The notes beneath the pieces were generated by a model. That model was not told the DNA's origin and did not search any database. It saw only the letters and a list, made by a program, of their open reading frames with translations. From contig VGSG01000002.1 of NCBI GenBank assembly GCA_016875095.1, positions 62,001 to 126,000 on the forward strand: a DNA stretch of 64,000 bases, read 5' to 3'. The DNA is from Deltaproteobacteria bacterium (GTDB taxonomy: Bacteria; Desulfobacterota; Desulfomonilia; Desulfomonilales; Desulfomonilaceae). Both the position numbers and the translations under genes were made by a program. Below, piece by piece: positions 1 through 64,000 of the stretch (within the stretch, counting starts at the first letter, position 1; each line of letters opens with the position of its first letter).

Positions 1-485
1 CTTCCGAGTCCGGGACGGTGATGAACGTTAAGAAGTATCACAGTGGCGCCGTGGAGATCGGTAATGACGTGGAAATAGGGGCTCTTTGCGCAATCGACCG
101 GGCCTTGGCGGGGATAACGAGACTGGGTGACGGCGTGAAATTGGACAACCAGGTGCAGATCGCGCACAGCGTGCAGATTGGTGAGGGAACCGTCATTGCG
201 GCCCAGGTGGGGATCGCGGGGAGTTCTTCGGTTGGACGCCTGGGAGTGATCGCGGGCCAGGTGGGAATAGCCGATCATCTCAAGGTGGGCAATCACGTCA
301 TGTTGGCCGCGCAGGCGGGCGTGTATCGGGACGTGCCTGACGGCTCGATCTTATCGGGCGCGATACCGGCGATGCCGGTGAACCAATTCCGCCGGGTCCA
401 GAGCTGGTTCAAGAAGCTCCCGGAGCTTGTGGAACGTATACGGAAACTGGAACGACTGGTCCAACCCAGCAGCAAGGAAAGCTGA
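1..485 (+). CDS. lpxD: UDP-3-O-acylglucosamine N-acyltransferase LpxD, C-terminal part
   Basis: This is the 3' part of lpxD; the gene enters from the left edge and the reading frame is open from base 3. LpxD adds the N-linked acyl chain to UDP-3-O-acyl-glucosamine in lipid A synthesis in the cytoplasm. The roughly 160 visible residues are left-handed beta-helix hexapeptide repeats followed by a helical C-terminal tail, as in the family. The segment DNQVQIAHS carries the histidine that corresponds to the catalytic base of E. coli LpxD, and IDRAL matches the family's IDRG/A motif. The usual length is about 340 residues, so about half is missing from the window. The stop is followed directly by lpxA; fabZ, which often lies between the two, is absent here. 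Confidence 0.93.
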
Positions 486-1289
486 ATGATACATCCCACC
501 GCGGTTATTCATCCGGAGGCCAGCCTCGGGAGCAACGTTTCGGTCGGCCCTTACTCTGTTATCGGCCCCCATGTGGTCTTGGAGGACGGCTGTGAGATCG
601 GCCCGCACGTAACCATCGAGGGTGAGACGCGGGTTGGGGCCGAATCGATCATTTATCAGTTCGCCAGTGTGGGCGCTGCTCCTCAAGACTTTACGTACAA
701 AGGGGAGCTTACCCGCGTGGATATCGGCAAACGGGTGCGGGTAAGGGAGTACGTCACCATCCACCGCGGGACGGCCAAAGGATTGGGCGCAACGATTATC
801 GGGGATGAGTGTTATCTTATGGCGTATTGTCATGTAGCGCACGACTGCATATTGGGTTCAGGGGTAATCATGGCGAATTCCGCGCACCTGGGCGGCCATA
901 TCGAGCTTGGGGAAAAAGCCATACTTGGTGGCGTGGTCGCGGTGCATCAGTTCGTGCGAGTGGGAGAGTACGCGTTGGTCGGCGGGGTATCGGGAGTCGC
1001 GAAGGACATTCCGCCGTACACGCTCGCGTCGGGCGCGAGGGCCGTCGTATACGGTCTCAACGAAGTGGGTTTGAGGCGTCAGGGATTCTCACGTGAAACG
1101 ATTTCCACTCTAAAGCGGGCGTTCAAATTGGCTTTTCGATCCGGGATGCGAATTGTGGAAGCAGTGGAAGCCATTCGCTCGGAACTGTCCCATTCACCCG
1201 AAGCGCTCAAGTTCGCTGAATTTCTGGCCACCTCTCGTCGAGGCGCGGCGCGGGTGTCTCTTACGCGGCATCAATTCAGAAGGGCATAA
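486..1289 (+). CDS. lpxA: UDP-N-acetylglucosamine acyltransferase LpxA
   Basis: LpxA carries out the first step of lipid A synthesis, moving a 3-hydroxyacyl chain from acyl carrier protein to UDP-GlcNAc. The 267 residues match the family length of about 260. The protein begins with MIHPTAVIHPEA and runs through hexapeptide repeats of a left-handed beta helix, then a helical C-terminal domain. HVAHDC contains the expected catalytic histidine (His125 in E. coli), and VHQFVRVGEYALVGG is the usual family signature. The start codon follows the lpxD stop after a single base (TGA-ATG), and the stop codon shares one base with the lpxI start (TAATG), so the genes look translationally coupled. Confidence 0.96.
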   Translation: MIHPTAVIHPEASLGSNVSVGPYSVIGPHVVLEDGCEIGPHVTIEGETRVGAESIIYQFASVGAAPQDFTYKGELTRVDIGKRVRVREYVTIHRGTAKGLGATIIGDECYLMAYCHVAHDCILGSGVIMANSAHLGGHIELGEKAILGGVVAVHQFVRVGEYALVGGVSGVAKDIPPYTLASGARAVVYGLNEVGLRRQGFSRETISTLKRAFKLAFRSGMRIVEAVEAIRSELSHSPEALKFAEFLATSRRGAARVSLTRHQFRRA

Positions 1290-2125
1290 TGGTCGAGGAG
1301 GTGGCGATCATAGCCGGGACAGGTGATTTGCCCCTGAAAGTGGCGGGGGAAGTTCGCGAAAAGGGGCATCCTATCGTTGCAATTGCAATTCTCGGCATGA
1401 CCAATCCGGCTATAGAGAGAGTAGCCCAGCAAACCTTCTGGATGAAGCTGGGCCATTTGCAGAAAGCCATTAGCCTACTGAAGTCCCGGGGGGTCAAGCG
1501 CCTCGTCATGGCGGGCAAGATCGAAAAGAGCGTACTCATGCGCCCCTGGAAAATCGGCCTCGATAGGCGGGCCCTCAGAATGATCTGGTCCCTCAAGGAC
1601 TGGCGAGACGACACGGTGCTCAAAGGCATCGCAGCCGAATTCCAGATGGACGGAATCGTCGTCGATGAGATAACCGCGTGGGCCGCCAAGCTGATGGCCC
1701 CGCGCGGCGTTCTAACCCGACGGAAGCCCAACCAGCGCGAATGGAAAGACATCGAATTCGGCCGGGATATGGCCAGAGAGATGGGACGTCTGGATGTGGG
1801 GCAAACGGTGATCATCAGGAATAGAGCGGTGATCGCGGTCGAAGCCATAGAGGGCACGGACAGGGCCATCAGACGAGTGGCCGACCTTGACATTAGCGAC
1901 GCGGTGGTGGTCAAAATGGCCAAGCCGCATCAAGACATGAGGTTCGATGTGCCCGGCATCGGGCCTTCCACGATCGACAGTATGGTGGCGGCACGAGCCA
2001 GAGTGCTGGCCGTAGAGGCGGGGAAGACCATGATTGCCGACTATGAGGGAGCTGTGGAACAGGCCGATCGGGCAAAGATCTCCATCGTGGGCATCCTCGC
2101 CGAAGGACCACCGGAAGATGGATAG
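1289..2125 (+). CDS. lpxI: UDP-2,3-diacylglucosamine pyrophosphatase LpxI
   Basis: LpxI hydrolyses UDP-2,3-diacylglucosamine to lipid X and UMP. It is the enzyme that replaces LpxH in alphaproteobacteria, many deltaproteobacteria and others. The 278-residue protein starts with VAIIAGTGDLPL, the glycine-rich N-terminal motif of the DUF1009/LpxI family, and contains the conserved C-terminal stretch KMAKPHQDMRFDVPGIG. Its place between lpxA and msbA supports the assignment. It overlaps lpxA by one base and the proposed msbA start by eight bases. No lpxB is seen next to it, although lpxI and lpxB are often adjacent, so lpxB must be elsewhere on the chromosome. Confidence 0.93.
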   Translation: MVEEVAIIAGTGDLPLKVAGEVREKGHPIVAIAILGMTNPAIERVAQQTFWMKLGHLQKAISLLKSRGVKRLVMAGKIEKSVLMRPWKIGLDRRALRMIWSLKDWRDDTVLKGIAAEFQMDGIVVDEITAWAAKLMAPRGVLTRRKPNQREWKDIEFGRDMAREMGRLDVGQTVIIRNRAVIAVEAIEGTDRAIRRVADLDISDAVVVKMAKPHQDMRFDVPGIGPSTIDSMVAARARVLAVEAGKTMIADYEGAVEQADRAKISIVGILAEGPPEDG

Positions 2126-3956
2126 CCAGCCCACTGCGAATGATGCGCATCACGCACAGGGAATCCTTCCGCGCCGGGAGCGAAGCTTCTTCGTTTATCG
2201 ACGATTGCTTCAGTATCTGAAGCCGTACCGCGGAAGACTCCTGCTCGCGGGTGTTTGCATGGTCGGAGTGGCCGGCCTCACCGCAACACTCGCCTACTTG
2301 GTGAAACCCGCTCTGGACGAGATCTTTTTCGAAAAGAACCTCCGAATGCTGTATATCATCCCGGGGGTGGTGGCTCTGGTTTACCTCCTTAAGGGCGTGT
2401 TCGATTTCGCGCAATATTACCTCATGGCGTACGTGGGCCAGAGCGTCATTCGCGATCTCCGGGACGAGCTATACGAACACATGGAACAGATGTCGCTCGC
2501 ATTCTTTGTGCGGCGATCCACCGGCGAACTCATATCCAGAATGAACAATGACGTGGCCCTGGTCCAGGGCGCCATGACCAGCGCTATTACCGGTGTCGTG
2601 CGGGATGTGGTCACCGTGGCGGCGCTGGTCTTCGTTGTCTTCTACCGGGATTTCTGGCTCGCGCTCATCGCAATGAGTGTCTTCCCTCTCGCGATTTACC
2701 CTTTGCTTCAGTTTGGGAAGAGGCTCAAGCGCTATTCCCGAAGGATGCTCGTTTCTCTGGAAGACATCACCGCGCGGCTGACCGAGACCATCGCCGGGAT
2801 TCGTATCGTGAAAGCGTTCGCGATGGAAGATTACGAGCGAGAACGATTCCGGCAAGTGAACCGGAAGCTCTTCAACTCGTTCATGCGCCGATTCAAGGTG
2901 CGTGCCCTCTCAAACCCCGTGATGGAAACACTCGGAGGCTTAGGGGTCTGCGCCATCCTCTTCTACGGCGGCTATCAGGTCATTACCGGGCAATCCACCC
3001 AGGGGACGTTCTTCTCTTTCATGGCTGCCCTTTTGCTCCTGTACGAGCCCATCAAACGCATCAATGAGGTGAATATAACGATTCAGGAGGGCGTGAGCGC
3101 GGGAGAACGAATTTTCGAGCTGCTCGACACTCCGCCTGACGTTGAGGATAGACCCGGCGCGGGGGCGCTCCCGCCTGTTGAGCGGGAAATAGCGTACAAC
3201 GGCGTATGCTTCACGTATGACGAACAACCGGTGCTTCGGGACATAAACTTTACCGCGACCGTGGGTCAGGCCGTGGCGATTGTTGGTGAGAGCGGCTCAG
3301 GCAAGAGCACGCTCTTGGATCTTCTGCCGCGTTTTTACGATGTCACTGCCGGAAGCATCCGCATAGACGGCGCGGATGTGCGGGACGTGACCCAGCGATC
3401 GCTGCGGGAAAAGATCGGGATCGTCACGCAGCAGACCATCCTTTTTGATGACACGGTCCGTAACAATATCGCCTACGGCCGTCCGGATCTGCCTTTGGAA
3501 AAGATCGTCGCGGCGGCGCAGGCTGCTCATGCCCACGGATTCATCACGTCGCTCCCGAACGGGTACGATACGATGATCGGCGAGAACGGCATCAGGCTCT
3601 CAGGCGGGGAGCGTCAACGGGTCGCTATAGCCAGGGCGATCTTGAAGGACCCGCCTATTCTCATCCTGGATGAAGCCACTTCCAATTTGGACTCGGATTC
3701 GGAACAGGCGGTCCAGAAAGCCCTCGAAGCGCTCATGGAAGGCCGGACCACGCTGGTGGTCGCTCACAGGCTCTCCACCATCAGAAATGTGGACCGGATC
3801 TATGTCCTGGCCGGGGGACGCATTGTGGAACAGGGGAGTCATGATGACCTTCTGGCCACTGACGGCGAATTCGCCAGGTTGTATAACCTGCAGTTCGCAG
3901 CCGACGCAACCACCGAAGCCCAGACCTCAACAGCTCTTTTTCGCGCTCCGATCTGA
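2118..3956 (+). CDS. msbA: Lipid A export permease/ATP-binding protein MsbA
   Basis: This is a half-size ABC exporter of 612 residues that should flip lipid A-core across the inner membrane. The N-terminal half holds six membrane segments (about residues 30-310). The ATPase half shows Walker A GESGSGKST near residue 390, the signature LSGGERQRVAIARAIL near 494, Walker B ILILDEATSNLD and the H-loop VVAHRLST. The ATG at 2118 is preferred: an AAGGA sequence lies about ten bases upstream, and the alternative start at 2034 lies deep inside lpxI and would add 28 residues unlike the family. The genomic position between lpxI and lpxK separates it from other type I exporters. Confidence 0.93.
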   Translation: MDSQPTANDAHHAQGILPRRERSFFVYRRLLQYLKPYRGRLLLAGVCMVGVAGLTATLAYLVKPALDEIFFEKNLRMLYIIPGVVALVYLLKGVFDFAQYYLMAYVGQSVIRDLRDELYEHMEQMSLAFFVRRSTGELISRMNNDVALVQGAMTSAITGVVRDVVTVAALVFVVFYRDFWLALIAMSVFPLAIYPLLQFGKRLKRYSRRMLVSLEDITARLTETIAGIRIVKAFAMEDYERERFRQVNRKLFNSFMRRFKVRALSNPVMETLGGLGVCAILFYGGYQVITGQSTQGTFFSFMAALLLLYEPIKRINEVNITIQEGVSAGERIFELLDTPPDVEDRPGAGALPPVEREIAYNGVCFTYDEQPVLRDINFTATVGQAVAIVGESGSGKSTLLDLLPRFYDVTAGSIRIDGADVRDVTQRSLREKIGIVTQQTILFDDTVRNNIAYGRPDLPLEKIVAAAQAAHAHGFITSLPNGYDTMIGENGIRLSGGERQRVAIARAILKDPPILILDEATSNLDSDSEQAVQKALEALMEGRTTLVVAHRLSTIRNVDRIYVLAGGRIVEQGSHDDLLATDGEFARLYNLQFAADATTEAQTSTALFRAPI

Positions 3957-3958
3957 CG

Positions 3959-4984
3959 ATGTCATTGTTGGTCTCGTTGGCGAAACCATTTCTTACTCTG
4001 CCGGCTGCCGGATACTTCGCGGTTCAAAAGACCAGAGAGATTTTATACCGGCGAGGCATCTTCATCGCGGTTCCGGCCCCGATTCCGGTGCTCTCGGTGG
4101 GCAACGTTCTCATGGGAGGAAGCGGCAAGACCCCCTTTGTTATATATCTGGCCGGGCTGCTCCACGCCCGGGGCTTCAAAGTGGCGGTGGTGAGCCGCGG
4201 CTACCGTGGAAGTAACAGGGCCCCATACCTCGTGGTCGGGGATGGTATATCCGGAAAGCCTCTTGCGCCACCGCATGTGGCGGGCGATGAACCCTTTCTC
4301 ATCGCTGAACGACTGCCCCTGGTCCCGGTCCTCGTGGGTCGTCGAAGGATCCATCCGGTGACCGCGGCGCATCAGCTCTTTGGCGTGGATGCGGTCATAC
4401 TCGACGATGGCTTTCAGCGCCTGTCGCTCCGGCGGAACCTGGATATGGTGATCGTCAATGGCTCGGAAGACGCCATGTTCCCTCTCGGCAGGCTCAGAGA
4501 GCCCATTTCCGCGCTTTCCCGAGCCGATGCGGTCATTATGACGGGGAATGCCGCAAGTCTCCCCCACAAGATCAGCCGATTCCTGGAAGGTAAACCCCTG
4601 TTTCGGGTGACGGCCGTTGCAATCGGACTCGTGGGTCTGCCCGGAATGAACGCCCCGGAAGACTTGGCGGGCCGCGAGGTGATCCTGGTTTCCGGGATTG
4701 CCAATCCCGAGCGCTTCGGCGATCTTGCCCAGGAATCGGGCTGGAAGGTGGTCCGCCATCTCCGTTTCCCCGACCATCACACGTATAGGGAAGCCGAATT
4801 GAACCTGATTCTTGCCCAAGCGGGAAACCTGCCCGTGGTCTTCACCGAAAAGGATTGGGTCAAGCTCCCTTCGTCTATCAAACAAACGGGCAAGGTAGGG
4901 GCGCTCCGTATCGGAACGGTCGCTGAAAAGGAAGAAGACCTGCTCAAAATGGCAAGCAGGGCGATCAAAGAAACGCGACTGTGA
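3959..4984 (+). CDS. lpxK: Tetraacyldisaccharide 4'-kinase LpxK
   Basis: LpxK phosphorylates the 4' position of the tetraacyl-disaccharide to give lipid IVA at the inner membrane. The 341-residue protein has an N-terminal membrane-anchoring helix, a P-loop of the form GGSGKTP around residues 51-57, and the conserved LDDGFQ motif near residue 145, all typical of LpxK. The gene begins two bases after the msbA stop and its stop overlaps the following start in a GTGA junction. Length and motifs match the family, and nothing suggests damage. Confidence 0.95.
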   Translation: MSLLVSLAKPFLTLPAAGYFAVQKTREILYRRGIFIAVPAPIPVLSVGNVLMGGSGKTPFVIYLAGLLHARGFKVAVVSRGYRGSNRAPYLVVGDGISGKPLAPPHVAGDEPFLIAERLPLVPVLVGRRRIHPVTAAHQLFGVDAVILDDGFQRLSLRRNLDMVIVNGSEDAMFPLGRLREPISALSRADAVIMTGNAASLPHKISRFLEGKPLFRVTAVAIGLVGLPGMNAPEDLAGREVILVSGIANPERFGDLAQESGWKVVRHLRFPDHHTYREAELNLILAQAGNLPVVFTEKDWVKLPSSIKQTGKVGALRIGTVAEKEEDLLKMASRAIKETRL

Positions 4985-6078
4985 ATATGCCTCGGCGAGC
5001 AGCATCGATGGATCTTGACGGCAAACGGGTGCTCATCGTCAAGCCCAGCTCTCTGGGCGATGTGGTTCACACTGTGCCGCTGGTCCACGCTATCAAACGC
5101 TGCCGGCCCGACTGCGTCATCGGATGGATTGTTCAGCAGTCGTTTCGGCCGGTCATTCAGCACGATCCCGCGGTGGATGAGATCATTCCAATCTCAATTC
5201 CTTCGACGAGCGAGCCCGCGGCCAGCGGTTCCTCATGGCTCGCAGCTCTTGTAGCCACCATTCGCACCGTTCGGACATTGAGAACTCGTTTCAAGGCGGT
5301 TCCCTACGATCTGGCGCTGGATCTTCACGCATCGTTCCGAAGCGGACTGCTCGCTCTGGCAAACCCCTCGGGCCGACGAATAGGTTTTGCCGACGCAAAG
5401 GAACTGAACACGTGGTTCCAACACACCACGCTCAGCGCCGACGCGAAGAAGCCTCACGCGGTGGACAAGAATATGGCGTTTGCCGATTTCCTTGGGTGCC
5501 CCCCTAAGCCCGAAGACTACCGGCTTGTTACCGGCAGGGAGGCCCAACAGAAGGTGGCGGAGTTCTTGAAAGCGGAGGGAATCAACGAATCGGACCGTCT
5601 GGTGTACGCCAACCCTGCCGCGAGGTGGAAGACCAAACTCTGGACGATCCATGCGTGGGCTGAGCTGGCCGATCTTTTGACTCAACGCGTGGGAGCGCTG
5701 GTGATCTTCGGGGGTGGTCCCGGAGACCGCGCATTGATTCGAGAGATTACCGGCGGAATGAAGCAACTCTCCATCCCGGCCGCGGGAAGGCTTGCGCTCG
5801 ACGAGGCCATAGCCCTGATCGAACGGTGCGGTGTCTATGTGGGGGTGGATTCAGGCCCCATGCACGTGGCCGCGTTTGCGGGGACGCCTGTGGTGGCCCT
5901 CTTTGGCCCTACCGATCCGGCAAAGGTGGGCCCTTACGGAGACGGTCATCGAGTCATCAGACTCGAAGAGCTCGACTGCCTCGCATGTCGCAAGCGCTCA
6001 TGCTTGGAACGTCGTTGCTTGGAAGACCTGCCCGCGAGCAGGGTATTTGAAGAGACCGTAGATCTGATGGGATGGTGA
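4981..6078 (+). CDS. Glycosyltransferase family 9 protein, heptosyltransferase I-like
   Basis: This is a GT9 enzyme that probably adds a heptose to the Kdo-lipid A core on the cytoplasmic side. The N terminus carries VLIVKPSSLGDVVHTVPL, which is closer to WaaC (heptosyltransferase I) than to WaaF. The C-terminal half has the nucleotide-sugar motif GVDSGPMHVAAFAGTPVVAL and FGPTDPAKVGPYG. The GTG start at 4981 gives a four-base overlap with lpxK; ATG codons at 4987 and 5008 are alternatives. With 365 residues the length is normal. The exact acceptor cannot be settled from sequence alone. It is the last gene of the lipid A operon, and the facing gene at 6290 is convergent. Confidence 0.85.
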   Translation: MNMPRRAASMDLDGKRVLIVKPSSLGDVVHTVPLVHAIKRCRPDCVIGWIVQQSFRPVIQHDPAVDEIIPISIPSTSEPAASGSSWLAALVATIRTVRTLRTRFKAVPYDLALDLHASFRSGLLALANPSGRRIGFADAKELNTWFQHTTLSADAKKPHAVDKNMAFADFLGCPPKPEDYRLVTGREAQQKVAEFLKAEGINESDRLVYANPAARWKTKLWTIHAWAELADLLTQRVGALVIFGGGPGDRALIREITGGMKQLSIPAAGRLALDEAIALIERCGVYVGVDSGPMHVAAFAGTPVVALFGPTDPAKVGPYGDGHRVIRLEELDCLACRKRSCLERRCLEDLPASRVFEETVDLMGW

Positions 6079-6095
6079 TGGACAATGTACCGCAC

Positions 6096-6239
6096 GCCTT
6101 GAAAGCGACCCGATCTCACCTTCCCCTGTCACCTCCCATCAAGTGAGAGGAACCCTAACCCCTTCCCTGGCGGGAGAGGGAAGGGAGAGGGGGATTCTAG
6201 CCTTAGCCAAAGGCGCAGATCTCAACGCAGCCTTCTATA
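6096..6239 (+). repeat. Dispersed palindromic repeat, copy 1
   Basis: The stretch between two convergent genes holds a copy of a dispersed intergenic repeat. Its left arm reads GAAAGCGACCCGATCTCACC, followed by two GC-rich palindromes built on CTCCCATCAAG-type and CCCTGGCGGGAG-type cores. Its right arm of about 45 bases (AAAGGCGCAGATCTCAACGC and flanks) recurs nearly unchanged, inverted, at 13103-13150. Further copies with the same palindromes occur near 13.4, 18.5 and 40.2 kb. It may act as a bidirectional terminator or RNA processing site between the convergent genes, but that is inference. Confidence 0.8.
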
Positions 6240-6289
6240 CTTGTCCGGGAACATGCCCCGATTCTTGCCCTTCCGGAGGGAAACAGCCA

Positions 6290-7357
6290 TCACGCCAGCT
6301 TCTGGCCGCATTCGGAGCAGAATTTCGTCCCGGCCTTGACCTTAGCCTTGCACTGAGGGCACGCGGTTTCCTGAGGCGCGCCGCATTCGGAGCAGAACTT
6401 TGCATTCTCGGGTGTAAGTTCTCCGCATTGAACACAGGCTCTCTTCCGCTCGGGGGGGATCGTTGTGGGGGCCGGCTGAGCCTGTGAAGTCTCCGTGGGG
6501 CTGAAGCTTGCGGCCATGGACTGCGCCATGCGCTGGCCCATGGCGATCCCTGCGCCCATACCCATGAATTCGCCCGCGCCGCCGGACCGGGCCGCCTCGG
6601 GAATGGACGCGGCCGTCTGGAACTGAGTAAAACGACCCATGTCTCCCACAATGCCCATCTGAGACCGGATATCCAGCATCTTTTCCACTTCCGGCGGAAG
6701 CGAAATATTCTCGATGACGAATGAGGTGATGGTAAGCCCGTATGATTGTATGTCCGGGTTCATGGCCTCCCGCGAACTGTCACCCATTGTGCGATAGTTT
6801 GCGGCAAGATCGAGCGTCGCGATCTTCGACTTGGCCAACATGCCGCTGAAGGCCGAAACGATCATGCTGCGCAGTTGGCCTTCGATCTCATCCGTGGTAA
6901 AGCAGCCGTCCGTCCCTACCACCTGCCTCATGAATGCAGCCGGATCGGTCACACGGATTCCATAGGTCCCGAATGCCCGAAGCCGAACCGCTCCCAACTC
7001 GGGATCCCTCATCATGATCGGATTCTGGGTTCCCCACTTCCGATCGAGGAAATTCCGAGTGTTCACGAAATAGACATCTGCCTTGAAGGGCGACTCAAAG
7101 CCGTATTTCCACGATCGAAGCGTGGTGAGCACCGGCAAATTCTGGGTATTGAGCGTGTAAAGCCCGGGGCTGAAAACATCGGCTATCTGTCCCTCATTTA
7201 GGAAGACTACAGCCTGTCCCTCCCTCACGGTCAGCTTGGCGCCCATCTTGATGTCGTGGTTCTGATCGGGAAAACGCCAAACCAGGATATCTCCCGAATC
7301 ATCGGTCCATTCTATTATGTCGATCAGTTCGTTCTTTATGAAGGAGAGGATGCCCAT
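6290..7357 (-). CDS. SPFH/Band 7 domain protein with C-terminal zinc ribbons
   Basis: The protein is 355 residues long. Residues about 20-290 form an SPFH-type domain of the YdjI/virion-core kind. The C terminus (about residues 308-355) contains two successive four-cysteine zinc ribbons, CVQCG...FCSECG and CPQCK...FCSECG. A methionine- and alanine-rich hinge (GEFMGMGAGIAMGQRMAQS) links the two parts, as in other members of this group. Such proteins are thought to scaffold membrane microdomains or envelope-stress complexes. A strong AGGAGG-type ribosome site precedes the start. The gene lies downstream of the rhodanese gene on the same strand with a 240-base gap, so it may be transcribed separately. 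The function is not known more precisely. Confidence 0.85.
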   Translation of the reverse strand: MGILSFIKNELIDIIEWTDDSGDILVWRFPDQNHDIKMGAKLTVREGQAVVFLNEGQIADVFSPGLYTLNTQNLPVLTTLRSWKYGFESPFKADVYFVNTRNFLDRKWGTQNPIMMRDPELGAVRLRAFGTYGIRVTDPAAFMRQVVGTDGCFTTDEIEGQLRSMIVSAFSGMLAKSKIATLDLAANYRTMGDSSREAMNPDIQSYGLTITSFVIENISLPPEVEKMLDIRSQMGIVGDMGRFTQFQTAASIPEAARSGGAGEFMGMGAGIAMGQRMAQSMAASFSPTETSQAQPAPTTIPPERKRACVQCGELTPENAKFCSECGAPQETACPQCKAKVKAGTKFCSECGQKLA

Positions 7358-7563
7358 TTCTTCCTCCTGTGTCGGCCCATGCGTCGGATCAGGGCAGCCG
7401 GCGTGAGCCGCGACCCTTATTTCATCCTAGCATACGACGCCGACACGGGGCAAAGAAAAGCAGGCATAGCTGGGATCGAGAAAGTTAGCCGCGGCGAGCC
7501 CGACACCGCGATCAGAGGAGCCGAATCCTTCTCCAGAGAAGAGTTGAGCGCTCCGGAGGAGTC

Positions 7564-7587
7564 GGATGGGCCCGTGGAGGCCCATCC
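7564..7587 (-). terminator. Hairpin after the rhodanese selenoprotein gene
   Basis: A perfect nine-base stem (GGATGGGCC / GGCCCATCC) with a six-base loop lies eleven bases beyond the stop codon of the rhodanese gene on the minus strand. It lacks a T-run, so it is a candidate terminator or mRNA 3'-end stabiliser and not a classical intrinsic terminator. Confidence 0.45.
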
Positions 7588-7597
7588 TGAAGAGAGA

Positions 7598-8983
7598 CTA
7601 TTCTGCGATCTTGGCGATGCACTTACCCTGAGGATCGCGGTCAAAGGATAGGTCGCCCTTGACAAACTTCGACTTCAGACCCGCTTTCTGCAAAATGTTC
7701 TGAGCCATCTCGGCCCGGATACCGGTGGCACAGTGAATCACGATCTCTTTGTCTTTCGGCAGGTCGGCCAGTCGCCCTTCGAGTTGGTCGAGCGGGATGT
7801 GGATTGCCCCGGCAATCGCGCACTCCTTGTTTTCGTCGGCGTTGCGCACATCAAGAACCGCCTTATCCTTGCTTTCACCACTGGCCAGCTTCTGAAACAC
7901 CGGCAAATCAACTTCGCCGGGCGCAAGCTTTTTCACATACGCGATTTTGGTCTGAGCGGGCCCGGTTGCAACCTGTTTCCCAGCCTTTTGCCAGGCGTCG
8001 AAACCGCCATCCAGGATGCTCACCTGGTTATAACCCCAGCCTGAGATCATCTTGTACGCATCCAGAGCGGCAGCCACGTTGCCCTCTTTATTGTACAGGA
8101 TGGTCACCGCTCGCTTGAATTTCGGGAACTGGTCCTTGAGCGCATTTACGTCGCCCCCGGGAGCGGCGACCGCCTTGGGAATATGCCCTTTTTCTATTTC
8201 GTCTTTGGAGCGAAAATCCACGAGGATGTACGAACCGTCCGTCTTGTTCAGATTTTCAATGTTCGCGACGTTGGAAACCACCGGCTGGCCGGCCTTCTTC
8301 CACGCGGGCAAACCTGCGTGAAACACCTTAACGTTCTTGTAGCCGAGCGCTTCCGCCTTCCTGGCGGACATGGGGCTGAGCACTCAGGTGTAACCTGCGC
8401 AGTAATAGATCTGAAGGATGTCCTTATCCTTGGGCAGGACCTTTTCCATCAAATTGTCAAACGCAAAGTGCGGAAATGACTTGGCCGTGGGGATGTAGCC
8501 CTGGTCGTAGTTGTCCGTAGGGCGACTGTCCAGGAGCACGTACTTGCCTTTCTCAGGTCCCTGAGCAACCAACTTGGCAAGCTCCTCGGCTTCCATCAGC
8601 TTTTCTTTCGCTACCTGGAGGCCCTTCTTGACCTCAACCTCTTTCGCGTAGCTCTTGCCGTCTCTCTTGACGTAGGTGATCCGGACCGCCTCATTCTTGT
8701 CGATCTTTTTGTACTCGGGCGCGTTCTTGAGCACGGTGGCGTCGTCGAAGAAGATCACCTCGTTCTCTTTCCCGATTTGTAGCTGCAGCGACTTGCTCTT
8801 GGCAGCCACATCCACGAAGCGGCCGGCGAGAAGGTTCGGGGTCTTCTCGTACGCGGGGTGACACTTAAGGCAGCTCGGATCCGATTTGGACGGGAACTGT
8901 TCCTCCGCTGCGAGCGCCGCGCCCGGCCACCATACGGCCAGGGCAACAGTTACGACGATTAGGGTGATTGTGCGCTTACTCAT
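7598..8983 (-). CDS. Exported heme-motif triple-rhodanese protein, probable selenoprotein (UGA at 8384-8386 read as Sec)
   Basis: Read through one in-frame TGA, the gene encodes 461 residues. Residues 1-25 are a signal peptide ending in ALA. Residues 38-42 form a CLKCH motif, the pattern for covalent heme c. A small beta-rich region spans about 60-125, then three rhodanese-like domains at about 132-235, 243-335 and 355-445. In domain 1 the active loop reads C195-A-G-Y-T-U200, with the TGA exactly where related exported rhodaneses appear to carry a second cysteine. Domain 2 has lost its cysteine (Asn at that place), and domain 3 keeps one (HCATGIR). A stop at the TGA would leave 199 residues cut in the middle of a domain, while downstream codons continue the rhodanese helix perfectly. 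A SECIS-like hairpin follows the TGA. A periplasmic role in sulfur or selenium transfer or redox relay is likely. Confidence 0.85.
8345..8386 (-). promoter_or_regulatory. Putative bacterial SECIS hairpin including the UGA codon
   Basis: Immediately after the in-frame UGA the minus-strand RNA can fold as GAGUGCU (8385-8379) with AGCGCUC (8351-8345), a ten-base one-sided bulge (8378-8369), then UCCGCC with GGCGGA and the five-base loop AGGAA (8362-8358). The apical loop starts 21 bases after the UGA and holds GG, within the placement known for bacterial SECIS elements such as fdhF, where SelB binds. The pairing uses codons that are also needed for protein sequence, so it is suggestive and not proof. 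Confidence 0.7.
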
Positions 8984-9105
8984 TCATTCCTCCTCATCTG
9001 TGCTGGTGCTCTCGGGGAGCATTCGGTGGTCATCCGGCGAATCTTCGGGCAGAAAACGCCGGTTGCGTCCTTACTGGGATGATCTCCCCCGTATGCTTGG
9101 TTACA

Positions 9106-9142
9106 CAATTTTATTATAATATAGATATAAATGAAGATACAA
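9106..9142 (-). promoter_or_regulatory. Sigma-70-type promoter for the rhodanese selenoprotein gene
   Basis: In an AT-rich island upstream of the gene, the minus strand carries TTGTAT (9142-9137), an 18-base spacer and a perfect TATAAT (9118-9113). A transcript starting near 9106 would have a leader of about 120 bases before the ATG at 8983. The rest of the 286-base gap to the next gene shows a GC-rich hairpin (CCGGCAG/CTGCCGG) near 9215 and nothing else I can name. Confidence 0.6.
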
Positions 9143-9269
9143 ATCTTTTTGATCGGAATTCCACGTTTTATTTCTGTAGAAATCCGCGCTTGGCCCTCCT
9201 ATAAATCAAGCCTCCGGCAGCTCTGCCGGCCGTTTTCTTCGGAAAAGCGTTTTCCGGCCCGGGGTAATG

Positions 9270-9509
9270 TCAACGAGGGAGTTTCTTGAAGAACACCGCT
9301 TTTTGAGAGGACAGCTCACCTTCTGAGATCTGCTTCCGAACGGTCTTCAAGTCTACCTTTCGTGCGCCCCCTGCTGTGATCGGCATTTCCCGAGTTTCGA
9401 GTCCGGAACGAACCGCGCCTGCGCCAAGCACGACACACAGGGCGAGCAGTCCCACGAAAATGAGATCTTCGGTTCGACCGCGCAGGCGCGCGACGAGCCT
9501 GCCCATCAT
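9270..9509 (-). CDS. Small single-pass membrane protein downstream of the polyferredoxin fusion
   Basis: The 79-residue product starts MMGRLVARLRGR, has one membrane segment (about residues 15-32, LIFVGLLALCVVLGAGAV), and a charged C-terminal part. I do not recognise a family. Its ATG overlaps the stop of the large fusion gene in an ATGA junction, so the two are almost certainly translated together and the small protein may be a subunit or anchor of that membrane redox protein. A longer reading from 9629 would lie entirely within the upstream gene and is not supported. Confidence 0.7.
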   Translation of the reverse strand: MMGRLVARLRGRTEDLIFVGLLALCVVLGAGAVRSGLETREMPITAGGARKVDLKTVRKQISEGELSSQKAVFFKKLPR

Positions 9510-12500
9510 CTTACGCCCCCTGTATCCGCCGGCGCCTTGAACAGGCATCGATTGCATCGGATGCAGTCCACGTCTCCGGGAAAGCTGACCCCAAGGTCGC
9601 AGTTGGCTGGCTGGGGAGTGGGCGCCCATCTCCTGAGGAGCCTCACTTTGTTAAAGAGCGCCAGGAACGCGCCCGCCGGGCAAAGGTAACGGCACCAGAA
9701 GCGGAAATAGAAGAGAGATACGGCCAGCGCTACCAGGCACAGCGCGAGCGCCCATGTGTCCATATCCCCTCTAAAGAAGTGCTGGAGGGGACTGAACGTG
9801 AACCAGACGGTATCTCCCGTCAGAAGGAAGATCGAAAGGATCACGGCCAACAATACGAATTTGAGATACCGGCCCTTGCCTTCCGCATCTACCGAGACCC
9901 TTCGCCTCATCGTCCTGAAGCTCAAAAACTCTTGTAATGCCCCGAAAGGACAGAGGAACCCGCAGAATACCTGACCCCACATCGCCGACACAAGCAGAAC
10001 TCCGGTGAAAAGGACCACTCGCCAGGTCGTATCCGGCGCGGGAAATTGTCCTGTGAGCAGATTCGCGGCGTCCAGCTCGGTAAAGGGCGCATTCAGGAAC
10101 AGTCCGAGAATTCCCAGTGAGGCGGCGAGACACAAGAGTCGCAGCCTTTCGGTTCGTAGATGGTGCGCGCCGATGAACACAGCGAAGAGCGCTATCACGC
10201 TCCAAAGCTTGAGGTCCTTCAAAGCCTTGCTCCAAATGGCGGCAGGCTCAGGCCGTCCAGCCGGACGAGATATCCCGAGAACGGGAGCGGCTATCTCTTC
10301 TCCGGTCTTTTCCAGAATCCGGGCAATGGCTGCGCACGTGATGGTTGCGCCGCTGAGCGCGTCAACTCTCTCTTGAAGAGGCTCCAGTATGGAGCGTCCT
10401 CTCAGGCCGCGCAGCCACTCGTCCAAACCCTGAATGTACGACGGTGTTTCTCGGGATTCTACGAGCCTCACGCCCTTGACGGCCCCCTGATCCGAGACCG
10501 AGACCAGCAGGTTCAACGGGCCGCCGTACCCGCGCGCTTCACTCGCGATGGGAATGGTGCTTAAGCTGACCGTGAATCGCTCGCTTTCCGTGGGAGCGCC
10601 CATGTAATGGGGGAATGGCGCTTGCTTGAACTCAAACTTGTTTGAACCGGATATTTCCGCGAGTGTTTCGTTGTCAAAGACTACCGTGTATGCGGTCTTG
10701 GGCGGTCCAACCACAAGGTGCAAAGTGAAAGCCCCTGCTACAAGAAAGCAGAGAGTCCACGAGGTTCTCACAAAAGGGAAAGAAAAAGGCCCGGCGGGCC
10801 GATATCGATCCAAAATTGCGTCGATCCGACGGAAAGCGACTTCCGCGAGCATGAGGCCGACAGGGAGGAGCACGAGCGCCATCAGAACCAGGCAGGCGTC
10901 GCCGATCCCCAGGAGCGGGACAAGCAGGGCGCCTGTGAGCGCTCCGCCGACGGCCGCGCCGTAATGGTCCGCGGCATCCACAAGGCCTGATGTTTGCCCC
11001 GGATTCCCGGTCAGCCAAAGGTGCGAGGAGACTGCCAGAGGGAATACCCCGCCGGTCAACATACCTGAGATGAGCGCCAGGCCGAAGAGCACGGCCTCGA
11101 TAGTTTGTGGCGACTGATTCCCCAGGAGACGAAAGACCGGTGGAGTTGCAATGCAGACCGCGCCCATAAGAAAGAGCATCCCCGCGATGGCGATAGAGAC
11201 GCTGCCGAAACGGGAAAGCGCGGAGCGCGCGGCCGCGGCGCCCGCTGTCAGTCCGGCCATGAACAGGGCAACGAAGATCCCCACCCGCTCGAAGACGTGA
11301 CCGAAGAGGCTCTGATAAGCGTACATAAGAACGATTTGCAGGCCCATGGCCGCGGATCCCACTGCAAACATGGCCAGCAAAATTTGAAAGCGGCTCTCTT
11401 TCCCGTCGCGCGCGCCCCATCGCGCGCGAAAGATCAGCCTTGCGGAAAAAAAGAAGAACAAGGGGATCAGAAAAAAGGCGAGGCCGCCTCGGCGGATCGT
11501 ATTGAGGACCTCCATACGCCCCGTTCCGGAGAACCGTCCCCACAGTATGAGAGCGAGAGACGCGGAAATGGGGCTAAAGTCCGTGTTGATCAGGACCGGC
11601 GAATTCTCAAGCTCTTTTCGCACGAACGCGGTTCGTTCCGGCGGAAGGAGCGTTTCGAAGCCTTTCGGATCGAACGGCCGGTCCTTGAACCCTCCATATC
11701 GGGCGGCCAGCTCAGCGGGATCGAGGCTCAGGGTATCGTGCCTCTTGGAAGCCAGAAAATGGGTTTCATCACCGGGAGTGGCGCCCACGTCCGGAAAGAC
11801 GCGTTTCAGGGTGTGATAAACCGATCCCGCGTACGAAGCCACCTCCGATCCCCAGAAATTTTCCGCGGAGGTCACCCGAGTGGCGAATACGCCCCCCGGA
11901 GCAAGACCGGCTGCTACGGCGCGAAAGAACTCCAGTGTGTAATAACGATTCCAGAACGCGGAAACCGGGTCCGGAGCCGTGACAATGACCATGTCGTAAT
12001 CGGCGCCGGCCATCTGATTCACATAGAACCTGCCGTCCGCGAAGATCATACGAACGCGGGGATCGCTGATTGCCTCGTTCTCTTCCTGCGGCATGTATTT
12101 CCGCGCCAGTTTGAAAGCCCACTGGTCCGGCTCGACCACATCCACGCGGCTCAGGGGGTAGCGAAGCAAAGATCGGACCATGCTCCCCGCGGCGCCTCCG
12201 ATGAGCAGGACCTTGCGCGTTTCAGGCTTTTGGGTCATCGCCAGCGCGGCCACGCGATCCGTGCTGTGCGGGTCCGGGAATGACGAGATGATCTTGCCGT
12301 TGCCGAAGAGCGACACTTGGTTTCCCAGGCGCGCCACCTCCGCAAGCTGGTACGGCGTAGGAGCGTGCTCCAGGAGTTCAAGTCCGGGATGAAGCGCCTG
12401 CCATCGCACGCGAGCGGTCCATTCCACGAAACTCCGCCCCAAGGGCGACAACACGAAAAGCGCGCAGGCGGCCATAGCCACGGCAGACCAGAGGGCGTCC

Positions 12501-13075
12501 GCTTGTTTGACCCGTCGGAGGTAAAGCGCAACCGCGAGAGCCATGAAGAACGCGATGAGAGCGGCGATCCGCAGAGGCGAAAGCAATCGAACCAGCGCAA
12601 ATGTAAAAGCCGCTCCTCCGATCAGGCTCCCCAGCGATTCAAAGACATACAGTTGCGCGACGCGGCGATCGTCCGCAGCCGGGGTCGCCTTACAACCCAG
12701 CGGAAAGAGAAAGCCGGTAAGGAACGCGGTGATGAATGTCCCGATCGGAACCGCCAACAATATGCCGTGCAAAGGCGCCAGTTCGGCGGGCGCGATCCCA
12801 AAGAGCCGTGGGCTTGCGCGGATAAGGAGTATTTCCAAGAGAAGAGAAAAACCGAGCGCGACATACGAGTGAAGGAACAGTCTTTGAGGCTCTCCGGACC
12901 ATTTCTTCGTAACATGCGCGCCCGCGGACGCGCCTAAGCCGATCCCGGCAAGCCATGCTGCGAAAAAGATCCCGATGCACAATTCCGTTCCGTGGAAGAC
13001 GACAAGGATCTCACGGAGCAGCAGGATCTGCCCAGACAAGGCCGCGAAACCGAAAAGGAAGAACATCCATGACAT
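9506..13075 (-). CDS. Fusion: membrane spermidine-synthase-like + FMN-binding + NosR/NapH-like 4Fe-4S polyferredoxin
   Basis: The protein has 1189 residues in a single open frame. Residues 1-210 are several membrane segments. Residues about 280-480 are a Rossmann methyltransferase fold of the spermidine-synthase type (VLLIGGAAGSM near 288; DPRVRMIFADGRFY and VTAPDP near 330-360). A second membrane block covers about 520-770. An FMN-binding domain follows (about 800-925) with DALSGATITC near 905, where RnfG/NqrC/NosR-type domains attach FMN through the threonine. The last 250 residues are membrane helices with two cysteine clusters, CGFLCPFGAL near 1038 and CRYLCPAGAF near 1128, as in NosR/NapH, and a final CIRCNRC that lacks a fourth cysteine. 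An AAGGAG site precedes the start. The whole suggests an inner-membrane electron-transfer protein; the role of the methyltransferase-like part is unknown. Confidence 0.88.
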   Translation of the reverse strand: MSWMFFLFGFAALSGQILLLREILVVFHGTELCIGIFFAAWLAGIGLGASAGAHVTKKWSGEPQRLFLHSYVALGFSLLLEILLIRASPRLFGIAPAELAPLHGILLAVPIGTFITAFLTGFLFPLGCKATPAADDRRVAQLYVFESLGSLIGGAAFTFALVRLLSPLRIAALIAFFMALAVALYLRRVKQADALWSAVAMAACALFVLSPLGRSFVEWTARVRWQALHPGLELLEHAPTPYQLAEVARLGNQVSLFGNGKIISSFPDPHSTDRVAALAMTQKPETRKVLLIGGAAGSMVRSLLRYPLSRVDVVEPDQWAFKLARKYMPQEENEAISDPRVRMIFADGRFYVNQMAGADYDMVIVTAPDPVSAFWNRYYTLEFFRAVAAGLAPGGVFATRVTSAENFWGSEVASYAGSVYHTLKRVFPDVGATPGDETHFLASKRHDTLSLDPAELAARYGGFKDRPFDPKGFETLLPPERTAFVRKELENSPVLINTDFSPISASLALILWGRFSGTGRMEVLNTIRRGGLAFFLIPLFFFFSARLIFRARWGARDGKESRFQILLAMFAVGSAAMGLQIVLMYAYQSLFGHVFERVGIFVALFMAGLTAGAAAARSALSRFGSVSIAIAGMLFLMGAVCIATPPVFRLLGNQSPQTIEAVLFGLALISGMLTGGVFPLAVSSHLWLTGNPGQTSGLVDAADHYGAAVGGALTGALLVPLLGIGDACLVLMALVLLPVGLMLAEVAFRRIDAILDRYRPAGPFSFPFVRTSWTLCFLVAGAFTLHLVVGPPKTAYTVVFDNETLAEISGSNKFEFKQAPFPHYMGAPTESERFTVSLSTIPIASEARGYGGPLNLLVSVSDQGAVKGVRLVESRETPSYIQGLDEWLRGLRGRSILEPLQERVDALSGATITCAAIARILEKTGEEIAAPVLGISRPAGRPEPAAIWSKALKDLKLWSVIALFAVFIGAHHLRTERLRLLCLAASLGILGLFLNAPFTELDAANLLTGQFPAPDTTWRVVLFTGVLLVSAMWGQVFCGFLCPFGALQEFLSFRTMRRRVSVDAEGKGRYLKFVLLAVILSIFLLTGDTVWFTFSPLQHFFRGDMDTWALALCLVALAVSLFYFRFWCRYLCPAGAFLALFNKVRLLRRWAPTPQPANCDLGVSFPGDVDCIRCNRCLFKAPADTGGVR

Positions 13076-13102
13076 CTGCGAAGCAAATCTCCTTGCGCGC
13101 GC

Positions 13103-13252
13103 TATAGAAGGCTGCGTTGAGATCTGCGCCTTTGGATGAGGCTGGAATCCCCTTCTTCCTTCCCTCTCCCGCGAGGGGAGAGGGTTTTATGACTCCTCCC
13201 TTGATGGGAGGGAAAAGGGGGAGGGTGACCTTTCGCGCAAATCCCAATGCCG
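13103..13252 (-). repeat. Dispersed palindromic repeat, copy 2 (inverted)
   Basis: This is the inverted counterpart of the 6.1-kb copy. In minus-strand direction it reads through CACCCTCCCCCT, the CTCCCATCAAGGGAGG palindrome, the CCTCGCGGGAGAGG palindrome and the 45-base right arm (AAAGGCGCAGATCTCAACGC) that is almost identical to 6200-6239. It sits just upstream of the large fusion gene, in the 700-base gene-poor stretch 13076-13776. Confidence 0.8.
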
Positions 13253-13348
13253 TTCACTATAGCCAAAATCTTGGGCGGGTATGCCGTTGCTCAAAGGGAT
13301 GTTCGCTTGGTTATGAAATAGGCCCGACGACCGACACTGTTCAGACAG

Positions 13349-13425
13349 GCATTGAAACCGACCCGATCTTACCCTCCGGTGTCCAATCCCCTGACGGGAG
13401 AAGCGAGGGGAGAGGGCGTAGGGCG
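13349..13425 (+). repeat. Dispersed palindromic repeat, partial copy 3
   Basis: A diverged or truncated copy shows the left arm GCATTGAAACCGACCCGATC followed by ACCCTCC and degraded palindromes (CCCCTGACGGGAG). It lies 100 bases from copy 2 in opposite orientation. The remaining sequence between 13426 and 13776 holds no gene that I can support. Confidence 0.65.
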
Positions 13426-13776
13426 GGCGCTCGGGTCCAGAAGTCCCGTGTCCCTTACCGTTGAAAGCCCACCCGGCGGGACCGGATTCCAGCTTCAGTG
13501 GGACCTCCGTCTGCGGCGACATAAATCGGAAAATAACTCCGACAAACGCGCCAGGTGTCTCGGCAGGAACATGAGACCTCAGAGCCTCCGGACTTCAGCA
13601 CGTTACCATTTACCCTGGGCGCCGCCAAGTGGAGGTGGCGGGGTTTATCACGTATGATTAAGTACGTTACGAAGGCGCACCGGCCGGCAAGTGTCGATCT
13701 TGTGGGGAGCGCTCTTCATAAGGCTGGTTGCCCGACATCCGTTTGTCCACGGAACGAGCAATTGGAGGAACGTCTC

Positions 13777-13965
13777 ATGGACTTCAACGATCTTGCGGAC
13801 TGGATTGAGACAAGGCTATGCGGTGACTGCCAGCAGGGGTACACGTGCGAGCATTTCGACTGCGAGCAGGGCAAGAGAGTGGCGGAGCTGCTCAGGCGCC
13901 TGATACCGTTCAAGGGCAAAGACGACCAAGGTCGGGGTGTGAGCGGCTGGCTGCTTCCGTCGTGA
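13777..13965 (+). CDS. Small cysteine-rich protein
   Basis: This short gene encodes 62 residues and is preceded by a good ribosome site (TTGGAGGAACGTCTC-ATG). The first half contains CGDCQQGYTCEHFDC, four cysteines in a CX2C-X5-CX4C arrangement that could bind zinc or an iron-sulfur cluster. The C terminus is basic. I do not recognise a family, and the call rests on the start signal and cysteine spacing. A longer reading beginning at 13555 would run through repeat-like sequence and is less likely. Confidence 0.55.
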   Translation: MDFNDLADWIETRLCGDCQQGYTCEHFDCEQGKRVAELLRRLIPFKGKDDQGRGVSGWLLPS

Positions 13966-14153
13966 CCGCGCCATGATCCGCAATTCCGGGCCTTGCGAGC
14001 TTTCTCGCGACCGCCTCGGGTTCCGGTTGAAATCCGCAAGGGGAGGCGCGCTCCGACGCCCCGGAAGCTCAGGCATCAGCCTTTCAGCGGAAAAGAGAGC
14101 TTTCGCGCAGCCCGATGCGTCGGAGACCCGATTATGAGACTATGCCCAACCGG

Positions 14154-14606
14154 TCACGTAAAGAGGCACAGGTTGGATTCAAGGGCCAATTGGAGGAACT
14201 GCTCGGCGTTGGCGATCTCCACGCCCTCGATGAAATCCTCCCTATCCAGTTCGAACATGCTCGCGGCCATATGGCACCCTATGAGCTTAACCCCTTCCAT
14301 TTGACACATCTCCAGTAGGTCCGCCAGCTCCGGCAGCGAGGCTTTTTCGATCATCCTTTTCATCATGCCGGTGGCCAATTGGGGCATGCCGGGGATCGCG
14401 CCCATTGTGCCGGGGGGATAAAATTTCAGCTTCTTCGCGTACCCCTTCCGGATCACGTTGAGCCCACTGAACGTGTAGTAAATGGTAGCGTCCATGCCCA
14501 TGCGGACCGCGTTGATCGCAAGGACCGCGGATGGATACGCGCCGTCGAGTGAGTCACGTGAGCAAATGACGGAGAGTCTCTTCTTTCCTTGTGCCTGATG
14601 ATTCAT
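14154..14606 (-). CDS. DsrE/DsrF/DrsH-like family protein
   Basis: The 150-residue protein resembles the DsrE2/DsrF-like family (small sulfur-relay or peroxiredoxin-like proteins). It begins LSVICSRDSLDGAYPSAVLA and has the typical GMDATIYYTFSGLNV and EGVKLIGCHMAASMF stretches; the cysteine of GCHMA is at the position used for persulfide chemistry in relatives. The start at 14606 has an AGGAGG site six bases upstream; a longer frame from 14702 has no such signal. Because sulfite-reduction genes begin at the right edge of the window and an exported rhodanese lies nearby, a role in cytoplasmic sulfur transfer is plausible, but this is inference. Confidence 0.85.
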   Translation of the reverse strand: MNHQAQGKKRLSVICSRDSLDGAYPSAVLAINAVRMGMDATIYYTFSGLNVIRKGYAKKLKFYPPGTMGAIPGMPQLATGMMKRMIEKASLPELADLLEMCQMEGVKLIGCHMAASMFELDREDFIEGVEIANAEQFLQLALESNLCLFT

Positions 14607-15106
14607 GGGAAGCCTCCTGGCGGGGTAATTGGTCCTCACGAGAGAGGTGAGGAGCTTGGGGGCCGGTTGGGAATTGGCGCCGGGATAGGTGGGCCGGCGC
14701 ATATGGCCAGTCAGCTATATTAATATATGAATATATAATTCCATATCGTTCTCTGGATTGCAAGCTTTTTTTGACAAAAAAACTAGGAAAAGACCGCGGG
14801 TTATAGACCCCATCCAGAGCTGAGTTCTTGTAACTCGATCGCCGGACAAGCAGCAGGTTCGTTGAAAAAAGAATGCGCGCCGAAGACCGGTTCGCTCGCC
14901 GGGGGTTTTCGATCTCACACGCGACCTGAAGGTATGGCGCAGGACGTGCTTGATTTTGACATCTGCCGGTCCTATAGTGGTTTCCGGAGTTTCTTCCACC
15001 GAGTATCGGGAAGAGAACGCACGGCTGCGCTTCTCGTGTTCGGGCCTCCGGATGAGGAGCTGTAGCAAGTGCGGCTCGATGCCGTTCATGATGCCGAGGT
15101 TGCCGG
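14607..15106. other. Divergent intergenic region with an AT-rich island
   Basis: The 500 bases between the DsrE-like gene (leftward) and the radical SAM gene (rightward) hold a strongly AT-rich patch at 14715-14750 (TATATTAATATATGAATATA) and an isolated TTGACA at 14771 without a well-spaced -10 box. This looks like the divergent promoter zone, but I cannot assign the elements with confidence. No gene is supported in it. Confidence 0.5.
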
Positions 15107-16096
15107 GTGCCCAAGCGACAGGTATTTGTCTGCGAGCTTTGTCCCAAAGCCTGCCGGATAACAGAGGGGCACAGCGGTGATTGCCGGTCGCGCATCGTGG
15201 TGGATGGAGAGCTCCGCGCCGTGACCTATGGGAGGCCTTGCGCAATTCACATCGATCCGGTGGAGAAGAAACCGCTCTATCATTTCCAGCCGGGGAGCCG
15301 CATATTTTCCCTTGCCACCGCGGGCTGCAATCTTCACTGCAAATTCTGTCAGAACTGGACTATCTCGCAGCTTGGGCCGCAAGACATTCGCAACATCCGT
15401 CTTGAACCGGAAGAGGTGGTGCGGACAGCCATCGCGCAACAATGCGCCTCCATTGCTTATACCTATACGGACCCCGTCATCTACTATGAATACACGATGG
15501 ACACATCACGACTGGCTCGTGAAAAAGGGCTCAAGAACGTCACGGTGACCGCGGGCTACATCAACCGCAAACCCTTGGAGCTTTTGTGCACGGTAACTGA
15601 CGGCTCCAACACTGACTTGAAGGCGTTCAGTGACGCATTCTATCGGGACATGTGCGAAGGCAGTCTCAAGCCGGTGCTTGACTGTCTGGTTCTCATGAAA
15701 GAGCGGGGCGTTTGGCTTGAAGTCACCAATTTGGTGATCCCCACCCTCAACGACGACCTGGAGATGATACGCCGGATGTGCAAATGGATGCTGGCGAATC
15801 TCGGCCCTGACACGCCTTTGCATTTCAGCCGTTTCTATCCCATGTATAAGATACGCAATCTTCCGCCCACGCCCGTTGAGTTACTTATGCAGGCAAGGCA
15901 GGAAGCGCTCGAAATCGGTCTGCGCTATGTGTACGTCGGCAACGTGCTGGGCGTGGAGGCTGCGCACACGGTTTGTCCGAAAGATCAGACGCTCTTGATC
16001 CGCCGGACGGGCTACTCCATACTTGAGAACAACCTTCGAGACGGAAAATGCCCTACGTGCGGAGAGACCGTACCTGGCGTGTGGAGTTCCTCATGA
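15107..16096 (+). CDS. amrS: AmmeMemoRadiSam system radical SAM enzyme
   Basis: This 329-residue protein is a radical SAM enzyme of the pyruvate-formate-lyase-activase-like group that accompanies AMMECR1 and MEMO proteins. The cluster motif is CNLHCKFC (about residues 74-81), and an N-terminal CELCPKACRI plus a C-terminal CPTCG give extra cysteine pairs, as in the family. FQPGSRIFSLATAGCN and NVTVTAGYINRKPL are typical family stretches. The GTG at 15107 is the only start after an in-frame stop at 15089. Its stop overlaps the next gene (ATGA). The reaction of this family has not been established. Confidence 0.9.
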   Translation: MPKRQVFVCELCPKACRITEGHSGDCRSRIVVDGELRAVTYGRPCAIHIDPVEKKPLYHFQPGSRIFSLATAGCNLHCKFCQNWTISQLGPQDIRNIRLEPEEVVRTAIAQQCASIAYTYTDPVIYYEYTMDTSRLAREKGLKNVTVTAGYINRKPLELLCTVTDGSNTDLKAFSDAFYRDMCEGSLKPVLDCLVLMKERGVWLEVTNLVIPTLNDDLEMIRRMCKWMLANLGPDTPLHFSRFYPMYKIRNLPPTPVELLMQARQEALEIGLRYVYVGNVLGVEAAHTVCPKDQTLLIRRTGYSILENNLRDGKCPTCGETVPGVWSSS

Positions 16097-16380
16097 GCCG
16101 CTTTCGTGAATGGTCATCGCGCGCTGCGATCGGGCTGGAACAGTTAGTCGCAGGCTGGACGCGTCCTGCGCGGGGAAACGCGCTCTCCGGACTTTCCTTA
16201 CGGTCGCGGCGAGGTTTCCGGTTCGAGCTGGATAGAGGATCTCGCGTGGCCCGACGGGAATTCCTGATGAGCCTGGGGGCGCTCTCCGTGGCTTGGCGCG
16301 GTCTCTGTGGGGGTTCGGACAGCCGCTTGTGGGGTCTTTCTCGGAGGCGGGCGATGTTTGTCCGCAAGACCGATGCATAG
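16093..16380 (+). CDS. Small protein with a twin-arginine-like signal
   Basis: The frame encodes 95 residues and starts in an ATGA overlap with the radical SAM gene, so it is probably translated. In its middle lies VARREFLMSLGALSVAW, which fits the twin-arginine signal pattern (RRxFL followed by a short hydrophobic stretch), but unusually far from the start, with a basic N-terminal half. After the signal only about 25 residues remain. It could be a small Tat substrate, a chaperone-like partner, or the remnant of a truncated exported protein. I do not recognise a family. Confidence 0.5.
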   Translation: MSRFREWSSRAAIGLEQLVAGWTRPARGNALSGLSLRSRRGFRFELDRGSRVARREFLMSLGALSVAWRGLCGGSDSRLWGLSRRRAMFVRKTDA

Positions 16381-16399
16381 ATGGGCGCCGGGAGGTGGG

Positions 16400-17962
16400 A
16401 TGAGAGTGCTTGCCTGCGCCGGGCATCGTGAGGCTGCCGTTGTTGGAGGGTTGGTTGCCCTGCTTGCCGCAGGCGCCTTGGGATCCGCACACGCGGCGGC
16501 ATCCGATTCCCTAAATGTCAGAAAGCCCGCTGTGGCGGGTGTGTTCTATCCGGCCGAGCCCGGGGAGTTACGAAGAGTGGTGGAAACCTCCCTCGCTGAA
16601 GCGAAGAAGGAGGAATTCTCGGGCGCGATCAAGGCAATCTTGGCGCCGCACGCCGGGTACGTATTCTGTAGACGCGGCCTTGCCGCTGCGTACAAGCAGA
16701 TAGAGGGGCCTGCGTTCAAGTATGATACGGTGGCGCTCATAGGGCCCAGCCATCGTTTGGCGACCAAGGCTGCCGCGCTGAGCTCGGCTCACGCTTGGGA
16801 GACTCCTCTGGGCCCGGTGCAGGTGGCAACCGACCTCTGCCGGGAGTTGGCCCGGAGCATGGATCGGATCGAGTTTGACGACCGGGCGCACGCGGGTGAG
16901 CACTGCTTGGAAGCGCAGCTCCCGTACCTGATTACGGCAGCCAAGGGCAAACCGTTCAAGATAGTGCCCATGCTGATCAGTAGCCCCGATCCCCTTGACC
17001 ACCAGAGGGCCGCGAATGCTCTCATTGCCATTGCGGCAAAGGGAAGAACATTGATCGTTGTCTCCTCCGACCTGAGTCACTACCCGGACGCCCCAACAGC
17101 GGAAAAGGTGGATAAGGCCATTCTGGACGCTGTCAAGTCCCTGAACCCGAGTACCTTGATCCAAGAAAATCAGAAGCTCATGCAGGCGGGGCATAAGGGC
17201 TTAGGCTGCGCCATGTGCGGGCTGGACGCCGCGCTCGCCTTGGCGCGCGCGGCCAAAGGTCTGGGGATCAGCGAGGCGGCCGTGGTGAACTATACGCATT
17301 CCGGCATGGTCAGCGGAGATAACGGCCGCGTAGTGGGGTACGGCGCAATGATATTCACGGGAACGGGGTTGCCAACCTCGGGATCGCGGCAGGAGGAGGA
17401 GTTCTCCTTTAGTCGGGAGAGTAAACGGGAGCTGGTTCGCATGGCTCGGGAGGCAGCCACGGCTGCCGTAAGAGGGGATTGGGTCGATTTTCATCCCAGC
17501 GACAACCCCGAACTCCAAATCAAAGCGGGCTGTTTCGTAACCTTGAAACGGAAGAGTGAGCTTCGGGGGTGCGTCGGTCGTTTCTCCGCGGATGATCCGC
17601 TCTGGAAAACCGTCCGCGAAATGGCCATTGCGTCAGCCACCCGCGATGTGAGATTCTCGGCTAATCCCGTCAAAGCGGAAGAGATGCTCGATCTGGATGT
17701 GGAGATCTCCGTGCTTTCTCCTATGCGGAGGGTTTCCGACCCGCTCAGAGAGATCAAGCTTGGCGCCCACGGGATTGTCATCCAGGGAGAAGGCCGGAGC
17801 GGCGCTTTTCTACCGCAGGTGGCTGTTGAAACCGGCTGGACTCTGGAGCAGTTTCTGGGCCATTGCTCGCGAGACAAGGCAATGTTGGGGTGGGAAGGGT
17901 GGAAGAGTCCCACTGCGAAAATCTACACATATACTGCAACGGTGGTTCGTGAAGAAGACTAG
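16400..17962 (+). CDS. Exported MEMO1-AMMECR1 fusion (AmrB-AmrA)
   Basis: The 520-residue protein joins two partners of the AmmeMemoRadiSam system. Residues 1-35 look like a signal peptide (AAVVGGLVALLAAGALGSAHA). Residues about 40-325 are a MEMO domain with LAPHAGYVF, ALIGPSHRL and VVSSDLSHY, which hold the family's metal-binding histidines. Residues about 335-515 are an AMMECR1 domain with CFVTLKR and LRGCVGRF. The ATG at 16400 has GGGAGGTGGG just upstream, and earlier starts in the frame lack a site. Export of the fusion while the radical SAM partner has no signal raises the question of where they meet. The function of the system is unknown. Confidence 0.9.
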   Translation: MRVLACAGHREAAVVGGLVALLAAGALGSAHAAASDSLNVRKPAVAGVFYPAEPGELRRVVETSLAEAKKEEFSGAIKAILAPHAGYVFCRRGLAAAYKQIEGPAFKYDTVALIGPSHRLATKAAALSSAHAWETPLGPVQVATDLCRELARSMDRIEFDDRAHAGEHCLEAQLPYLITAAKGKPFKIVPMLISSPDPLDHQRAANALIAIAAKGRTLIVVSSDLSHYPDAPTAEKVDKAILDAVKSLNPSTLIQENQKLMQAGHKGLGCAMCGLDAALALARAAKGLGISEAAVVNYTHSGMVSGDNGRVVGYGAMIFTGTGLPTSGSRQEEEFSFSRESKRELVRMAREAATAAVRGDWVDFHPSDNPELQIKAGCFVTLKRKSELRGCVGRFSADDPLWKTVREMAIASATRDVRFSANPVKAEEMLDLDVEISVLSPMRRVSDPLREIKLGAHGIVIQGEGRSGAFLPQVAVETGWTLEQFLGHCSRDKAMLGWEGWKSPTAKIYTYTATVVREED

Positions 17963-18006
17963 CCGAATTGCGGGCCATGCATTACTAAGATAAGGAGGGA
18001 CTGGCG

Positions 18007-18171
18007 ATGGAGCAGCTCATCGTTCAGAGTCTGGTCCAGGCTCCGGGGATAGCGCAATACCATTGGTATACTTCCGGGCAGTTCTGGAACTGGGCCTTTT
18101 GGATCGCATTTATTGTCGGCGTCATCGGCGCGGGTATCTTCTTCTTCATGAAGCCCACCGACACTCCGTGA
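18007..18171 (+). CDS. Small single-pass membrane protein
   Basis: A 54-residue product begins MEQLIVQSLVQ and has one hydrophobic segment (FWNWAFWIAFIVGVIGAGIFFFM), with a short hydrophilic end. A near-perfect ribosome site (AAGGAGGGACTGGCG-ATG) lies 44 bases after the MEMO-AMMECR1 gene, so it may be the last member of that operon. No family is recognised. Confidence 0.65.
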   Translation: MEQLIVQSLVQAPGIAQYHWYTSGQFWNWAFWIAFIVGVIGAGIFFFMKPTDTP

Positions 18172-18192
18172 GGGAGGTCAGGCGCGGCGCTC

Positions 18193-18453
18193 GTGCGGAT
18201 GGATGCGATGGTTTCGGCTATGAGCAACGAGCGGCGATTGCATATTCCCGGAGATGTGCCGGAGGAATTCGCCCAGGCGGTGGCCACGGTTCTCCTCCTC
18301 GGCATAGCCGGCCGCGCTGTGTGGGATCGGATCTACGAATATCCTCCGGATACTTCGCTTGCTTGGATACGGGGCATCCTCGGATCAAACGAGGCTACAG
18401 GACTTGCTCGTCCGGACATCCACTGGTGGGAGCATCAACTTCGGGGACACTGA
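18193..18453 (+). CDS. Hypothetical protein, 86 residues
   Basis: The frame begins with GTG at 18193 (an ATG at 18199 is the alternative), 13 bases after a GAGGGAGGT that follows the preceding stop. The product has one weakly hydrophobic stretch (VATVLLLGIAGRAVW) and a C terminus rich in tryptophan, histidine and acidic residues. I do not recognise it. Its position and start signal support expression with the small membrane gene upstream. Confidence 0.45.
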   Translation: MRMDAMVSAMSNERRLHIPGDVPEEFAQAVATVLLLGIAGRAVWDRIYEYPPDTSLAWIRGILGSNEATGLARPDIHWWEHQLRGH

Positions 18454-18524
18454 ATCGGTAAGGCAAAGGGGGAGGAAGACTGGCATAGGCGTTCAAATAA
18501 GGAATAGGCCTCTGTGATAACAAA

Positions 18525-18625
18525 GCTTTATCACCCTCCGTCTTCCCCCTCCCATCGAGGGAGGGAGTTCTGGAAACCCGCTCCCCTGGCGGGAGAGGGC
18601 AGGGTGAAGGGGAATGTCCAGCGCC
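18525..18625 (+). repeat. Dispersed palindromic repeat, copy 4
   Basis: The 320-base gap before the pseudokinase gene contains another copy: TCACCCTCC, the CTCCCATCGAGGGAGGGAG palindrome, and CCCCTGGCGGGAGAGGGCAGG, ending in GGGTGAAGGGGAATGTCCAGC. The 45-base right arm seen in copies 1 and 2 is not conserved here. Confidence 0.75.
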
Positions 18626-18775
18626 AGGGGCCAATCCTATTTTAGCGCCTATTGAGGAAGACTGGGGAGTCAAACCGGACACTCTCCTTCGAGTTAGCTC
18701 TCGCGATTCAAGGGGGCGTTTCTCTGCAACCCGGCTTGCGCTCACCGCGGCCGCTATTGGTGACCGAGGCATTTG

Positions 18776-20221
18776 ATGGCGCGAAAGCTGCCTATTCGCG
18801 AATTCACGAAAGACTACTGCGCCGGGGTCCCTGATCGGGATCTGCTGCTGAAGTACGGCTTGAGCGCGTCTCAACTGGTTAAGGTCGTCAAGAAACTAAT
18901 CAACGACGGCGCTGTCACCAAGGAACAGTACTTCGACAGGAACCGCAGGATCAAGGAACTCGAAGAAGAGGAGGAGAAGTCGTTCCTTGCCTCCCTCTAT
19001 CATTGTCCTGTTTGCGGCCATGCGCATCCGACTCCGTTTATTCGATGTCCCGCGTGCGGAAGCGACGTCTCCAAGCTCAAGGATCGGGCAAAGGACGTCA
19101 AGGCCGATGGGGCTGCGGACCACGGGGACGAGATTGCCGCTAGGGAGAGCAAAAGCGACGGCGAAGTTGTTGTTCAGGAAGTTCTTGAATCTCAGCAAGT
19201 CATGTCACTGGAATCGATTGCGGAAGAGGATGACGTGGCGGAGGTGTCCGCTTCCGAAGCGCCGCTATCCGTCGACGCGACTCGTGTGGGGTTTTCCGAG
19301 TCCGTGAAGGGGAAACTCGGGCTTACTCTCACGCAAGTGTCTTTCCTCCCCTGGATCACAGGTTTTGGCGCGCCCGAAGCGTATCAGATTGTCGAAGTGA
19401 TCGCGGACGCTGCGAAAGCGGTGACGCTCAAAGCGCGGGCCGGGAAAGGCGACGGGCCCGACATTGCGGTGAAGCTTTTCCATGAAGATGTGGTCGGCTC
19501 AACCACAATGGATGCCTTCCTGGAGAGAATCATTGAACTCCAGTCCAACATGGAGGACACGAACATTGTCAGGCTCCTGGGCAGCGCATTGCTCGACAGG
19601 CAAAAAGCTCTGCTTTACGAATATCTACCGCTTGACATGGAGACCCTTATTCAAGACGCGCCGGAAGGGCTGCCCCTTGATCTTGTCACCCAACTGCTGC
19701 CCCAGATTCTGAACGGCGTGGGGTACTCCCACATGCACCGGGGACGTGATAACGTGATCCGACGAGTCGCTCACCTGAACCTCAAGCCCTCCAAAGTAGT
19801 TCTCAATGGTGGGAAGACGCTGGCCAAGCTGGACGATTGCGGTGTGTGCAGGGCTCTGACAGAGGCCAGAGGCCACAAGAGGCGCATGTGGGAAGAAGCG
19901 GGCGCGGATCTCACCGCGCTGCCCCCCGAAGTGTACGTTTTTGATAGCAGGCTCATCAACCCCATGCTCGCGGATATCTATTCGCTGGGAGTGTTGTTGT
20001 ACAAAATGGTTACGGGCAAGTCCCCCTTCTACGGGACGACCTCGGAGGAATACCGATTCGCGCATCTGAAGAAATACCCGATCCCCCCCAAAGTCCATAG
20101 ACACGAATTACCGCTCTGGCTGGACGAAATGATCCTGAAATGCCTGGAAAAGGAACCTGAGCGCCGATGGCGCAGCGCGACGCAGATGGAGCTCTCCATC
20201 GGGAAGCAATTGAATGCCTAG
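18776..20221 (+). CDS. Zinc-ribbon pseudokinase with N-terminal helical repeat
   Basis: The 481-residue protein has an N-terminal helix-turn-helix-like segment (about 10-55, LLLKYGLSASQLVKVVKKL), a zinc ribbon (C77, C80, C91, C94), a low-complexity acidic linker, and a protein-kinase-like domain from about 205. The catalytic-loop motif HRDLKPxN is replaced by HLNLKPSKV near residue 332, losing the catalytic Asp, and the DFG motif reads DDCG near 351. The C-terminal lobe is well kept (DIYSLGVLLYKMVTGKSPF). It is therefore probably a pseudokinase that binds and does not phosphorylate. The N-terminal segment recurs twice in the protein at 61998-62936. The gene is followed by TerB-like and zinc-ribbon genes on the same strand. 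Confidence 0.82.
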   Translation: MARKLPIREFTKDYCAGVPDRDLLLKYGLSASQLVKVVKKLINDGAVTKEQYFDRNRRIKELEEEEEKSFLASLYHCPVCGHAHPTPFIRCPACGSDVSKLKDRAKDVKADGAADHGDEIAARESKSDGEVVVQEVLESQQVMSLESIAEEDDVAEVSASEAPLSVDATRVGFSESVKGKLGLTLTQVSFLPWITGFGAPEAYQIVEVIADAAKAVTLKARAGKGDGPDIAVKLFHEDVVGSTTMDAFLERIIELQSNMEDTNIVRLLGSALLDRQKALLYEYLPLDMETLIQDAPEGLPLDLVTQLLPQILNGVGYSHMHRGRDNVIRRVAHLNLKPSKVVLNGGKTLAKLDDCGVCRALTEARGHKRRMWEEAGADLTALPPEVYVFDSRLINPMLADIYSLGVLLYKMVTGKSPFYGTTSEEYRFAHLKKYPIPPKVHRHELPLWLDEMILKCLEKEPERRWRSATQMELSIGKQLNA

Positions 20222-20270
20222 GCGCGTTCGCGAGCGCAGGGAAGCCGAGGAGTGAGAGAGGAGGATTGAA

Positions 20271-20651
20271 ATGTTCATACAGCGTCAGGCTGAGGATGCC
20301 TTGAGACCCGATCAAGTGAAGGCAATGGCTCACGGGCTCTACCATCTGGCTCAGATCGACGGAATAACGCCCAGAGAGAAAGAGCTTCTGGAGTCGTTCC
20401 TGAAGGAAGGTAACGCGGACCTGAGTGTGGATGCTCTGGCAAAGATCCCTTTCTCCCTCGATGAGCTGATTTATGGTCTGGAGGCCACATACCTCCGAAA
20501 GACCTTCATGAGAATAGCCTTTGTAGTGGCTCAGGCCGACGGAGCTATCTCCACCGAGGAGATGATGGAACTGAGACGAATGGCTCAGGCGCTCGGCATT
20601 ACCGAGCCCTTGGAAAACATAGCGGCCGACCTGGAAGGCGCACGGCTCTGA
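20271..20651 (+). CDS. TerB-like protein
   Basis: The 126-residue product is all-helical and resembles the tellurite-resistance TerB family: two helical hairpins each with an acidic loop, AQIDGITPREKELLESF and AQADGAISTEEMMELRRM. Those acidic loops bind metal in TerB relatives. The ribosome site GAGAGAGGAGGATTGAA precedes the ATG. TerB-type domains often accompany kinase or membrane-stress proteins, which fits the pseudokinase just upstream. Confidence 0.82.
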   Translation: MFIQRQAEDALRPDQVKAMAHGLYHLAQIDGITPREKELLESFLKEGNADLSVDALAKIPFSLDELIYGLEATYLRKTFMRIAFVVAQADGAISTEEMMELRRMAQALGITEPLENIAADLEGARL

Positions 20652-20790
20652 TCGTGCTTTGCGGTCGAATAGGGGAGATGGAGAGGCGCCTTCCCAAGAG
20701 AAGCGCCGCTCACAATTGCTTGTTTGAAAGCACATTCATGGGAAAGTTGTCGGTATGAGGCGCCCCTGCTTGGGCCTACGTATGGGGTGG

Positions 20791-20820
20791 TTTGGAGGGG
20801 AGATGAGTCTCCTCTCCAAA
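20791..20820 (+). terminator. Terminator-like hairpin between the TerB-like and zinc-ribbon genes
   Basis: A 13-base stem with one G-U pair (TTTGGAGGGGAGA / TCTCCTCTCCAAA) closes a TGAG loop. It is followed by TTATT, a weak T-rich tail. The nearly 300-base gap 20652-20947 around it has no supported gene, so the hairpin may end the pseudokinase-TerB transcript or be part of a repeat. Confidence 0.45.
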
Positions 20821-20947
20821 TTATTGCGCAACGATGCGCTCTTGTTGCGGATCTCCGAGGCGAAGCCCCGGAGTCCTCGCCGAAGCTGAAGACTTTCATG
20901 ATTCGTTGTGGCTTGTTAGCTATGACAGTTCGTACGGAAAGACCATA

Positions 20948-21928
20948 ATGGATTCCTCCCATCCTCTTGAGTGCTTCCGGTGCGGGGCCGAACATCGGTT
21001 CGAGCCCCCCTTCTGCCCGGAATGCGGGCAGGTCTCTCCGGGACTGGTCGCGGGTGGCGATCTCTCGGTAATCGTAGAGGACGTGGCTTCGGAGAAACTG
21101 CGTGCCCTATTGTTGACCAAAATCAAAGCCTGGTTCAGGCAGGTGGACTCACTGGAAGCCGATCAAAAGCTCAAACGGGGCCGGTGGGTTCTCGTTTCAG
21201 GCGTCGAAGAAGAGTCAGGAAACAGGCTTGTGGAAGCGCTCCGCTCGATCAAGATTCCTGCGCGCCTCGGGCGAGAACCGGGATGGCCGCAGGCCCTTTG
21301 GAACGGAAGTCTGATTATTTCTGCAATCGCGGGGTTGTTTGCCGCGTTCAGCGGGCCCTTGTGGGCTTTTCTCTTTTTCTTGACCGCGGTTGCCGCGCCG
21401 GTGATGGGCGGGATGCGCAAGCTCAGGCAGATGCGCCCTGTTATCGCGGCGCAATTCCGGGACCCGCACGCGAACGAATGGTTCGCGCTTGGGCGATGGT
21501 ATTCAGACCTCTTGCATCGCTTGGAGCCCGAGGATGCAGCCTTACTCAAGGCGGTCGCCGGCGCGGTATTCGATCTACGCAATCGTCTGTCTCAGCCGAC
21601 CTTGATTGCCACGGCAGCCGGCGAACGTCACGGCGAACTCTACCAGAAGCTGCACGACACGCTTGCCACCGCGCTGGACATCAGTCGCCGAATTGCGGAG
21701 TGCGCGCCCGCGGACCGCGATCCCTTGCGCACAGAACTCGCACAGGCGCTTGATCTGCTTGCGAAGACACAGACCTGGTTCCGCGGGGTGGAGCAAGAAG
21801 GGGTCAAGAAAACCGAGAATCTTGTGGAAGACCTTGACCAGATTACTCGCAGCATTGACCGCATTGTCGGAGAGGCCCGAGCGCCGGAAACCAGGTCCGG
21901 CCTCCGTGAACCGGATCGAGTGACGTGA
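20948..21928 (+). CDS. Zinc-ribbon membrane protein of unknown function
   Basis: The 326-residue protein opens with a four-cysteine zinc ribbon (CFRCGAEHRFEPPFCPECG), followed by a soluble region, a membrane hairpin (about residues 119-155, LIISAIAGLFAAFSGPLW and LFFLTAVAAPVMGGM), and a long helical C-terminal half likely to form coiled coil. The ATG at 20948 is chosen because the zinc ribbon starts directly after it and the upstream extension does not look like protein. With the zinc ribbon of the pseudokinase, it suggests that the cluster's products work in one membrane-associated assembly. No family is recognised. Confidence 0.7.
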   Translation: MDSSHPLECFRCGAEHRFEPPFCPECGQVSPGLVAGGDLSVIVEDVASEKLRALLLTKIKAWFRQVDSLEADQKLKRGRWVLVSGVEEESGNRLVEALRSIKIPARLGREPGWPQALWNGSLIISAIAGLFAAFSGPLWAFLFFLTAVAAPVMGGMRKLRQMRPVIAAQFRDPHANEWFALGRWYSDLLHRLEPEDAALLKAVAGAVFDLRNRLSQPTLIATAAGERHGELYQKLHDTLATALDISRRIAECAPADRDPLRTELAQALDLLAKTQTWFRGVEQEGVKKTENLVEDLDQITRSIDRIVGEARAPETRSGLREPDRVT

Positions 21929-21955
21929 TCTCTGCTCTCACGAGAAGAGGGTGAG

Positions 21956-22741
21956 ATGCTTGGAGCTATCGCAGGTGACATCATCGGCTCTGTGTATGAG
22001 TCCGCTCCCATAAAGCACACCGACTTTCCCCTGTTTCGGAAGGATTGCTTTTTCACTGACGATACGGCGCTCACCGTCGCGGTCGCGGATTGTCTCCTGA
22101 GCCGCGCAAACTATGCGGATAAATTCAAAGAATATTTAAGACTGTACCCTTTTACGGGCTATGGTTCAGCGTTCTATACGTGGGCCTCGTCAGCGTCCTG
22201 CGAGCCATACGGGAGCTGGGGAAACGGGTCCGCGATGCGGGTCAGTCCCATAGGCATGGCGATGGATTCCCTGGACGAAGCGCTGGAAGAGGCAAGACGG
22301 AGCGCGGTTGTTACCCACAACCACCCCGAAGGAATCAAAGGGGCCCAGGCGACGGCCGCAGCCGTGTTCCTCGCTCGTTCAGGCGCAACCAAAGAGGACA
22401 TCCGACGCTTCGTAGCCACCAAGTTCGGGTACGATCTGTCCGAGCCCCTGGACTCGATCAGGCCACACTACGGATTTGACGTGTCATGCCGGGGAACGGT
22501 TCCGCCGGCAATCAGGGCCTTTCTTGAATCCGAGGACTACGAGGACGCGATCCGGAAGGCGATCTCGCTGGGCGGGGACAGCGACACCCTCGCGTGCATT
22601 ACCGGAGGAATTGCTGAGGCATTCTACGGCGGCGTCCCTCAGCGCATAGCAGCAAGGGTTCGCGAGATCCTGGATGACAGACTCAATGCGATGGTGACGG
22701 AGTTCTATGACCGTTATATCGCTTCGCTTTCAGAGAGGTAA
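21956..22741 (+). CDS. ADP-ribosylglycohydrolase (DraG-like)
   Basis: The 261-residue protein fits the DraG/ARH family that removes ADP-ribose from proteins or small molecules. It shows GAIAGDIIGS at the N terminus, the metal-binding FTDDTAL, GSWGNGSAMRVSP in the middle, and GGDSDTLACITG near the C terminus, which provide the dinuclear magnesium ligands. The last seven residues (IASLSER) and the stop codon come from a 225-bp repeat element that begins at 22716, so the original 3' end may have been replaced. It is 27 bases after the zinc-ribbon membrane gene and probably in the same transcript. Confidence 0.9.
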   Translation: MLGAIAGDIIGSVYESAPIKHTDFPLFRKDCFFTDDTALTVAVADCLLSRANYADKFKEYLRLYPFTGYGSAFYTWASSASCEPYGSWGNGSAMRVSPIGMAMDSLDEALEEARRSAVVTHNHPEGIKGAQATAAAVFLARSGATKEDIRRFVATKFGYDLSEPLDSIRPHYGFDVSCRGTVPPAIRAFLESEDYEDAIRKAISLGGDSDTLACITGGIAEAFYGGVPQRIAARVREILDDRLNAMVTEFYDRYIASLSER

Positions 22742-22940
22742 GAATCGGGGAGGACCTTCTTGTAAGAAGGTCCTCCCCGACCCCCTCCTCAAGAACTTCC
22801 ACCATTTTTCGGAATGCTCATTTCCCCGCAGGAAAAATGAGCATTCCGAAAGCCGTGGGAATTTCTTGCCTGAGCCGTGGAGGTACCTCTCTCACAAAGA
22901 AGATTTCCCCGATCTTGCCTCTTTGAATGCGCATCAGTAT
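22716..22940 (+). mobile_element. 225-bp MITE-like element with two perfect hairpins, copy A
   Basis: The element matches the one at 44500-44724 (inverted) along its full 225 bases. The ends form imperfect inverted repeats, clearest in copy B (ATACCGCTTCGC and ATACCGGTGCGC). Inside are a 17-base perfect stem TCGGGGAGGACCTTCTT with a two-base loop, and a second 17-base stem TTTCGGAATGCTCATTT. It encodes no transposase, so it would be non-autonomous. It supplies the stop codon of the upstream ADP-ribosylglycohydrolase gene and probably a terminator. The rest of the gap to 23072 shows nothing recognisable. Confidence 0.8.
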
Positions 22941-23072
22941 CAATGTAGCTGAGATCGTAGGTAGATGCTGGGGATAATGTCTGCCAGGGCAGAAGCGTAC
23001 TACCGAATTCAATGGGTCAATCAAGATAGGTGACCCTAGTCGGACGCGGAGCGGGTGCTAAGCAAGGGCTCC

Positions 23073-26000
23073 CTACTCCAGGCTTGACTTGTCCTGTTCA
23101 GCCTCCGCATCCTCTCGACGCGCACGGTCATCCCAATCTCTTGCTATGTTGTGCAAAACCTTAGCCATCCGCGGCCACCTCGCGCACGCCCGGCCCCACG
23201 TATGGTACTGGCTTGCCAACGTTCGTTCTTGGTCGCCGCCCTCATACAGATCCTTAGTGACCATGCCCCGCATATTGAAGCGTTCCGTCGTCAGGCCTCG
23301 TTCGATATCATCTGCACCCAACCGTTCAATCACGTTACGCACTGTTCGGTGTGGCCAACCGCCGTCATCGGGATCTTCCGGAGCGTGGGCCAGGATCTTG
23401 CCTATGTAAAGATCGGCGATCGCAGACCGGTCTTTTTCCGCCGCCTTTGCTCGGACTGCATCGATCCACTGCAAAAGCGCATCTTCTTCGATCCTTTGGC
23501 CCTCGCGCTCGCCTGGGATACAGAACATCCGCTCCAAAAGCCGGAATGCCACCCGGCCCCGAGCCAGTCCTTCTGCGGTTGGTGCTGAATCCTGACTCTT
23601 ATCCCTGTGCTTCGGAAGAAAGACCTCGCAAAGAACGTCGACGAAGAAGGTCGCGTCGTCACTCATATATTCGTGGATGGTGAGCCTGCCCGTCTCCTCT
23701 GAGGCAAGCAGCGGCAGGGCTTGATACTCTCTACGGGCGACTTCTTGTCTTGGAATGTCTTCGCGCTGGCGCATTTCATCCAGAAAATGGGCTATATTAT
23801 ACGAACTCAGCCCAAGCCGACGAACTTCTTCAGGGGTCGTAGCCGCCACAAGTTCTTCAAGAGTGGCATCGAACAGCCTCAACAGAATTCCCGAAGGAAC
23901 CGATGTCTTGCGAGCCGCGATCCTATCAAATGCTTCCGCGGCGCGTCTCACTGAAATGAGTTGATGGATCTCGTAGATCTGGTCGTCGACGCTGCCTCGT
24001 AAAGACGAGACCCGTTTCCGTTTCCAGTATTCTGCTTCGACCGTGTCTCCAAGTTGGGCTGCAATCTCCCACGTAGCTCTGCAATCGGGCCAACCCACCA
24101 AGAGGCTCGCTATCACCGCGGGAGACCAGGTGCTGCTGTTTACCTCTTGCAAGATAAGATCGCTCCATGCCTCTCCATACAATTGCTGTGCTCTTCCCGA
24201 GATTCCGCTCGACAGGGCCAGGCCACGCTCTCCTACAGCAATCGCATCCTCAATGAGACCACGTAGCTTCCGCAGATCTTCTATCTCGGGAACAGCGGCA
24301 AATGCGACAAAACCGGGAAACCTGCAAGTAGTCCCAAGCTTGATCAAGCCCTGCACACCTTCTTCTTCGAGGATCTCGCGTATGGCCTGCCTGCGAAATT
24401 CGTCGGCCTGCCGTTCCCATTCTTCCGGGTCCTCCGTCGCGGACGGCAACACCGGGATCCATTCGTCAAAAAGCCACCTATTGCGATCCACGGGGTTCTC
24501 GGGGGCGAGTCGTGCGAGAATACTTTCCAGAGAGTTGAGCACATCTTCCGCTAGGGACCAATGCGCGTCCCTGAAACTCCGGTGGCGATAAGTAAGATCG
24601 CGCAGAGCCTCCCAGAGAGCTTCTTTTGCGCCGCTCGCTGCCCCACTCTGTGAGATATCGTGAAGCAGTTTCAGCGCCCTTGTCTGGTGTGCAGGGCTCA
24701 TGGCCGGCAGTGCTTGGAAAATCGCTTCCCACCGTTCGCGATCGGAGCCGACCAGATCGAGAGCGCGATCCATAATCGCGGAGGCATAGTTAAACTGGCC
24801 GAGTCTCGTTCGTGAGTCCTCGGGCAGATCTCCGAAGTCATGCCATCGCGGCTTGGCCGTAGGATGAGAAACGGAGGAAACTTGGCCGGGAAGCAACTTC
24901 GCAAGCAGTGCCCATCCGGTTTCCGGTTCCTCTCTTAGGATCAAATCCAGTGCTGCAAGTCGCTGCTCGGTGGACGCGTTCGTACCAGGATGCCACCATA
25001 GGAAAATCTCGCGAAGACTATTGATAGGACGGTTATGTATTTTGCCTCCCGGGTCAAGGCGCGCCATTCTAGCTAGGAGCAACGCCACACGCGGCAAGTA
25101 CTCGGAACCCCACGCAAGCGTTTCCAATCCCCAAAGGAGCCCAGTGTGCATTGCCTCAGCCCCAAAGGTATGGCTCTCTTCAAACAGCCGGCGAATACTC
25201 TCAGGATTTGTTACGAGTTGACGCTCAAGGCCCTCGAGGAAAGGGTTAGGCGTGGCCTCCATCAACCGCGAGTACTGATCCCGTAGACTACCAAGAGTGC
25301 GCCAATCGTCATTCAGTCCAGGTAACCCCTTCACCACATCTTCGGCGTAGCCTCGTGGCAATACAGCGGCGAGTTCTGCATCGGGTCCGCGCTCAGCAAT
25401 CAATAACAAGGTTTCGGCCATACCACTTCGTAGCCACTCGGAGTGGCCCCGGTCCCCCCTGATGTCGTGGTAGACCCGCTCGTCGGGTGGTATCTCGACC
25501 TTGGGGTCAACGCGACCAAATACCAGACGGAAAGCCTCCCTGAAGCGACTAAGGTGAATTGAAGTTAGGTCGCGAGCTGTTAACTGGAACGCATCGACGG
25601 GCGCCGTAAGAGTCCACATCTCACCGATCTTTTGTATCGGTGCCTCGTCTACCGACAAGAACGGTTGCAGCTGGGCCTCCGCGGATAGATAGTCGTCCGT
25701 GCCTGCCAGCAGATAGAGGATTCGTAGATCACCCTCATTCCGAGTATCCCAGCGACCAGCTAGTACGGCGGGGATCAAGTTGGCCACCGTTAGCCCGTCC
25801 GCCCAAACCGGGCGTTCAAAATTCGCGTGTGCCTTCTGACGCTGCAGGATAGTAACGCTTCGTCCGGAAGCGCGTAAGGCTTTTACCGCCTCATCCCTCT
25901 CTAACCCCATGCGTTCCAAAGCCTCAAGGAACGCCTGGGGGTCGGGGCGGGCGAGAGTGATGACATTCCGCTCAGACCGTCGATCTGTTCCTTCCGGAAT

Positions 26001-26951
26001 AATCACGTGGCAGACCCCCGCGCACAGATTTCCAGAAACCTGCCCCTTCGCCTGTTTGAGCAGGATGATGAGGTTAGCCCTTCTAGGTAGTCTACCAGCT
26101 ACTTGTTCGTCTTCAGCGACGATGGTCCGCGCATAAAGGCGCATCCGCTCTTCATCGGACTGTAACCGTCGGATGGCGGCAAGGACGAAACCCCAGGCTT
26201 CCCGCGGTGAGTCTCCTCGCACAGTGAACGTGCTCGGCGTCGCCACCAATCGTTCAATAAAGTCCTTTTCTTGCTCCTGACGGCCAACTGTCACCAGCTC
26301 CTCGGATGCCGACGGAGAGGTAAATTGGCTCCATTTCTCCCACGCCTGATCCGCGGTTTGTAAACCAGTTTCCGGACCGTATCCTAATTCCGGAATCAAT
26401 TTCAGATTTACGGCTGGTGCATCTTCGATCCACTTCACCAAGTCAACGCCGTCAACGGCCAGGACATCCTTCCAGATTCCTTCCTTCTTGCACGCGTTCA
26501 CCCAGTCGTTCTTATCCTTCCAAAGCCGCGGCGTGGCGAACACGAAGGTCGTGTCGAGTTTCTCCCCCGTCTTATCATCGCTGCGCTTTCTGTAGTCTAA
26601 GTTCGCCTTGGTCTTGATGTCGGCCCTAGTTGACACCTCCCAGACAGAGTAACCTGTCGGGACGAACTCATGCTTTTCACTGCATACCAAGGTGCCGTCG
26701 CACCCAGGCACCCAGACCGCAGAACCGGATGGAAAACGAATTTTGTCAGGTTGGATCACCGCGCAGATAAGTTCCTTGATCCAGTACGGGAAACGGCTTT
26801 CGGCCGGCTTCGAGTCGGCCCAAGTGTTCAGATCGTGTGTTTCGATGAGGCGCATTTTTTCCCCCACAGATAAGGCATTTCTTTGTCTGCGCTCTTGCTG
26901 GAGCGCCCTGGAGATCTGGCGTTTCGCGGTGGCCAGAGAAATATTTACCAT
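23073..26951 (-). CDS. Large (1292 aa) protein with nuclease-like N terminus, possible defence protein
   Basis: I do not know a characterised relative. Residues about 35-205 contain GCDGTLVCS, VWEVSTRADIKTKA and TTFVFATPRLWKDKNDWV, a pattern seen in large bacterial proteins and reminiscent of PD-(D/E)XK nucleases (Asp in GCDG, Glu in VWEVS), although the usual Lys is missing. Residues about 225-440 look like a degenerate STAND-type NTPase, with VRGDSPREAWGFVLA where a P-loop would be but without GK(S/T). The remaining 850 residues are helical and tetratricopeptide-like in texture. The gene stands alone, flanked by a MITE-like element and a decayed transporter, in an accessory stretch. A single-gene antiphage role is a hypothesis. 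Confidence 0.7.
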   Translation of the reverse strand: MVNISLATAKRQISRALQQERRQRNALSVGEKMRLIETHDLNTWADSKPAESRFPYWIKELICAVIQPDKIRFPSGSAVWVPGCDGTLVCSEKHEFVPTGYSVWEVSTRADIKTKANLDYRKRSDDKTGEKLDTTFVFATPRLWKDKNDWVNACKKEGIWKDVLAVDGVDLVKWIEDAPAVNLKLIPELGYGPETGLQTADQAWEKWSQFTSPSASEELVTVGRQEQEKDFIERLVATPSTFTVRGDSPREAWGFVLAAIRRLQSDEERMRLYARTIVAEDEQVAGRLPRRANLIILLKQAKGQVSGNLCAGVCHVIIPEGTDRRSERNVITLARPDPQAFLEALERMGLERDEAVKALRASGRSVTILQRQKAHANFERPVWADGLTVANLIPAVLAGRWDTRNEGDLRILYLLAGTDDYLSAEAQLQPFLSVDEAPIQKIGEMWTLTAPVDAFQLTARDLTSIHLSRFREAFRLVFGRVDPKVEIPPDERVYHDIRGDRGHSEWLRSGMAETLLLIAERGPDAELAAVLPRGYAEDVVKGLPGLNDDWRTLGSLRDQYSRLMEATPNPFLEGLERQLVTNPESIRRLFEESHTFGAEAMHTGLLWGLETLAWGSEYLPRVALLLARMARLDPGGKIHNRPINSLREIFLWWHPGTNASTEQRLAALDLILREEPETGWALLAKLLPGQVSSVSHPTAKPRWHDFGDLPEDSRTRLGQFNYASAIMDRALDLVGSDRERWEAIFQALPAMSPAHQTRALKLLHDISQSGAASGAKEALWEALRDLTYRHRSFRDAHWSLAEDVLNSLESILARLAPENPVDRNRWLFDEWIPVLPSATEDPEEWERQADEFRRQAIREILEEEGVQGLIKLGTTCRFPGFVAFAAVPEIEDLRKLRGLIEDAIAVGERGLALSSGISGRAQQLYGEAWSDLILQEVNSSTWSPAVIASLLVGWPDCRATWEIAAQLGDTVEAEYWKRKRVSSLRGSVDDQIYEIHQLISVRRAAEAFDRIAARKTSVPSGILLRLFDATLEELVAATTPEEVRRLGLSSYNIAHFLDEMRQREDIPRQEVARREYQALPLLASEETGRLTIHEYMSDDATFFVDVLCEVFLPKHRDKSQDSAPTAEGLARGRVAFRLLERMFCIPGEREGQRIEEDALLQWIDAVRAKAAEKDRSAIADLYIGKILAHAPEDPDDGGWPHRTVRNVIERLGADDIERGLTTERFNMRGMVTKDLYEGGDQERTLASQYHTWGRACARWPRMAKVLHNIARDWDDRARREDAEAEQDKSSLE

Positions 26952-27048
26952 ACTCTATTAGTAACTAGCGCCCATTTCTAGAGATGTTGGAATTGCCTTA
27001 CCTCCGGTCTATTCTTGCGGTTAGGGAGGCGACGCGGCGACCAATCCG

Positions 27049-27693
27049 CTATTCTCCCTTCTGCTGTGCGTCATGGAAGAGCGCGAAAAGGTCGTCGATG
27101 GTCATGGTGTCGAGTCTTGGCCTTGGGATCTCGTGAACGATGCGGCCGCGGCTCATGACAATGGTTCGGTCGCCGTTTTCCAGGGCATGATTGAGGTTAT
27201 GGGTGACCATGATTGTGGTGAGGTTGTGCTCTCGAATGATCGCTCTCGTCAGCTCCATGATCTGTCGCGAAGCCCGCGGGCCCAGCGCCGCGGTGTGCTC
27301 GTCGAGGAGCAGCACCAGGGGTTGCTCGCACACAGCCATGAGAATGCTGATGGCCTGACGCTGCCCTCCTGAAAGTAATCCCGCCTTGGTTCTCATCCTG
27401 GCTTCGAGACCCATCCCGAGCGTGGCGAGGCGCTTTCGAATTTCGTCGGGCAGCTTGGTGTTGATAATACCGGTAAACGCGCCCGCGCCTGCAAGAAACG
27501 CGGCCGCAATCGATGTCGCGGGATTGCCGCCCGCCGCAATAATCGTCGCGCTCACCGCGGCTCACAGAGACAACGTGCCGTCCACGCTCAGATCAGGGAA
27601 ATCGAGCGCCCGGAAGGTCAGATAGACCCCCAGAGACATCAGCCTAAAGATCAAACTTTGCTCCAGAGCGCCTACCAGGGTGTGCCAGGTCAC
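27049..27693 (-). pseudogene. Decayed ABC transporter: permease start fused to ATPase end by deletion
   Basis: Read from a GTG at 27693, the frame begins as an ABC permease of the tryptophan/sugar-type uncharacterised uptake family (GVYLTFRALDFPDLSVDGTL), meets an in-frame TGA at 27562-27564 where the family has glycine, and continues as the permease (SIAAAFLAGAGAFTGIINTKL). Directly after that it switches into the C-terminal half of the partner ATPase (MRTKAGLLSGGQRQAISILM, LLLDEHTAALGP, MVTHNLNHAL). About 200 permease residues and the ATPase P-loop half are missing. The deletion and the nonsense codon make it a pseudogene. The orphan substrate-binding protein at 31928 belongs to the family that partners such transporters. 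Confidence 0.85.
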
Positions 27694-27872
27694 TGCTCAG
27701 AACTCCCTAGGGTTCGGCGGGTTGAAGGTCTGGTGAACGAAGATCTGACGGCTCTGCGTCATTCATAGTGAACCGGACGCCCGACCTCAGCCGCTCACAA
27801 GGGACTCGTTTGAAAGCCAATTCGTATGAATGGTTATGCGACGGAGCGCACAATAAGGAACGAGCGGGCGTA

Positions 27873-29543
27873 TTACTTCTTCTCGGCGCGGATGATGGGT
27901 TTGCCCTTCTTGACGCTGATCTCCAGGCGTTTGTTTTCGCCCGACTTCACCTTGATATCTCGGATAGCGCGCTGTGAGGCAGTAAGGCCGGACATCTCGG
28001 GAACAACAATGGAATAGGTCCCCGGCGCAAGGGTGATTTCTTCACCGTTGGCGATCTTGAAAGTCTTGTCGCCGCCTCGAACTTCAATGACCTTCCGCTG
28101 CTTGGATTTCAGGAGCCTGGCGTATTTGGAGAGAGCGCTCTCCAGATCGGAAGGCTTTGCCAACGCAAGGAATTCCCCTTTGGTCTTCTCCGCCAAGGCT
28201 GCGTAATTCTGTCGCGTTTTCTTCCCGATGCCGATTGAGACCACATCCACGGGGATTTCGCCTCGCGCCCCTTTTTCGTCGAGCGCCCTGAGCACTTCGC
28301 CGTATCCGCACTTGGTCGCTCCGTTGGTTACCAAGACAACGCGTGGGGCGAGGTCACGCTCTCCGCCAAAGTCCTTCTTCAGTGAGTACGCTGCGGCCGC
28401 GCAGGGATTCGTGGTTCCTGAAGGGTTGGCTTTCGCGAGATTCTCTTTCAAACTCTTGAAGGGTGAATCTACCCAGTCAAGAAGCATGTGACTCAAGCAT
28501 TGCGCGCCCCGACCGCCCTTGGTGTCAGACTTGCCGCACATGAAATCACGCACCGCGAGCCGAGACCCCGGAGTCAGATGCGATGGGAGCTTTTCCACCA
28601 CTTTGAGCGCGACATCCATCTTGTTGGGGGCCCATAGCTTCGAAGCCTTCCCCATAACGCCCGAGTCGTCCAATATCACCATGAGCGCCCACTTCACGCG
28701 GTCACCGTCGAAATTCTTGAGATTGATCACCAGAGAACCCGGGAGCTGATACTTCTCGGACTTTGTGTCAGCCCCAGGAGGCGCGTCCGATTTTGGAGGC
28801 GAAGCAGAGCGGTCCTTCTTCTCGAAAATGCGAGCCCCTTCCGTGGGAACGCCTGCTGAGGCCCTCTCTCTAATCGGCGCGGGCTGATCGGGATCCGTAG
28901 GGGTAGGCTCGCTTGTGGGCTCGCTCCGGTCTTGAGCCGCCGGCGGCGCCGGCGCCGGATCCGAGGCTCGTTCCTCATGCGACGAAACCTCTTGTGGGGG
29001 CTTTTTCGTTACCACCTGCGGGACAGAAGCAAGCCGGCTGTTTTCGGCGGACAAGGCCGCCTGTGATGAGCTGCTCTTCGCAACTCCGGCTTCTTCACTT
29101 TTCTTCTCGAGAGTCGTTGGCGCCGGACATGATGGCGGCGCAGCGTTTCCTTTGGGAAGCACAGACTTCTCAAACGCGGCAAAGAGCGCCCGCGACGGGT
29201 CCACCGGGCTCCTACCCACCTTGGAAAGGACGGCCTCAGAGGAAACCAGGTCTCCCGTCTCTTTTCCGGCGATCGCCGAGGTCATCCGGCTGTCTCCGCC
29301 TTTGCTTGAGAGGAGCGAGCCCACAAGAGGAATCCTACTCAGAGCTGATGAGGGATCGGGGCCCGACGGGACCGGCAAGCGAACAATCCCCAGGTAATGA
29401 GAACCAATAATGGCAGCCGGCAAGACGCCCAATAGAGGAATCAGGATAATGAGACGCAAGCCGGTGCGTCTTGCGGCAGAGCCGGCGCCCGTTTGCGATC
29501 GATTCGCCGTTTCTTCACGGTGTTCCGAGGGCTTGTCAGACAT
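27873..29543 (-). CDS. VWA-like protein with N-terminal membrane anchor and proline-rich linker
   Basis: The 556-residue protein has a single membrane segment (about 28-48, LIILIPLLGVLPAAIIGSHY), a long Ser/Pro/Ala-rich linker, then a von Willebrand A-like domain from about 280 to 460 (WALMVILDDSGVM at its first strand; VVLVTNGATKCGYG later). The metal site DxSxS is degenerate (DDSGVM). A small beta domain closes the protein. Start at the ATG 29543 preceded by AGGTGG; a GTG at 29552 is possible. The gene lies only 20 bases downstream of the rnpB 3' end on the same strand, so the two may share a transcript. The likely place is the periplasm; binding partner unknown. Confidence 0.75.
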   Translation of the reverse strand: MSDKPSEHREETANRSQTGAGSAARRTGLRLIILIPLLGVLPAAIIGSHYLGIVRLPVPSGPDPSSALSRIPLVGSLLSSKGGDSRMTSAIAGKETGDLVSSEAVLSKVGRSPVDPSRALFAAFEKSVLPKGNAAPPSCPAPTTLEKKSEEAGVAKSSSSQAALSAENSRLASVPQVVTKKPPQEVSSHEERASDPAPAPPAAQDRSEPTSEPTPTDPDQPAPIRERASAGVPTEGARIFEKKDRSASPPKSDAPPGADTKSEKYQLPGSLVINLKNFDGDRVKWALMVILDDSGVMGKASKLWAPNKMDVALKVVEKLPSHLTPGSRLAVRDFMCGKSDTKGGRGAQCLSHMLLDWVDSPFKSLKENLAKANPSGTTNPCAAAAYSLKKDFGGERDLAPRVVLVTNGATKCGYGEVLRALDEKGARGEIPVDVVSIGIGKKTRQNYAALAEKTKGEFLALAKPSDLESALSKYARLLKSKQRKVIEVRGGDKTFKIANGEEITLAPGTYSIVVPEMSGLTASQRAIRDIKVKSGENKRLEISVKKGKPIIRAEKK

Positions 29544-29563
29544 GGTGTCCACCTGGTGGAGGG

Positions 29564-29923
29564 CCGGGGGGGCAATAAGCCGAATTCTGTTCCCGAAAGA
29601 TCCGGGTGGCGATCATTCCTCTAGGACGACGGTTACCCGCCGCCTCAAGCGACCTACCCGGAAGCGTCGGACGGGCCGTCCTCTAGCGCTTCCCTATTTG
29701 GTCTTGCTCCGGATGGGGTTTACCTGGCTTCCCATGTTACCACGGGAACCGGTGAGCTCTTACCTCACCCTTTCACCCTTACCTTCGGCCGGCCGAAGGC
29801 GGTCTGCTCTCTGTGGCACTTTCCTTAGGGTTACCCCCACCGGGCGTTACCCGGCATCCTGCCCTGCGGAGTTCGGACTTTCCTCCGACGCGCTGAGCGC
29901 CGGCGATCGCCTCGCCCCCCCGG
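29564..29923 (-). ncRNA. rnpB: RNase P RNA, bacterial type A
   Basis: The minus strand carries the conserved 5' core GAGGAAAGTCCGAACTCC (near 29890) and the typical 3' end ACAGAATTCGGCTTAT (near 29590-29575). The ends pair as P1, CCGGGGGGGC with GCCCCCCCGG, which sets the limits at about 29923 and 29564, giving 360 bases, a normal size. It is the catalytic RNA that removes 5' leaders from tRNA precursors. The 5' and 3' ends are estimated from pairing and could be off by a few bases. Confidence 0.95.
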
Positions 29924-30053
29924 TTAGCGGGCCTTATATTCCACCAAAGAAAAAAAAGCAAGTGGTCACACCATCTAGAAAGTCCTTGAAATATTGTTGA
30001 TTGTATTGTAGCTTTGCGTGAATTTCCGACCTCTGTCCAGGAGGACGCGGCCC

Positions 30054-31556
30054 ATGACCAGATATTGCGTTCCCGCCACCTGTCTTCTGCTCCTTGTTTA
30101 CCTCCTTCCCGGAGCAGCGTCAGCCGCGGTTTCTCCCGAACAGCTCCGAAACCTCAACTTCAGTCTCTATCCGGCCCCGTGTCCGGCAAACGACTTGACG
30201 CTGCGAGATCTCCAAGGGCGGGCGATAAACCTTGGAGCGCTGAGGGGCAAAGTGGTCATCCTGAATTTCTGGAGAGTCGATTGCGCGCCTTGCGCTATTG
30301 AGAAACCCATCCTGGAGCGGACCCATCAGCGTTTTGCCAACCGGGGCCTGGCAATCGTTTCCGCGAACCTATTCGACAATGAAGAACGCATTCGCTCGTA
30401 CGCGGCCGGTTGCGGGGTGACCTTTACTATCGCTTACGATCCCGAGAAACGCCTGACAATTCGGCAGCAGACCCTGTCGTCAGGTATGCCCACAACCTTT
30501 GTGGTGAATTCCAATTCAGAAGCGATCTACGAAGTGGCCGCGGTGCCTACGACATACGTGGTTGACCGAAACGGCCGCATCGTGGGGAACTCCCTCGGAA
30601 TGATCAACTGGGAGGACCCGCCCTTCGTACAGCTATTGGAATCCCTGCTCGGGCCACCCTTACAAGCCGTGGCTCAGAATCAGCCACCGGCCCCGGCTCT
30701 TACTCAGAACAGACAGCCGGGCCCGCAAAAGGATTCCGGTGATGAATCGTCCCTGACCGGAGACGCGCAGCCCGCTCCCCGCGCTCCTGTTCGGTTCGCT
30801 TTCGGAGAATCGGGGTGGCGTCGAGAACCCGCGCAGAATACCGGCCAAAGCCGTCCGGAAGTCCCGCCAGCGCCCTCTGCCGGGGCGCGGCTTGTCACAG
30901 CTCAACCCGTTCCCACAACGCCAACCAATCCCCGGGCAGACGCTCCACCTCCCGAGAGGACGTTCAATCCGCCCCCATTCACGTCTCCTGTGGAGCGCGG
31001 AAATCTTGGCGTGGGCGCGGCGCGGAGTCAACCACGAAGCTTGGCTCAACCCGCGGCGCCGGTAAACCCCGTTGGAGCTGCGCCGGCAGCTCCACCCGTC
31101 TCTCTCCCGACTCAGCCCGGTCCTACAGGCGGGGGATTCGCCCCCGGACGGAGTGGCGCGTCCGGGTCTCTACCTCCTGCCCTCCCGTACAAACCCGCCG
31201 GCCAGCCGCAAGCCGCTAAGGCCCCCCCCACCCCAGAGGCGAACGCCACCGAAAATGGTTACACGTGGGCAAGGATCCCCGGAGACCAAGGGGCGCGGCC
31301 ACCTAGTCAAGGAATTCCGTCACAATACGGGGCCCCGGCTCGACGCCTCCCCGCGGCTGCTCCCGTCATGGGCTCAAATTCCATCGGTGAATCCATTCTT
31401 GAATCCTTCGGTCCACGCAGGCAGGAAACAATGCCGGTCGCGACCGCGCCGCGACAGCGAGCCCCGGAAAGCGCTGGCTCTTCTCTCCTTGGGGGTATCG
31501 GGGAATGGGTCGGAGGATTGAGGGACGCCCTGGGTGGAGCAATCCCCGGCCGGTGA
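30054..31556 (+). CDS. Exported redoxin (TlpA/ResA-like) with long proline-rich C terminus
   Basis: The 500-residue protein has a signal peptide (LLLLVYLLPGAASA), a thioredoxin-fold domain at about 35-200, and a disordered C-terminal 300 residues rich in Pro, Ala, Gly and Gln. The active site reads WRVDCAPC (CxxC). The cis-proline segment occurs twice in a row, GMPTTFVVNSN and AVPTTYVVDRNG, with 18 residues between the repeated starts, which looks like an internal duplication. The ATG at 30054 has AGGAGG upstream; an earlier start at 30018 does not. A periplasmic thiol-disulfide role is likely. The tail might bind peptidoglycan or a partner protein. Confidence 0.8.
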   Translation: MTRYCVPATCLLLLVYLLPGAASAAVSPEQLRNLNFSLYPAPCPANDLTLRDLQGRAINLGALRGKVVILNFWRVDCAPCAIEKPILERTHQRFANRGLAIVSANLFDNEERIRSYAAGCGVTFTIAYDPEKRLTIRQQTLSSGMPTTFVVNSNSEAIYEVAAVPTTYVVDRNGRIVGNSLGMINWEDPPFVQLLESLLGPPLQAVAQNQPPAPALTQNRQPGPQKDSGDESSLTGDAQPAPRAPVRFAFGESGWRREPAQNTGQSRPEVPPAPSAGARLVTAQPVPTTPTNPRADAPPPERTFNPPPFTSPVERGNLGVGAARSQPRSLAQPAAPVNPVGAAPAAPPVSLPTQPGPTGGGFAPGRSGASGSLPPALPYKPAGQPQAAKAPPTPEANATENGYTWARIPGDQGARPPSQGIPSQYGAPARRLPAAAPVMGSNSIGESILESFGPRRQETMPVATAPRQRAPESAGSSLLGGIGEWVGGLRDALGGAIPGR

Positions 31557-31927
31557 ATGCTTCAGTGATGCCCGCAGTTACGCGGAGATGGCAGGCTGGA
31601 AGCTGTCTGCCCTCTCGGAAGGCTCATCTCCAGGCACTTGTTCTAAAAGGTAATCACGAAGAAATATCCTGTCTCATTAGCGCCGCCGGCCTCAGCGCCG
31701 GTCTGTTGCTTATACCTGTTGCCAAGAGTATCTTCCGATTCGAGACAACCCGATCCCGTCATTCCTGCGAAAGCAGGAAACCAGTCCTTTCAATATGTTC
31801 TGGAGCCCGGCCTTCGCTAGGGTGACGGACAATCAATGGCCATTACTTTTGGCAAATGCTATATGATTGGGTTACCGTGGAGGGCGCGGAGTCCATGCCG
31901 CGGCCCTCGACGCCTAGAGTTCTCCTG
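31557..31927. other. Intergenic region with a REP-like hairpin
   Basis: This 371-base gap between convergent genes has at 31757-31788 the sequence CCCGTCATTCCTGCGAAAGC plus AGGAAACC, a stem TTCCTGC/GCAGGAA with a GAAA loop. It is of the widespread GTCATTCC(T/C)GC repeat type found between genes in many proteobacteria. A related sequence (GGATTCCGGC...GGAATGACGG) occurs at 45300-45330. No gene is supported here. Confidence 0.6.
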
Positions 31928-32884
31928 TTATTGCACTAGTTGGACTTGGCCTTGAAGCTCCGCGGGAACACTCACATTCAGCATTTTGGCAATGCCGTCA
32001 TTAATGACCAGACTTGGCTTAGGATCAATTTTAACAGGCACTTGGGCAACCGGCTTCCCTTTCACGACCACGTCAACTACTGAATCGGCCAGCATTGAGC
32101 CAAGTTCCTCATCCCGTGCAGCAAGCTCTGACAACGCGCCCAATTTGGCTCGGCCCTCCGCGTACGAAAAAAGGGGGACTCTCTTCCGGTTTTGGATGCC
32201 CACCAGATTCACCGTATTGTCCATGACCAGGCCCGTGGAGCTGATAATTATCACCTGCGCCTTGTCCGCGAGCGCTTCCGCGCCCTGAAGAAGCTGGGCG
32301 GCGTTCTCTGCCACGACTTCGTGATAAGCTAGGCCCAATCGGTCGCACTGCTCCTTTGTCCCCTTTTGGTCAATGGGAGTTGCCGGATGACCTTTCTGCA
32401 AAACAATTCCCACCGCTTTCACGTTCGGGAACATCTTTCTTAACACTTCAAATCGTTTTTCATAAGGAATGAAATACGTTACGCCGGTAACATTTCCCTC
32501 CGGGGCGTCAAGCTGTTTCAGCGCGCCCAAGTCCACAGGGTTGTTGCAGCCACCAACAAATGAAGGCACTTTCGGATTCGCTTTTCCCAGGAACGCTGCT
32601 CCACTGGACCGCAAGAACACTATGCCATCCACAGTGGCCTCGAGTTCTCGAAACGTTCTTTCCGCGTCTTGTATGCTCGGGAGTTCCATCCGATTGATGA
32701 TTTTCACTTCCGATCCGATTGCCCTCATGCGGTGCAGAAATCCCATGTGAACGCGCTTAGTCATCCCGGATTTGCCTTCCCAGATCACCGCGACTTGTTT
32801 TTCCGCCGCGAAGGAGCAAGTCGGACACAATACCGTTGCCAGCAGAAGAGATGCCAATAATCCGCACACGACTGCGATCCTCAT
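31928..32884 (-). CDS. ABC transporter substrate-binding protein, TrpX-like
   Basis: The 318-residue protein has a signal peptide (about 1-26) and matches the ABC_sub_bind family (COG2984): VAVIWEGKSGMTKRVHMGF at the start, VTGVTYFIPYEKRFEVLRKMFPN in the middle and PVKIDPKPSLVINDGIAKML at the end. Relatives bind aromatic amino acids or unknown small ligands and work with a permease and ATPase of the type seen as a pseudogene at 27049-27693. No intact permease or ATPase is in the window, so this may be an orphan or may serve another transporter. Confidence 0.85.
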   Translation of the reverse strand: MRIAVVCGLLASLLLATVLCPTCSFAAEKQVAVIWEGKSGMTKRVHMGFLHRMRAIGSEVKIINRMELPSIQDAERTFRELEATVDGIVFLRSSGAAFLGKANPKVPSFVGGCNNPVDLGALKQLDAPEGNVTGVTYFIPYEKRFEVLRKMFPNVKAVGIVLQKGHPATPIDQKGTKEQCDRLGLAYHEVVAENAAQLLQGAEALADKAQVIIISSTGLVMDNTVNLVGIQNRKRVPLFSYAEGRAKLGALSELAARDEELGSMLADSVVDVVVKGKPVAQVPVKIDPKPSLVINDGIAKMLNVSVPAELQGQVQLVQ

Positions 32885-33039
32885 TGGTAGCCCCCTCTCT
32901 TTTTTTTTGAGCGCTTACATGGCTCAAAAGGTAAGGTAAAGTTGCTGTCGCCTCGCTGGCCCTCCAGGACAAGCTCTCCCTTATCACCACCAGTCTGTTA
33001 CCCCAGATGCATTATAGGAGATGACATTGGAAAAGTCGA

Positions 33040-34458
33040 TTACTCGATACGCTTGACCGCGGGCGGCGCCCAACGTCCGTCGAGCGCAGGCGCACGCGGA
33101 GAGTAGAGCCGCATCAGGAGATTGAACGCCTCCTTCGGAGCAGGCAGCCAATTCGATTCCTTTCCCGGTCCCGGGTTCTCATTTTGGATGTGCAGATCCA
33201 ACGAACTATCCGCGTTAAACTTCAACTCGTCGCGATCGCCGAGCGCGAAGCGGTTGAGGTTGTTGACCAAGGGGAAACCGTCCTTGTCGTACAGCGTTAC
33301 CGACCAAAAGGCATTGACCGGCGGCAGTTCCGTTTTGCTGAAGTGAAGAACGTACTTATCGGCCCCTATTAGCGGTTTTCCTGCGCTGTCACCGAGGTTG
33401 ATCGGATAAATCGCGTCTTCGGGTAGATTCGCGCCAAGCCCGATCATAGCCACCTGAGCGCGTTTGAGGTAGTAGTTCCCGTACACGCCCATCGTGTTCG
33501 TGTTCATCTGCCAGCCGTTAACTATCAGGGCAATGCTTGTAAGCCGGTCGTTCATGAGCTTCAAGCCTTTGGTGGGCGCTTCCTCAAGCGCTTTGCGAAC
33601 CACGGGATCGGCTTTTTCGAGATCGAAGCTCTTCCCCACTTCCAGACCCAGGCGTTTCATTTCAGCCATGATCGGTTGGTCGGTAATGTGCGGCGGGTGA
33701 ATCTTAAGGAGTTCCGCCGTATGCTTGAAATACGCCGCGGCCTTCATATTGTTGACCTGATGAAGCGGCGGCGTCTTCATGTCCACGGAAGGATCGATCT
33801 TCGCGGTAACCGGTTTGGGCTCCTTTCCCCACTGCGATAGTGGTATGATCTTGTATCCGTCCTGGATTTTGTGAACCGCTTCATAGTCTTTGGTGCCGTT
33901 GGTTTGTGTGCGCCCAATGATCCAGACATATGGCGTGGGAGAGTCAATTCGGTGGACTCCGCCGGGCAGGTCCCCTTTCCACCCGGGACCAACCACAGCG
34001 AAATGCCCTGCTTTGGTTCCCGTGGTGCGCTTCCCGACCACCGCGAAGACATCGGTCCACATGTCCATCATGGGGAGCAAATAGTGCCGACCCTCAGTAT
34101 CAGGCGTAGAGACGATCACAGGCTCCGCGGTCAAATCCAGCCAGCCGTTCGAGTACAACGTATCGAAGTTCGGACGGACGATCTCACGGAATTCCGCGGG
34201 GGGAAACGCTCGCATATGGCTGAAGGTATTCATGGGCCCGCGACCATACATCTTGCCCGCCTCGATGTTGGTCACCTGACGGCGAGTAATATCCATTGTC
34301 ACCAAGGGATAGAAGTAGATATACGCTTCAATCGCGATCTCATTCGCCTCTTTTTCGCTCACCCCTTGGGTTTCTGCCGACATTGCTATTGCCGGTAGTA
34401 TGAAGAGAATGGCTGCGATGGGGATCAATCCCGAACCTGATACGTGTCTATGTTGCAT
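33040..34458 (-). CDS. DUF1254/DUF1214 exported protein
   Basis: The 472-residue protein begins with a signal peptide (LIPIAAILFILPAIAMSA) and contains a DUF1254 region (AIEAYIYFYPLVTMDITRRQ, RPNFDTLYSNGWLDL) and a C-terminal DUF1214 region (NAFWSVTLYDKDGFPLVNN, SSLDLHIQNENPG, NWLPAP). The family is common in environmental bacteria and its biochemical role is not established. AGGAGG lies a few bases before the ATG. The 155-base gap to the neighbouring substrate-binding gene makes separate transcription likely. Confidence 0.9.
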   Translation of the reverse strand: MQHRHVSGSGLIPIAAILFILPAIAMSAETQGVSEKEANEIAIEAYIYFYPLVTMDITRRQVTNIEAGKMYGRGPMNTFSHMRAFPPAEFREIVRPNFDTLYSNGWLDLTAEPVIVSTPDTEGRHYLLPMMDMWTDVFAVVGKRTTGTKAGHFAVVGPGWKGDLPGGVHRIDSPTPYVWIIGRTQTNGTKDYEAVHKIQDGYKIIPLSQWGKEPKPVTAKIDPSVDMKTPPLHQVNNMKAAAYFKHTAELLKIHPPHITDQPIMAEMKRLGLEVGKSFDLEKADPVVRKALEEAPTKGLKLMNDRLTSIALIVNGWQMNTNTMGVYGNYYLKRAQVAMIGLGANLPEDAIYPINLGDSAGKPLIGADKYVLHFSKTELPPVNAFWSVTLYDKDGFPLVNNLNRFALGDRDELKFNADSSLDLHIQNENPGPGKESNWLPAPKEAFNLLMRLYSPRAPALDGRWAPPAVKRIE

Positions 34459-34508
34459 GCGATGGGTCCTCCTGAAGCTCTACTTTTCAAGGTCACTTGC
34501 GGAGCGCG

Positions 34509-35141
34509 TCAACGGCTCCGTGGCGGCTTTCCATCACAGGAATCCTCTATGATCTTAATCTCTTTTCCGTTGGGGGTTACGATATAATCGCAATCATAGG
34601 AGCCGCCTTCTTTGTAATACTTGTGCTTGTTGATTCTTAGGTTACCCTTGAATCTTCCCTTTCGGATGACTTCGAAGTTGAGGCCGGATGAGATAAATCT
34701 TTCTTCTTTCGTTTGCAGATCAAGTCGGTGGACAGCACCGGACGTAGCCCAGGCAGCACTAAGAAAGTAAATATCTTTGGAATTATTAGAGAATTGCGGA
34801 TCGGCGAAGCCGGCTAGAATCTCCTTAGGGTTGGCCGCATCCCTCGATCCTAGGACTCTTTCTGACTTCTTATCGCCAAGGTTCACGACCCATAGTTCAG
34901 TATGGTCGACCTCCCCCACCCCCGCGTCGATTTTTTCGTATGTATTGGTCCGAACGAATACTATGAGACGGCCGTTTGGCGACAAAGAGGGGCTGGTATC
35001 GCGTCCGGTCGACGTGAGCTGGATCTCTTGCCCCGCTGAGTCCGTGAAATAGATATTGCCGCCTTTCTCGTGGACAGATTGTCCGTAGGCACACACTGTG
35101 AGCGATGCCAGGAGAGTGGTCAGCAAGAAACACAATCTCAC
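34509..35141 (-). CDS. Exported TolB-like beta-propeller fragment protein
   Basis: The 210-residue product has a signal peptide (CFLLTTLLASLTVCAYG) and WD40-like PD40 blades such as GQEIQLTSTGRDTSPSLSPN and FADPQFSNNSKDIYFLS, as in TolB. Only about three blades are visible, fewer than a full propeller, so it may be a short variant that assembles with a partner or a truncated gene. Translation probably starts at GTG 35141. It follows the toxin-antitoxin pair by 50 bases on the same strand. Confidence 0.7.
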   Translation of the reverse strand: MRLCFLLTTLLASLTVCAYGQSVHEKGGNIYFTDSAGQEIQLTSTGRDTSPSLSPNGRLIVFVRTNTYEKIDAGVGEVDHTELWVVNLGDKKSERVLGSRDAANPKEILAGFADPQFSNNSKDIYFLSAAWATSGAVHRLDLQTKEERFISSGLNFEVIRKGRFKGNLRINKHKYYKEGGSYDCDYIVTPNGKEIKIIEDSCDGKPPRSR

Positions 35142-35190
35142 TTGCGATTCCTCATGCCAGCCTAGTCGGCATTTCTCACGCCAACTTCAT

Positions 35191-35421
35191 CTAGCCGGCA
35201 GGCGTGACGGAGCCAACCGGTTGGAGCGTATAAATCCGAGCCAGTCGAGTAGCTGTCTTAAGGTCCCTTCTGCGAAGGGCCTCTCGTACATCGTCCAGCT
35301 TCTTGGCGTCGTCAAGTGACAAATAAGGAGACCAACCTTCATCCGTTTCGAGCATCTCCACCTCGACCTTGGCCACATAATCCCCCTCGTGAATCATTTT
35401 AGTTTGCCGGCGTTTCCTCAT
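35191..35421 (-). CDS. Putative antitoxin of a DUF4258 toxin pair
   Basis: This 76-residue protein starts MRKRRQTKMIHEGDYVAKVEVEM and has an acidic N-terminal sheet and a helical end with DDAKKLDDVREALRRRDL. Its ATG overlaps the stop of the DUF4258 gene (ATGA), the usual coupling of toxin and antitoxin genes. The sequence resembles small partner proteins found beside DUF4258 toxins. The antitoxin role is inferred from arrangement. Confidence 0.65.
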   Translation of the reverse strand: MRKRRQTKMIHEGDYVAKVEVEMLETDEGWSPYLSLDDAKKLDDVREALRRRDLKTATRLARIYTLQPVGSVTPAG

Positions 35422-35741
35422 GTGTTTCTCCTAACGAAATTGTCTGACCACCTTTTCGGGTCTGGCCTGTAGGCCGTGATCAACACGGCAGGAGAAGTTC
35501 TTCCCCTGGGAATTCCCCATACGACGTGGATAGGCCTGCCCTGGGAATCCTCCTGTAGCACCAGTACGCAAGGGCCTTTGGCATAGTTCGGGTAATCTTC
35601 GACTATCGTGGCGCCGCGCACACCGTCCAGGACGTCCCGTATGAGGAAATCATCTTCTGCCAATTGATCATAACCATGATCCGACACCAGCACGTCCTTT
35701 CGATTAATTAGATCAATGATCAGGAGAAACGTCTTGCTCAT
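35418..35741 (-). CDS. DUF4258 toxin-like protein
   Basis: The 107-residue protein resembles the DUF4258 family, small RelE-like proteins that occur as toxins of type II systems. Visible family features are SDHGYDQLAEDDFLIRDVL, a central GATIVEDYPNYAKGPCVLVLQ, and PIHVVWGIPRG followed by ITAYRPDPKRW. The toxin gene precedes its partner, with a four-base overlap. The target is unknown; mRNA cleavage is the common activity in related folds. Confidence 0.75.
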   Translation of the reverse strand: MSKTFLLIIDLINRKDVLVSDHGYDQLAEDDFLIRDVLDGVRGATIVEDYPNYAKGPCVLVLQEDSQGRPIHVVWGIPRGRTSPAVLITAYRPDPKRWSDNFVRRNT

Positions 35742-36047
35742 TTATGCACAACCAGACAGGCCTTTCCGTGACCGTTTCGAGCATGGAACATCTGTGGAGG
35801 CTTTCAAACAGGCAAAGACATGTTTCAGCCACCTCTGTGGAATATCCGGTACGAACACGAGTTAGATTTCCTGCGCACGCTTGGCCACCGACTTATGCAT
35901 ACCACGGCAAGCCGAAGTTCGTCATCGTTGATTTGATGAATAGTTCGGTTCGCACACCCACGGACTCAATATTTTCGTGGCCGGAAAAGTCTATGGCTCG
36001 TCCTGCCTCCCAATCCACTCGGATCGAGGCAGGAGCCAACCTATCAG
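35742..36047. other. Gap in the toxin-antitoxin cluster with a long hairpin
   Basis: At about 35995-36037 the sequence forms a stem TCCTGCCTC/GAGGCAGGA extended by GGC/GCC, with a 16-base loop. It stands 10 bases beyond the stop of the relic toxin and may be a repeat or terminator. I see no intact gene in this 306-base stretch. Confidence 0.45.
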
Positions 36048-36240
36048 TCATAGTGAGTCCACATGCGGATCACCTTGACCACATGGTCTTCTTCGATCAC
36101 CTGGTATACGAGTCGGTGTTGAATGTTGATTCTTCGGGAATACGCGCCTCTCCGGTTGTCTCGCTGCAATAATCTTGTCAGTGAGGGCCTAATACCATCC
36201 CCAACCAAGGATTTGAGCATTGGCCATGAAGAATTTGAGA
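36048..36240 (-). pseudogene. Relic Txe/YoeB-type toxin (C-terminal part)
   Basis: The minus strand in this gap encodes, ending at a TGA at 36048-36050, the peptide GAYSRRINIQHRLVYQV plus a HVVKVIRMWTHYD end. This is the conserved C-terminal half of Txe/YoeB mRNA interferases with the SRRIN...HRLVY core and catalytic histidine near the end. Upstream, SLVGDGIRPSLTR corresponds only in part to the family's LVGDL stretch and there is no start codon or N-terminal domain. It follows the hicB stop by a few bases. It is a fragment of a lost toxin gene, too short to show as a normal gene. Confidence 0.7.
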
Positions 36241-36245
36241 GTGGA

Positions 36246-36464
36246 TCAAGCGAAGCTCAGTCGCCCCCTGGGCTCCGGGATCGGACGACCAAGTTCTTGC
36301 GCAGTTTCAAGCCACTCCTGAATCACTATCTCCACATTGGCCACTGCTTCTTGATATGTTGCCCCGTCTGCTGTGCAGCCTGGGAGTTCCGGGACCTCTG
36401 CTATGAAAGCATGGTCTTCGTCGCTCCAGTAGATGATGACCTCGTAACGAAATTTGCCGCCCAT
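36246..36464 (-). CDS. hicB: HicB-family antitoxin
   Basis: The 72-residue protein has the partial RNase H fold of HicB antitoxins: FRYEVIIYWSDEDHAFIAEVPELPGCTADG and EAVANVEIVIQEWLE. The ATG at 36464 lies nine bases after the hicA stop with GGAGG in that gap. A longer start at 36482 would overlap hicA. It should neutralise the HicA protein encoded just upstream. Confidence 0.88.
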   Translation of the reverse strand: MGGKFRYEVIIYWSDEDHAFIAEVPELPGCTADGATYQEAVANVEIVIQEWLETAQELGRPIPEPRGRLSFA

Positions 36465-36471
36465 TCTCTTC

Positions 36472-36723
36472 TTATCCTCCAAGGCGATATTTCAGAATAA
36501 TTTGTCTGACTTGCTTCACTTGGTATGGCTTTGCCTTTCCACCAGCTTTGGGCTGCAAGTTGATTATCTCTTCAACTCCCTCTTTGCTGAATATGTGATG
36601 ACTTCCGCGGACGCGTTCCTCGAAGCCCAGAATCCTCAGCAAGCCACGCATGCAATCAAATGGAATATCAGTATCCCCGGTACCGCGCAATATCCGCATT
36701 AGCAGCTTATCATGTTCACTCAT
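36472..36723 (-). CDS. hicA: HicA-family toxin
   Basis: The 83-residue protein has the double-stranded RNA-binding-like HicA fold: LLRILGFEERVRGSHHIFS with the catalytic histidine in GSHH, then VEEIINLQPKAGGKAKPYQVKQVRQII. HicA toxins cleave mRNA. It is slightly longer at the N terminus than typical HicA (about 60-80 residues). Another frame (36952-36716) overlaps its start by eight bases, but I cannot show that frame is a gene. Confidence 0.88.
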   Translation of the reverse strand: MSEHDKLLMRILRGTGDTDIPFDCMRGLLRILGFEERVRGSHHIFSKEGVEEIINLQPKAGGKAKPYQVKQVRQIILKYRLGG

Positions 36724-37035
36724 TAAGACAACCCTTCATGGGTCGTACCACCACGATGAGAGGAATCTGTGCGCTTGCCTTATCGCTGGGACTCATGAAA
36801 TACTCGATTCCGGTTGTCGCGTTTATGCATCGACTCCGGAGGCGCTGAACCCTGCCTGCCGTTTCGAGCCCTACCTGGAGTAGGCAATGCCCTGCGATTG
36901 CAGCCAGGTCTCCGCAATGTCCTCCAAAGCGGCCCTGAGAAAGCGATCCCACTCTTTTACTATGCCATCATGACGATGTGGTCGGTTGCGATATGAGTCG
37001 GGTGATATCTGCGCCGCGGTCTTATGGTCGCGCGA
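36724..37035. other. Gap between the two hicAB pairs with possible gene remnants
   Basis: The minus strand holds two unconnected coding-like pieces: IVKEWDRFLRAALEDIAETW (about 36890-36950) and, in another frame, INATTGIEYFMSPSDKASAQ running into the hicA start. They could be the two halves of a frameshifted small gene, but I recognise neither. No intact gene is supported. Confidence 0.3.
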
Positions 37036-37356
37036 CTAGCCGGCCCCTTCCAGCTTTTCGGCGATCCATTGATTAAGACTCTTACCTTCGCGGCGTGCGC
37101 TCAAATATGCTTTTCGATGCAAATCCGGCGGCAAACGGAGCATCATCCGTCCGGAGAAGGGCTTGTCCGGTTTTTCGCCGCGTTTCTTACAAAATTCCAG
37201 ATAATCGTCTATGGAGTCGCGAAATGCTCGCTCTATCTCTTCCACGCTCTTGCCTTGGAACGTGATCACATCTTTCAGGTCCAACACTTCACCGTGAAAG
37301 ATCCGCGCCTCATCGTCGTAATCCACGTGCCCGCTATAGCCTTTGTATGTCAGCAT
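37036..37356 (-). CDS. hicB: HicB-family antitoxin with ribbon-helix-helix end
   Basis: The 106-residue product has an N-terminal HicB domain (YKGYSGHVDYDDEARIFHGE) and a C-terminal ribbon-helix-helix DNA-binding part (SGRMMLRLPPDLHRKAYLSA) that would bind the operator of its own operon. It lies four bases after the stop of the HicA-like gene at 37361. This is the longer HicB type, unlike the short HicB at 36246. Confidence 0.9.
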   Translation of the reverse strand: MLTYKGYSGHVDYDDEARIFHGEVLDLKDVITFQGKSVEEIERAFRDSIDDYLEFCKKRGEKPDKPFSGRMMLRLPPDLHRKAYLSARREGKSLNQWIAEKLEGAG

Positions 37357-37360
37357 GGAA

Positions 37361-37627
37361 TTATTCTCCTATTTCGATTTGCGCTTCTTTCAAGAAGCGA
37401 CGCATCGATTTCAGCGCTCCCTTGTCGAGTTCTTTCCGCGGATGGGGGCGATGAAAGACAGCTCGAACCCCGTTGAGCCACACGCGGATTCGGGAACCGT
37501 GCCCCTCGCTCAACGTGGCGCCCAAAGCCACAAGCAACGTTTCAATATCCGTCCATGCGATATCGGAGCGGATAGGTTCCTCAAAGACCGCTCGGAAAGT
37601 CTTCAGATGCTTGCTGCTCACTTTCAT
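37361..37627 (-). CDS. hicA: HicA-family toxin
   Basis: The 88-residue protein resembles HicA toxins of the type paired with long HicB: DIETLLVALGATLSEGHGSRIRVWLNG followed by FHRPHPRKELDKGALKSMRRFL, with the catalytic histidine probably in GHGSR. The ATG at 37627 is preferred; an in-frame GTG at 37645 exists. A TATAAT box ends six bases before the ATG, so the transcript may be leaderless. Confidence 0.85.
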   Translation of the reverse strand: MKVSSKHLKTFRAVFEEPIRSDIAWTDIETLLVALGATLSEGHGSRIRVWLNGVRAVFHRPHPRKELDKGALKSMRRFLKEAQIEIGE

Positions 37628-37639
37628 GGTATCATTATA
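37628..37639 (-). promoter_or_regulatory. -10 box abutting the second hicA start codon
   Basis: TATAAT at 37639-37634 is followed by GATACC and the ATG at 37627. Transcription would start at or next to the A of the ATG, giving a leaderless message. The expected -35 position has only TTCCCC, so the promoter would be weak or need an activator. Confidence 0.4.
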
Positions 37640-37786
37640 TGACACTATGCCTCCCCGGGGAAGTCCAATTCCTGATCAAAGGCACGCGGACCAGTTCCTC
37701 GTTGTCCGATATATATTTGACCTTTGAGGCGCCCGTGCGCACATGTGACCATAGAGCTACCAAGAAATCAGGATTATGAGAACGCC

Positions 37787-40015
37787 GTGCCTCCCATAAT
37801 CTGCCGGAGTCTTCGATTGATTCTCCTTTTCTCAGCGCTCGTGTTGTCAGCGGCAATGCTGTCCGCTGCGGTTCACGCGCTGGTCACGGATGAGGTTCCG
37901 TTGCTGACTGTCCGGCATCATCTCATCGTCACTCTAGACCCTCAAGAGCATTCACTCAGAGCCGAAGACACGATCACGCTTCATGCCGGAAATGGGCAAG
38001 AAGTCGTCTTCATGCTTCACGAGGGGCTCAATCCTGTTTCGCTCACACCCGGCGTGACGCTCACTGAAGCGACCGACGCGCAGCGAACCGTGCCCATAAG
38101 CCGTTACAAGGCGCAGCTTCCCGAGGGGCTCCGCACCTTCAAGATCCGATACGAAGGCCGCATTCATCACCCGCCGGCGACTCAAGGAGAGAGCGCCAGC
38201 GGCTGCGTTACGGCAACCGCGGGCTTCATCGGAGAGGAAGGGGTATACCTATCGGGAGATTCATACTGGTATCCCCAGATTGGTGAGGCTCTTGTCGCGT
38301 TCCGACTTGAAGTCGCTGCGCCTGCGGGTTGGGATGTGGTGAGCCAGGGCGCGCGAAGCGTACACAAGATTGATCGTGATTTGAGGCTGGCGCAATGGGA
38401 TGCGCCTGAGCCGCAGCAAGAAATCTTCCTGGTTGCAGGCCGATATACCGAGTACGGCTCAAAAGCCGACTCGGTGTCGGCTATGGTGTTTCTGCGCAAT
38501 CCCGACGAAGGACTCGCACGGAAGTACCTGGATCTGACCCATCGTTTCATCGCTCTGTATGAAAACCTCATCGGACCGTACCCGTATCCGAAATTCGCAG
38601 CAGTTGAGAACTTCTGGGAAACGGGTTTCGGAATGCCTTCCTTTACTCTTCTCGGTCCGAAGGTCATACGATTCCCGTTCATCCTCTACTCTTCCTACCC
38701 TCATGAAATCTTGCACAATTGGTGGGGCAACAGCGTGTACGTGCCCAAGGGATCAGGAAACTGGACCGAAGGGCTCACCGCGTATCTCTCGGATTACTTG
38801 TTCGTGGAGCAGCGCGGCGCGGGCATGGAGTATCGCCAAGAGACGCTCCAGAAATACCTGGACTACGTGGCGTCCGAAGACGATTTCCCATTGAGCAAGT
38901 TCCGGTCCAGGCATGATTCGCCTTCCGCCGCGATAGGTTACGGCAAGGCGCTCATGTTCTTCCACATGCTCCGCTTGCAGTTGGGCGACGATGCTTTCCG
39001 GGCGGGATTGCAGGAGTTCTATCGCAAGAACAAGTTCCGGTTGGCCTCGTATGATGATATGCGGGTAAGTTTCGAAGCTGTTTCCGGCAAGAAACTTCTC
39101 GACGAATTCCGCCAATGGGTGGATCGGACCGGCGCGCCCGAGCTGCGAACCAGGCTGGTATCGGTTCACGGGTCAAACGCGGATGGGTATGAAATTACTC
39201 TTCTTCTGGAACAGGTCCAGTCCGACAAGGCATATTGGTTGCGAGTCCCGGTTGCGGTCACGCTGCAAGGCGAAGCAAATGCGCAGGAAGTATTAGTAGA
39301 GATGCAGGACAAACGGTTGGAGCACAAGTTCAGGGTTGCTCGTCGGCCTTTGCGGATAGACGTGGATCCCCGATTCGACCTGTTCCGCAGGCTTGATGTG
39401 GCTGAGACGCCACCTGCTCTCAGCCGGTCATTCGGAGCCAAAAGAGTGACATTTGTTCTGCCGTCATCTGACGAACCTGCGCTTCAAGCAGCCTATCGCG
39501 AGCTTGCCGACTCCTGGGGCCGGGCCGGGCCCGAGTCCGTTGACGTGGTCCTGGATACGGAAATCCAAGTCTTGCCCACAGACCGACACGTGGTCATCGT
39601 GGGATGGGACAATCGCTTCGCGCCTGATATGGTCCATGCCCTGGAGAGATACGAGGTGACCGCGGACAAAGCGCGAATTACGATAGGCCCTTCCGAATTC
39701 CCCAAGAACCGCCATTCCATCGCGCTCGTAGGGAAAAATCCGGCCGACAAGGCCCTTACACTCACTTGGGTGGCGGGTGGCACGTCCGCGGCGATTCGAG
39801 GCTTAGCCAGGAAGCTGCCGCATTATAATAAGTACAGCTATCTGGCTTTCACAGGCGAAGAACCCGTCAATATCCTTAAGGGTCGGTGGCCGGTGAAGGA
39901 TTCCCCTATGACTATCTTCGCGCCGGATCAGTACGGAAACATCCGTCAGGTTGACATGGGCGGCTTGCCCCCACGAAAAGCGCTTGTCGAATGGTTCTCG
40001 TCGGCTGAGGAATAG
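37787..40015 (+). CDS. Exported M1-family metallopeptidase
   Basis: The 742-residue protein is a zinc aminopeptidase-like protein with a signal peptide (LILLFSALVLSAAMLSAA). The zinc motif HEILHNWWG and the third ligand in NWTEGLTAYLSDY obey HEXXH-X18-E (near residues 305-327). The N-terminal beta domain and a helical domain with YGKALMFFHMLRLQLGDDAF fit the M1 fold. The canonical GXMEN substrate motif is not obvious; the matching place reads FETGFGMPSF-like sequence (WETGFGMPSFTLL), so substrate choice may differ. The GTG at 37787 fits the signal peptide; a TTG at 37724 is possible. It is divergent from the hicAB pair. Confidence 0.85.
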   Translation: MPPIICRSLRLILLFSALVLSAAMLSAAVHALVTDEVPLLTVRHHLIVTLDPQEHSLRAEDTITLHAGNGQEVVFMLHEGLNPVSLTPGVTLTEATDAQRTVPISRYKAQLPEGLRTFKIRYEGRIHHPPATQGESASGCVTATAGFIGEEGVYLSGDSYWYPQIGEALVAFRLEVAAPAGWDVVSQGARSVHKIDRDLRLAQWDAPEPQQEIFLVAGRYTEYGSKADSVSAMVFLRNPDEGLARKYLDLTHRFIALYENLIGPYPYPKFAAVENFWETGFGMPSFTLLGPKVIRFPFILYSSYPHEILHNWWGNSVYVPKGSGNWTEGLTAYLSDYLFVEQRGAGMEYRQETLQKYLDYVASEDDFPLSKFRSRHDSPSAAIGYGKALMFFHMLRLQLGDDAFRAGLQEFYRKNKFRLASYDDMRVSFEAVSGKKLLDEFRQWVDRTGAPELRTRLVSVHGSNADGYEITLLLEQVQSDKAYWLRVPVAVTLQGEANAQEVLVEMQDKRLEHKFRVARRPLRIDVDPRFDLFRRLDVAETPPALSRSFGAKRVTFVLPSSDEPALQAAYRELADSWGRAGPESVDVVLDTEIQVLPTDRHVVIVGWDNRFAPDMVHALERYEVTADKARITIGPSEFPKNRHSIALVGKNPADKALTLTWVAGGTSAAIRGLARKLPHYNKYSYLAFTGEEPVNILKGRWPVKDSPMTIFAPDQYGNIRQVDMGGLPPRKALVEWFSSAEE

Positions 40016-40408
40016 AACCGGTTATAAAATCCGTCCGCCATGGAAGACACGCCCGCCGCGGGTCTCGCGAGGGTCCCAAAGGCTCCATATTGCCGCGCTC
40101 TGAGCTTGAGACTTTTGCGCCGCGCCTTCCCTACGCGTCTTACCCAACTCCTCCCACGAGGGGAGGGGAACCCTACAGGGACATGCCGCCGTCTCCTGAC
40201 AGCCCCAACCTCTCCCGCCAGGAGAGGGGAATGAGTTCCCCTCCCTTGATGGGAGGGGACAGGGGAGGGTGAGATCGTGTCGATTTCAATGCGTGACGGT
40301 ACAATCCCGCGGCCCGGCTCCGGCCGAAGTTGAGGAGGCGCGCCACCGGTTTCCGGCAATTTGCGTTACGGCTCGGCCATTGGTATCATAAACACCGGGA
40401 GCCTCATT
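40016..40408. other. Intergenic region carrying repeat copy 5
   Basis: The 393 bases between the peptidase and the metallo-beta-lactamase-fold gene hold repeat copy 5 (given separately) and otherwise no recognisable signal. Readings that extend the next gene upstream to 40361 lack a ribosome site. Confidence 0.5.
40150..40292 (-). repeat. Dispersed palindromic repeat, copy 5 (inverted)
   Basis: In minus direction it reads GCATTGAAATCGACACGATC, CACCCTCCCCTGTCCCCTC, the CTCCCATCAAGGGAGGGG palindrome, CTCCTGGCGGGAGAGG, and then a further CCCCTCGTGGGAGGAG palindrome. The left arm matches copies 1 and 3 closely. The 45-base right arm of copies 1 and 2 is absent. Confidence 0.8.
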
Positions 40409-41332
40409 ATGAACGTTGTTGAAATCATGGAGGGCCTGTTCTTCATCGAACGGGGTTACCTCAACGGGAACCATTTCGTATACCTCTCGGACGAACCGGT
40501 GCTCATCGACACCGCGTACAAGGCTGATTTTGCAGAAACAGAGCAAGCGCTGCGGCGCCTTGGCGTGGATTTGTCCCGCGTGCAGCTCATCGTCAATACT
40601 CATTGCCACTGCGACCACATCGGCGGCAACTTCGCCATCCAGGAACGTTCGGGATGCGACGTGGCCGTGCATCGGATCGGCAAGCATTTCATCGATACAC
40701 GGGACGATTGGGCCACATGGTGGCGCTACTTCCGTCAGGACGCGGATTTCTTCCGATGCACACGAGCCTTGGACCATGGTGAGGCGCTCCACATCGGGCC
40801 GTACCAATTCCAAGCGCTGTATACGCCCGGACACGCGTCGGACGGTATCGTGCTGTACGAAGAGCAGCACAAAGTTCTTCTGTCGTCGGATACCTTGTGG
40901 GAAAACGACATGGCCGCAATCACGGAACGAGTGGAAGGGAGTCGAGCGGTCTTCTCAGTCCTAGATTCGCTCGCGCTCCTGGAACGACTGGACGTGCGCA
41001 TGGTCTATCCCGGTCATGGGAGGCCTTTTTCCGATGTTGGGGCCGCGATTGCCCGAACAAGGAAACGGCTCCAGGGATTCCTGGCCAATCGCAAACGTAT
41101 CGGAAACGATCTACTCAAGAAGATCATCGTGTACACGCTCATGATGAGGCATCCCGTCAACGAAGCGACCTTCCTGGACGATCTCATGGCCACGCCGTGG
41201 TTCCCCGAAACCGTTGATCACTATTTCGGCAATGATTACCGGCGCAAATTCGACGATATCATGACCGACTTCTTCCGCCGCGGAATCGTCAAACGCAAAG
41301 ACGGAACTCTCTTCACCATGGTCAAGCGGTAA
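40409..41332 (+). CDS. Metallo-beta-lactamase-fold hydrolase
   Basis: The 307-residue protein has the MBL signature NTHCHCDHIGG (HxHxDH), later zinc-ligand regions ALYTPGHASDGIV, LLSSDTLW and MVYPGHGRPF, and a helical C-terminal extension of about 90 residues ending in a winged-helix-like RRGIVKRKDGTLF. It resembles glyoxalase II-like hydrolases in the wide sense. The ATG at 40409 starts the family's N-terminal strand (EIMEGLFFIERGYLNGNH). Substrate unknown. Confidence 0.87.
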   Translation: MNVVEIMEGLFFIERGYLNGNHFVYLSDEPVLIDTAYKADFAETEQALRRLGVDLSRVQLIVNTHCHCDHIGGNFAIQERSGCDVAVHRIGKHFIDTRDDWATWWRYFRQDADFFRCTRALDHGEALHIGPYQFQALYTPGHASDGIVLYEEQHKVLLSSDTLWENDMAAITERVEGSRAVFSVLDSLALLERLDVRMVYPGHGRPFSDVGAAIARTRKRLQGFLANRKRIGNDLLKKIIVYTLMMRHPVNEATFLDDLMATPWFPETVDHYFGNDYRRKFDDIMTDFFRRGIVKRKDGTLFTMVKR

Positions 41333-41590
41333 AGCGCCAACATCGTGCTTGCCTTGGGGAGGAATGGCGAGGTATACTCTAACACGTTGGAGTTCAAGGT
41401 CTTTTGCCACCTGGATGTTCAGCCCGTTTCTATCTGCGGCGAGGAGGAGCATATGCAGGCAGGTCCAGTCACATGCAAAAGGCCTCAGCTTAGCTTTGGC
41501 ACTCGCTCGAACGGCATATTACAAGGCAGAAAACTAGAACGCCGTGTCTTATGCGCACACTCGGATTATTGTCAGGCAGCATAAAGTACC

Positions 41591-42319
41591 ATGCCTCAGG
41601 CCTTCATAAGTTATGTGCGAAACGATGAGGATGCTGCGAGGCGCCTCGGTAACGAGCTGGAGAGGCGGGGTCTTCATACCTCTTGGTTGGATCGGCTTGT
41701 TGCGCCCGGTGAATCGTGGATTGCTTCGCTCGAGAAAGCCATTTCGCGGAGCGACGTCATCTTCGTCCTTGTATCCCCGGAATCGGAAAGGAGCCAGTGG
41801 CTGGCCTCAGAGACAGCACTCGCGCTGGCTCAGGCCGAACAGGGACGTGCCAGAGTCGTTCCAGTTCTCCTGGATCGCAATGTGCGCCTGCCGTTTCTAC
41901 TGGAAAGGATCCAGGGCATCGAATTCTACGACCCTGATCGTTCGCAGCGTCAGCTGGATGCACTTGTCCAATCACTCCAAGCAAGCGCGACTCAGGATAT
42001 GGATCGATCGGCTCGAGATTTGACTGCGGAACTTGCCTACGTGAAGTCTGGCAGAAATGCGCTTGCCCATGAAATAGCGGTGCACGCGTACACCCATACG
42101 GTCTGGTCCTCGATAATCGCCACGACGGCTGTAGCTCTGGCTTCGATGTCAGGCCTATTTGCCGCGATCCTCAGCCTGTACTTCATTCAACCGGCTCCCT
42201 TGAGGGGATGGGCGCTGCCGTTCGCGTTGGGGGTGTTCGCGAGCCTTGCGTGCTTTCTCCTGTCAACCGTCCTTTGGCACCGTCTGATAAGGCGCGCTCG
42301 TCAACAGGAGAGCGATTGA
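41591..42319 (+). CDS. TIR-domain protein with two C-terminal membrane segments
   Basis: The 242-residue protein begins with a bacterial TIR domain: AFISYVRNDEDAARRLGNEL, SRSDVIFVLVSPESERSQW and the following LASETALALA, whose glutamate matches the NADase catalytic position. After a linker, two membrane helices follow (about 174-200 and 205-230). Bacterial TIR domains often cleave NAD+ in antiphage immunity. Its TGA overlaps the next start (TGATG), tying it to a second membrane protein. The upstream 258-base gap shows nothing recognised. Confidence 0.82.
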   Translation: MPQAFISYVRNDEDAARRLGNELERRGLHTSWLDRLVAPGESWIASLEKAISRSDVIFVLVSPESERSQWLASETALALAQAEQGRARVVPVLLDRNVRLPFLLERIQGIEFYDPDRSQRQLDALVQSLQASATQDMDRSARDLTAELAYVKSGRNALAHEIAVHAYTHTVWSSIIATTAVALASMSGLFAAILSLYFIQPAPLRGWALPFALGVFASLACFLLSTVLWHRLIRRARQQESD

Positions 42320-42723
42320 TGGATCGCCAGGTCCTGACTCCAGTGGTCCTTGCACGAGCAACCGAGCAGCTCCGACAGGAGAGGGAGACCTTCGATCAAG
42401 CTAAGAAGCACGAGGGACGGTGGTTTGTGTTGCGGCTCGTCATGGGTTATGCAGCTGTCATCCTCCTGGCAGGAATCATGGTCGTCGCATCTTACGTGCT
42501 CTTCAACGGATCAGCATTTCCAGCCGCGGTTGTAACAGCGGCAGGGGCGGCCCTTTTCGTCGACGTGCTTGGACTTCTGACTGCGGTCTGGAAGATCGCG
42601 CTTAATCCGAATTTCTACGCGCGCCTGGGACCCGTAACGCGCGTCACCCTTTCTGAGCCTCAACATGAAACCGACCGACGCGTGCAAGCAGCAGGAGAAG
42701 AAGCCGAAGTGAGTTCCGGATAA
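42319..42723 (+). CDS. Two-TM membrane protein coupled to the TIR gene
   Basis: The 134-residue protein has a charged N-terminal helix (ATEQLRQERETFDQAKKHEG), two membrane segments (about 43-62 LVMGYAAVILLAGIMVVASY; 68-95), and a soluble tail. It shares an ATG/TGA overlap with the TIR gene. The helix-then-hairpin design resembles small membrane partners found beside immune effectors, but I cannot name a family. A reading that starts at 42208 lies within the TIR gene and is not preferred. Confidence 0.72.
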   Translation: MDRQVLTPVVLARATEQLRQERETFDQAKKHEGRWFVLRLVMGYAAVILLAGIMVVASYVLFNGSAFPAAVVTAAGAALFVDVLGLLTAVWKIALNPNFYARLGPVTRVTLSEPQHETDRRVQAAGEEAEVSSG

Positions 42724-42792
42724 CGACGTCATCCTACCGATGGCGCTGTGCGCCAGAGTTGAACCTAAGCGTTGGGAAATGGAGGAAACGCT

Positions 42793-43533
42793 ATGAACTC
42801 CTGCTTCGTGATGCAACCTTTCGATGCCGACGTATATGACAAGCGATATGATGACGTTTTCGCTCCGGCGATCAAGGAAGCGGGCCTCGTTCCCTACCGC
42901 GTAGATCAAGATCCAGGAGTGAGTGTACCAATTGACGATATCGAATCAGGCATCCGCAACGCGGAAGTGTGCTTCGCGGAAATCACAACCGACAACCCGA
43001 ATGTCTGGTTCGAGCTTGGCTTTGCTATCGCGGCAGCCAAAGACGTCGTACTTGTGTGTTCAGAAGAACGAAAGAGCCATTTTCCGTTTGATGTGCGGCA
43101 TAGAAGCATCATCAAGTACCGAACGGGCAGTCCACAGGATTTCGCCGAGTTACAGACGAAGATTACAAAGCGGATCTCGAGTATTCTCAAAAAGCAAGAA
43201 GAGATAGGGCGCGCGGCTTCCATCTCCCCCGTAAAGGATACGGAGGGGCTTTCACAGCATGAGATTGTTGCCCTCGTGACAGTAATGCAAAACCAATTCA
43301 TGTCCGGGGAATTTGTTGCTGCTTGGACCGTCAAGAACGACATGAATAAAGCGGGATTCACCGACATTGCAGTGAGTCTTGCCATGAAACTCCTTTCCTC
43401 CAAGGGCATGGTCGTTACTCGGGAACTCCAAGACGAACACGAGAACACGTATAGAGGCTTCGCTGTCACCGACAACGGTGAAACGTGGCTCATGGCCAAT
43501 CAGGAACGCATTGTGCTCAAGAGTGAGCCATAG
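42793..43533 (+). CDS. Nucleoside 2-deoxyribosyltransferase/TIR-like protein with C-terminal winged helix
   Basis: The 246-residue protein starts with a flavodoxin-like fold of the nucleoside-deoxyribosyltransferase/TIR-like group: NSCFVMQPFDADVYDKRYDD, IRNAEVCFAEITTDNPNVW and FELGFAIAAAKDVVLVCSEE, where the Glu of FELGFA is at the catalytic position. The C-terminal 90 residues look like a winged helix (TVKNDMNKAGFTDIAVSLAM, then FAVTDNGETWLM). GGAGGAAACGCT precedes the ATG at 42793. It lies 69 bases after the two-TM gene, so the three genes probably form one transcript. A nucleotide- or NAD-cleaving effector or sensor is plausible. Confidence 0.78.
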   Translation: MNSCFVMQPFDADVYDKRYDDVFAPAIKEAGLVPYRVDQDPGVSVPIDDIESGIRNAEVCFAEITTDNPNVWFELGFAIAAAKDVVLVCSEERKSHFPFDVRHRSIIKYRTGSPQDFAELQTKITKRISSILKKQEEIGRAASISPVKDTEGLSQHEIVALVTVMQNQFMSGEFVAAWTVKNDMNKAGFTDIAVSLAMKLLSSKGMVVTRELQDEHENTYRGFAVTDNGETWLMANQERIVLKSEP

Positions 43534-43884
43534 ACCGCGGCAGACGGGCTCCATTCTGCCCGGCAATGAACAATCGGTTGCCGGAGACCGTTGACAGCGC
43601 GCCTCAGCCAGGACGTCTCCGCGTGTAAGCCGAAGACAAGAAGAGGTCGTTCGCGCCTCAAGATTGGGAAGCAGCTTTCAGGAATTTGGCAAAGCCACGG
43701 GGAAAGACGGATAGAACCGCCTCGATAGTGCGGTTTCCGCGATCCGCAATGCGAGCAAGGCAATTTTCGAGTAGAACGCTTCTTGTCCCCGCGGGACGAC
43801 GTCCAGGCCACGCGCCGTAGGGGAGCTTGGGCCTCCTGCCTAAGCGCAAAGCAACAAAAGATGGCTCTCAAGGGGGGATCTATC
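43534..43884. other. Intergenic region, 351 bases
   Basis: Between the deoxyribosyltransferase-like gene and the phospholipase-like fragment I see no gene, repeat or clear promoter. Longer readings across it lack ribosome sites. Confidence 0.4.
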
Positions 43885-44034
43885 ATGAGCGGCGAATTTC
43901 AGGTCAGCGGAAAGAATGCGGCAGCACTATTCACCCTAAAAGTTCATCGCGGGGACGGCATGGCCCTTCTTGCGATGAATTGGAAGGACGGCAAGCCGCA
44001 GTGGCAGCATCTTCAGGGCATAAATACCCTTTAG
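43885..44034 (+). pseudogene. N-terminal fragment of a phospholipase D-like protein
   Basis: The frame MSGEFQVSGKNAAALFTL followed by VHRGDGMALLAMNWKDGKP resembles the N terminus of bacterial phospholipase D-like proteins, where a longer beta domain and the catalytic HKD motifs follow. Here the match stops after about 40 residues and the frame ends at 44034 with no HKD motif. A good AAGGGGGGATC site precedes the ATG. It is most likely the leftover of a gene removed by deletion; a short real peptide is possible. The family match is from memory of the pattern. Confidence 0.5.
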
Positions 44035-44070
44035 ATAGCCTTCAGTCTTCGGTTACGGTGAGGAGAAGTC

Positions 44071-44622
44071 GTGAAAATCTCAAAGCGATTGCTTATTTTG
44101 GCAGGCATTCTCAGCTTTTTGGTCGCTTTATTCCAAGCTCTAGTCACCTTCTCCCCCACGTGGAGTCTGTATTTTGGGGCGCCGGAGAGATTGGTATCGA
44201 ACGTACCATTGCTTTACGTGACTGGGTTCGTTGCAGCCGTGTTGTTTGGCATTTTCGGCCTATATGCCTTGTCCGGCGCGGGCTATGTGCGCCGTCTACC
44301 GTTGTTGCGGGACGCGCTCTTGGCAATTGGTTGTCTGTACGTGTTGCGTGGCTTTTTCTTGATTCCCATAATTTTGATCTCAACAGGCTATCTGCAATCT
44401 TCCAGACCAATCCCGACCACCGGCCTGGTATCTTCTCTGGTTTCGCTGTTCATAGGCCTTCTGTATCTGGCCGGAACGATTGGCAGTTGGCGGAGACTAA
44501 TACCGGTGCGCCTTCAAAGAGGCAAGATCAGGGAAATCTTCTTTGTGAGAAAGGTGCCTCAACGGCTCAGGCAAGAAATTGCCACGGTTTTCGGAATGCT
44601 CATTTCTCCTGTGCGGAAATGA
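44071..44622 (+). CDS. Four-TM membrane protein whose end runs into the MITE-like element
   Basis: The 183-residue protein starts MKISKRLLILAGILSFLVAL and has four membrane segments (about 7-28, 46-66, 84-104, 124-143). From about residue 144 the sequence (IPVRLQRGKIREIFFVRKV onward) is encoded by the 225-bp element at 44500-44724; the same peptide type is encoded by the minus strand of the copy at 22716. The native C terminus was therefore probably replaced by the insertion. Resembles small DoxX/quinol-oxidase-like membrane proteins only in texture; no family assigned. Confidence 0.62.
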   Translation: MKISKRLLILAGILSFLVALFQALVTFSPTWSLYFGAPERLVSNVPLLYVTGFVAAVLFGIFGLYALSGAGYVRRLPLLRDALLAIGCLYVLRGFFLIPIILISTGYLQSSRPIPTTGLVSSLVSLFIGLLYLAGTIGSWRRLIPVRLQRGKIREIFFVRKVPQRLRQEIATVFGMLISPVRK

Positions 44623-44724
44623 GCATTCCGAAAATTGGTGGAAGTTCTTGGGGAGGGGGTCGGGGAGGACCTTCTTACAAGAAGGTCCTCCCCGATTCTT
44701 AACTCTCTGAAAGCGAAGCGGTAT
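44500..44724 (-). mobile_element. 225-bp MITE-like element with two perfect hairpins, copy B
   Basis: In minus direction this copy starts ATACCGCTTCGCTTTC and ends with the inverted counterpart GAAGGCGCACCGGTAT (13 of 16 positions match). It is the same length as copy A and the two hairpin stems are kept: TCGGGGAGGACCTTCTT and TTTCGGAATGCTCATTT, while the loop of the second hairpin differs. It lies between convergent genes: the plus-strand membrane gene ends inside it, and the NusG-like gene stops on its first base. A bidirectional terminator role is likely. No target-site duplication is evident. Confidence 0.8.
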
Positions 44725-45275
44725 CAGAGAGGTTCGAGGCGGGTGTAAGGATCCAATTTGACGAGGATGCTCTGGTTGAACATTTCCACTGACAGGGCGA
44801 GTTGCTTGTCTGTCTTGCGCCGCACCAGCACTCCCTCAAATCCTGCAAGCGGGCCGGAAAGAATAAGAACCTTCCTTCCAGGCGCCAGACCATAGCGCAG
44901 GGTCCAGTCGTCATAGCTCTCAACAGCTCTTGCAACTGCGTTGAGTTCTTGGACAAACCGGGTCTGGTCATCCACCTCCAGAATACGGACGAATTTCTTA
45001 GTGTCGTACAGCCGGTTGTGTTCTTTCTTTTCCAGCGCCACGCAGAGGTAGCCCCTGAACAGAGGGATTTCCGAGGTTCTGATTCGGCCCAGACCTCCCA
45101 CCCGCTCTTTGCGTTGCACTGTGGGCAGATAGTAGCTGATCTTGCGGTTGAGCAGGTAAGTGGCCACCATCTTTTCGCAATTCGGTTTGGTATGAAGAAC
45201 CCACCACAGGCCGATGTCCTCTTCCAGAGGTCGGTCCTCGGGGTACCTTTGGATCATGGGGGCTCTATCGGTCAT
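44724..45275 (-). CDS. NusG-like transcription antitermination protein (RfaH/LoaP-type paralogue)
   Basis: The 183-residue protein has an N-terminal NGN domain (GLWWVLHTKPNCEKMVATYL, IPLFRGYLCVAL, VDDQTRFVQELNAV) and a C-terminal KOW domain (LAPGRKVLILSGPLAGFEGVLVRRKT). It is more divergent than housekeeping NusG and resembles the specialised paralogues that act on single operons for surface polymers. Such genes usually head the operon they control, but here the stop codon abuts the 225-bp element and the next gene is convergent. Start ATG 45275 (MTDRAPM); an alternative lies at 45290. Confidence 0.8.
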   Translation of the reverse strand: MTDRAPMIQRYPEDRPLEEDIGLWWVLHTKPNCEKMVATYLLNRKISYYLPTVQRKERVGGLGRIRTSEIPLFRGYLCVALEKKEHNRLYDTKKFVRILEVDDQTRFVQELNAVARAVESYDDWTLRYGLAPGRKVLILSGPLAGFEGVLVRRKTDKQLALSVEMFNQSILVKLDPYTRLEPL

Positions 45276-45581
45276 AGTCTCTGTGCGCATCTTGAGCGGA
45301 CTGGATTCCGGCTTCCGGCGGAATGACGGTGGTTACATCCACGCACGCCATCAAACTTGCCAAAGCGAGGACCATGTTGCAACAAAAGGTTTGGCCCAAG
45401 GCATCGAGGCCTCGGGCCTTTCTCAAAATCATGAGCTTGCAGCGCCATTCAGCGAATGGTCGAAAATCGGCTGTTTTTTCAAACCGTTGGTAACTGCGAC
45501 CCGCAGCTCCCGACACGGGATCCGAGGCGTCATCCTGAGCGCACGGTCAGGCGCCCGCGGGTCGATCCGCACGTTTCTCTG
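45276..45581. other. Intergenic region with a REP-like sequence
   Basis: At 45300-45335 lies GGACTGGATTCCGGCTTCCG followed by GCGGAATGACGG, an imperfect hairpin of the GTCATTCC repeat type also seen near 31.77 kb. The rest of the 306-base gap shows nothing I can name. Confidence 0.5.
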
Positions 45582-45854
45582 TCAGCGCCAGTAGCCGCTG
45601 GACGAACATCCCGCAGGCCACCAACCGCCGTAATAGCGCCCCCAGCGGCCGTACTCCCATTTGCCGCTCCACAAGGGATAGCCGTAATAGCCGCTGCCGC
45701 CGGCGTAGTAGCCCGGCCAATACGAGGAGCTTGACGAGCCATATCCGTAGCCGCCCCACTCAACATAGGGCGCCCAGGCATAATAAGCCTCGGTGTGAGA
45801 CACCACGAGAGCGACCACGCAAATCAAGGCTAATACAAGAGCTAGCTTTCTCAT
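45582..45854 (-). CDS. Small exported Tyr/Gly/Ser/Trp-rich protein
   Basis: The 90-residue precursor has a clear signal peptide (LALVLALICVVALVVSHTEA) followed by a low-complexity mature part dominated by Tyr, Gly, Trp and Ser (WGGYGYGSSSSSYWPGYYAG and similar), with one cysteine near the end. GGGGGGC before the ATG could be a ribosome site. Such compositions occur in extracellular or cell-surface structural proteins; no specific function can be given. Confidence 0.65.
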   Translation of the reverse strand: MRKLALVLALICVVALVVSHTEAYYAWAPYVEWGGYGYGSSSSSYWPGYYAGGSGYYGYPLWSGKWEYGRWGRYYGGWWPAGCSSSGYWR

Positions 45855-46124
45855 GTTGATGCCCCCCTCGACGCAGGTTGCTCGGCTCTGCGCTGAATTG
45901 CCTCAGACGTGAGCCGATAGTGTTGTCAATTTAAAATGTTGCCCACTGTTTCTTCGGTTAGGGCGGGAATCGTATGAGAATCAAGAGCGATGACGCCTCG
46001 ACAATAAAATCGCCCTTTTATAAGAATTTCACCGTGGGCTCGCCTTGTCAAGGGGATTGGCTTGGAGCATTGGAGAAGCGCCCCTTCGGCGGCGCCGAGA
46101 GGCGCTTCACGTTTGGGCTCAAGC

Positions 46125-47219
46125 CTAGGCTTTCTTCAATACGGCGAGAGGAATGAGGGATTTGCCGCGAGACGCGGTCACCTGCATCATGTAATCTTTC
46201 GCGGTGGCTGGTGGTTCTCGACGCTCCGCTTGAGGCTTGGGTTTCAACGTTAATGCTTCGCTCGGACAGGTGGTTACGCACAAACCGCAGCCGATGCACC
46301 GATCGCGGTCGACCTCCGCCACGTCCTTCTCCCCGACTCGAATCGCCTCCATCTGGCAGCGATCCACGCACGTCTCGCAGGCTGAGCAGAGGTCGGGGTT
46401 GACTTCCGCGTAGTAATTGGCCAGCACTCTTTCGGCCGGCTTGGGATGGTACTTTATGGCGCGCAGGATACCGCAGCAATCCCCACAGCAATTGCACATG
46501 CCTCCCAATTCTTGAGAAGTGATGGGCTGGGGAACAAGCCCTGCTTCATCGCACTTATCAAGTATCTGCAGAGCTTCTTCCTGAGTGATGTATCTCGCCA
46601 TGCCCTTATCTACGTAGTAGTCTGCGTGGCTGCCGAACTGGAAGCAGACTTCCAACGGTTTGCCGCATCCCTTGTCCAAGAGCCCTTGCTGAACCCTGCA
46701 GATGCACTTGGCGACGGAAATCTTCTCTTTGCCCTTGACCATGCCTTTGATATCCTCGTAGGGCATGACCGGCCAGGAATAATCAATGGACTTGTTGACC
46801 GGCACCGTGCGCAGAGGCGGAATCTGGGCAATCCCGTCTTTGCCTAACGCCTCAGCAAAATACTGGTCGCATAACTGGGCCAATTCTTTGTCCAAGTCCT
46901 TGAGCTGGAACTCAAAGGAGCCCACGACAAACGGCACCGCGCCGTACTTTGCCGAACCACCTTTTTTCAGGCGAAAGATCAAACCTTTGTCCACCATGCG
47001 CTCCAGGGTAGCGGTAACCTTCCCCCGGTCCCGGCCGATCCGCTGAGCCACGGCTTCAGGCGTTTCCAGCATCATGCTCAGGTTCAGATACATATCGGCT
47101 TCTTCTTCGGTGAAGAGCCTCTCCAGGATCTTCAACTCCACCCCTGATTCGGTTGAGGGAAATCCAATCGAATACTGATCCATCTGCTCTCGCAGGTCAT
47201 GATACACTTGGGTCGGCAT
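46125..47219 (-). CDS. 4Fe-4S protein with N-terminal winged helix
   Basis: The 364-residue protein begins with a winged-helix region (LNLSMMLETPEAVAQRIGRD, VDKGLIFRLKKGGSAKYGAV), then cysteine clusters CICRVQQGLLDKGCG and MCNCCGDCCGILRA, and two ferredoxin-type 4Fe-4S motifs, CSACETCVDRCQ and CIGCGLCVTTCP. This layout is common in anaerobic Desulfobacterota and is usually annotated as a 4Fe-4S binding protein; a redox or regulatory role is likely but unproven. AGGAGGAGA precedes the ATG. Its neighbours on the same strand are a small Cys-rich protein and an ECF sigma factor. Confidence 0.85.
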   Translation of the reverse strand: MPTQVYHDLREQMDQYSIGFPSTESGVELKILERLFTEEEADMYLNLSMMLETPEAVAQRIGRDRGKVTATLERMVDKGLIFRLKKGGSAKYGAVPFVVGSFEFQLKDLDKELAQLCDQYFAEALGKDGIAQIPPLRTVPVNKSIDYSWPVMPYEDIKGMVKGKEKISVAKCICRVQQGLLDKGCGKPLEVCFQFGSHADYYVDKGMARYITQEEALQILDKCDEAGLVPQPITSQELGGMCNCCGDCCGILRAIKYHPKPAERVLANYYAEVNPDLCSACETCVDRCQMEAIRVGEKDVAEVDRDRCIGCGLCVTTCPSEALTLKPKPQAERREPPATAKDYMMQVTASRGKSLIPLAVLKKA

Positions 47220-47346
47220 TGTCTCCTCCTCGTCACCGCTCTACGACTGTGATGCCCCCCGTTCTTATTCACCGGCCGGAGCAGAACGCTTCGGCGCGAC
47301 CGCGAATCTCAGCAGAGTCAATATACTTCATTGAAGGCTTCGCAAT

Positions 47347-47781
47347 CTAGGGTTTCTTCCTGTCTTCTATTCTTAGTTCCACGACGATGTGGCCCCATCC
47401 ACCGCAATGAACACCCACGTCCCAGCACCCCGCGCGCTTGAAGCGCATCTCATTGGGATCGACCCCCGCGTAGAACAGCTCATTCATCGCGAAGACCCCG
47501 GCCGCGAAGGATTGGAGCGCATAGATGCACATTTTCTTGGGGCAAAGCTTTGATATGAGACAGCCCGAGCCGTCCATATAGAACTTGTCTCCCACCTTGT
47601 GCTGACCGTTGCACCCGGTGGATTCAACGACTTCCGCGACGATGGTCTTGTTCATCAGCGCGGGCGACTTTATCAGGACCTCCTCGTTTCTCGGGTCAGA
47701 CCTGAACTTGACCATTTCCTCATCCGAGTAGCCGAGATGAGTCTGAAACAACTTCCACACGCTCTCATCCAACGCCATCAC
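47347..47781 (-). CDS. Cysteine-rich protein, TIGR04076-like
   Basis: The 144-residue product has an N-terminal helical piece and a domain with VVESTGCNGQHKVGDKFYMDG, KLCPKKMCIYALQSFAAGVF and RAGCWDVGVHCGGWGHIVV. The C-x2-GHKVGD-like motif and late cysteines resemble the TIGR04076 family of unknown function, found in anaerobes. GGGAGGAAT precedes the ATG. It may be transcribed with the sigma-factor gene 60 bases upstream. Confidence 0.6.
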   Translation of the reverse strand: MMALDESVWKLFQTHLGYSDEEMVKFRSDPRNEEVLIKSPALMNKTIVAEVVESTGCNGQHKVGDKFYMDGSGCLISKLCPKKMCIYALQSFAAGVFAMNELFYAGVDPNEMRFKRAGCWDVGVHCGGWGHIVVELRIEDRKKP

Positions 47782-47844
47782 TCATTCCTCCCTTAATAAG
47801 CTTTCACTTTCACACGACCGGCATGCCGGTTCGGCCGGTCGACT

Positions 47845-48717
47845 TCATCCGGCGGCGCTTTGACCGCATTGCCGCCTAAGCCAGCTTTTGCACATGTCGA
47901 CCAGGCGGTCGGGCGCGGCGTATTCCGGGTGGCTCCGGAAGAGCGCGGCGACTCGCTCCAGTTCGTCCATGCCCGCAAGGAGCTCAGGTCTGACTCCGAA
48001 CTCGGAGTTACGCCGAGGGTGTTCCAGGAACGTCAGTTTCTCCGGATTGACCCAGCGCGTCCGGACCGCAAATCCTACCAGTTTGTTGCATTGGCAAGGG
48101 TTGTTCGCATTGACAAGACCGCAATTCTTCTGCATAAAACCCCGCAGAAGCCCCTTGGCTCTCGACAGTCGCTTACGAAATGCCGCGGGTGTGATTCCAA
48201 GAATATAGGCGCCCTGCTTGCTGGTCGTATCAAAGATTGCGGCTAAGATGTACGTGATCCGCGACTCCCGATCCAAGCAAAGCAATAGGCCCTGAATGCA
48301 CCTGAGCATGATCTCCTGAGCAATAAGACCTCGCTCCGCATCGGGCATGGAATATTCCCACGACCCTGATAAGGCTGCTCCCACGTGCCCCTCCGCAGCT
48401 TCGAACGTGATTTCCCGCCGTTCGGCCCTTCGTTTGTGCGTCGTCAGCAGATGGTTTGAGGCCACGCGATACACCCAGGCGCTGAACGCGCTCTCACCGC
48501 GATAGCTTCCGAGATGAGTAATCACCTTGACGAGGATCTCCTGAGTCGCGTCTTCAGCGTCCGCGGGATGAGACAACATGCGGATCGCGAGGCCGTACAC
48601 GCGATCCTGAATCCTGCGCACGATTTCCTCGAGGGCCTCGTTATCGCCATCCTTCGCCAGTTCAACCAATTCTTCTAGAGTTACATCCATGTAGTAATCT
48701 TTCCTTTGTTTTGCCAT
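47845..48717 (-). CDS. ECF-type RNA polymerase sigma factor with C-terminal extension
   Basis: The 290-residue protein has sigma region 2 (PADAEDATQEILVKVITHLG, YRGESAFSAWVYRVASNHLL) and region 4 (LGITPAAFRKRLSRAKGLL). After region 4 there are about 100 extra residues including CGLVNANNPCQCNK, a cysteine group that could bind metal and act as a built-in sensor. ATG at 48717 is chosen because AGGAGG lies just upstream; a start at 48861 is not supported. The 295-base region before it (48718-49012) holds no gene. Confidence 0.87.
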   Translation of the reverse strand: MAKQRKDYYMDVTLEELVELAKDGDNEALEEIVRRIQDRVYGLAIRMLSHPADAEDATQEILVKVITHLGSYRGESAFSAWVYRVASNHLLTTHKRRAERREITFEAAEGHVGAALSGSWEYSMPDAERGLIAQEIMLRCIQGLLLCLDRESRITYILAAIFDTTSKQGAYILGITPAAFRKRLSRAKGLLRGFMQKNCGLVNANNPCQCNKLVGFAVRTRWVNPEKLTFLEHPRRNSEFGVRPELLAGMDELERVAALFRSHPEYAAPDRLVDMCKSWLRRQCGQSAAG

Positions 48718-49012
48718 CACCGGAAGTCCTCCTGGGCGCCGGTTCGCGTAACGGGCCACGGGGGGGTCGAGGCGCGCGGTCAACCGGTTTCTTCTTGTGA
48801 CATCCGGTGACCGGCAAGTGTGACCGAAAAAGTGGCGCTTTCTTATCTTGACATGATTCAACTAAAGGTGGCGCCCCATTTAAATGACCCCCGGCTTTAC
48901 CGGCGGTTATTTACCTGAGCCCTCGCCCCGTCGCGACGATTTGACTTGCGCAAGTCCTCCCGGATGAAATATCCTGCCCCCTCCCAGTGACGATAAGAAT
49001 CTCGACGTTCTC

Positions 49013-49618
49013 ATGAGAAGATTTGCCGACGCTTCACAACGGGTCCGCCTTGAGGTGAAGGGGAATGGCCTCCCTCTGGATCCGCCCCCATTTTACCTTG
49101 AAGGTGAAGTGCGCGTCGGCGTGCAGCGTGGTGGGGTCTTGGGACTCGCTGTGGGTCTCGTAATCCTGCTTGTCTTTCTTGCGCTCAGCACTCATGCTTC
49201 CGTGGCCGGCGCTTCGCTCAGCCGACTGATAATTGTGTCGGGCGCCGCGGCCGTTTTTTATCTCAGCGTCCGGTTGTTGCTATTTTGGGCAGTGTGGTTC
49301 AGAGCCGTGAGGAAACATCGGGGCATCGTCGGAGTGAATCCCGCGGCGCGAGGCGAGTTACCGCGGAACGGGTACCTGCTCGTTTCGATCCTGCCGCTCG
49401 TAGCGTTCGTCGTGGCGTGTGTGGTCGGGAGCCGCTGGGTGGCCGATCCCGGTCCGGCCGTTTGGCTGGCCGTGGCGGTGATTGCCGGGATAGCGCTTCG
49501 CGATCTTACGGCCGCATGGCACGTGATGTTCGTAGCGCCGTATTGCTGGGTGAAGGAGACCGGATCGTCTTTGGATATACTTCGTCCCGTGGAGACCGGG
49601 TCAAGACGCCCGTCGTGA
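49013..49618 (+). CDS. Membrane protein of unknown function, 201 residues
   Basis: The product has a soluble start (LEVKGNGLPLDPPPFYLEGE) and four membrane segments (about 41-60, 69-95, 122-143, 148-168), followed by APYCWVKETGSSLDILRPV. The layout recalls DUF3267-type membrane proteins but the HExxH site is absent. The 3' end overlaps the convergent comEA-like gene by 113 bases. No function can be given. Confidence 0.55.
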   Translation: MRRFADASQRVRLEVKGNGLPLDPPPFYLEGEVRVGVQRGGVLGLAVGLVILLVFLALSTHASVAGASLSRLIIVSGAAAVFYLSVRLLLFWAVWFRAVRKHRGIVGVNPAARGELPRNGYLLVSILPLVAFVVACVVGSRWVADPGPAVWLAVAVIAGIALRDLTAAWHVMFVAPYCWVKETGSSLDILRPVETGSRRPS

Positions 49619-50177
49619 TGAACGGTTGAAACTGAGCCAGCTTCTTCTTACCGATTCCCGGAACCGACATCAGGTCCTCAATCCGGTTGAAAGGCCCGTG
49701 GGCCTCCCTGAACGCAATGATCCGCGAGGCGAGGACGGGTCCGATTCCCGGCGCCGCGACCAAGTCTGTTTCTTCCGCCCTGTTCAAATCGACGGGCCTG
49801 CCTGCGGCAATAAGAAGGTTTCCCTTCAAAGGCTCAATCCGAATGTGCGATCCTCCGGCGCTCGCAATGATCTTGCATCCGCACGGCGCGACGGAGGTCT
49901 CGTTCTCCGGACCGCCCTCGGTCTTTCCGAGCAAACGACTTACGACGCCGGCCGCGGGCTGTGGCTCGCTGAAAAATGCAGCTCCGATCCACGTGTCCTC
50001 CAACGAGACAACGTAGACGCAGTCTCCGGCATGATCAGGCGACGAGGTCAGGTCCAATTCCATCGGGCCGCCCGCGCCGAAGAGACGCAACGCCAGAGCG
50101 ATCAAGGACAGGGCTACCAGCGCTTGCAGAGCTGATAGTCGAGACGGAATATGCGAGATGTTCGCCCGAAGTGTCAT
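49506..50177 (-). CDS. Helix-hairpin-helix protein, ComEA-like
   Basis: The 223-residue protein has one N-terminal membrane segment (LQALVALSLIALALRLFG), an extracytoplasmic region, and a tandem helix-hairpin-helix DNA-binding domain at about residues 128-192 (VDLNRAEETDLVAAPGIGPV, IEDLMSVPGIGKKKLAQFQP). ComEA binds incoming DNA at the membrane during natural transformation. About 30 residues after the domain overlap the facing gene and may be dispensable. Its ATG overlaps the cimA stop (ATGA), so the two are translationally coupled. Confidence 0.8.
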   Translation of the reverse strand: MTLRANISHIPSRLSALQALVALSLIALALRLFGAGGPMELDLTSSPDHAGDCVYVVSLEDTWIGAAFFSEPQPAAGVVSRLLGKTEGGPENETSVAPCGCKIIASAGGSHIRIEPLKGNLLIAAGRPVDLNRAEETDLVAAPGIGPVLASRIIAFREAHGPFNRIEDLMSVPGIGKKKLAQFQPFITTGVLTRSPRDEVYPKTIRSPSPSNTALRTSRAMRP

Positions 50178-51742
50178 GCCAGTGATTTTTGAAGCTTGTA
50201 GTCGATACTATCGATGAGCGCATTCCATGACGCCTGGATAATGTTCTCACTGAAGCCGACAGTCCACCAGGTCTCCTCTCCGTCGGTCGATTCAATGAGC
50301 ACCCTCACGACGGCGCCTGTGCCTGAACTCCCCTCCAAGACCCTCACCTTGAAATCGGTGAGCCTGACCTCGTTCACCACCGGATAAAAGGTTTCCAGCG
50401 CGTTGCGTAGGGCCAGGTCCAGCGCGTTGACCGGCCCGTTGCCTTCGGCCGCGGAGAATTCCATTTTGTCTCCAACAACGATACGGACGATTGCGTCCGA
50501 ATACGTCTTTGTATCACCGGCTCTCTTGGCGTTATGCACCTGGAAACCGTGGAGAGTAAAGAAGCGCTTATGTAATCCCAGCATTCTCTTAAGTAGGAGC
50601 TCAAAGGACCCGTCCGCGTTGTCGTAATGAGCGCCGCGAGCCTCGAAATCCTTTATGGTTTTGAGGACCTCAGTCACCCGAGGGTCGTCCGGGTCCAAGG
50701 CAATGCCGTACTCCGCGGCCTTCCGAATCACGGATGCTCGTCCGGCTTGCTCCGATATGGGGAATACACGGATGTTGCCGACCAATTCTGGATCGATGTG
50801 CTCGTACGCGGCGCGTTCCTTGAGCACCGCGCTGGCGTGCAGCCCGCCTTTGTGCGCAAACGCTGAGGCCCCCACGTACGGCTGGGATTTGTTCGGCGCC
50901 CGGTTTGCCATCTGATCGACAAACTCCGAGACATGCTTGAGCATTCCCACACGCTCCATGTTGAGGCAGGGCTTCCCCATCTTGAGCACGAGATTGGCGA
51001 TCACGGAGATCAGATTGGCGTTTCCGCACCGTTCCCCAATTCCGTTGATCGTTCCCTGCACATGCGTCACGCCCGCTTCGACCGCGGCCAGCGTGTTTGC
51101 CACCGCAGTTTCGGCGTCATTGTGGCAATGAACACCGAGCCGCGCAGGCATGATTTCCTGGACTCGTCGAATGATGCCGACCAGCTCGGAAGGGAGCGTG
51201 CCGCCATTCGTGTCACAGAGCACGAGAACGTCAACGCCTGCCGCGGACGCAGCTCGAAGCGTCTCAATGGCGTACTCGGCGTCTTCTTTGAATCCGTCGA
51301 AGAAATGCTCCGCCGCCAGGTGCGCCCGCGAGAAGTGAGGCCGAAGATAGGTTAAGGAATCCTTGATGATTTCAAGATTCCTCTTCAGCGTCGCGCCGAG
51401 GACTTCCTTGACGTGGAGCTGCGAGCTTTTGGCGACAACGGTTACCGAGTCTGTTGCCGCTTCCAGGAGTGTCTTGATTTGGGGGTCTTTCTCCGGGGAA
51501 AGCTCCGGCCGACAAGTGCTCCCGAAAGCCACCATTCGCGCGTGTTTCAACGGAATGTCGCGCATGGTCTGGAAGAACTTCCGATCTTTGGGGTTAGATC
51601 CCGGATAACCCCCTTCTATGAAGTGAATTCCGAGTTCGTCCAGCTTGCGTGCAATTCTGATCTTATCTTCGAGAGAAAAGGTAATGCCCCACGTTTGGGC
51701 GCCGTCCCTGAGGGTGGTGTCATACAGCTCAATGCTTTCCAC
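50174..51742 (-). CDS. cimA: (R)-citramalate synthase CimA
   Basis: CimA condenses pyruvate and acetyl-CoA to citramalate, the threonine-independent entry to isoleucine. The 522-residue protein has the DRE-TIM barrel start YDTTLRDGAQTWG, the metal-binding VHCHNDAETAVAN, NGIGERCGNANL, and a C-terminal LeuA-type regulatory domain. It resembles the long bacterial type often annotated as 2-isopropylmalate synthase/homocitrate synthase family. It sits 118 bases downstream of the aspartate kinase gene, consistent with an amino-acid operon. Confidence 0.92.
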   Translation of the reverse strand: MESIELYDTTLRDGAQTWGITFSLEDKIRIARKLDELGIHFIEGGYPGSNPKDRKFFQTMRDIPLKHARMVAFGSTCRPELSPEKDPQIKTLLEAATDSVTVVAKSSQLHVKEVLGATLKRNLEIIKDSLTYLRPHFSRAHLAAEHFFDGFKEDAEYAIETLRAASAAGVDVLVLCDTNGGTLPSELVGIIRRVQEIMPARLGVHCHNDAETAVANTLAAVEAGVTHVQGTINGIGERCGNANLISVIANLVLKMGKPCLNMERVGMLKHVSEFVDQMANRAPNKSQPYVGASAFAHKGGLHASAVLKERAAYEHIDPELVGNIRVFPISEQAGRASVIRKAAEYGIALDPDDPRVTEVLKTIKDFEARGAHYDNADGSFELLLKRMLGLHKRFFTLHGFQVHNAKRAGDTKTYSDAIVRIVVGDKMEFSAAEGNGPVNALDLALRNALETFYPVVNEVRLTDFKVRVLEGSSGTGAVVRVLIESTDGEETWWTVGFSENIIQASWNALIDSIDYKLQKSLA

Positions 51743-51860
51743 AGGTATCTCCGAAAACCGGGAGCGTCGCGCCTACCGTAGGCTAAGGCGGAAGACGGCC
51801 CGCGGCGCGAAAAGCCGGAACTCCGTGGCCGGAAGGGCCGATGCGAAAGTCGGGTCACGA

Positions 51861-53081
51861 TCAAGGGGACTTGTGCAGTTCAAACGCATCATGCAGGGCC
51901 CGCACGGCAAGCTCCGCGTATTTTCTCTGAATAACGCAGGAGATCTTTATCTCCGAGGTGGATATCATCTCGATGTTGATGCCCTCCTTGGCCAGAGCCG
52001 TAAACATCCGGCCCGCCACACCCGAATGAGAACGCATCCCCGCGCCGACTATGGATACCTTCGCAATATCATCGGATCCGAACACGCCGGTCGCGCCTAT
52101 CGCGTCCCGTATCTTATCGCAGATGTCCAGCGTCTTGGCCAGGTCGGCTTCGGAAACGGTGAAGGTGATATCCGTTATGCCCTTTTCGCTCACATTCTGC
52201 ACAATGGTGTCCACGACGACCTTGGCTTCGGCCAGCGTTGTGAAGAGCCGAGCCGCGACTCCGGGTTTGTCCTGTAGTCCCGCTATAGTGACTTTCGCAT
52301 CCTTCGCGCTGCACGTAACCGCGCTGACCACGGTCCTTTCCATATCAGAATCCTCCGCACAGACGAGCGTGCCTTCCTCGTTATCGAAACTGGAACGCAC
52401 AACAATAGGCACTTGGTGGATCATTCCAAGCTCCACAGCCCTTATATGGAGCACTTTGGCGCCGAGAGAGGCCATTTCCAGCATTTCTTCATAGCCGATC
52501 CGGTGGAGCTTACGCGCCTTGGAAGTTATGTTCGGGTCGGTGGTGTACACCCCGTCCACGTCCGTGAAGATCTCGCAGGCATCCGCCTTGAGCGCGGCCG
52601 CCACAGCCACGGCAGATGTGTCGGAGCCTCCCCGCCCCAAAGTGGTGACCCTTCCCGATGGGTCAACCCCCTGAAAGCCCGCCACGATTACGATGTTGCC
52701 CGCGTCCAAGTCATCCATGAGGGCGGTCTTGGCCATGTCTTCTATTCGAGCAGCGCCGAACGCGCTGTTGGTTCGCAGAGGTATCTGCCACCCCAGGTAC
52801 GATCGCGCCTTGTACCCCATCGATTCCAAAGTGATCGCCAGTAGAGCCACGCTGACCTGTTCCCCTGTGGCCAGGAGCACATCGACCTCGCGCTCGTTCG
52901 GAATGCGAGCAATCTTCCGGGCCAAACCGAGGAGCCGATCCGTCTCTCCCGCCATGGCGGAAACCACTACCACAATCTTGTCACCCTGATCGTATCGCTC
53001 AGCAACCCGCCGGGCCACGTTTGCGATACGTTCCAGGTCTCCAACGGACGTGCCGCCATACTTCTGAACAATTAGGGCCAT
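51861..53081 (-). CDS. lysC: Aspartate kinase LysC
   Basis: The enzyme phosphorylates aspartate in the first step toward lysine, threonine and methionine. The 406 residues match the family length: N-terminal [43 protein letters not shown], and two ACT domains at the C terminus ([36 protein letters not shown]) that should bind the feedback inhibitor. ATG at 53081 (MALIVQ) is the family start; the ten-residue extension to 53111 is not. It lies between tsaE and cimA. Confidence 0.95.
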
Positions 53082-53140
53082 TCGCGCCTCTCCGAATAAA
53101 CGGGCCTCCATAGCGACGGACGAGACTTCATAAAGGTTTG

Positions 53141-53641
53141 TCAGGGCCCTTGCGTACGCGTGGCAGAATTCGCCTCGATGGCCGCCTCGCGCACTCTTGG
53201 GTCCCAGGAGCCGCTTTCATTCCAGTCCAGATTGATACGTCGTATGTTTTCTCCGCCGCCAACCCGGATTACGATACGGAGCGATTCAAAACCCGTGTCC
53301 TGAAACTTTTCCGCCCATTCCACCACCACCGCGCCGTCCTCGAGAGCTTCTTCGAGCCCGATCGCTTCCACCTGATCGCCTTCTATGCGGTACAAGTCCG
53401 CGTGATGGACCGGGTACTCACCCTCAAAGCTGTTGATCAGCGTGAAAGTAGGGCTCACCACGTCGTCGGGCGAGACCCCGGTGGCTGCCGAGACAATTCC
53501 TTTGGCCAGCCTGGTCTTACCTGAGCCAAGGTCACCGAAGAGCAGAACCAGATCTCCGGGCTTGAGGACCCCGCCGATGGCGGCTCCGAGGTCGATGGTC
53601 TCTTGCTCCGAGGCGGTTTCCACTTCCAAAGTCGCGCACAT
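53141..53641 (-). CDS. tsaE: tRNA threonylcarbamoyladenosine biosynthesis ATPase TsaE
   Basis: TsaE is the small ATPase that helps TsaB-TsaD make the t6A modification of tRNA position 37. The 166-residue reading has the P-loop [27 protein letters not shown] and [10 protein letters not shown], all typical. The start ATG 53641 gives the usual length; an in-frame ATG at 53695 would add 18 residues. Longer readings overlap the divergent dehydrogenase gene and are unlikely. Confidence 0.93.
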
Positions 53642-53813
53642 GGTCCCCGGCCGTCTTTGCGCAAGGGCCTCATCCATGCTATGCTCGAAGCGCATGGGAA
53701 ATAACGGCCCATGCCCGGCGCAATTTTTTACCATAAACGCCTTTTGGTTTTGCCGCAAGCAATTCATGTGACATGTTCCCCAGTGTGAATTTTTCCGCTG
53801 AAGGTGAGGGTTT

Positions 53814-54848
53814 TTGAGAAGACGAGCCGTCCAATTCGTTGCCCCGGGTAAAGTCACAGTGGTCGATGAAGCCCTGAAATCCCCCACTCGTGACCAGGTC
53901 CTCGTGCAGACGCTCATCTCCGCTATCAGCGCGGGCACCGAACTCCTCATCTATCGGGGTGAATGGCCCCCAGGTCTCCCCGTGGACGAAAACATTCCCG
54001 CGCTCCAGGGAACTTTCCGGTACCCTCTGAAATACGGCTACGCGTGCGTGGGCCGGGTGATCAGCGTCGGTTCGAAGGTGGATCCTTCGTGGAAAGGGCA
54101 GCTTGTTTTCGCATTCAATCCTCACGAGAGCCATTTCCTGAGCTACCCGGACAATCTGGCGCCTTTGCCTTTAGATCTCCCGCCGGAACGAGCCGGCCTC
54201 TTGCCCAACATGGAGACGGCGGTAGCGCTCGTGATGGACGGCAGACCGCTTATTGGCGAGCGTGTGGTCGTATTCGGGCAGGGAGTCGTGGGTCTGCTGA
54301 CCACTGCGCTCCTAGCGAAGTTCTCTCTCGGAGGTTTGTATGCGTTGGACCGCTTCGCCCTGCGCCGCGATCGCTCGCTTGCCCTGGGCGCGGATTCCGT
54401 ATTCGATCCGGGGAATCCCCTTGCCATGGATTCGCTCATGACCTTCCTGGAAATGGAACGCGGAGGAGGCGCGGACCTCGCCTACGAGTTGTCCGGTAAC
54501 ACCGCGGCTCTGGACCAGGCCATTTCAGTCACGGGTTTCGGAGGTCGCGTCGTGGTTGGCTCCTGGTACGGGGCGAAGAGAGCGGACATTGATTTGGGCG
54601 GCAAATTCCATCGTAGCCGTATCAAGCTCATCGGCAGTCAGGTGAGCGCCATTGAACCGGAGTTGACCGGCAGATGGACAAAGAAGCGACGTCTGAACGT
54701 GGCCATAGGGATGCTCCGCGAGTTGAACACGGTGGAGCTGGTCTCGCACCGTTTTCCGGTCGATCGCGCGCATGAAGCTTATGCGCTGCTGGCTCGGAAT
54801 CCCGGAGACGCCCTTCAGGTTGTTTTTACGTACGAGGGGATATTATGA
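53814..54848 (+). CDS. Medium-chain dehydrogenase (zinc-binding dehydrogenase family) in a pterin-type operon
   Basis: The 344-residue protein is an MDR-superfamily oxidoreductase with a Rossmann domain (ERVVVFGQGVVGLLTTALLA, GGGADLAYELSG) and an N-terminal GroES-like domain (AISAGTELLIYRGEWPPGLP). The usual catalytic zinc cysteine of alcohol dehydrogenases is not evident; the corresponding place reads SAGTE, as in the bacteriochlorophyllide-dehydrogenase-like branch. Translation begins at TTG 53814 after GAAGGTGAGGG, with no ATG available. It overlaps the next gene by four bases. Confidence 0.82.
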   Translation: MRRRAVQFVAPGKVTVVDEALKSPTRDQVLVQTLISAISAGTELLIYRGEWPPGLPVDENIPALQGTFRYPLKYGYACVGRVISVGSKVDPSWKGQLVFAFNPHESHFLSYPDNLAPLPLDLPPERAGLLPNMETAVALVMDGRPLIGERVVVFGQGVVGLLTTALLAKFSLGGLYALDRFALRRDRSLALGADSVFDPGNPLAMDSLMTFLEMERGGGADLAYELSGNTAALDQAISVTGFGGRVVVGSWYGAKRADIDLGGKFHRSRIKLIGSQVSAIEPELTGRWTKKRRLNVAIGMLRELNTVELVSHRFPVDRAHEAYALLARNPGDALQVVFTYEGIL

Positions 54849-55249
54849 ATTCAGACCCGACGAATGGAGTGTACGCCGTAGCGGTTGAGCGTGACTTCAC
54901 CGCCACGCATTTCCTGGTAGGTGGAGACTGGGGTCCGGAGAACGATCCACACCAGCACTACTACAAGGTCGAAGCGCAGGTGGAAGGGCGCCGTCTGGAC
55001 CGGCACGGTTACCTTGTTGACATAGTGGAGCTGGAGGCTGCCCTGGACGATCTTGTAGCCCGATTCCGTAACAGCGCCCTCAACGAGCTGCCCGAGTTCC
55101 AGGGTCTTAATCCCAGCATCGAGCATTTCTGCCGGATCATATGCCACAGTCTGCGGGAACGGCTCCACGGCGAGAATCTCTCCGCCCTCACGGTGAAAAT
55201 CTGGGAAAGCGCCATAGCCTGGGCTTCGTTCCGCCAGGAGGTTCTTTGA
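54845..55249 (+). CDS. 6-pyruvoyl-tetrahydropterin synthase/QueD family protein, Glu-for-Cys variant
   Basis: The 134-residue protein fits the PTPS/QueD fold: FTATHFL supplies the first zinc histidine and DPHQHYYKVEAQVEG the HxH pair (HGH in most members), followed by GYLVDIVELEAALDD and a C-terminal VKIWESAIAWASF. The catalytic cysteine of QueD, four residues before the HxH, is replaced by glutamate (ENDPHQH). This is the change found in PTPS-III enzymes that turn dihydroneopterin into 6-hydroxymethyl-dihydropterin. It overlaps both neighbours by four bases. Confidence 0.88.
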   Translation: MNSDPTNGVYAVAVERDFTATHFLVGGDWGPENDPHQHYYKVEAQVEGRRLDRHGYLVDIVELEAALDDLVARFRNSALNELPEFQGLNPSIEHFCRIICHSLRERLHGENLSALTVKIWESAIAWASFRQEVL

Positions 55250-56325
55250 GGATCGGCCTGGTCATCTATGGGAGCCTGAACACGGTGACAGGCGGATTCA
55301 TCTACGACCGCCGCGTCGTTGAATACTTGAGGGCTCAGGGCGATACGGTTGAGCTTTTCTCGCTGCCGTGGCGGAGCTATGGCCGTTGCCTAATCCACAA
55401 TTTCTCGCGCGATTTCTTGCGAGATCTGATCGCGGCTCCTCTGGATGCGCTCCTCCAGGACGAATTGAACCATCCCTCCCTGGTTTGGCTCAACCGGAAG
55501 CTCCGGGACCGGACGCGATATCCGATCATTTCAGTGGTCCACCACCTGCGATCCAAAGAAATGAGGCCGGAGTGGCAAAATCGGTATTACCGCTGGATAG
55601 AGGGGAATTATCTCCGAACCTGCGACGGCTTCGTCTTCAATGGTGAGACCACCCGCGCCACAGTGGAAGAGCTCATAGGCCCGAGCAGATCCTTTGTGGT
55701 GGCGTCTCCCGCTCCGAACGTCACCGGACCTCGGCCTTCCCAGGATGAGATCGTTAGGCGGTCGCATTCACCGGGACCGCTCAGAATCATTTTTGTCGGC
55801 AACCTGATTCCCCGCAAGGAGCTCCATACCCTTATCCGAGGGCTGGTCTCCGTTCCGCACGATCTTTGGCGTCTTGAGGTGGTGGGAAGCCCGGACTACG
55901 ATGGGTCGTACGCGAAACGTGTCCAGCGCCTTATTGATGAGCGGCAGGTAGCCCATAACGTGACCATGCGCGGGCGGCTCGACGCCGAGGAGTTGGCCCA
56001 GCTCCTGCTCCAAAGCCATGTCTTGGCCGTGCCCTCTTCATACGAGGGGTTCGGCTTCGTGTACCTTGAAGGCATGGGATTCGGTCTGCCCGCAATCGGC
56101 TCCACCGACGGCGCGGCCCACGAAACCATCACCCACGGTCGAGATGGCTTTCTGGTCGCGCCGGGCCGGCCCGATGAAGTGGCAATGCGCATACGTGATC
56201 TGAGCAAAGACCGAGAACGACTCGCTCAAATGAGCCTTGCAGCGCTTGAGCGGCACGGCCTGGCCCCGACATGGGAGCAGACCGGGGCGGCTATCAGACA
56301 ATTCCTGCTGGGCCTGGCGCGCTGA
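55246..56325 (+). CDS. Glycosyltransferase, GT4/GT1-like
   Basis: The 359-residue protein is a GT-B glycosyltransferase: RIGLVIYGSLNTVTGGFIYD at the N terminus, LRIIFVGNLIPRKELHTLI, then VPSSYEGFGFVYLEGMGFGL and PAIGSTDGAAHET in the nucleotide-sugar site. The start is TTG 55246, overlapping the PTPS stop (TTGA) with AGGAGG seven bases upstream; a longer frame from 55141 lies in the PTPS gene. Its setting in a pterin-type operon suggests that a pterin-derived acceptor is glycosylated. Confidence 0.87.
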   Translation: MRIGLVIYGSLNTVTGGFIYDRRVVEYLRAQGDTVELFSLPWRSYGRCLIHNFSRDFLRDLIAAPLDALLQDELNHPSLVWLNRKLRDRTRYPIISVVHHLRSKEMRPEWQNRYYRWIEGNYLRTCDGFVFNGETTRATVEELIGPSRSFVVASPAPNVTGPRPSQDEIVRRSHSPGPLRIIFVGNLIPRKELHTLIRGLVSVPHDLWRLEVVGSPDYDGSYAKRVQRLIDERQVAHNVTMRGRLDAEELAQLLLQSHVLAVPSSYEGFGFVYLEGMGFGLPAIGSTDGAAHETITHGRDGFLVAPGRPDEVAMRIRDLSKDRERLAQMSLAALERHGLAPTWEQTGAAIRQFLLGLAR

Positions 56326-56326
56326 G

Positions 56327-57256
56327 ATGCCCATTCCATCACAATATGAATTGACAAGATATCTGGCCTCCAAGAAGACCGTGGACGACCGCGCATTGAA
56401 TCAAACGGTCATGGGTGAGCTTGCCGAGCGCCTTGCAGCCATACCTCCTCCCGAGCCGATCCGGGTTCTGGAAGTGGGCGCGGGCATCGGCGCCATGGTG
56501 GAACGCCTCCTGGAATGGGAGATCTTAGATAACGCGATATACACTGCGCTGGACTATGACGCCGGCCTCATCGCGGAGGCCGAGCGTCGGCTGCCCGAAT
56601 GGGCGCCGGCTTCCGGATTCCAGGCGGTCAGGGAAGGACGGTCTCAAATTCGACTGCGCCGCGGCAAACAGGATGTTCTGGCGCAATTCGAAATTGCGGA
56701 TGTGCTCCATTTCATTAAGAGGAAAGAACAGAGAGGCCGCTGGGACCTGCTCATTGCCAATGCATTTCTCGATCTGATGGATATCCCGTCAGCGCTCCCG
56801 GCCCTGTTCGCGCTCTTGCGACCCGGAGGGCTCTTTTATTTCACCATCAATTTCGATGGCGCTACGATCCTGTTGCCGGAGATCGACCCTCGGCTGGACG
56901 ACAAGATCGAGCAGCTCTATCACGAGACTATGGATCGACGGATAATCAACGGGAAACAATCAGGGCATAGCCGGACCGGTCGAAGGCTCTTCAGACAAAT
57001 TCCGGAAGCAGTCGGCGAGATTCTTGCCGCAGGGGCTTCCGACTGGGTCGTGCATCCTCGGGATGGGGCTTACCCCGCTGACGAGGCCTATTTCCTCCAC
57101 TTCATCGTGCACACCATCGGCCAAGCGCTTGAAGGGCATCCAGCCCTTGCGGGTGAGCGCTTCGCAGACTGGATAGACCGGAGACACGCGCAAATAGAAG
57201 CAGGGGAGCTGGTGTATATCGCTCACCAGATCGATTTCCTGGGGCAGGCGCATTAG
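56327..57256 (+). CDS. Class I SAM-dependent methyltransferase
   Basis: The 309-residue protein has the SAM-binding motif VLEVGAGIGAMVERLLEW, an acidic motif II ALDYDAGLIAEAE, and WDLLIANAFLDLMD plus LLRPGGLFYFTINFDG as later motifs. The C-terminal third (GHSRTGRRLFRQIPE) is specific to this subgroup. It begins one base after the glycosyltransferase stop (TGA-G-ATG) and ends the four-gene operon. The substrate is unknown; a glycosylated pterin is one possibility from context. Confidence 0.87.
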   Translation: MPIPSQYELTRYLASKKTVDDRALNQTVMGELAERLAAIPPPEPIRVLEVGAGIGAMVERLLEWEILDNAIYTALDYDAGLIAEAERRLPEWAPASGFQAVREGRSQIRLRRGKQDVLAQFEIADVLHFIKRKEQRGRWDLLIANAFLDLMDIPSALPALFALLRPGGLFYFTINFDGATILLPEIDPRLDDKIEQLYHETMDRRIINGKQSGHSRTGRRLFRQIPEAVGEILAAGASDWVVHPRDGAYPADEAYFLHFIVHTIGQALEGHPALAGERFADWIDRRHAQIEAGELVYIAHQIDFLGQAH

Positions 57257-57397
57257 TGGGGCAATACGCCTGTTTCGGCGATGGAAGTGTCGAGTCGGAT
57301 GGACAGCCGAAAGAATCGTTACCCCTGGAAAGGCTTGCGAAGTCAGCGCTTCACGGGCATATTCTAACTAGAACACGGCTTATTTGGAGACGAAGGC

Positions 57398-57571
57398 ATG
57401 AAATTCTATTCGTTTCAGATTGTAATCGAGAAGGAATCGGAAGACGAAGGGTATTTCGCGTATAGCCCCACTCTTCCTGGATGCTTCAGCAACGGGAGAA
57501 CCATCGAAGAAACAAAGCAAAACATCCGGGAAGCCATAGAACTACATTTGGGGCCCCTTTACGAGACGTAG
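57398..57571 (+). CDS. Short HicB-like (UPF0150) antitoxin-type protein
   Basis: The 57-residue frame MKFYSFQIVIEKESEDEGYF and AYSPTLPGCFSNGRTIEETK followed by QNIREAIELHL is a HicB-type partial RNase H fold. GGAGACGAAGG lies just before the ATG. No hicA follows; the 3' end overlaps the convergent PIN gene by 13 bases. It may be an orphan antitoxin. Confidence 0.75.
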   Translation: MKFYSFQIVIEKESEDEGYFAYSPTLPGCFSNGRTIEETKQNIREAIELHLGPLYET

Positions 57572-58065
57572 TATAGCGTCCTGATATGATTGAAGTTGAT
57601 TACATCGATGGTTTGGGCTTCGAGCAGGGAGGCGAGAGTGAAATCAGTGGTGACGACCATGTGCTTGTTGGAAGCCGCGTGCATGATAACAGCGTCAGTG
57701 AGACCGCACTTCGCAAAATAAGGGTGTTGGGAGGCCAGCGTGCTTGGGACGTATTCCTCGGGAACGAGCTTGATTTCTTCGGCAATCTTTGCAAGACACT
57801 GCTCACGAGCCGGCTCACCCAGCTGACCGGCGAAGTTGATCACCTCCGTAAGGATGTTCAGGGTCGTTACGGTATGCTTGAAGGATCTAATCAGTTGCTG
57901 TAGTACTGCAAAATCCTTGAGGGAGAAGCTCTTAGTTCGCTTGAATTTGCCAACGTAATTGAGATCATATTTTCCTATGAAGTAAAGCAGCAATAAGTTA
58001 CTGTCGACGAGGGCTGTTCTTTTCCTGCACTGAACGAGTAAGTCACCTATCTCGAAGAGTTTCAT
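57559..58065 (-). CDS. PIN-domain toxin-like protein
   Basis: The 168-residue protein has a PIN-type nuclease pattern: ALVDSNLLLLYFIGKYD with the first acidic residue, EVINFAGQL, KCGLTDAVIMHAASNKHM and VVTTDFTLASLL with later Asp residues. PIN toxins cut tRNA or mRNA. It overlaps the upstream small gene by four bases (ATGA), typical of toxin-antitoxin pairs, and is larger than VapC (about 130 residues). Confidence 0.78.
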   Translation of the reverse strand: MKLFEIGDLLVQCRKRTALVDSNLLLLYFIGKYDLNYVGKFKRTKSFSLKDFAVLQQLIRSFKHTVTTLNILTEVINFAGQLGEPAREQCLAKIAEEIKLVPEEYVPSTLASQHPYFAKCGLTDAVIMHAASNKHMVVTTDFTLASLLEAQTIDVINFNHIRTLYYVS

Positions 58066-58313
58066 GCAGGCTCTCGCATTCTCATCGAGACCACCTTGCC
58101 GGTTTCGGAGTCGACCTTAAATACCTTGTAGACTCTCCGGATGCCTAGGTCATCCTCGTCCCAGCCAAGGGTGATAAGCCAATATTTCTCGTCTTCCGAC
58201 AAGTCCACTTCTTCAAGTCGTGTTCGCGCGATAGGGCCGGACATGCGCATGTCCGTGCTAAACCGTTGCAGATATTCCACTGCCTTGCGCGCAGCTTGCA
58301 TGCCATCGATCAT
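58062..58313 (-). CDS. Putative antitoxin of the PIN-domain pair
   Basis: The 83-residue protein reads MIDGMQAARKAVEYLQRFST, then EDEKYWLITLGWDEDD and YKVFKVDSETGKVVSMRMRE. It lacks a recognisable DNA-binding motif but is coupled to the PIN gene by overlap. The antitoxin role is inferred from position. Confidence 0.6.
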   Translation of the reverse strand: MIDGMQAARKAVEYLQRFSTDMRMSGPIARTRLEEVDLSEDEKYWLITLGWDEDDLGIRRVYKVFKVDSETGKVVSMRMREPA

Positions 58314-58475
58314 CTCTGTTCCTCTCAGTCGTCCTAGGTCCCTACCACGTCTTCGCCCGGCTTTGAAGCCAGGTGACAGAACTATAAGAAGTCATGTCTT
58401 AGGAGTCAACGCCTTCGGGGCTTGATAGCAGCGTCCCAACCTCGGAGCCGCTTCCTGAGCGCCGTCAAGCCCAGA

Positions 58476-59984
58476 TCAGATGTGATAGAGCCTTCCGTAT
58501 TTCTCTCCCAGGTATTGGATCAAGTATTCCGGCTCCAGATCTTCACCTGTGACAACCCGCAGCAAGTCCCGGGGCAGGTACCGAGTTCCTTGCGAGTGGA
58601 TCTTTTCCCTGAGCCATCCCAAGAGTGGGCTGAATTCACCGCGCTCAAACTGAATTTCCAGGTCTCCGAGATCGATACGTGCCTTGGCAAAGAACTGGGC
58701 TCCGTACAGATTGCCCAGGGTATACGTAGGGAAGTATCCGATAGAACCGCCCGACCAGTGCACGTCCTGCATCACGCCTTGCGCATAGTCAGGCGGGGTC
58801 AGACCCAAGTAAGCGGCCATTTTCTCATTCCACGCGTGAGGCAAGTCCTCCACGCGCAGGTCGTCTCGCATCAGAGCGACTTCAAGCTCGAACCGCAGCA
58901 GAATGTGTAAATTGTACGTGACCTCGTCCGCTTCCACACGAATGAGATTGGGAGCCACCTCATTCACCGAGAGCAGGAAGTCATCCAAAGCTACCCCCCG
59001 CAACGACGCAAACCGCTCCTGCGCCTGGGGATAGAAGTGGCGCCAGAACGCCCGTGAACGGGCGACCATATTCTCCCAGAGCCGCGATTGTGACTCATTG
59101 ATGCCCAGGGAGATCGGCCGACACAAGGGCTGGCCCCAGTAATCCACGGGCAAGCCTTGATGATACATTGCATGGCCCGCCTCGTGGATCACACCGAAAA
59201 ACGCCGCGTTGAAGTAATGGTCCTGATACCGTGTGGTGATACGCACATCCCCGGGACCGATTCCCGTGGTAAAGGGGTGGGCCGACACATCGAGGCGCCC
59301 TGCCGAGAAGTCGAATCCAAGCTGTTCCGCGACCGCGCGGGCGAAGCGCTCCTGTTCCGCAACAGGAAAGGGCCGGCTCTTCAGCGCGGGATCCGGTTTC
59401 TTCGTCGAACCTTTAATGCGATTGAGCAAGTTAACCAGGGGCTGCTGGAGGCTTTTCAGCACAGGTTGCAGAGCGCTGGTTGTGGCGCCCTGTTCGTAGT
59501 CGTCCAGGAGCGCATCGTACCGCTCTTCGTCATAACCGTATGCGTCGGCTTGCTGCTTCTTTAGCTCTACGAGTCGTTCCAGATAAGGCTTGAAGGCCGC
59601 CCAATCGTTGGCCGGACGGGCACGCTCCCACGCGGCCTCACCCTCGGCCGCGGCCCTTGCCAGTTCCACCGCCAGTTTCTCCGGGATCTTGGTCGTCCGC
59701 TCATAGAGCCTCTTCCATTCACGGATATTGACCGCTTCGATGGTGAGGGGATCGGTCGTATACGCGGAGGTCTCCAGCAACGCGAGCAGTTCGCCGATGC
59801 GCGGGTCTGTCCGTCGATTATGGATGAGCCTCGCCAGGAACGTTAGCTGATTGATCCGGTGAGCATGGCCCCTGGATGGGATCTGAGTTCGCTGATCCCA
59901 GTGGAGCAGGCTCATGGTGGAGGACAGGTATGCGGTCTCCTTTGCACGCTGGGCAAGTTCGTCATACGCCTCTTGAAGGGTCAT
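58476..59984 (-). CDS. Carboxypeptidase Taq (M32 family)
   Basis: The 502-residue protein is a zinc carboxypeptidase with the HEAGHAMYHQGLP motif (HEXXH) near residue 270, the later ligand in GINESQSRLWENMVARS, and the family motifs HPFTTGIGPGDVRITTRY and VTYNLHILLRFELE. M32 enzymes trim C-terminal residues in the cytoplasm. Length matches the family (about 500). The gene stands alone; GGAG-like sequence is weak before the ATG. Confidence 0.95.
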   Translation of the reverse strand: MTLQEAYDELAQRAKETAYLSSTMSLLHWDQRTQIPSRGHAHRINQLTFLARLIHNRRTDPRIGELLALLETSAYTTDPLTIEAVNIREWKRLYERTTKIPEKLAVELARAAAEGEAAWERARPANDWAAFKPYLERLVELKKQQADAYGYDEERYDALLDDYEQGATTSALQPVLKSLQQPLVNLLNRIKGSTKKPDPALKSRPFPVAEQERFARAVAEQLGFDFSAGRLDVSAHPFTTGIGPGDVRITTRYQDHYFNAAFFGVIHEAGHAMYHQGLPVDYWGQPLCRPISLGINESQSRLWENMVARSRAFWRHFYPQAQERFASLRGVALDDFLLSVNEVAPNLIRVEADEVTYNLHILLRFELEVALMRDDLRVEDLPHAWNEKMAAYLGLTPPDYAQGVMQDVHWSGGSIGYFPTYTLGNLYGAQFFAKARIDLGDLEIQFERGEFSPLLGWLREKIHSQGTRYLPRDLLRVVTGEDLEPEYLIQYLGEKYGRLYHI

Positions 59985-60144
59985 TGGTCAATCCTTTGAT
60001 CTGCGTAGGTCTGGAGGGGCCTGGGAACCGCGCGGGCCAGCGGCTCAACAGGCAGCTCTCATGCCGATCCTATTCCACAGGGGCCTTTTCTGTAAACCAT
60101 GCGCTCGTGATTTGGTCGAAAGCGCCCTGAGAGTGTGTGCGGTT

Positions 60145-60455
60145 TGATGCGAGGAACCTCAGAGCGGTGCGGGGTCAGGGAGGGCTGTCGGCTGGAGAAA
60201 AGCTTCTCGCCGGGCCCTGAAGTTCGCATTATTAGGTATCACGCTGATATTCAGGCATTATTCATTGAAATATCATTATTAGTCTGATATAATAATATTA
60301 TAAGACAAAAAAATCAGATCACTTATCCATAATATTGATAATTACCGGAAGTTCAAACACGAAAGAGACCATCGACGCTGTCACACGCTCCGCGTCCGGC
60401 GCAACGAGCCTCGCGGATTCCCATTGAAGAACGAACGATATGTGCGAGGGACATC
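60145..60455. other. AT-rich island upstream of the pentapeptide-repeat gene
   Basis: Between about 60230 and 60350 the DNA is strongly AT-rich in a GC-rich setting, with runs such as CATTATTAGTCTGATATAAT. It includes inverted repeats (ATTATTA/TAATAAT; GATATT/AATATC). It probably contains the promoter and a regulator site for the pentapeptide-repeat gene; I cannot place exact boxes. No gene is supported in this region. Confidence 0.45.
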
Positions 60456-61016
60456 ATGACTCTTGAGATCACGAATCGCTTCACGCATCAGGTCATTTTT
60501 TCCGGCGAGGCCGACACTCTCCGCGAGCTCGTCGAGAGGGCCGTGGAACTCGGCATCGATCTCTGCGAGGCTAACCTGATGGGCGCGGACCTTCGCGGGG
60601 CCCGGCTGGCTTCAGCGCGCCTGAGCAAGGCATACTTGTACGGCGCGGACCTGACCGGCGCAGTGCTCGATAACGCGGATCTATTCGACGCGAAGATCAC
60701 GAAGGCAGTCCTCACGAAGGCGAAGCTGCGCGCCGCTTGTCTCAGTGACGCGAATCTTTACCGAGCCGATCTCAGTTCTGCGGACCTGACCGGCGCGGAT
60801 TTGGAACGCGCGGATCTGATCGCGGCGAACCTGTCCGGCGCGCGCCTCAGGGATGCAAACCTTTCGCGTGCTTACCTGACCAGGACCGATCTGACCGGCG
60901 CGGATCTTGCCGGCGCGGATTTCACAGGGGCTGAGCTGATCCTGATCCGCGGCCTGAAGGTCGAAGAGCGGGCAGCGGTGTCTCACTCCCGGCATATGTA
61001 CGGCGGGGCTTACTAG
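60456..61016 (+). CDS. Pentapeptide-repeat protein
   Basis: From about residue 35 to 165 the 186-residue protein consists of A(D/N)LXX repeats (ADLRGARLASARLSKAYLYG, ADLSSADLTGADLERADLIA), which form a right-handed square beta helix. The N terminus (ITNRFTHQVIFSGEADTLRE) is a small lead domain found in other pentapeptide proteins. Some relatives protect DNA gyrase; most have no known role. Start ATG 60456. Confidence 0.92.
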   Translation: MTLEITNRFTHQVIFSGEADTLRELVERAVELGIDLCEANLMGADLRGARLASARLSKAYLYGADLTGAVLDNADLFDAKITKAVLTKAKLRAACLSDANLYRADLSSADLTGADLERADLIAANLSGARLRDANLSRAYLTRTDLTGADLAGADFTGAELILIRGLKVEERAAVSHSRHMYGGAY

Positions 61017-61138
61017 CGGCTGTTTGGTGGTGAATAGGGCGGGAAAACGCTATCGGTCGGCACTGCGGAGGAAGAGTGCGGATCTGGTGGCTTTGAGCCG
61101 CTTCGGGTTCCATTCGGCCGGGAGACGGAAGAGAACCC

Positions 61139-61375
61139 ATGGAAGGCGAAGACATTCTTCTGTGGTCGAGCTGGATTTCGGCCGTAATTTGGGGTGCGGT
61201 TCTCGTCTGGTGTGTGGCGTCGATCGTTATCAAATCCAGACGCGAGCGAGAATGGCTTGATAAGTACGTCTCCACGCTGCAGAGCGAACTGGACGAGACC
61301 TCGGTCACTTCGTGGGATACGCTCCAAGAACTCCAGCGAAAAAAGGCGCTGAACCAGAAGCGCGGCAAGTCGTAG
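61139..61375 (+). CDS. Small membrane-anchored coiled-coil protein
   Basis: The 78-residue protein has one N-terminal membrane helix (LWSSWISAVIWGAVLVWCVA) and a charged helical tail (STLQSELDETSVTSWDTLQE). It starts with ATG 61139 preceded by GGAAGAGAACCC. I do not recognise it. It may be linked with the pentapeptide gene 122 bases upstream. Confidence 0.5.
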   Translation: MEGEDILLWSSWISAVIWGAVLVWCVASIVIKSRREREWLDKYVSTLQSELDETSVTSWDTLQELQRKKALNQKRGKS

Positions 61376-61427
61376 GCCGCGTTTGAAACGCCTCGATGGT
61401 CCTCCCGCTCGCGGGGCGCTCAGGTCA

Positions 61428-61838
61428 TCATTTGTCCTGAGTCAGCTCCAGCCAGTACGACGTCACGATTCCCCAAATTGCATTGAAGAGTATGACGAGG
61501 ACGGGGGTCAGGGTCCCCAGGTCCAGTCCGAGCATTCCCTTGCCCAGACTGAATGGAAAAACTATGAAAAGCTGGCCGAACGTCGGGCCGATACTGAACA
61601 GGAATCCCCTCAGCAAGGGTGACCCCGGCAGGAAGGGGAGCGAGAAGAGCAAGCCCCACAGCCCTCCCCACACGAGCCGGGGATAGAGCCATCCCGCGGT
61701 GAGGGCAGGGGCCATCTTGACGCCCAAGGCCGCGGAAACGCCGAGCATCCCAAAGAGCCAGGCTGCCAGGCTATTGACCACCGCCCCCACATTCCCGGCC
61801 GCATACGTGAGCGAAGCGTGCCTCAAGAGTTTCCACAT
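61428..61838 (-). CDS. Membrane protein of unknown function, 136 residues
   Basis: The protein starts MWKLLRHASLTYAAGNVGAV and has three to four hydrophobic segments (AAWLFGMLGVSAAL, LVWGGLWGLLFSLPFLPGSP, LTPVLVILFNAIWGIVTSYW). The short form from ATG 61838 is chosen because the 12 residues before it are polar and the frame from 61874 has no clear signal. The fold resembles small conserved bacterial membrane proteins; no function known. Confidence 0.6.
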   Translation of the reverse strand: MWKLLRHASLTYAAGNVGAVVNSLAAWLFGMLGVSAALGVKMAPALTAGWLYPRLVWGGLWGLLFSLPFLPGSPLLRGFLFSIGPTFGQLFIVFPFSLGKGMLGLDLGTLTPVLVILFNAIWGIVTSYWLELTQDK

Positions 61839-61997
61839 GAGACTGGTCCTTTCTTGATTCTGATCTCGTACCACGGCGAACCTAAACCCTCGTCACTGAA
61901 AAAGACCGAAATTCGATGGTTCAGGAGATCGTTTCCGTGGTAATTTGAATCCCTCCGGCCGCGCTCCGGGGCCATAGCATTCTCGGAAGGAGTATCC

Positions 61998-62936
61998 GTG
62001 ACGAGACAGAGGGTCATGATCAGCGCAACCGAGTTGGTCGAGCGGATCAGGTCCGGCGCTAGTGACGAAACCCTCATGGCATATTACGGCATCTCCGCGG
62101 GGCGGCTGGAGAGGCTGCTCCACAAGCTGGTGCAGGCCGGCAAAATAGGGCAGGCCGAGTTGGAGGCTCGACTCCTGGCGTCGCAACGCTCCCACATTGT
62201 TGAGCTCATTCCGCGCGCCCCCAGCGGAGTCCCGGCCTTGATCGATCCCGACGACGCTGTCAAGGCCATCAGGGAGGGGCTGACGGACCTGGTCCTCATG
62301 GAGAAGTATAACCTGTCCGCGAGGGGGTTGGACAGCCTGTTCAGAAAGCTCGTGTACGCCGGGCGCATCAGTGAAGCCGAACTTGCCGCGCGGAAGCGCT
62401 CGTTGAGATGGGCGGAGCTTACCTTCGGCGCCGATCGGACAGGGCTGGATAAAGACTTTGAATCAGACGACGAAGCGTTGCCGCCGAAAAAGGGCTGGCT
62501 CGGGACCCTTGCCGCCGGATATAAGACTCCTCTTGCCGCTGCGGCGGGCGCAGTGGTTGGAGCTTCGGCGGTTATCGCAGTCGCGTTTCTTGCAGACGAC
62601 CTTATCTTCTCGAAGCAGCGAAGGGCTCATCGGGTTTCTACGGCAGCCCAGCGCCAGTCTGACATAGGCGCTGTAAGAGTGGACGACTTGATTGTTATCC
62701 TTGAAGCTATCCGAGCGGAAGCCGTTGGAGGACCGCTCAGATCCGCGGTTCCCGATCCGTCGGATTATCGCAGGTGCATGAAGAGCTGCCAGGACGAATT
62801 CGACCGGGGCCAAGATCCTGACCACGCCATGCTCGTTGACTGCCGAAAGGGCTGCCTCTCTCGCTATTCAGACAGCATACGAAGAATTCGAGAACAATTT
62901 TACGACCCGCCAATTCCTCGAACCGAGAGGCGTTAA
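61998..62936 (+). CDS. Membrane protein with two N-terminal helical repeats and twin CX3C
   Basis: The 312-residue protein carries two copies of a helical repeat (about 8-57 and 80-130): ETLMAYYGISAGRLERLLHK and LVLMEKYNLSARGLDSLFRK, the same type as the N terminus of the pseudokinase at 18776. One membrane helix follows (about 168-190). The C-terminal part has CMKSC and CRKGC with 17 residues between, a twin CX3C pattern that can form a disulfide-linked helical hairpin. GAAGGAG precedes the GTG start. Family unknown. Confidence 0.7.
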   Translation: MTRQRVMISATELVERIRSGASDETLMAYYGISAGRLERLLHKLVQAGKIGQAELEARLLASQRSHIVELIPRAPSGVPALIDPDDAVKAIREGLTDLVLMEKYNLSARGLDSLFRKLVYAGRISEAELAARKRSLRWAELTFGADRTGLDKDFESDDEALPPKKGWLGTLAAGYKTPLAAAAGAVVGASAVIAVAFLADDLIFSKQRRAHRVSTAAQRQSDIGAVRVDDLIVILEAIRAEAVGGPLRSAVPDPSDYRRCMKSCQDEFDRGQDPDHAMLVDCRKGCLSRYSDSIRRIREQFYDPPIPRTERR

Positions 62937-63251
62937 GAGAAACAGCGTAACAGGGGGCTCTCGGCGCCAAGCGAATCGTGACCAAAAACCTAAGAATAAT
63001 CGAATGATCGGACTTGACAACCGGGCCCGGTTAGTGTAAGGGATAATCTTTAATTCTGCGGTCAAGATCTCCGAACTCCCGGGGAAGCAGCCCTTTTTCG
63101 TTTAACATCGGACTCTGTGGACAAATCCGGTCGCGCGATCGCTCTCGCCGAACTGGTGGCATGTACCCCTACACTCCAGGCCGAGTGGCTTCTTTCGTGA
63201 GGGTGGTTTGATGGCGAGGGATTTGGCGCAGCAACCGAAAAGGCAGACAAT
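62937..63251. other. Gap before the dsr locus
   Basis: These 315 bases upstream of the RsbRD-type gene hold no gene. They should carry the promoter of the dsr transcript; TTGACA at 63014 has no good -10 box at the right spacing except GTAAGGGATAATCTT (GATAAT at 63044, spacing 24), which is too long for sigma-70, so no promoter is claimed. Confidence 0.4.
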
Positions 63252-63791
63252 GTGGTGAAATTGCAAGATATTCTCATAACAAAGAGGAGAGCGATCATCC
63301 AGGACTGGTTCGAGCGGGCGGCGCATCAATATCCCACTGACGCGCGGAAGTTTCTGGCGACCGAGGAGAACCGCTTTGCAAATCCGATCAGAGCGTCGCT
63401 GCTCGATGGGATGAATGGGCTGTACGACCGTCTCGTTGCGGGAGAAACCTTTGAAACACAGGACTCGTGCGAGTTTCTGGACACGGTGATTCGAGTGCGA
63501 GCGGTTCAAGATCTCACCGCGGCTCAAGCAATAGGGTTCATATTCTTCCTGAAGGATGCGGCGCGCGCCGCGCTGGCTGGGGAGATTCGGCGTGAGGGTA
63601 TGCTGGAAGAATTATTGACATTCGAGTCAAAAATCGATAATGTTGCCCTTCTCGCCTTCAACATGTTCATGCAGTGTCGAGAAAAGATCTACGACCTGAA
63701 AGCTACTGAGCTGAGAAACAGGACCTCCCGCATTCTCGAGAGGGCCTGTAGGATCTGGGACGCGCAGGAGCGTGCGCCTGAAGAGCGATAA
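63252..63791 (+). CDS. RsbRD N-terminal domain protein preceding dsrM
   Basis: The 179-residue helical protein resembles the RsbRD N-terminal domain (globin-like sensor) family: LITKRRAIIQDWFERAAHQY, FANPIRASLLDGMNGLYDRL, RVRAVQDLTAAQAIGFIFFL and EELLTFESKIDNVALLAFNM. A gene of this type stands just before dsrM in many sulfate reducers. The start is GTG 63252, with a second GTG at 63255. Its function is unknown; a sensor or assembly role near the DsrMKJOP complex is a guess. Confidence 0.83.
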   Translation: MVKLQDILITKRRAIIQDWFERAAHQYPTDARKFLATEENRFANPIRASLLDGMNGLYDRLVAGETFETQDSCEFLDTVIRVRAVQDLTAAQAIGFIFFLKDAARAALAGEIRREGMLEELLTFESKIDNVALLAFNMFMQCREKIYDLKATELRNRTSRILERACRIWDAQERAPEER

Positions 63792-63826
63792 CCCGATTAG
63801 CTTAACAATAGACGAGGTGGTGGCAG

Positions 63827-64000
63827 ATGAACCCATGGTATTCGGTGCTCATTTCCCTCTTCATCGTCATAGGGCTGGTGTTGATAGCCCTGATTGGAGT
63901 AGGGAGCATAGGCCTGAACAGTCTGTTCGGGGTTTACATCCCGTACGTAGCGTTCGCCGTGTTCATCATCGGCTTCATCTGGCGGGTGGTGGAGTGGGCG
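63827..64000 (+). CDS. dsrM: DsrM, membrane subunit of DsrMKJOP, N-terminal part
   Basis: The first 58 residues are visible (MNPWYSVLISLFIVIGLVLI, then FGVYIPYVAFAVFIIGFIWR); the gene continues past the right edge. Two membrane segments and the VYIPYVAFAVFIIGF stretch match the start of DsrM, a cytochrome b subunit that passes electrons from the quinone pool to the DsrC/sulfite reductase cycle. GACGAGGTGG precedes the ATG, 35 bases after the RsbRD-type gene. The family call rests on the first 58 residues and neighbour order. Confidence 0.85.
   Translation, partial: MNPWYSVLISLFIVIGLVLIALIGVGSIGLNSLFGVYIPYVAFAVFIIGFIWRVVEWA

Follow-up and report, generated by a model that had tools for sequence, protein, structure and literature searches.

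A predicted exported rhodanese with selenocysteine in its active loop, encoded by an apparently stop-broken gene of a Desulfomonilaceae bacterium

Results

Gene and protein layout

A gene that looks broken by a stop codon almost certainly encodes an exported sulfur-handling protein with selenocysteine (Sec) in its active loop. It lies in the window, the 64,000-nucleotide stretch of contig VGSG01000002.1 analysed here. The explanation that fits best overall, and in which we have high confidence, is an extracytoplasmic selenoprotein with a C195-U200 redox rhodanese domain that would reduce persulfides. As originally predicted, the frame is open over 461 codons on either side of a single interruption, a TGA. 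The gene runs on the minus strand (8983..7598), which the original prediction left unstated, and the TGA is codon 200 at 8386..8384. Without recoding it would be read as one ORF of 199 and another of 261 amino acids (Table 1).

Table 1. Features of the selenoprotein locus, in window positions
Feature	Position	Strand	Evidence
Selenoprotein gene, complete; 461 codons plus stop, TGA200 = Sec	7598..8983	minus	Translation; homologues
Ribosome-binding site AGGAGG, 5 nt 5' of ATG	8989..8994	minus	Sequence
Signal-peptide-like N-terminus, residues 1-26	8906..8983	minus	Sequence; hydrophobic in all close homologues
CLKCH, residues 38-42, candidate c-type heme site	8858..8872	minus	C38, C41 and H42 invariant in 11 close homologues
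Small all-beta domain, residues 50-121	8621..8836	minus	AlphaFold2 strands 51-118
Rhodanese domain 1, residues 127-237, loop C195-AGYT-U200	8273..8605	minus	Pfam PF00581; structure model; alignment
TGA codon 200, Sec	8384..8386	minus	Translation; Sec/Cys alternation in homologues
Bacterial SECIS hairpin TCCGCC-AGGAA-GGCGGA, loop 8362-8358	8352..8368	minus	Fold; comparison of homologues
Rhodanese domain 2, residues 238-342, without catalytic Cys	7958..8272	minus	Alignment; model
Rhodanese domain 3, residues 357-445, canonical loop C418-ATGI-R423	7649..7915	minus	C418 in 74/74 homologues
Small one-helix membrane-type protein, upstream	9270..9629	minus	Same protein between same neighbours in L033, L034
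Upstream fusion: spermidine-synthase-like + FMN_bind + NapH/NosR-like Fer4_5	9506..13075	minus	Pfam; same position in L033, L034

The PF00581 profile reaches 148.7 bits (gathering score 22.2), and Pfam recognises three rhodanese stretches. Together with the hydrophobic N-terminus, from which an extracytoplasmic location is predicted with great confidence, this agrees with the triple rhodanese with signal peptide proposed earlier; the loop of the middle domain, however, has no Cys. The beta domain (residues 50-121) has no Pfam match. The AlphaFold2 model has a mean pLDDT of 86 and a pTM of 0.68, so confidence is good for the single domains and lower for how they are placed relative to one another. 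Comparison of the domain 1 loop with that of domain 3 indicates that Sec replaces the loop Arg.

Predicted selenocysteine insertion at codon 200

Near-full-length close homologues were found in 11 of 42 genomes of the class, with identities of 50-61% within the same family. All 11 same-family homologues continue beyond codon 200, which is TGA in nine and TGT in two. Wider searches of the phylum, of another class and of named genomes yielded 74 full-length sequences. The loop is decayed in two of them, and loop counts use the other 72. Residue 195 is Cys in all 72. At residue 200 they divide evenly, 36 with Sec (TGA) and 36 with Cys, counts that describe the sampled genomes and not natural frequencies. 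The alternation between Cys and Sec expected of homologues is thus present. On a quick tree it needs seven switches, and branches with good support make five of these unavoidable. Members of the family are found in many Thermodesulfobacteriota genera and in Nitrospirota. They amount to a natural experiment, in which one enzyme has been switched between Sec and Cys at a single site at least five times and the Cys forms have a degraded SECIS.

The hairpin begins 15 nt 3' of the TGA and the loop 21 nt 3' of it. For the single sequence its folding energy is modest against shuffles (MFE –20.3 kcal/mol, z = –2.1), and Rfam, at a relaxed threshold, finds no SECIS family in the locus; the hairpin was therefore judged by comparison, and the contrast between Sec and Cys homologues is decisive. 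Of the 36 Sec genes, 33 form all five core pairs and the remaining ones four of five; of the 36 Cys genes, one has the full set. Loop base 8361 is G in 36/36 Sec genes versus 4/36 Cys genes, and the base after it is G or U in every Sec gene. The Fisher value for the contrast (~1e–15) is overstated, because the sequences are related. The inner hairpin (8368-8352) keeps one register throughout the Sec genes and so aligns without gaps. Resampling of synonymous codons gave ~12% complete hairpins (maximum 31%) versus 89% observed in an earlier 35-gene set. Two-sided (compensatory) changes occur at three stem pairs. The stem covariation score of 0.217 (0.130 when shuffled) was reached in 0 of 500 shuffles and exceeds that of every slid register. 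Neither of the two Cys genes in the protein's own family (L028, L030) retains the hairpin.

A stem in two parts had been proposed. Its inner half with the AGGAA loop stands, conserved in Sec forms and lost in Cys forms. The outer stem is weaker than the inner hairpin. It shows some covariation, but here the Cys homologues too exceed the synonymous-codon null. It is not specific to Sec genes, and we do not claim it as part of the SECIS.

The source genome also has the machinery for Sec insertion, with all four of selA, selB, selC and selD found. SelB is full-length (391.7 bits), tRNA-Sec carries a TCA (UCA) anticodon, SelA (594 bits) is encoded on the contig that contains the window, and SelD scores 352 bits. 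SelB is above the curated cut-off in 18 of 18 genomes of the source's family.

Two other readings of the TGA were weighed. A pseudogene or a sequencing error, with the TGA as a true nonsense mutation or a misread TGC or TGT, would agree with a frame that is open apart from one TGA and with a draft assembly fragmented into 202 contigs. However, the same TGA recurs at the homologous codon in half of the intact homologues (36/72), across many families and separate assemblies, the hairpin of the Sec genes is missing from the Cys genes, and the genome has full selABCD. The recurring TGA and the hairpin refute this reading, to which we give a negligible chance. Two adjacent genes, a 199-aa protein ending at the TGA and a 261-aa protein starting from GTG at 8383, are suggested by that GTG directly 3' of the TGA. 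Yet such a split would cut the rhodanese active loop and leave the second ORF without half a domain, the Cys homologues are unbroken, and the codons past the TGA are constrained as a hairpin and not as a start site. We reject this reading as well and consider it extremely improbable. Sec insertion at codon 200 is thus predicted with near certainty from selABCD, the Cys/Sec alternation and a SECIS kept in Sec forms and lost in Cys forms, and sequence evidence could hardly make the recoding of TGA200 more secure.

Two minor observations concern the machinery. The SelD gene (L099, G000:C7:103502-104416) has an in-frame TGA of its own, so SelD is probably a selenoprotein too. A second, partial SelB N-terminus lies at a contig edge (L002, G000:C73:47-940) and is possibly a paralogue or contamination; two genomes of the same family (G011, G012) have two SelB matches each.

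Relation to known Sec rhodaneses

The protein had been put forward as a new type of selenoprotein. This part of the original prediction is not supported, because a 2026 review already catalogues rhodanese-like selenoprotein forms 1-5, including those with UxxS (form 1) and UxxxxU (TsoB) (PMC13188914). Form 1 is defined there by PF00581 and UxxS, with WP_010941598.1 as an example (PMC13188914). The window motif is CxxxxUxxS, and U200-V-L-S203 follows the UxxS rule, by which the protein is probably a form 1 rhodanese-like selenoprotein. It shares with WP_010941598.1 the rhodanese domain and UxxS, and is presumed to match it in architecture and Sec position. A Desulfuromonadia-type relative (L131) has the same layout as the window protein, with FCAGVTUALSPSS and CSVCH. 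The source genome itself encodes a TsoB-like protein whose loop, YUAGLTUVRS, has Sec at the same site as U200; with the UxxS rule, this places the window protein among the known Sec rhodaneses. That gene (L018, G000:C40:9449-9796, 1324-3135) is a rhodanese/DsbD fusion with two in-frame TGAs and a hairpin after the second.

Assignment to more specific families was rejected. TsoB (NF045694) matches the window protein in having Sec at C+5 of the loop and shows weak similarity over the first rhodanese, at 73 bits against a cut-off of 805. However, TsoB carries Sec at either end of the loop and includes a DsbD-like membrane domain, whereas the first loop position of the window protein is Cys. Similarly, rhodanese_LYCAU (NF041203) is a rhodanese whose active loop contains Sec; the window protein scores 73 bits with this profile, below its cut-off of 115. 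In rhodanese_LYCAU, Sec lies two residues past the Cys (CxU), a motif absent from the window protein, where the distance is five. The double-Sec rhodaneses of the Olavius Delta-1 symbiont (L049) and of Desulfobacterales (L043) share the C-x4-U-x2-S loop, the place of the SECIS and the C-terminal rhodanese; they differ by having two Sec domains and one hairpin for each, with no CxxCH or beta domain seen, and are ~36% identical to the window protein. EanB and YnjE (PDB 6ktx, 3ipo) likewise have several rhodanese domains per chain and give weak whole-chain fold matches, but they are without Sec and their TM-scores are ~0.2, so single domains match and the assembly does not. Foldseek against PDB returned single-domain rhodanese matches only.

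The order signal peptide, CxxCH, beta domain, Sec rhodanese, Cys-less rhodanese and canonical rhodanese appears to be undescribed in the literature searched, where we also found no description of the family's distribution, no mention of GSU0937 and no paper that connects Desulfomonile with selenoproteins or Geobacter cytochromes with a Sec rhodanese domain. Standard gene calling would split the Sec form in two, so the distribution has probably been under-counted. We regard the family as widespread, barely studied and mostly mis-annotated, and not as a wholly new kind of protein.

The CxxCH motif

The heme motif proposed earlier holds in part. CxxCH is present in 59 of 74 full-length homologues, and its two Cys and His are invariant in the 11 close ones. 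It is missing from several Sec-bearing clades (L091-L093, L095, L097, L135, L136), so heme cannot be essential to domain 1. One clade (L040, L085, L089) shows CX4CH instead and others show nothing; heme, if bound, would thus be accessory. CX4CH spacing is also known for c-type heme. Judged as a c-type cytochrome, the protein has CxxCH (CLKCH) and is predicted from its sequence to be exported, and Pfam recognises no cytochrome domain in it. A lone CxxCH without a recognised cytochrome fold is a weak sign of heme, and we put covalent heme on this protein at even chances.

CxxCH might instead be a metal- or thiol-redox site exchanging electrons with C195-U200, a reading that we hold at slightly below even. 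It would account for the single motif, the absence of a Pfam cytochrome domain and the clades that keep Sec without CxxCH. Strict conservation of the His and both Cys in the close family, the CX4CH of one clade and the c-type cytochrome assembly genes of the source genome count against it and leave heme binding putative.

Proposed chemistry and gene neighbourhood

SelB acting on the hairpin just past UGA200 would place Sec at the sixth position of the domain 1 loop (C195-x4-U200), which is Arg in domain 3 and Cys in many homologues. A rhodanese loop with a catalytic Cys and Cys or Sec at C+5 argues for a redox pair in domain 1 rather than a lone catalytic Cys that only carries sulfur. C195 may accept sulfane sulfur as a persulfide. 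In the likeliest reaction, U200 would reduce this persulfide by attacking it, sulfide would leave, and a Cys-Sec (selenenylsulfide) bond would form. The bond would need re-reduction, with electrons arriving via CxxCH, if it bears heme, or from an outside partner. Domain 2 would be structural. Domain 3 is predicted to be a canonical sulfurtransferase site (C418 is kept in 74/74 full-length homologues) able to donate or accept sulfane sulfur. Persulfide or sulfane-sulfur chemistry is thus suggested with somewhat better than even confidence, and the most likely role would be extracytoplasmic transfer and reduction of persulfide or sulfane sulfur.

With Sec inserted all the same, domain 1 could be an exported thiol/selenol-disulfide oxidoreductase, or a peroxide- or selenite-linked reductase, and not act in sulfur transfer. 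C-x4-U/C is a redox pair, TsoB couples a UxxxxU rhodanese with a DsbD-like domain, and the majority of selenoproteins predicted in bacteria show homology to thiol oxidoreductases (PMC9312934). However, the sulfurtransferase Cys of domain 3 is canonical in every homologue, and distant relatives lie within thiosulfate and tetrathionate gene sets. We consider this alternative unlikely. For the preferred reading, persulfide reduction, the family offers a testable hypothesis of how periplasmic sulfane sulfur is reduced. A more specific version, a heme-linked exported Sec persulfide reductase in which a c-type heme, supplied with electrons from the quinone pool, reduces the Cys-Sec bond again, seems quite improbable; if true, it would be a selenoenzyme of sulfur respiration outside the cytoplasm and would give the rhodanese fold a new role in catalysis.

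A tie to sulfur respiration had also been proposed. No sulfur-respiration gene lies beside the window gene at its own locus, where the neighbours are the spermidine-synthase-like/FMN/Fe-S fusion, the small membrane protein and an SPFH-zinc-ribbon protein. The neighbours of close kin vary (ETF genes in L035 and L037). Near distant relatives, we found PhsA-like molybdenum reductases (L040, L042, L043), octaheme tetrathionate reductase genes (L043, L048), a TtrB-like Fe-S protein gene (L043) and thiosulfate reductase cytochrome b (L048). These neighbours support a sulfur role, and a part in sulfur respiration is tentatively suggested.

The upstream fusion is unusual, a 1189-aa spermidine-synthase-like membrane protein joined to FMN_bind and Fer4_5. 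Its Fer4_5 and FMN parts resemble the electron carriers NapH, NosR and RnfG, and our guess is that it might be an electron source or transfer partner of the window protein. The real start of the small membrane-type protein is probably near 9509.

Two variants were seen among the homologues. In family f30, a full-length paralogue (L096, G320:C11) has a decayed domain 1 loop, with a Sec copy elsewhere on the contig. The C-terminal ends of L023 and L032 carry, after the domain 3 active site, a 23-residue insertion resembling a tandem duplication of the RAEMAYNxLK segment.
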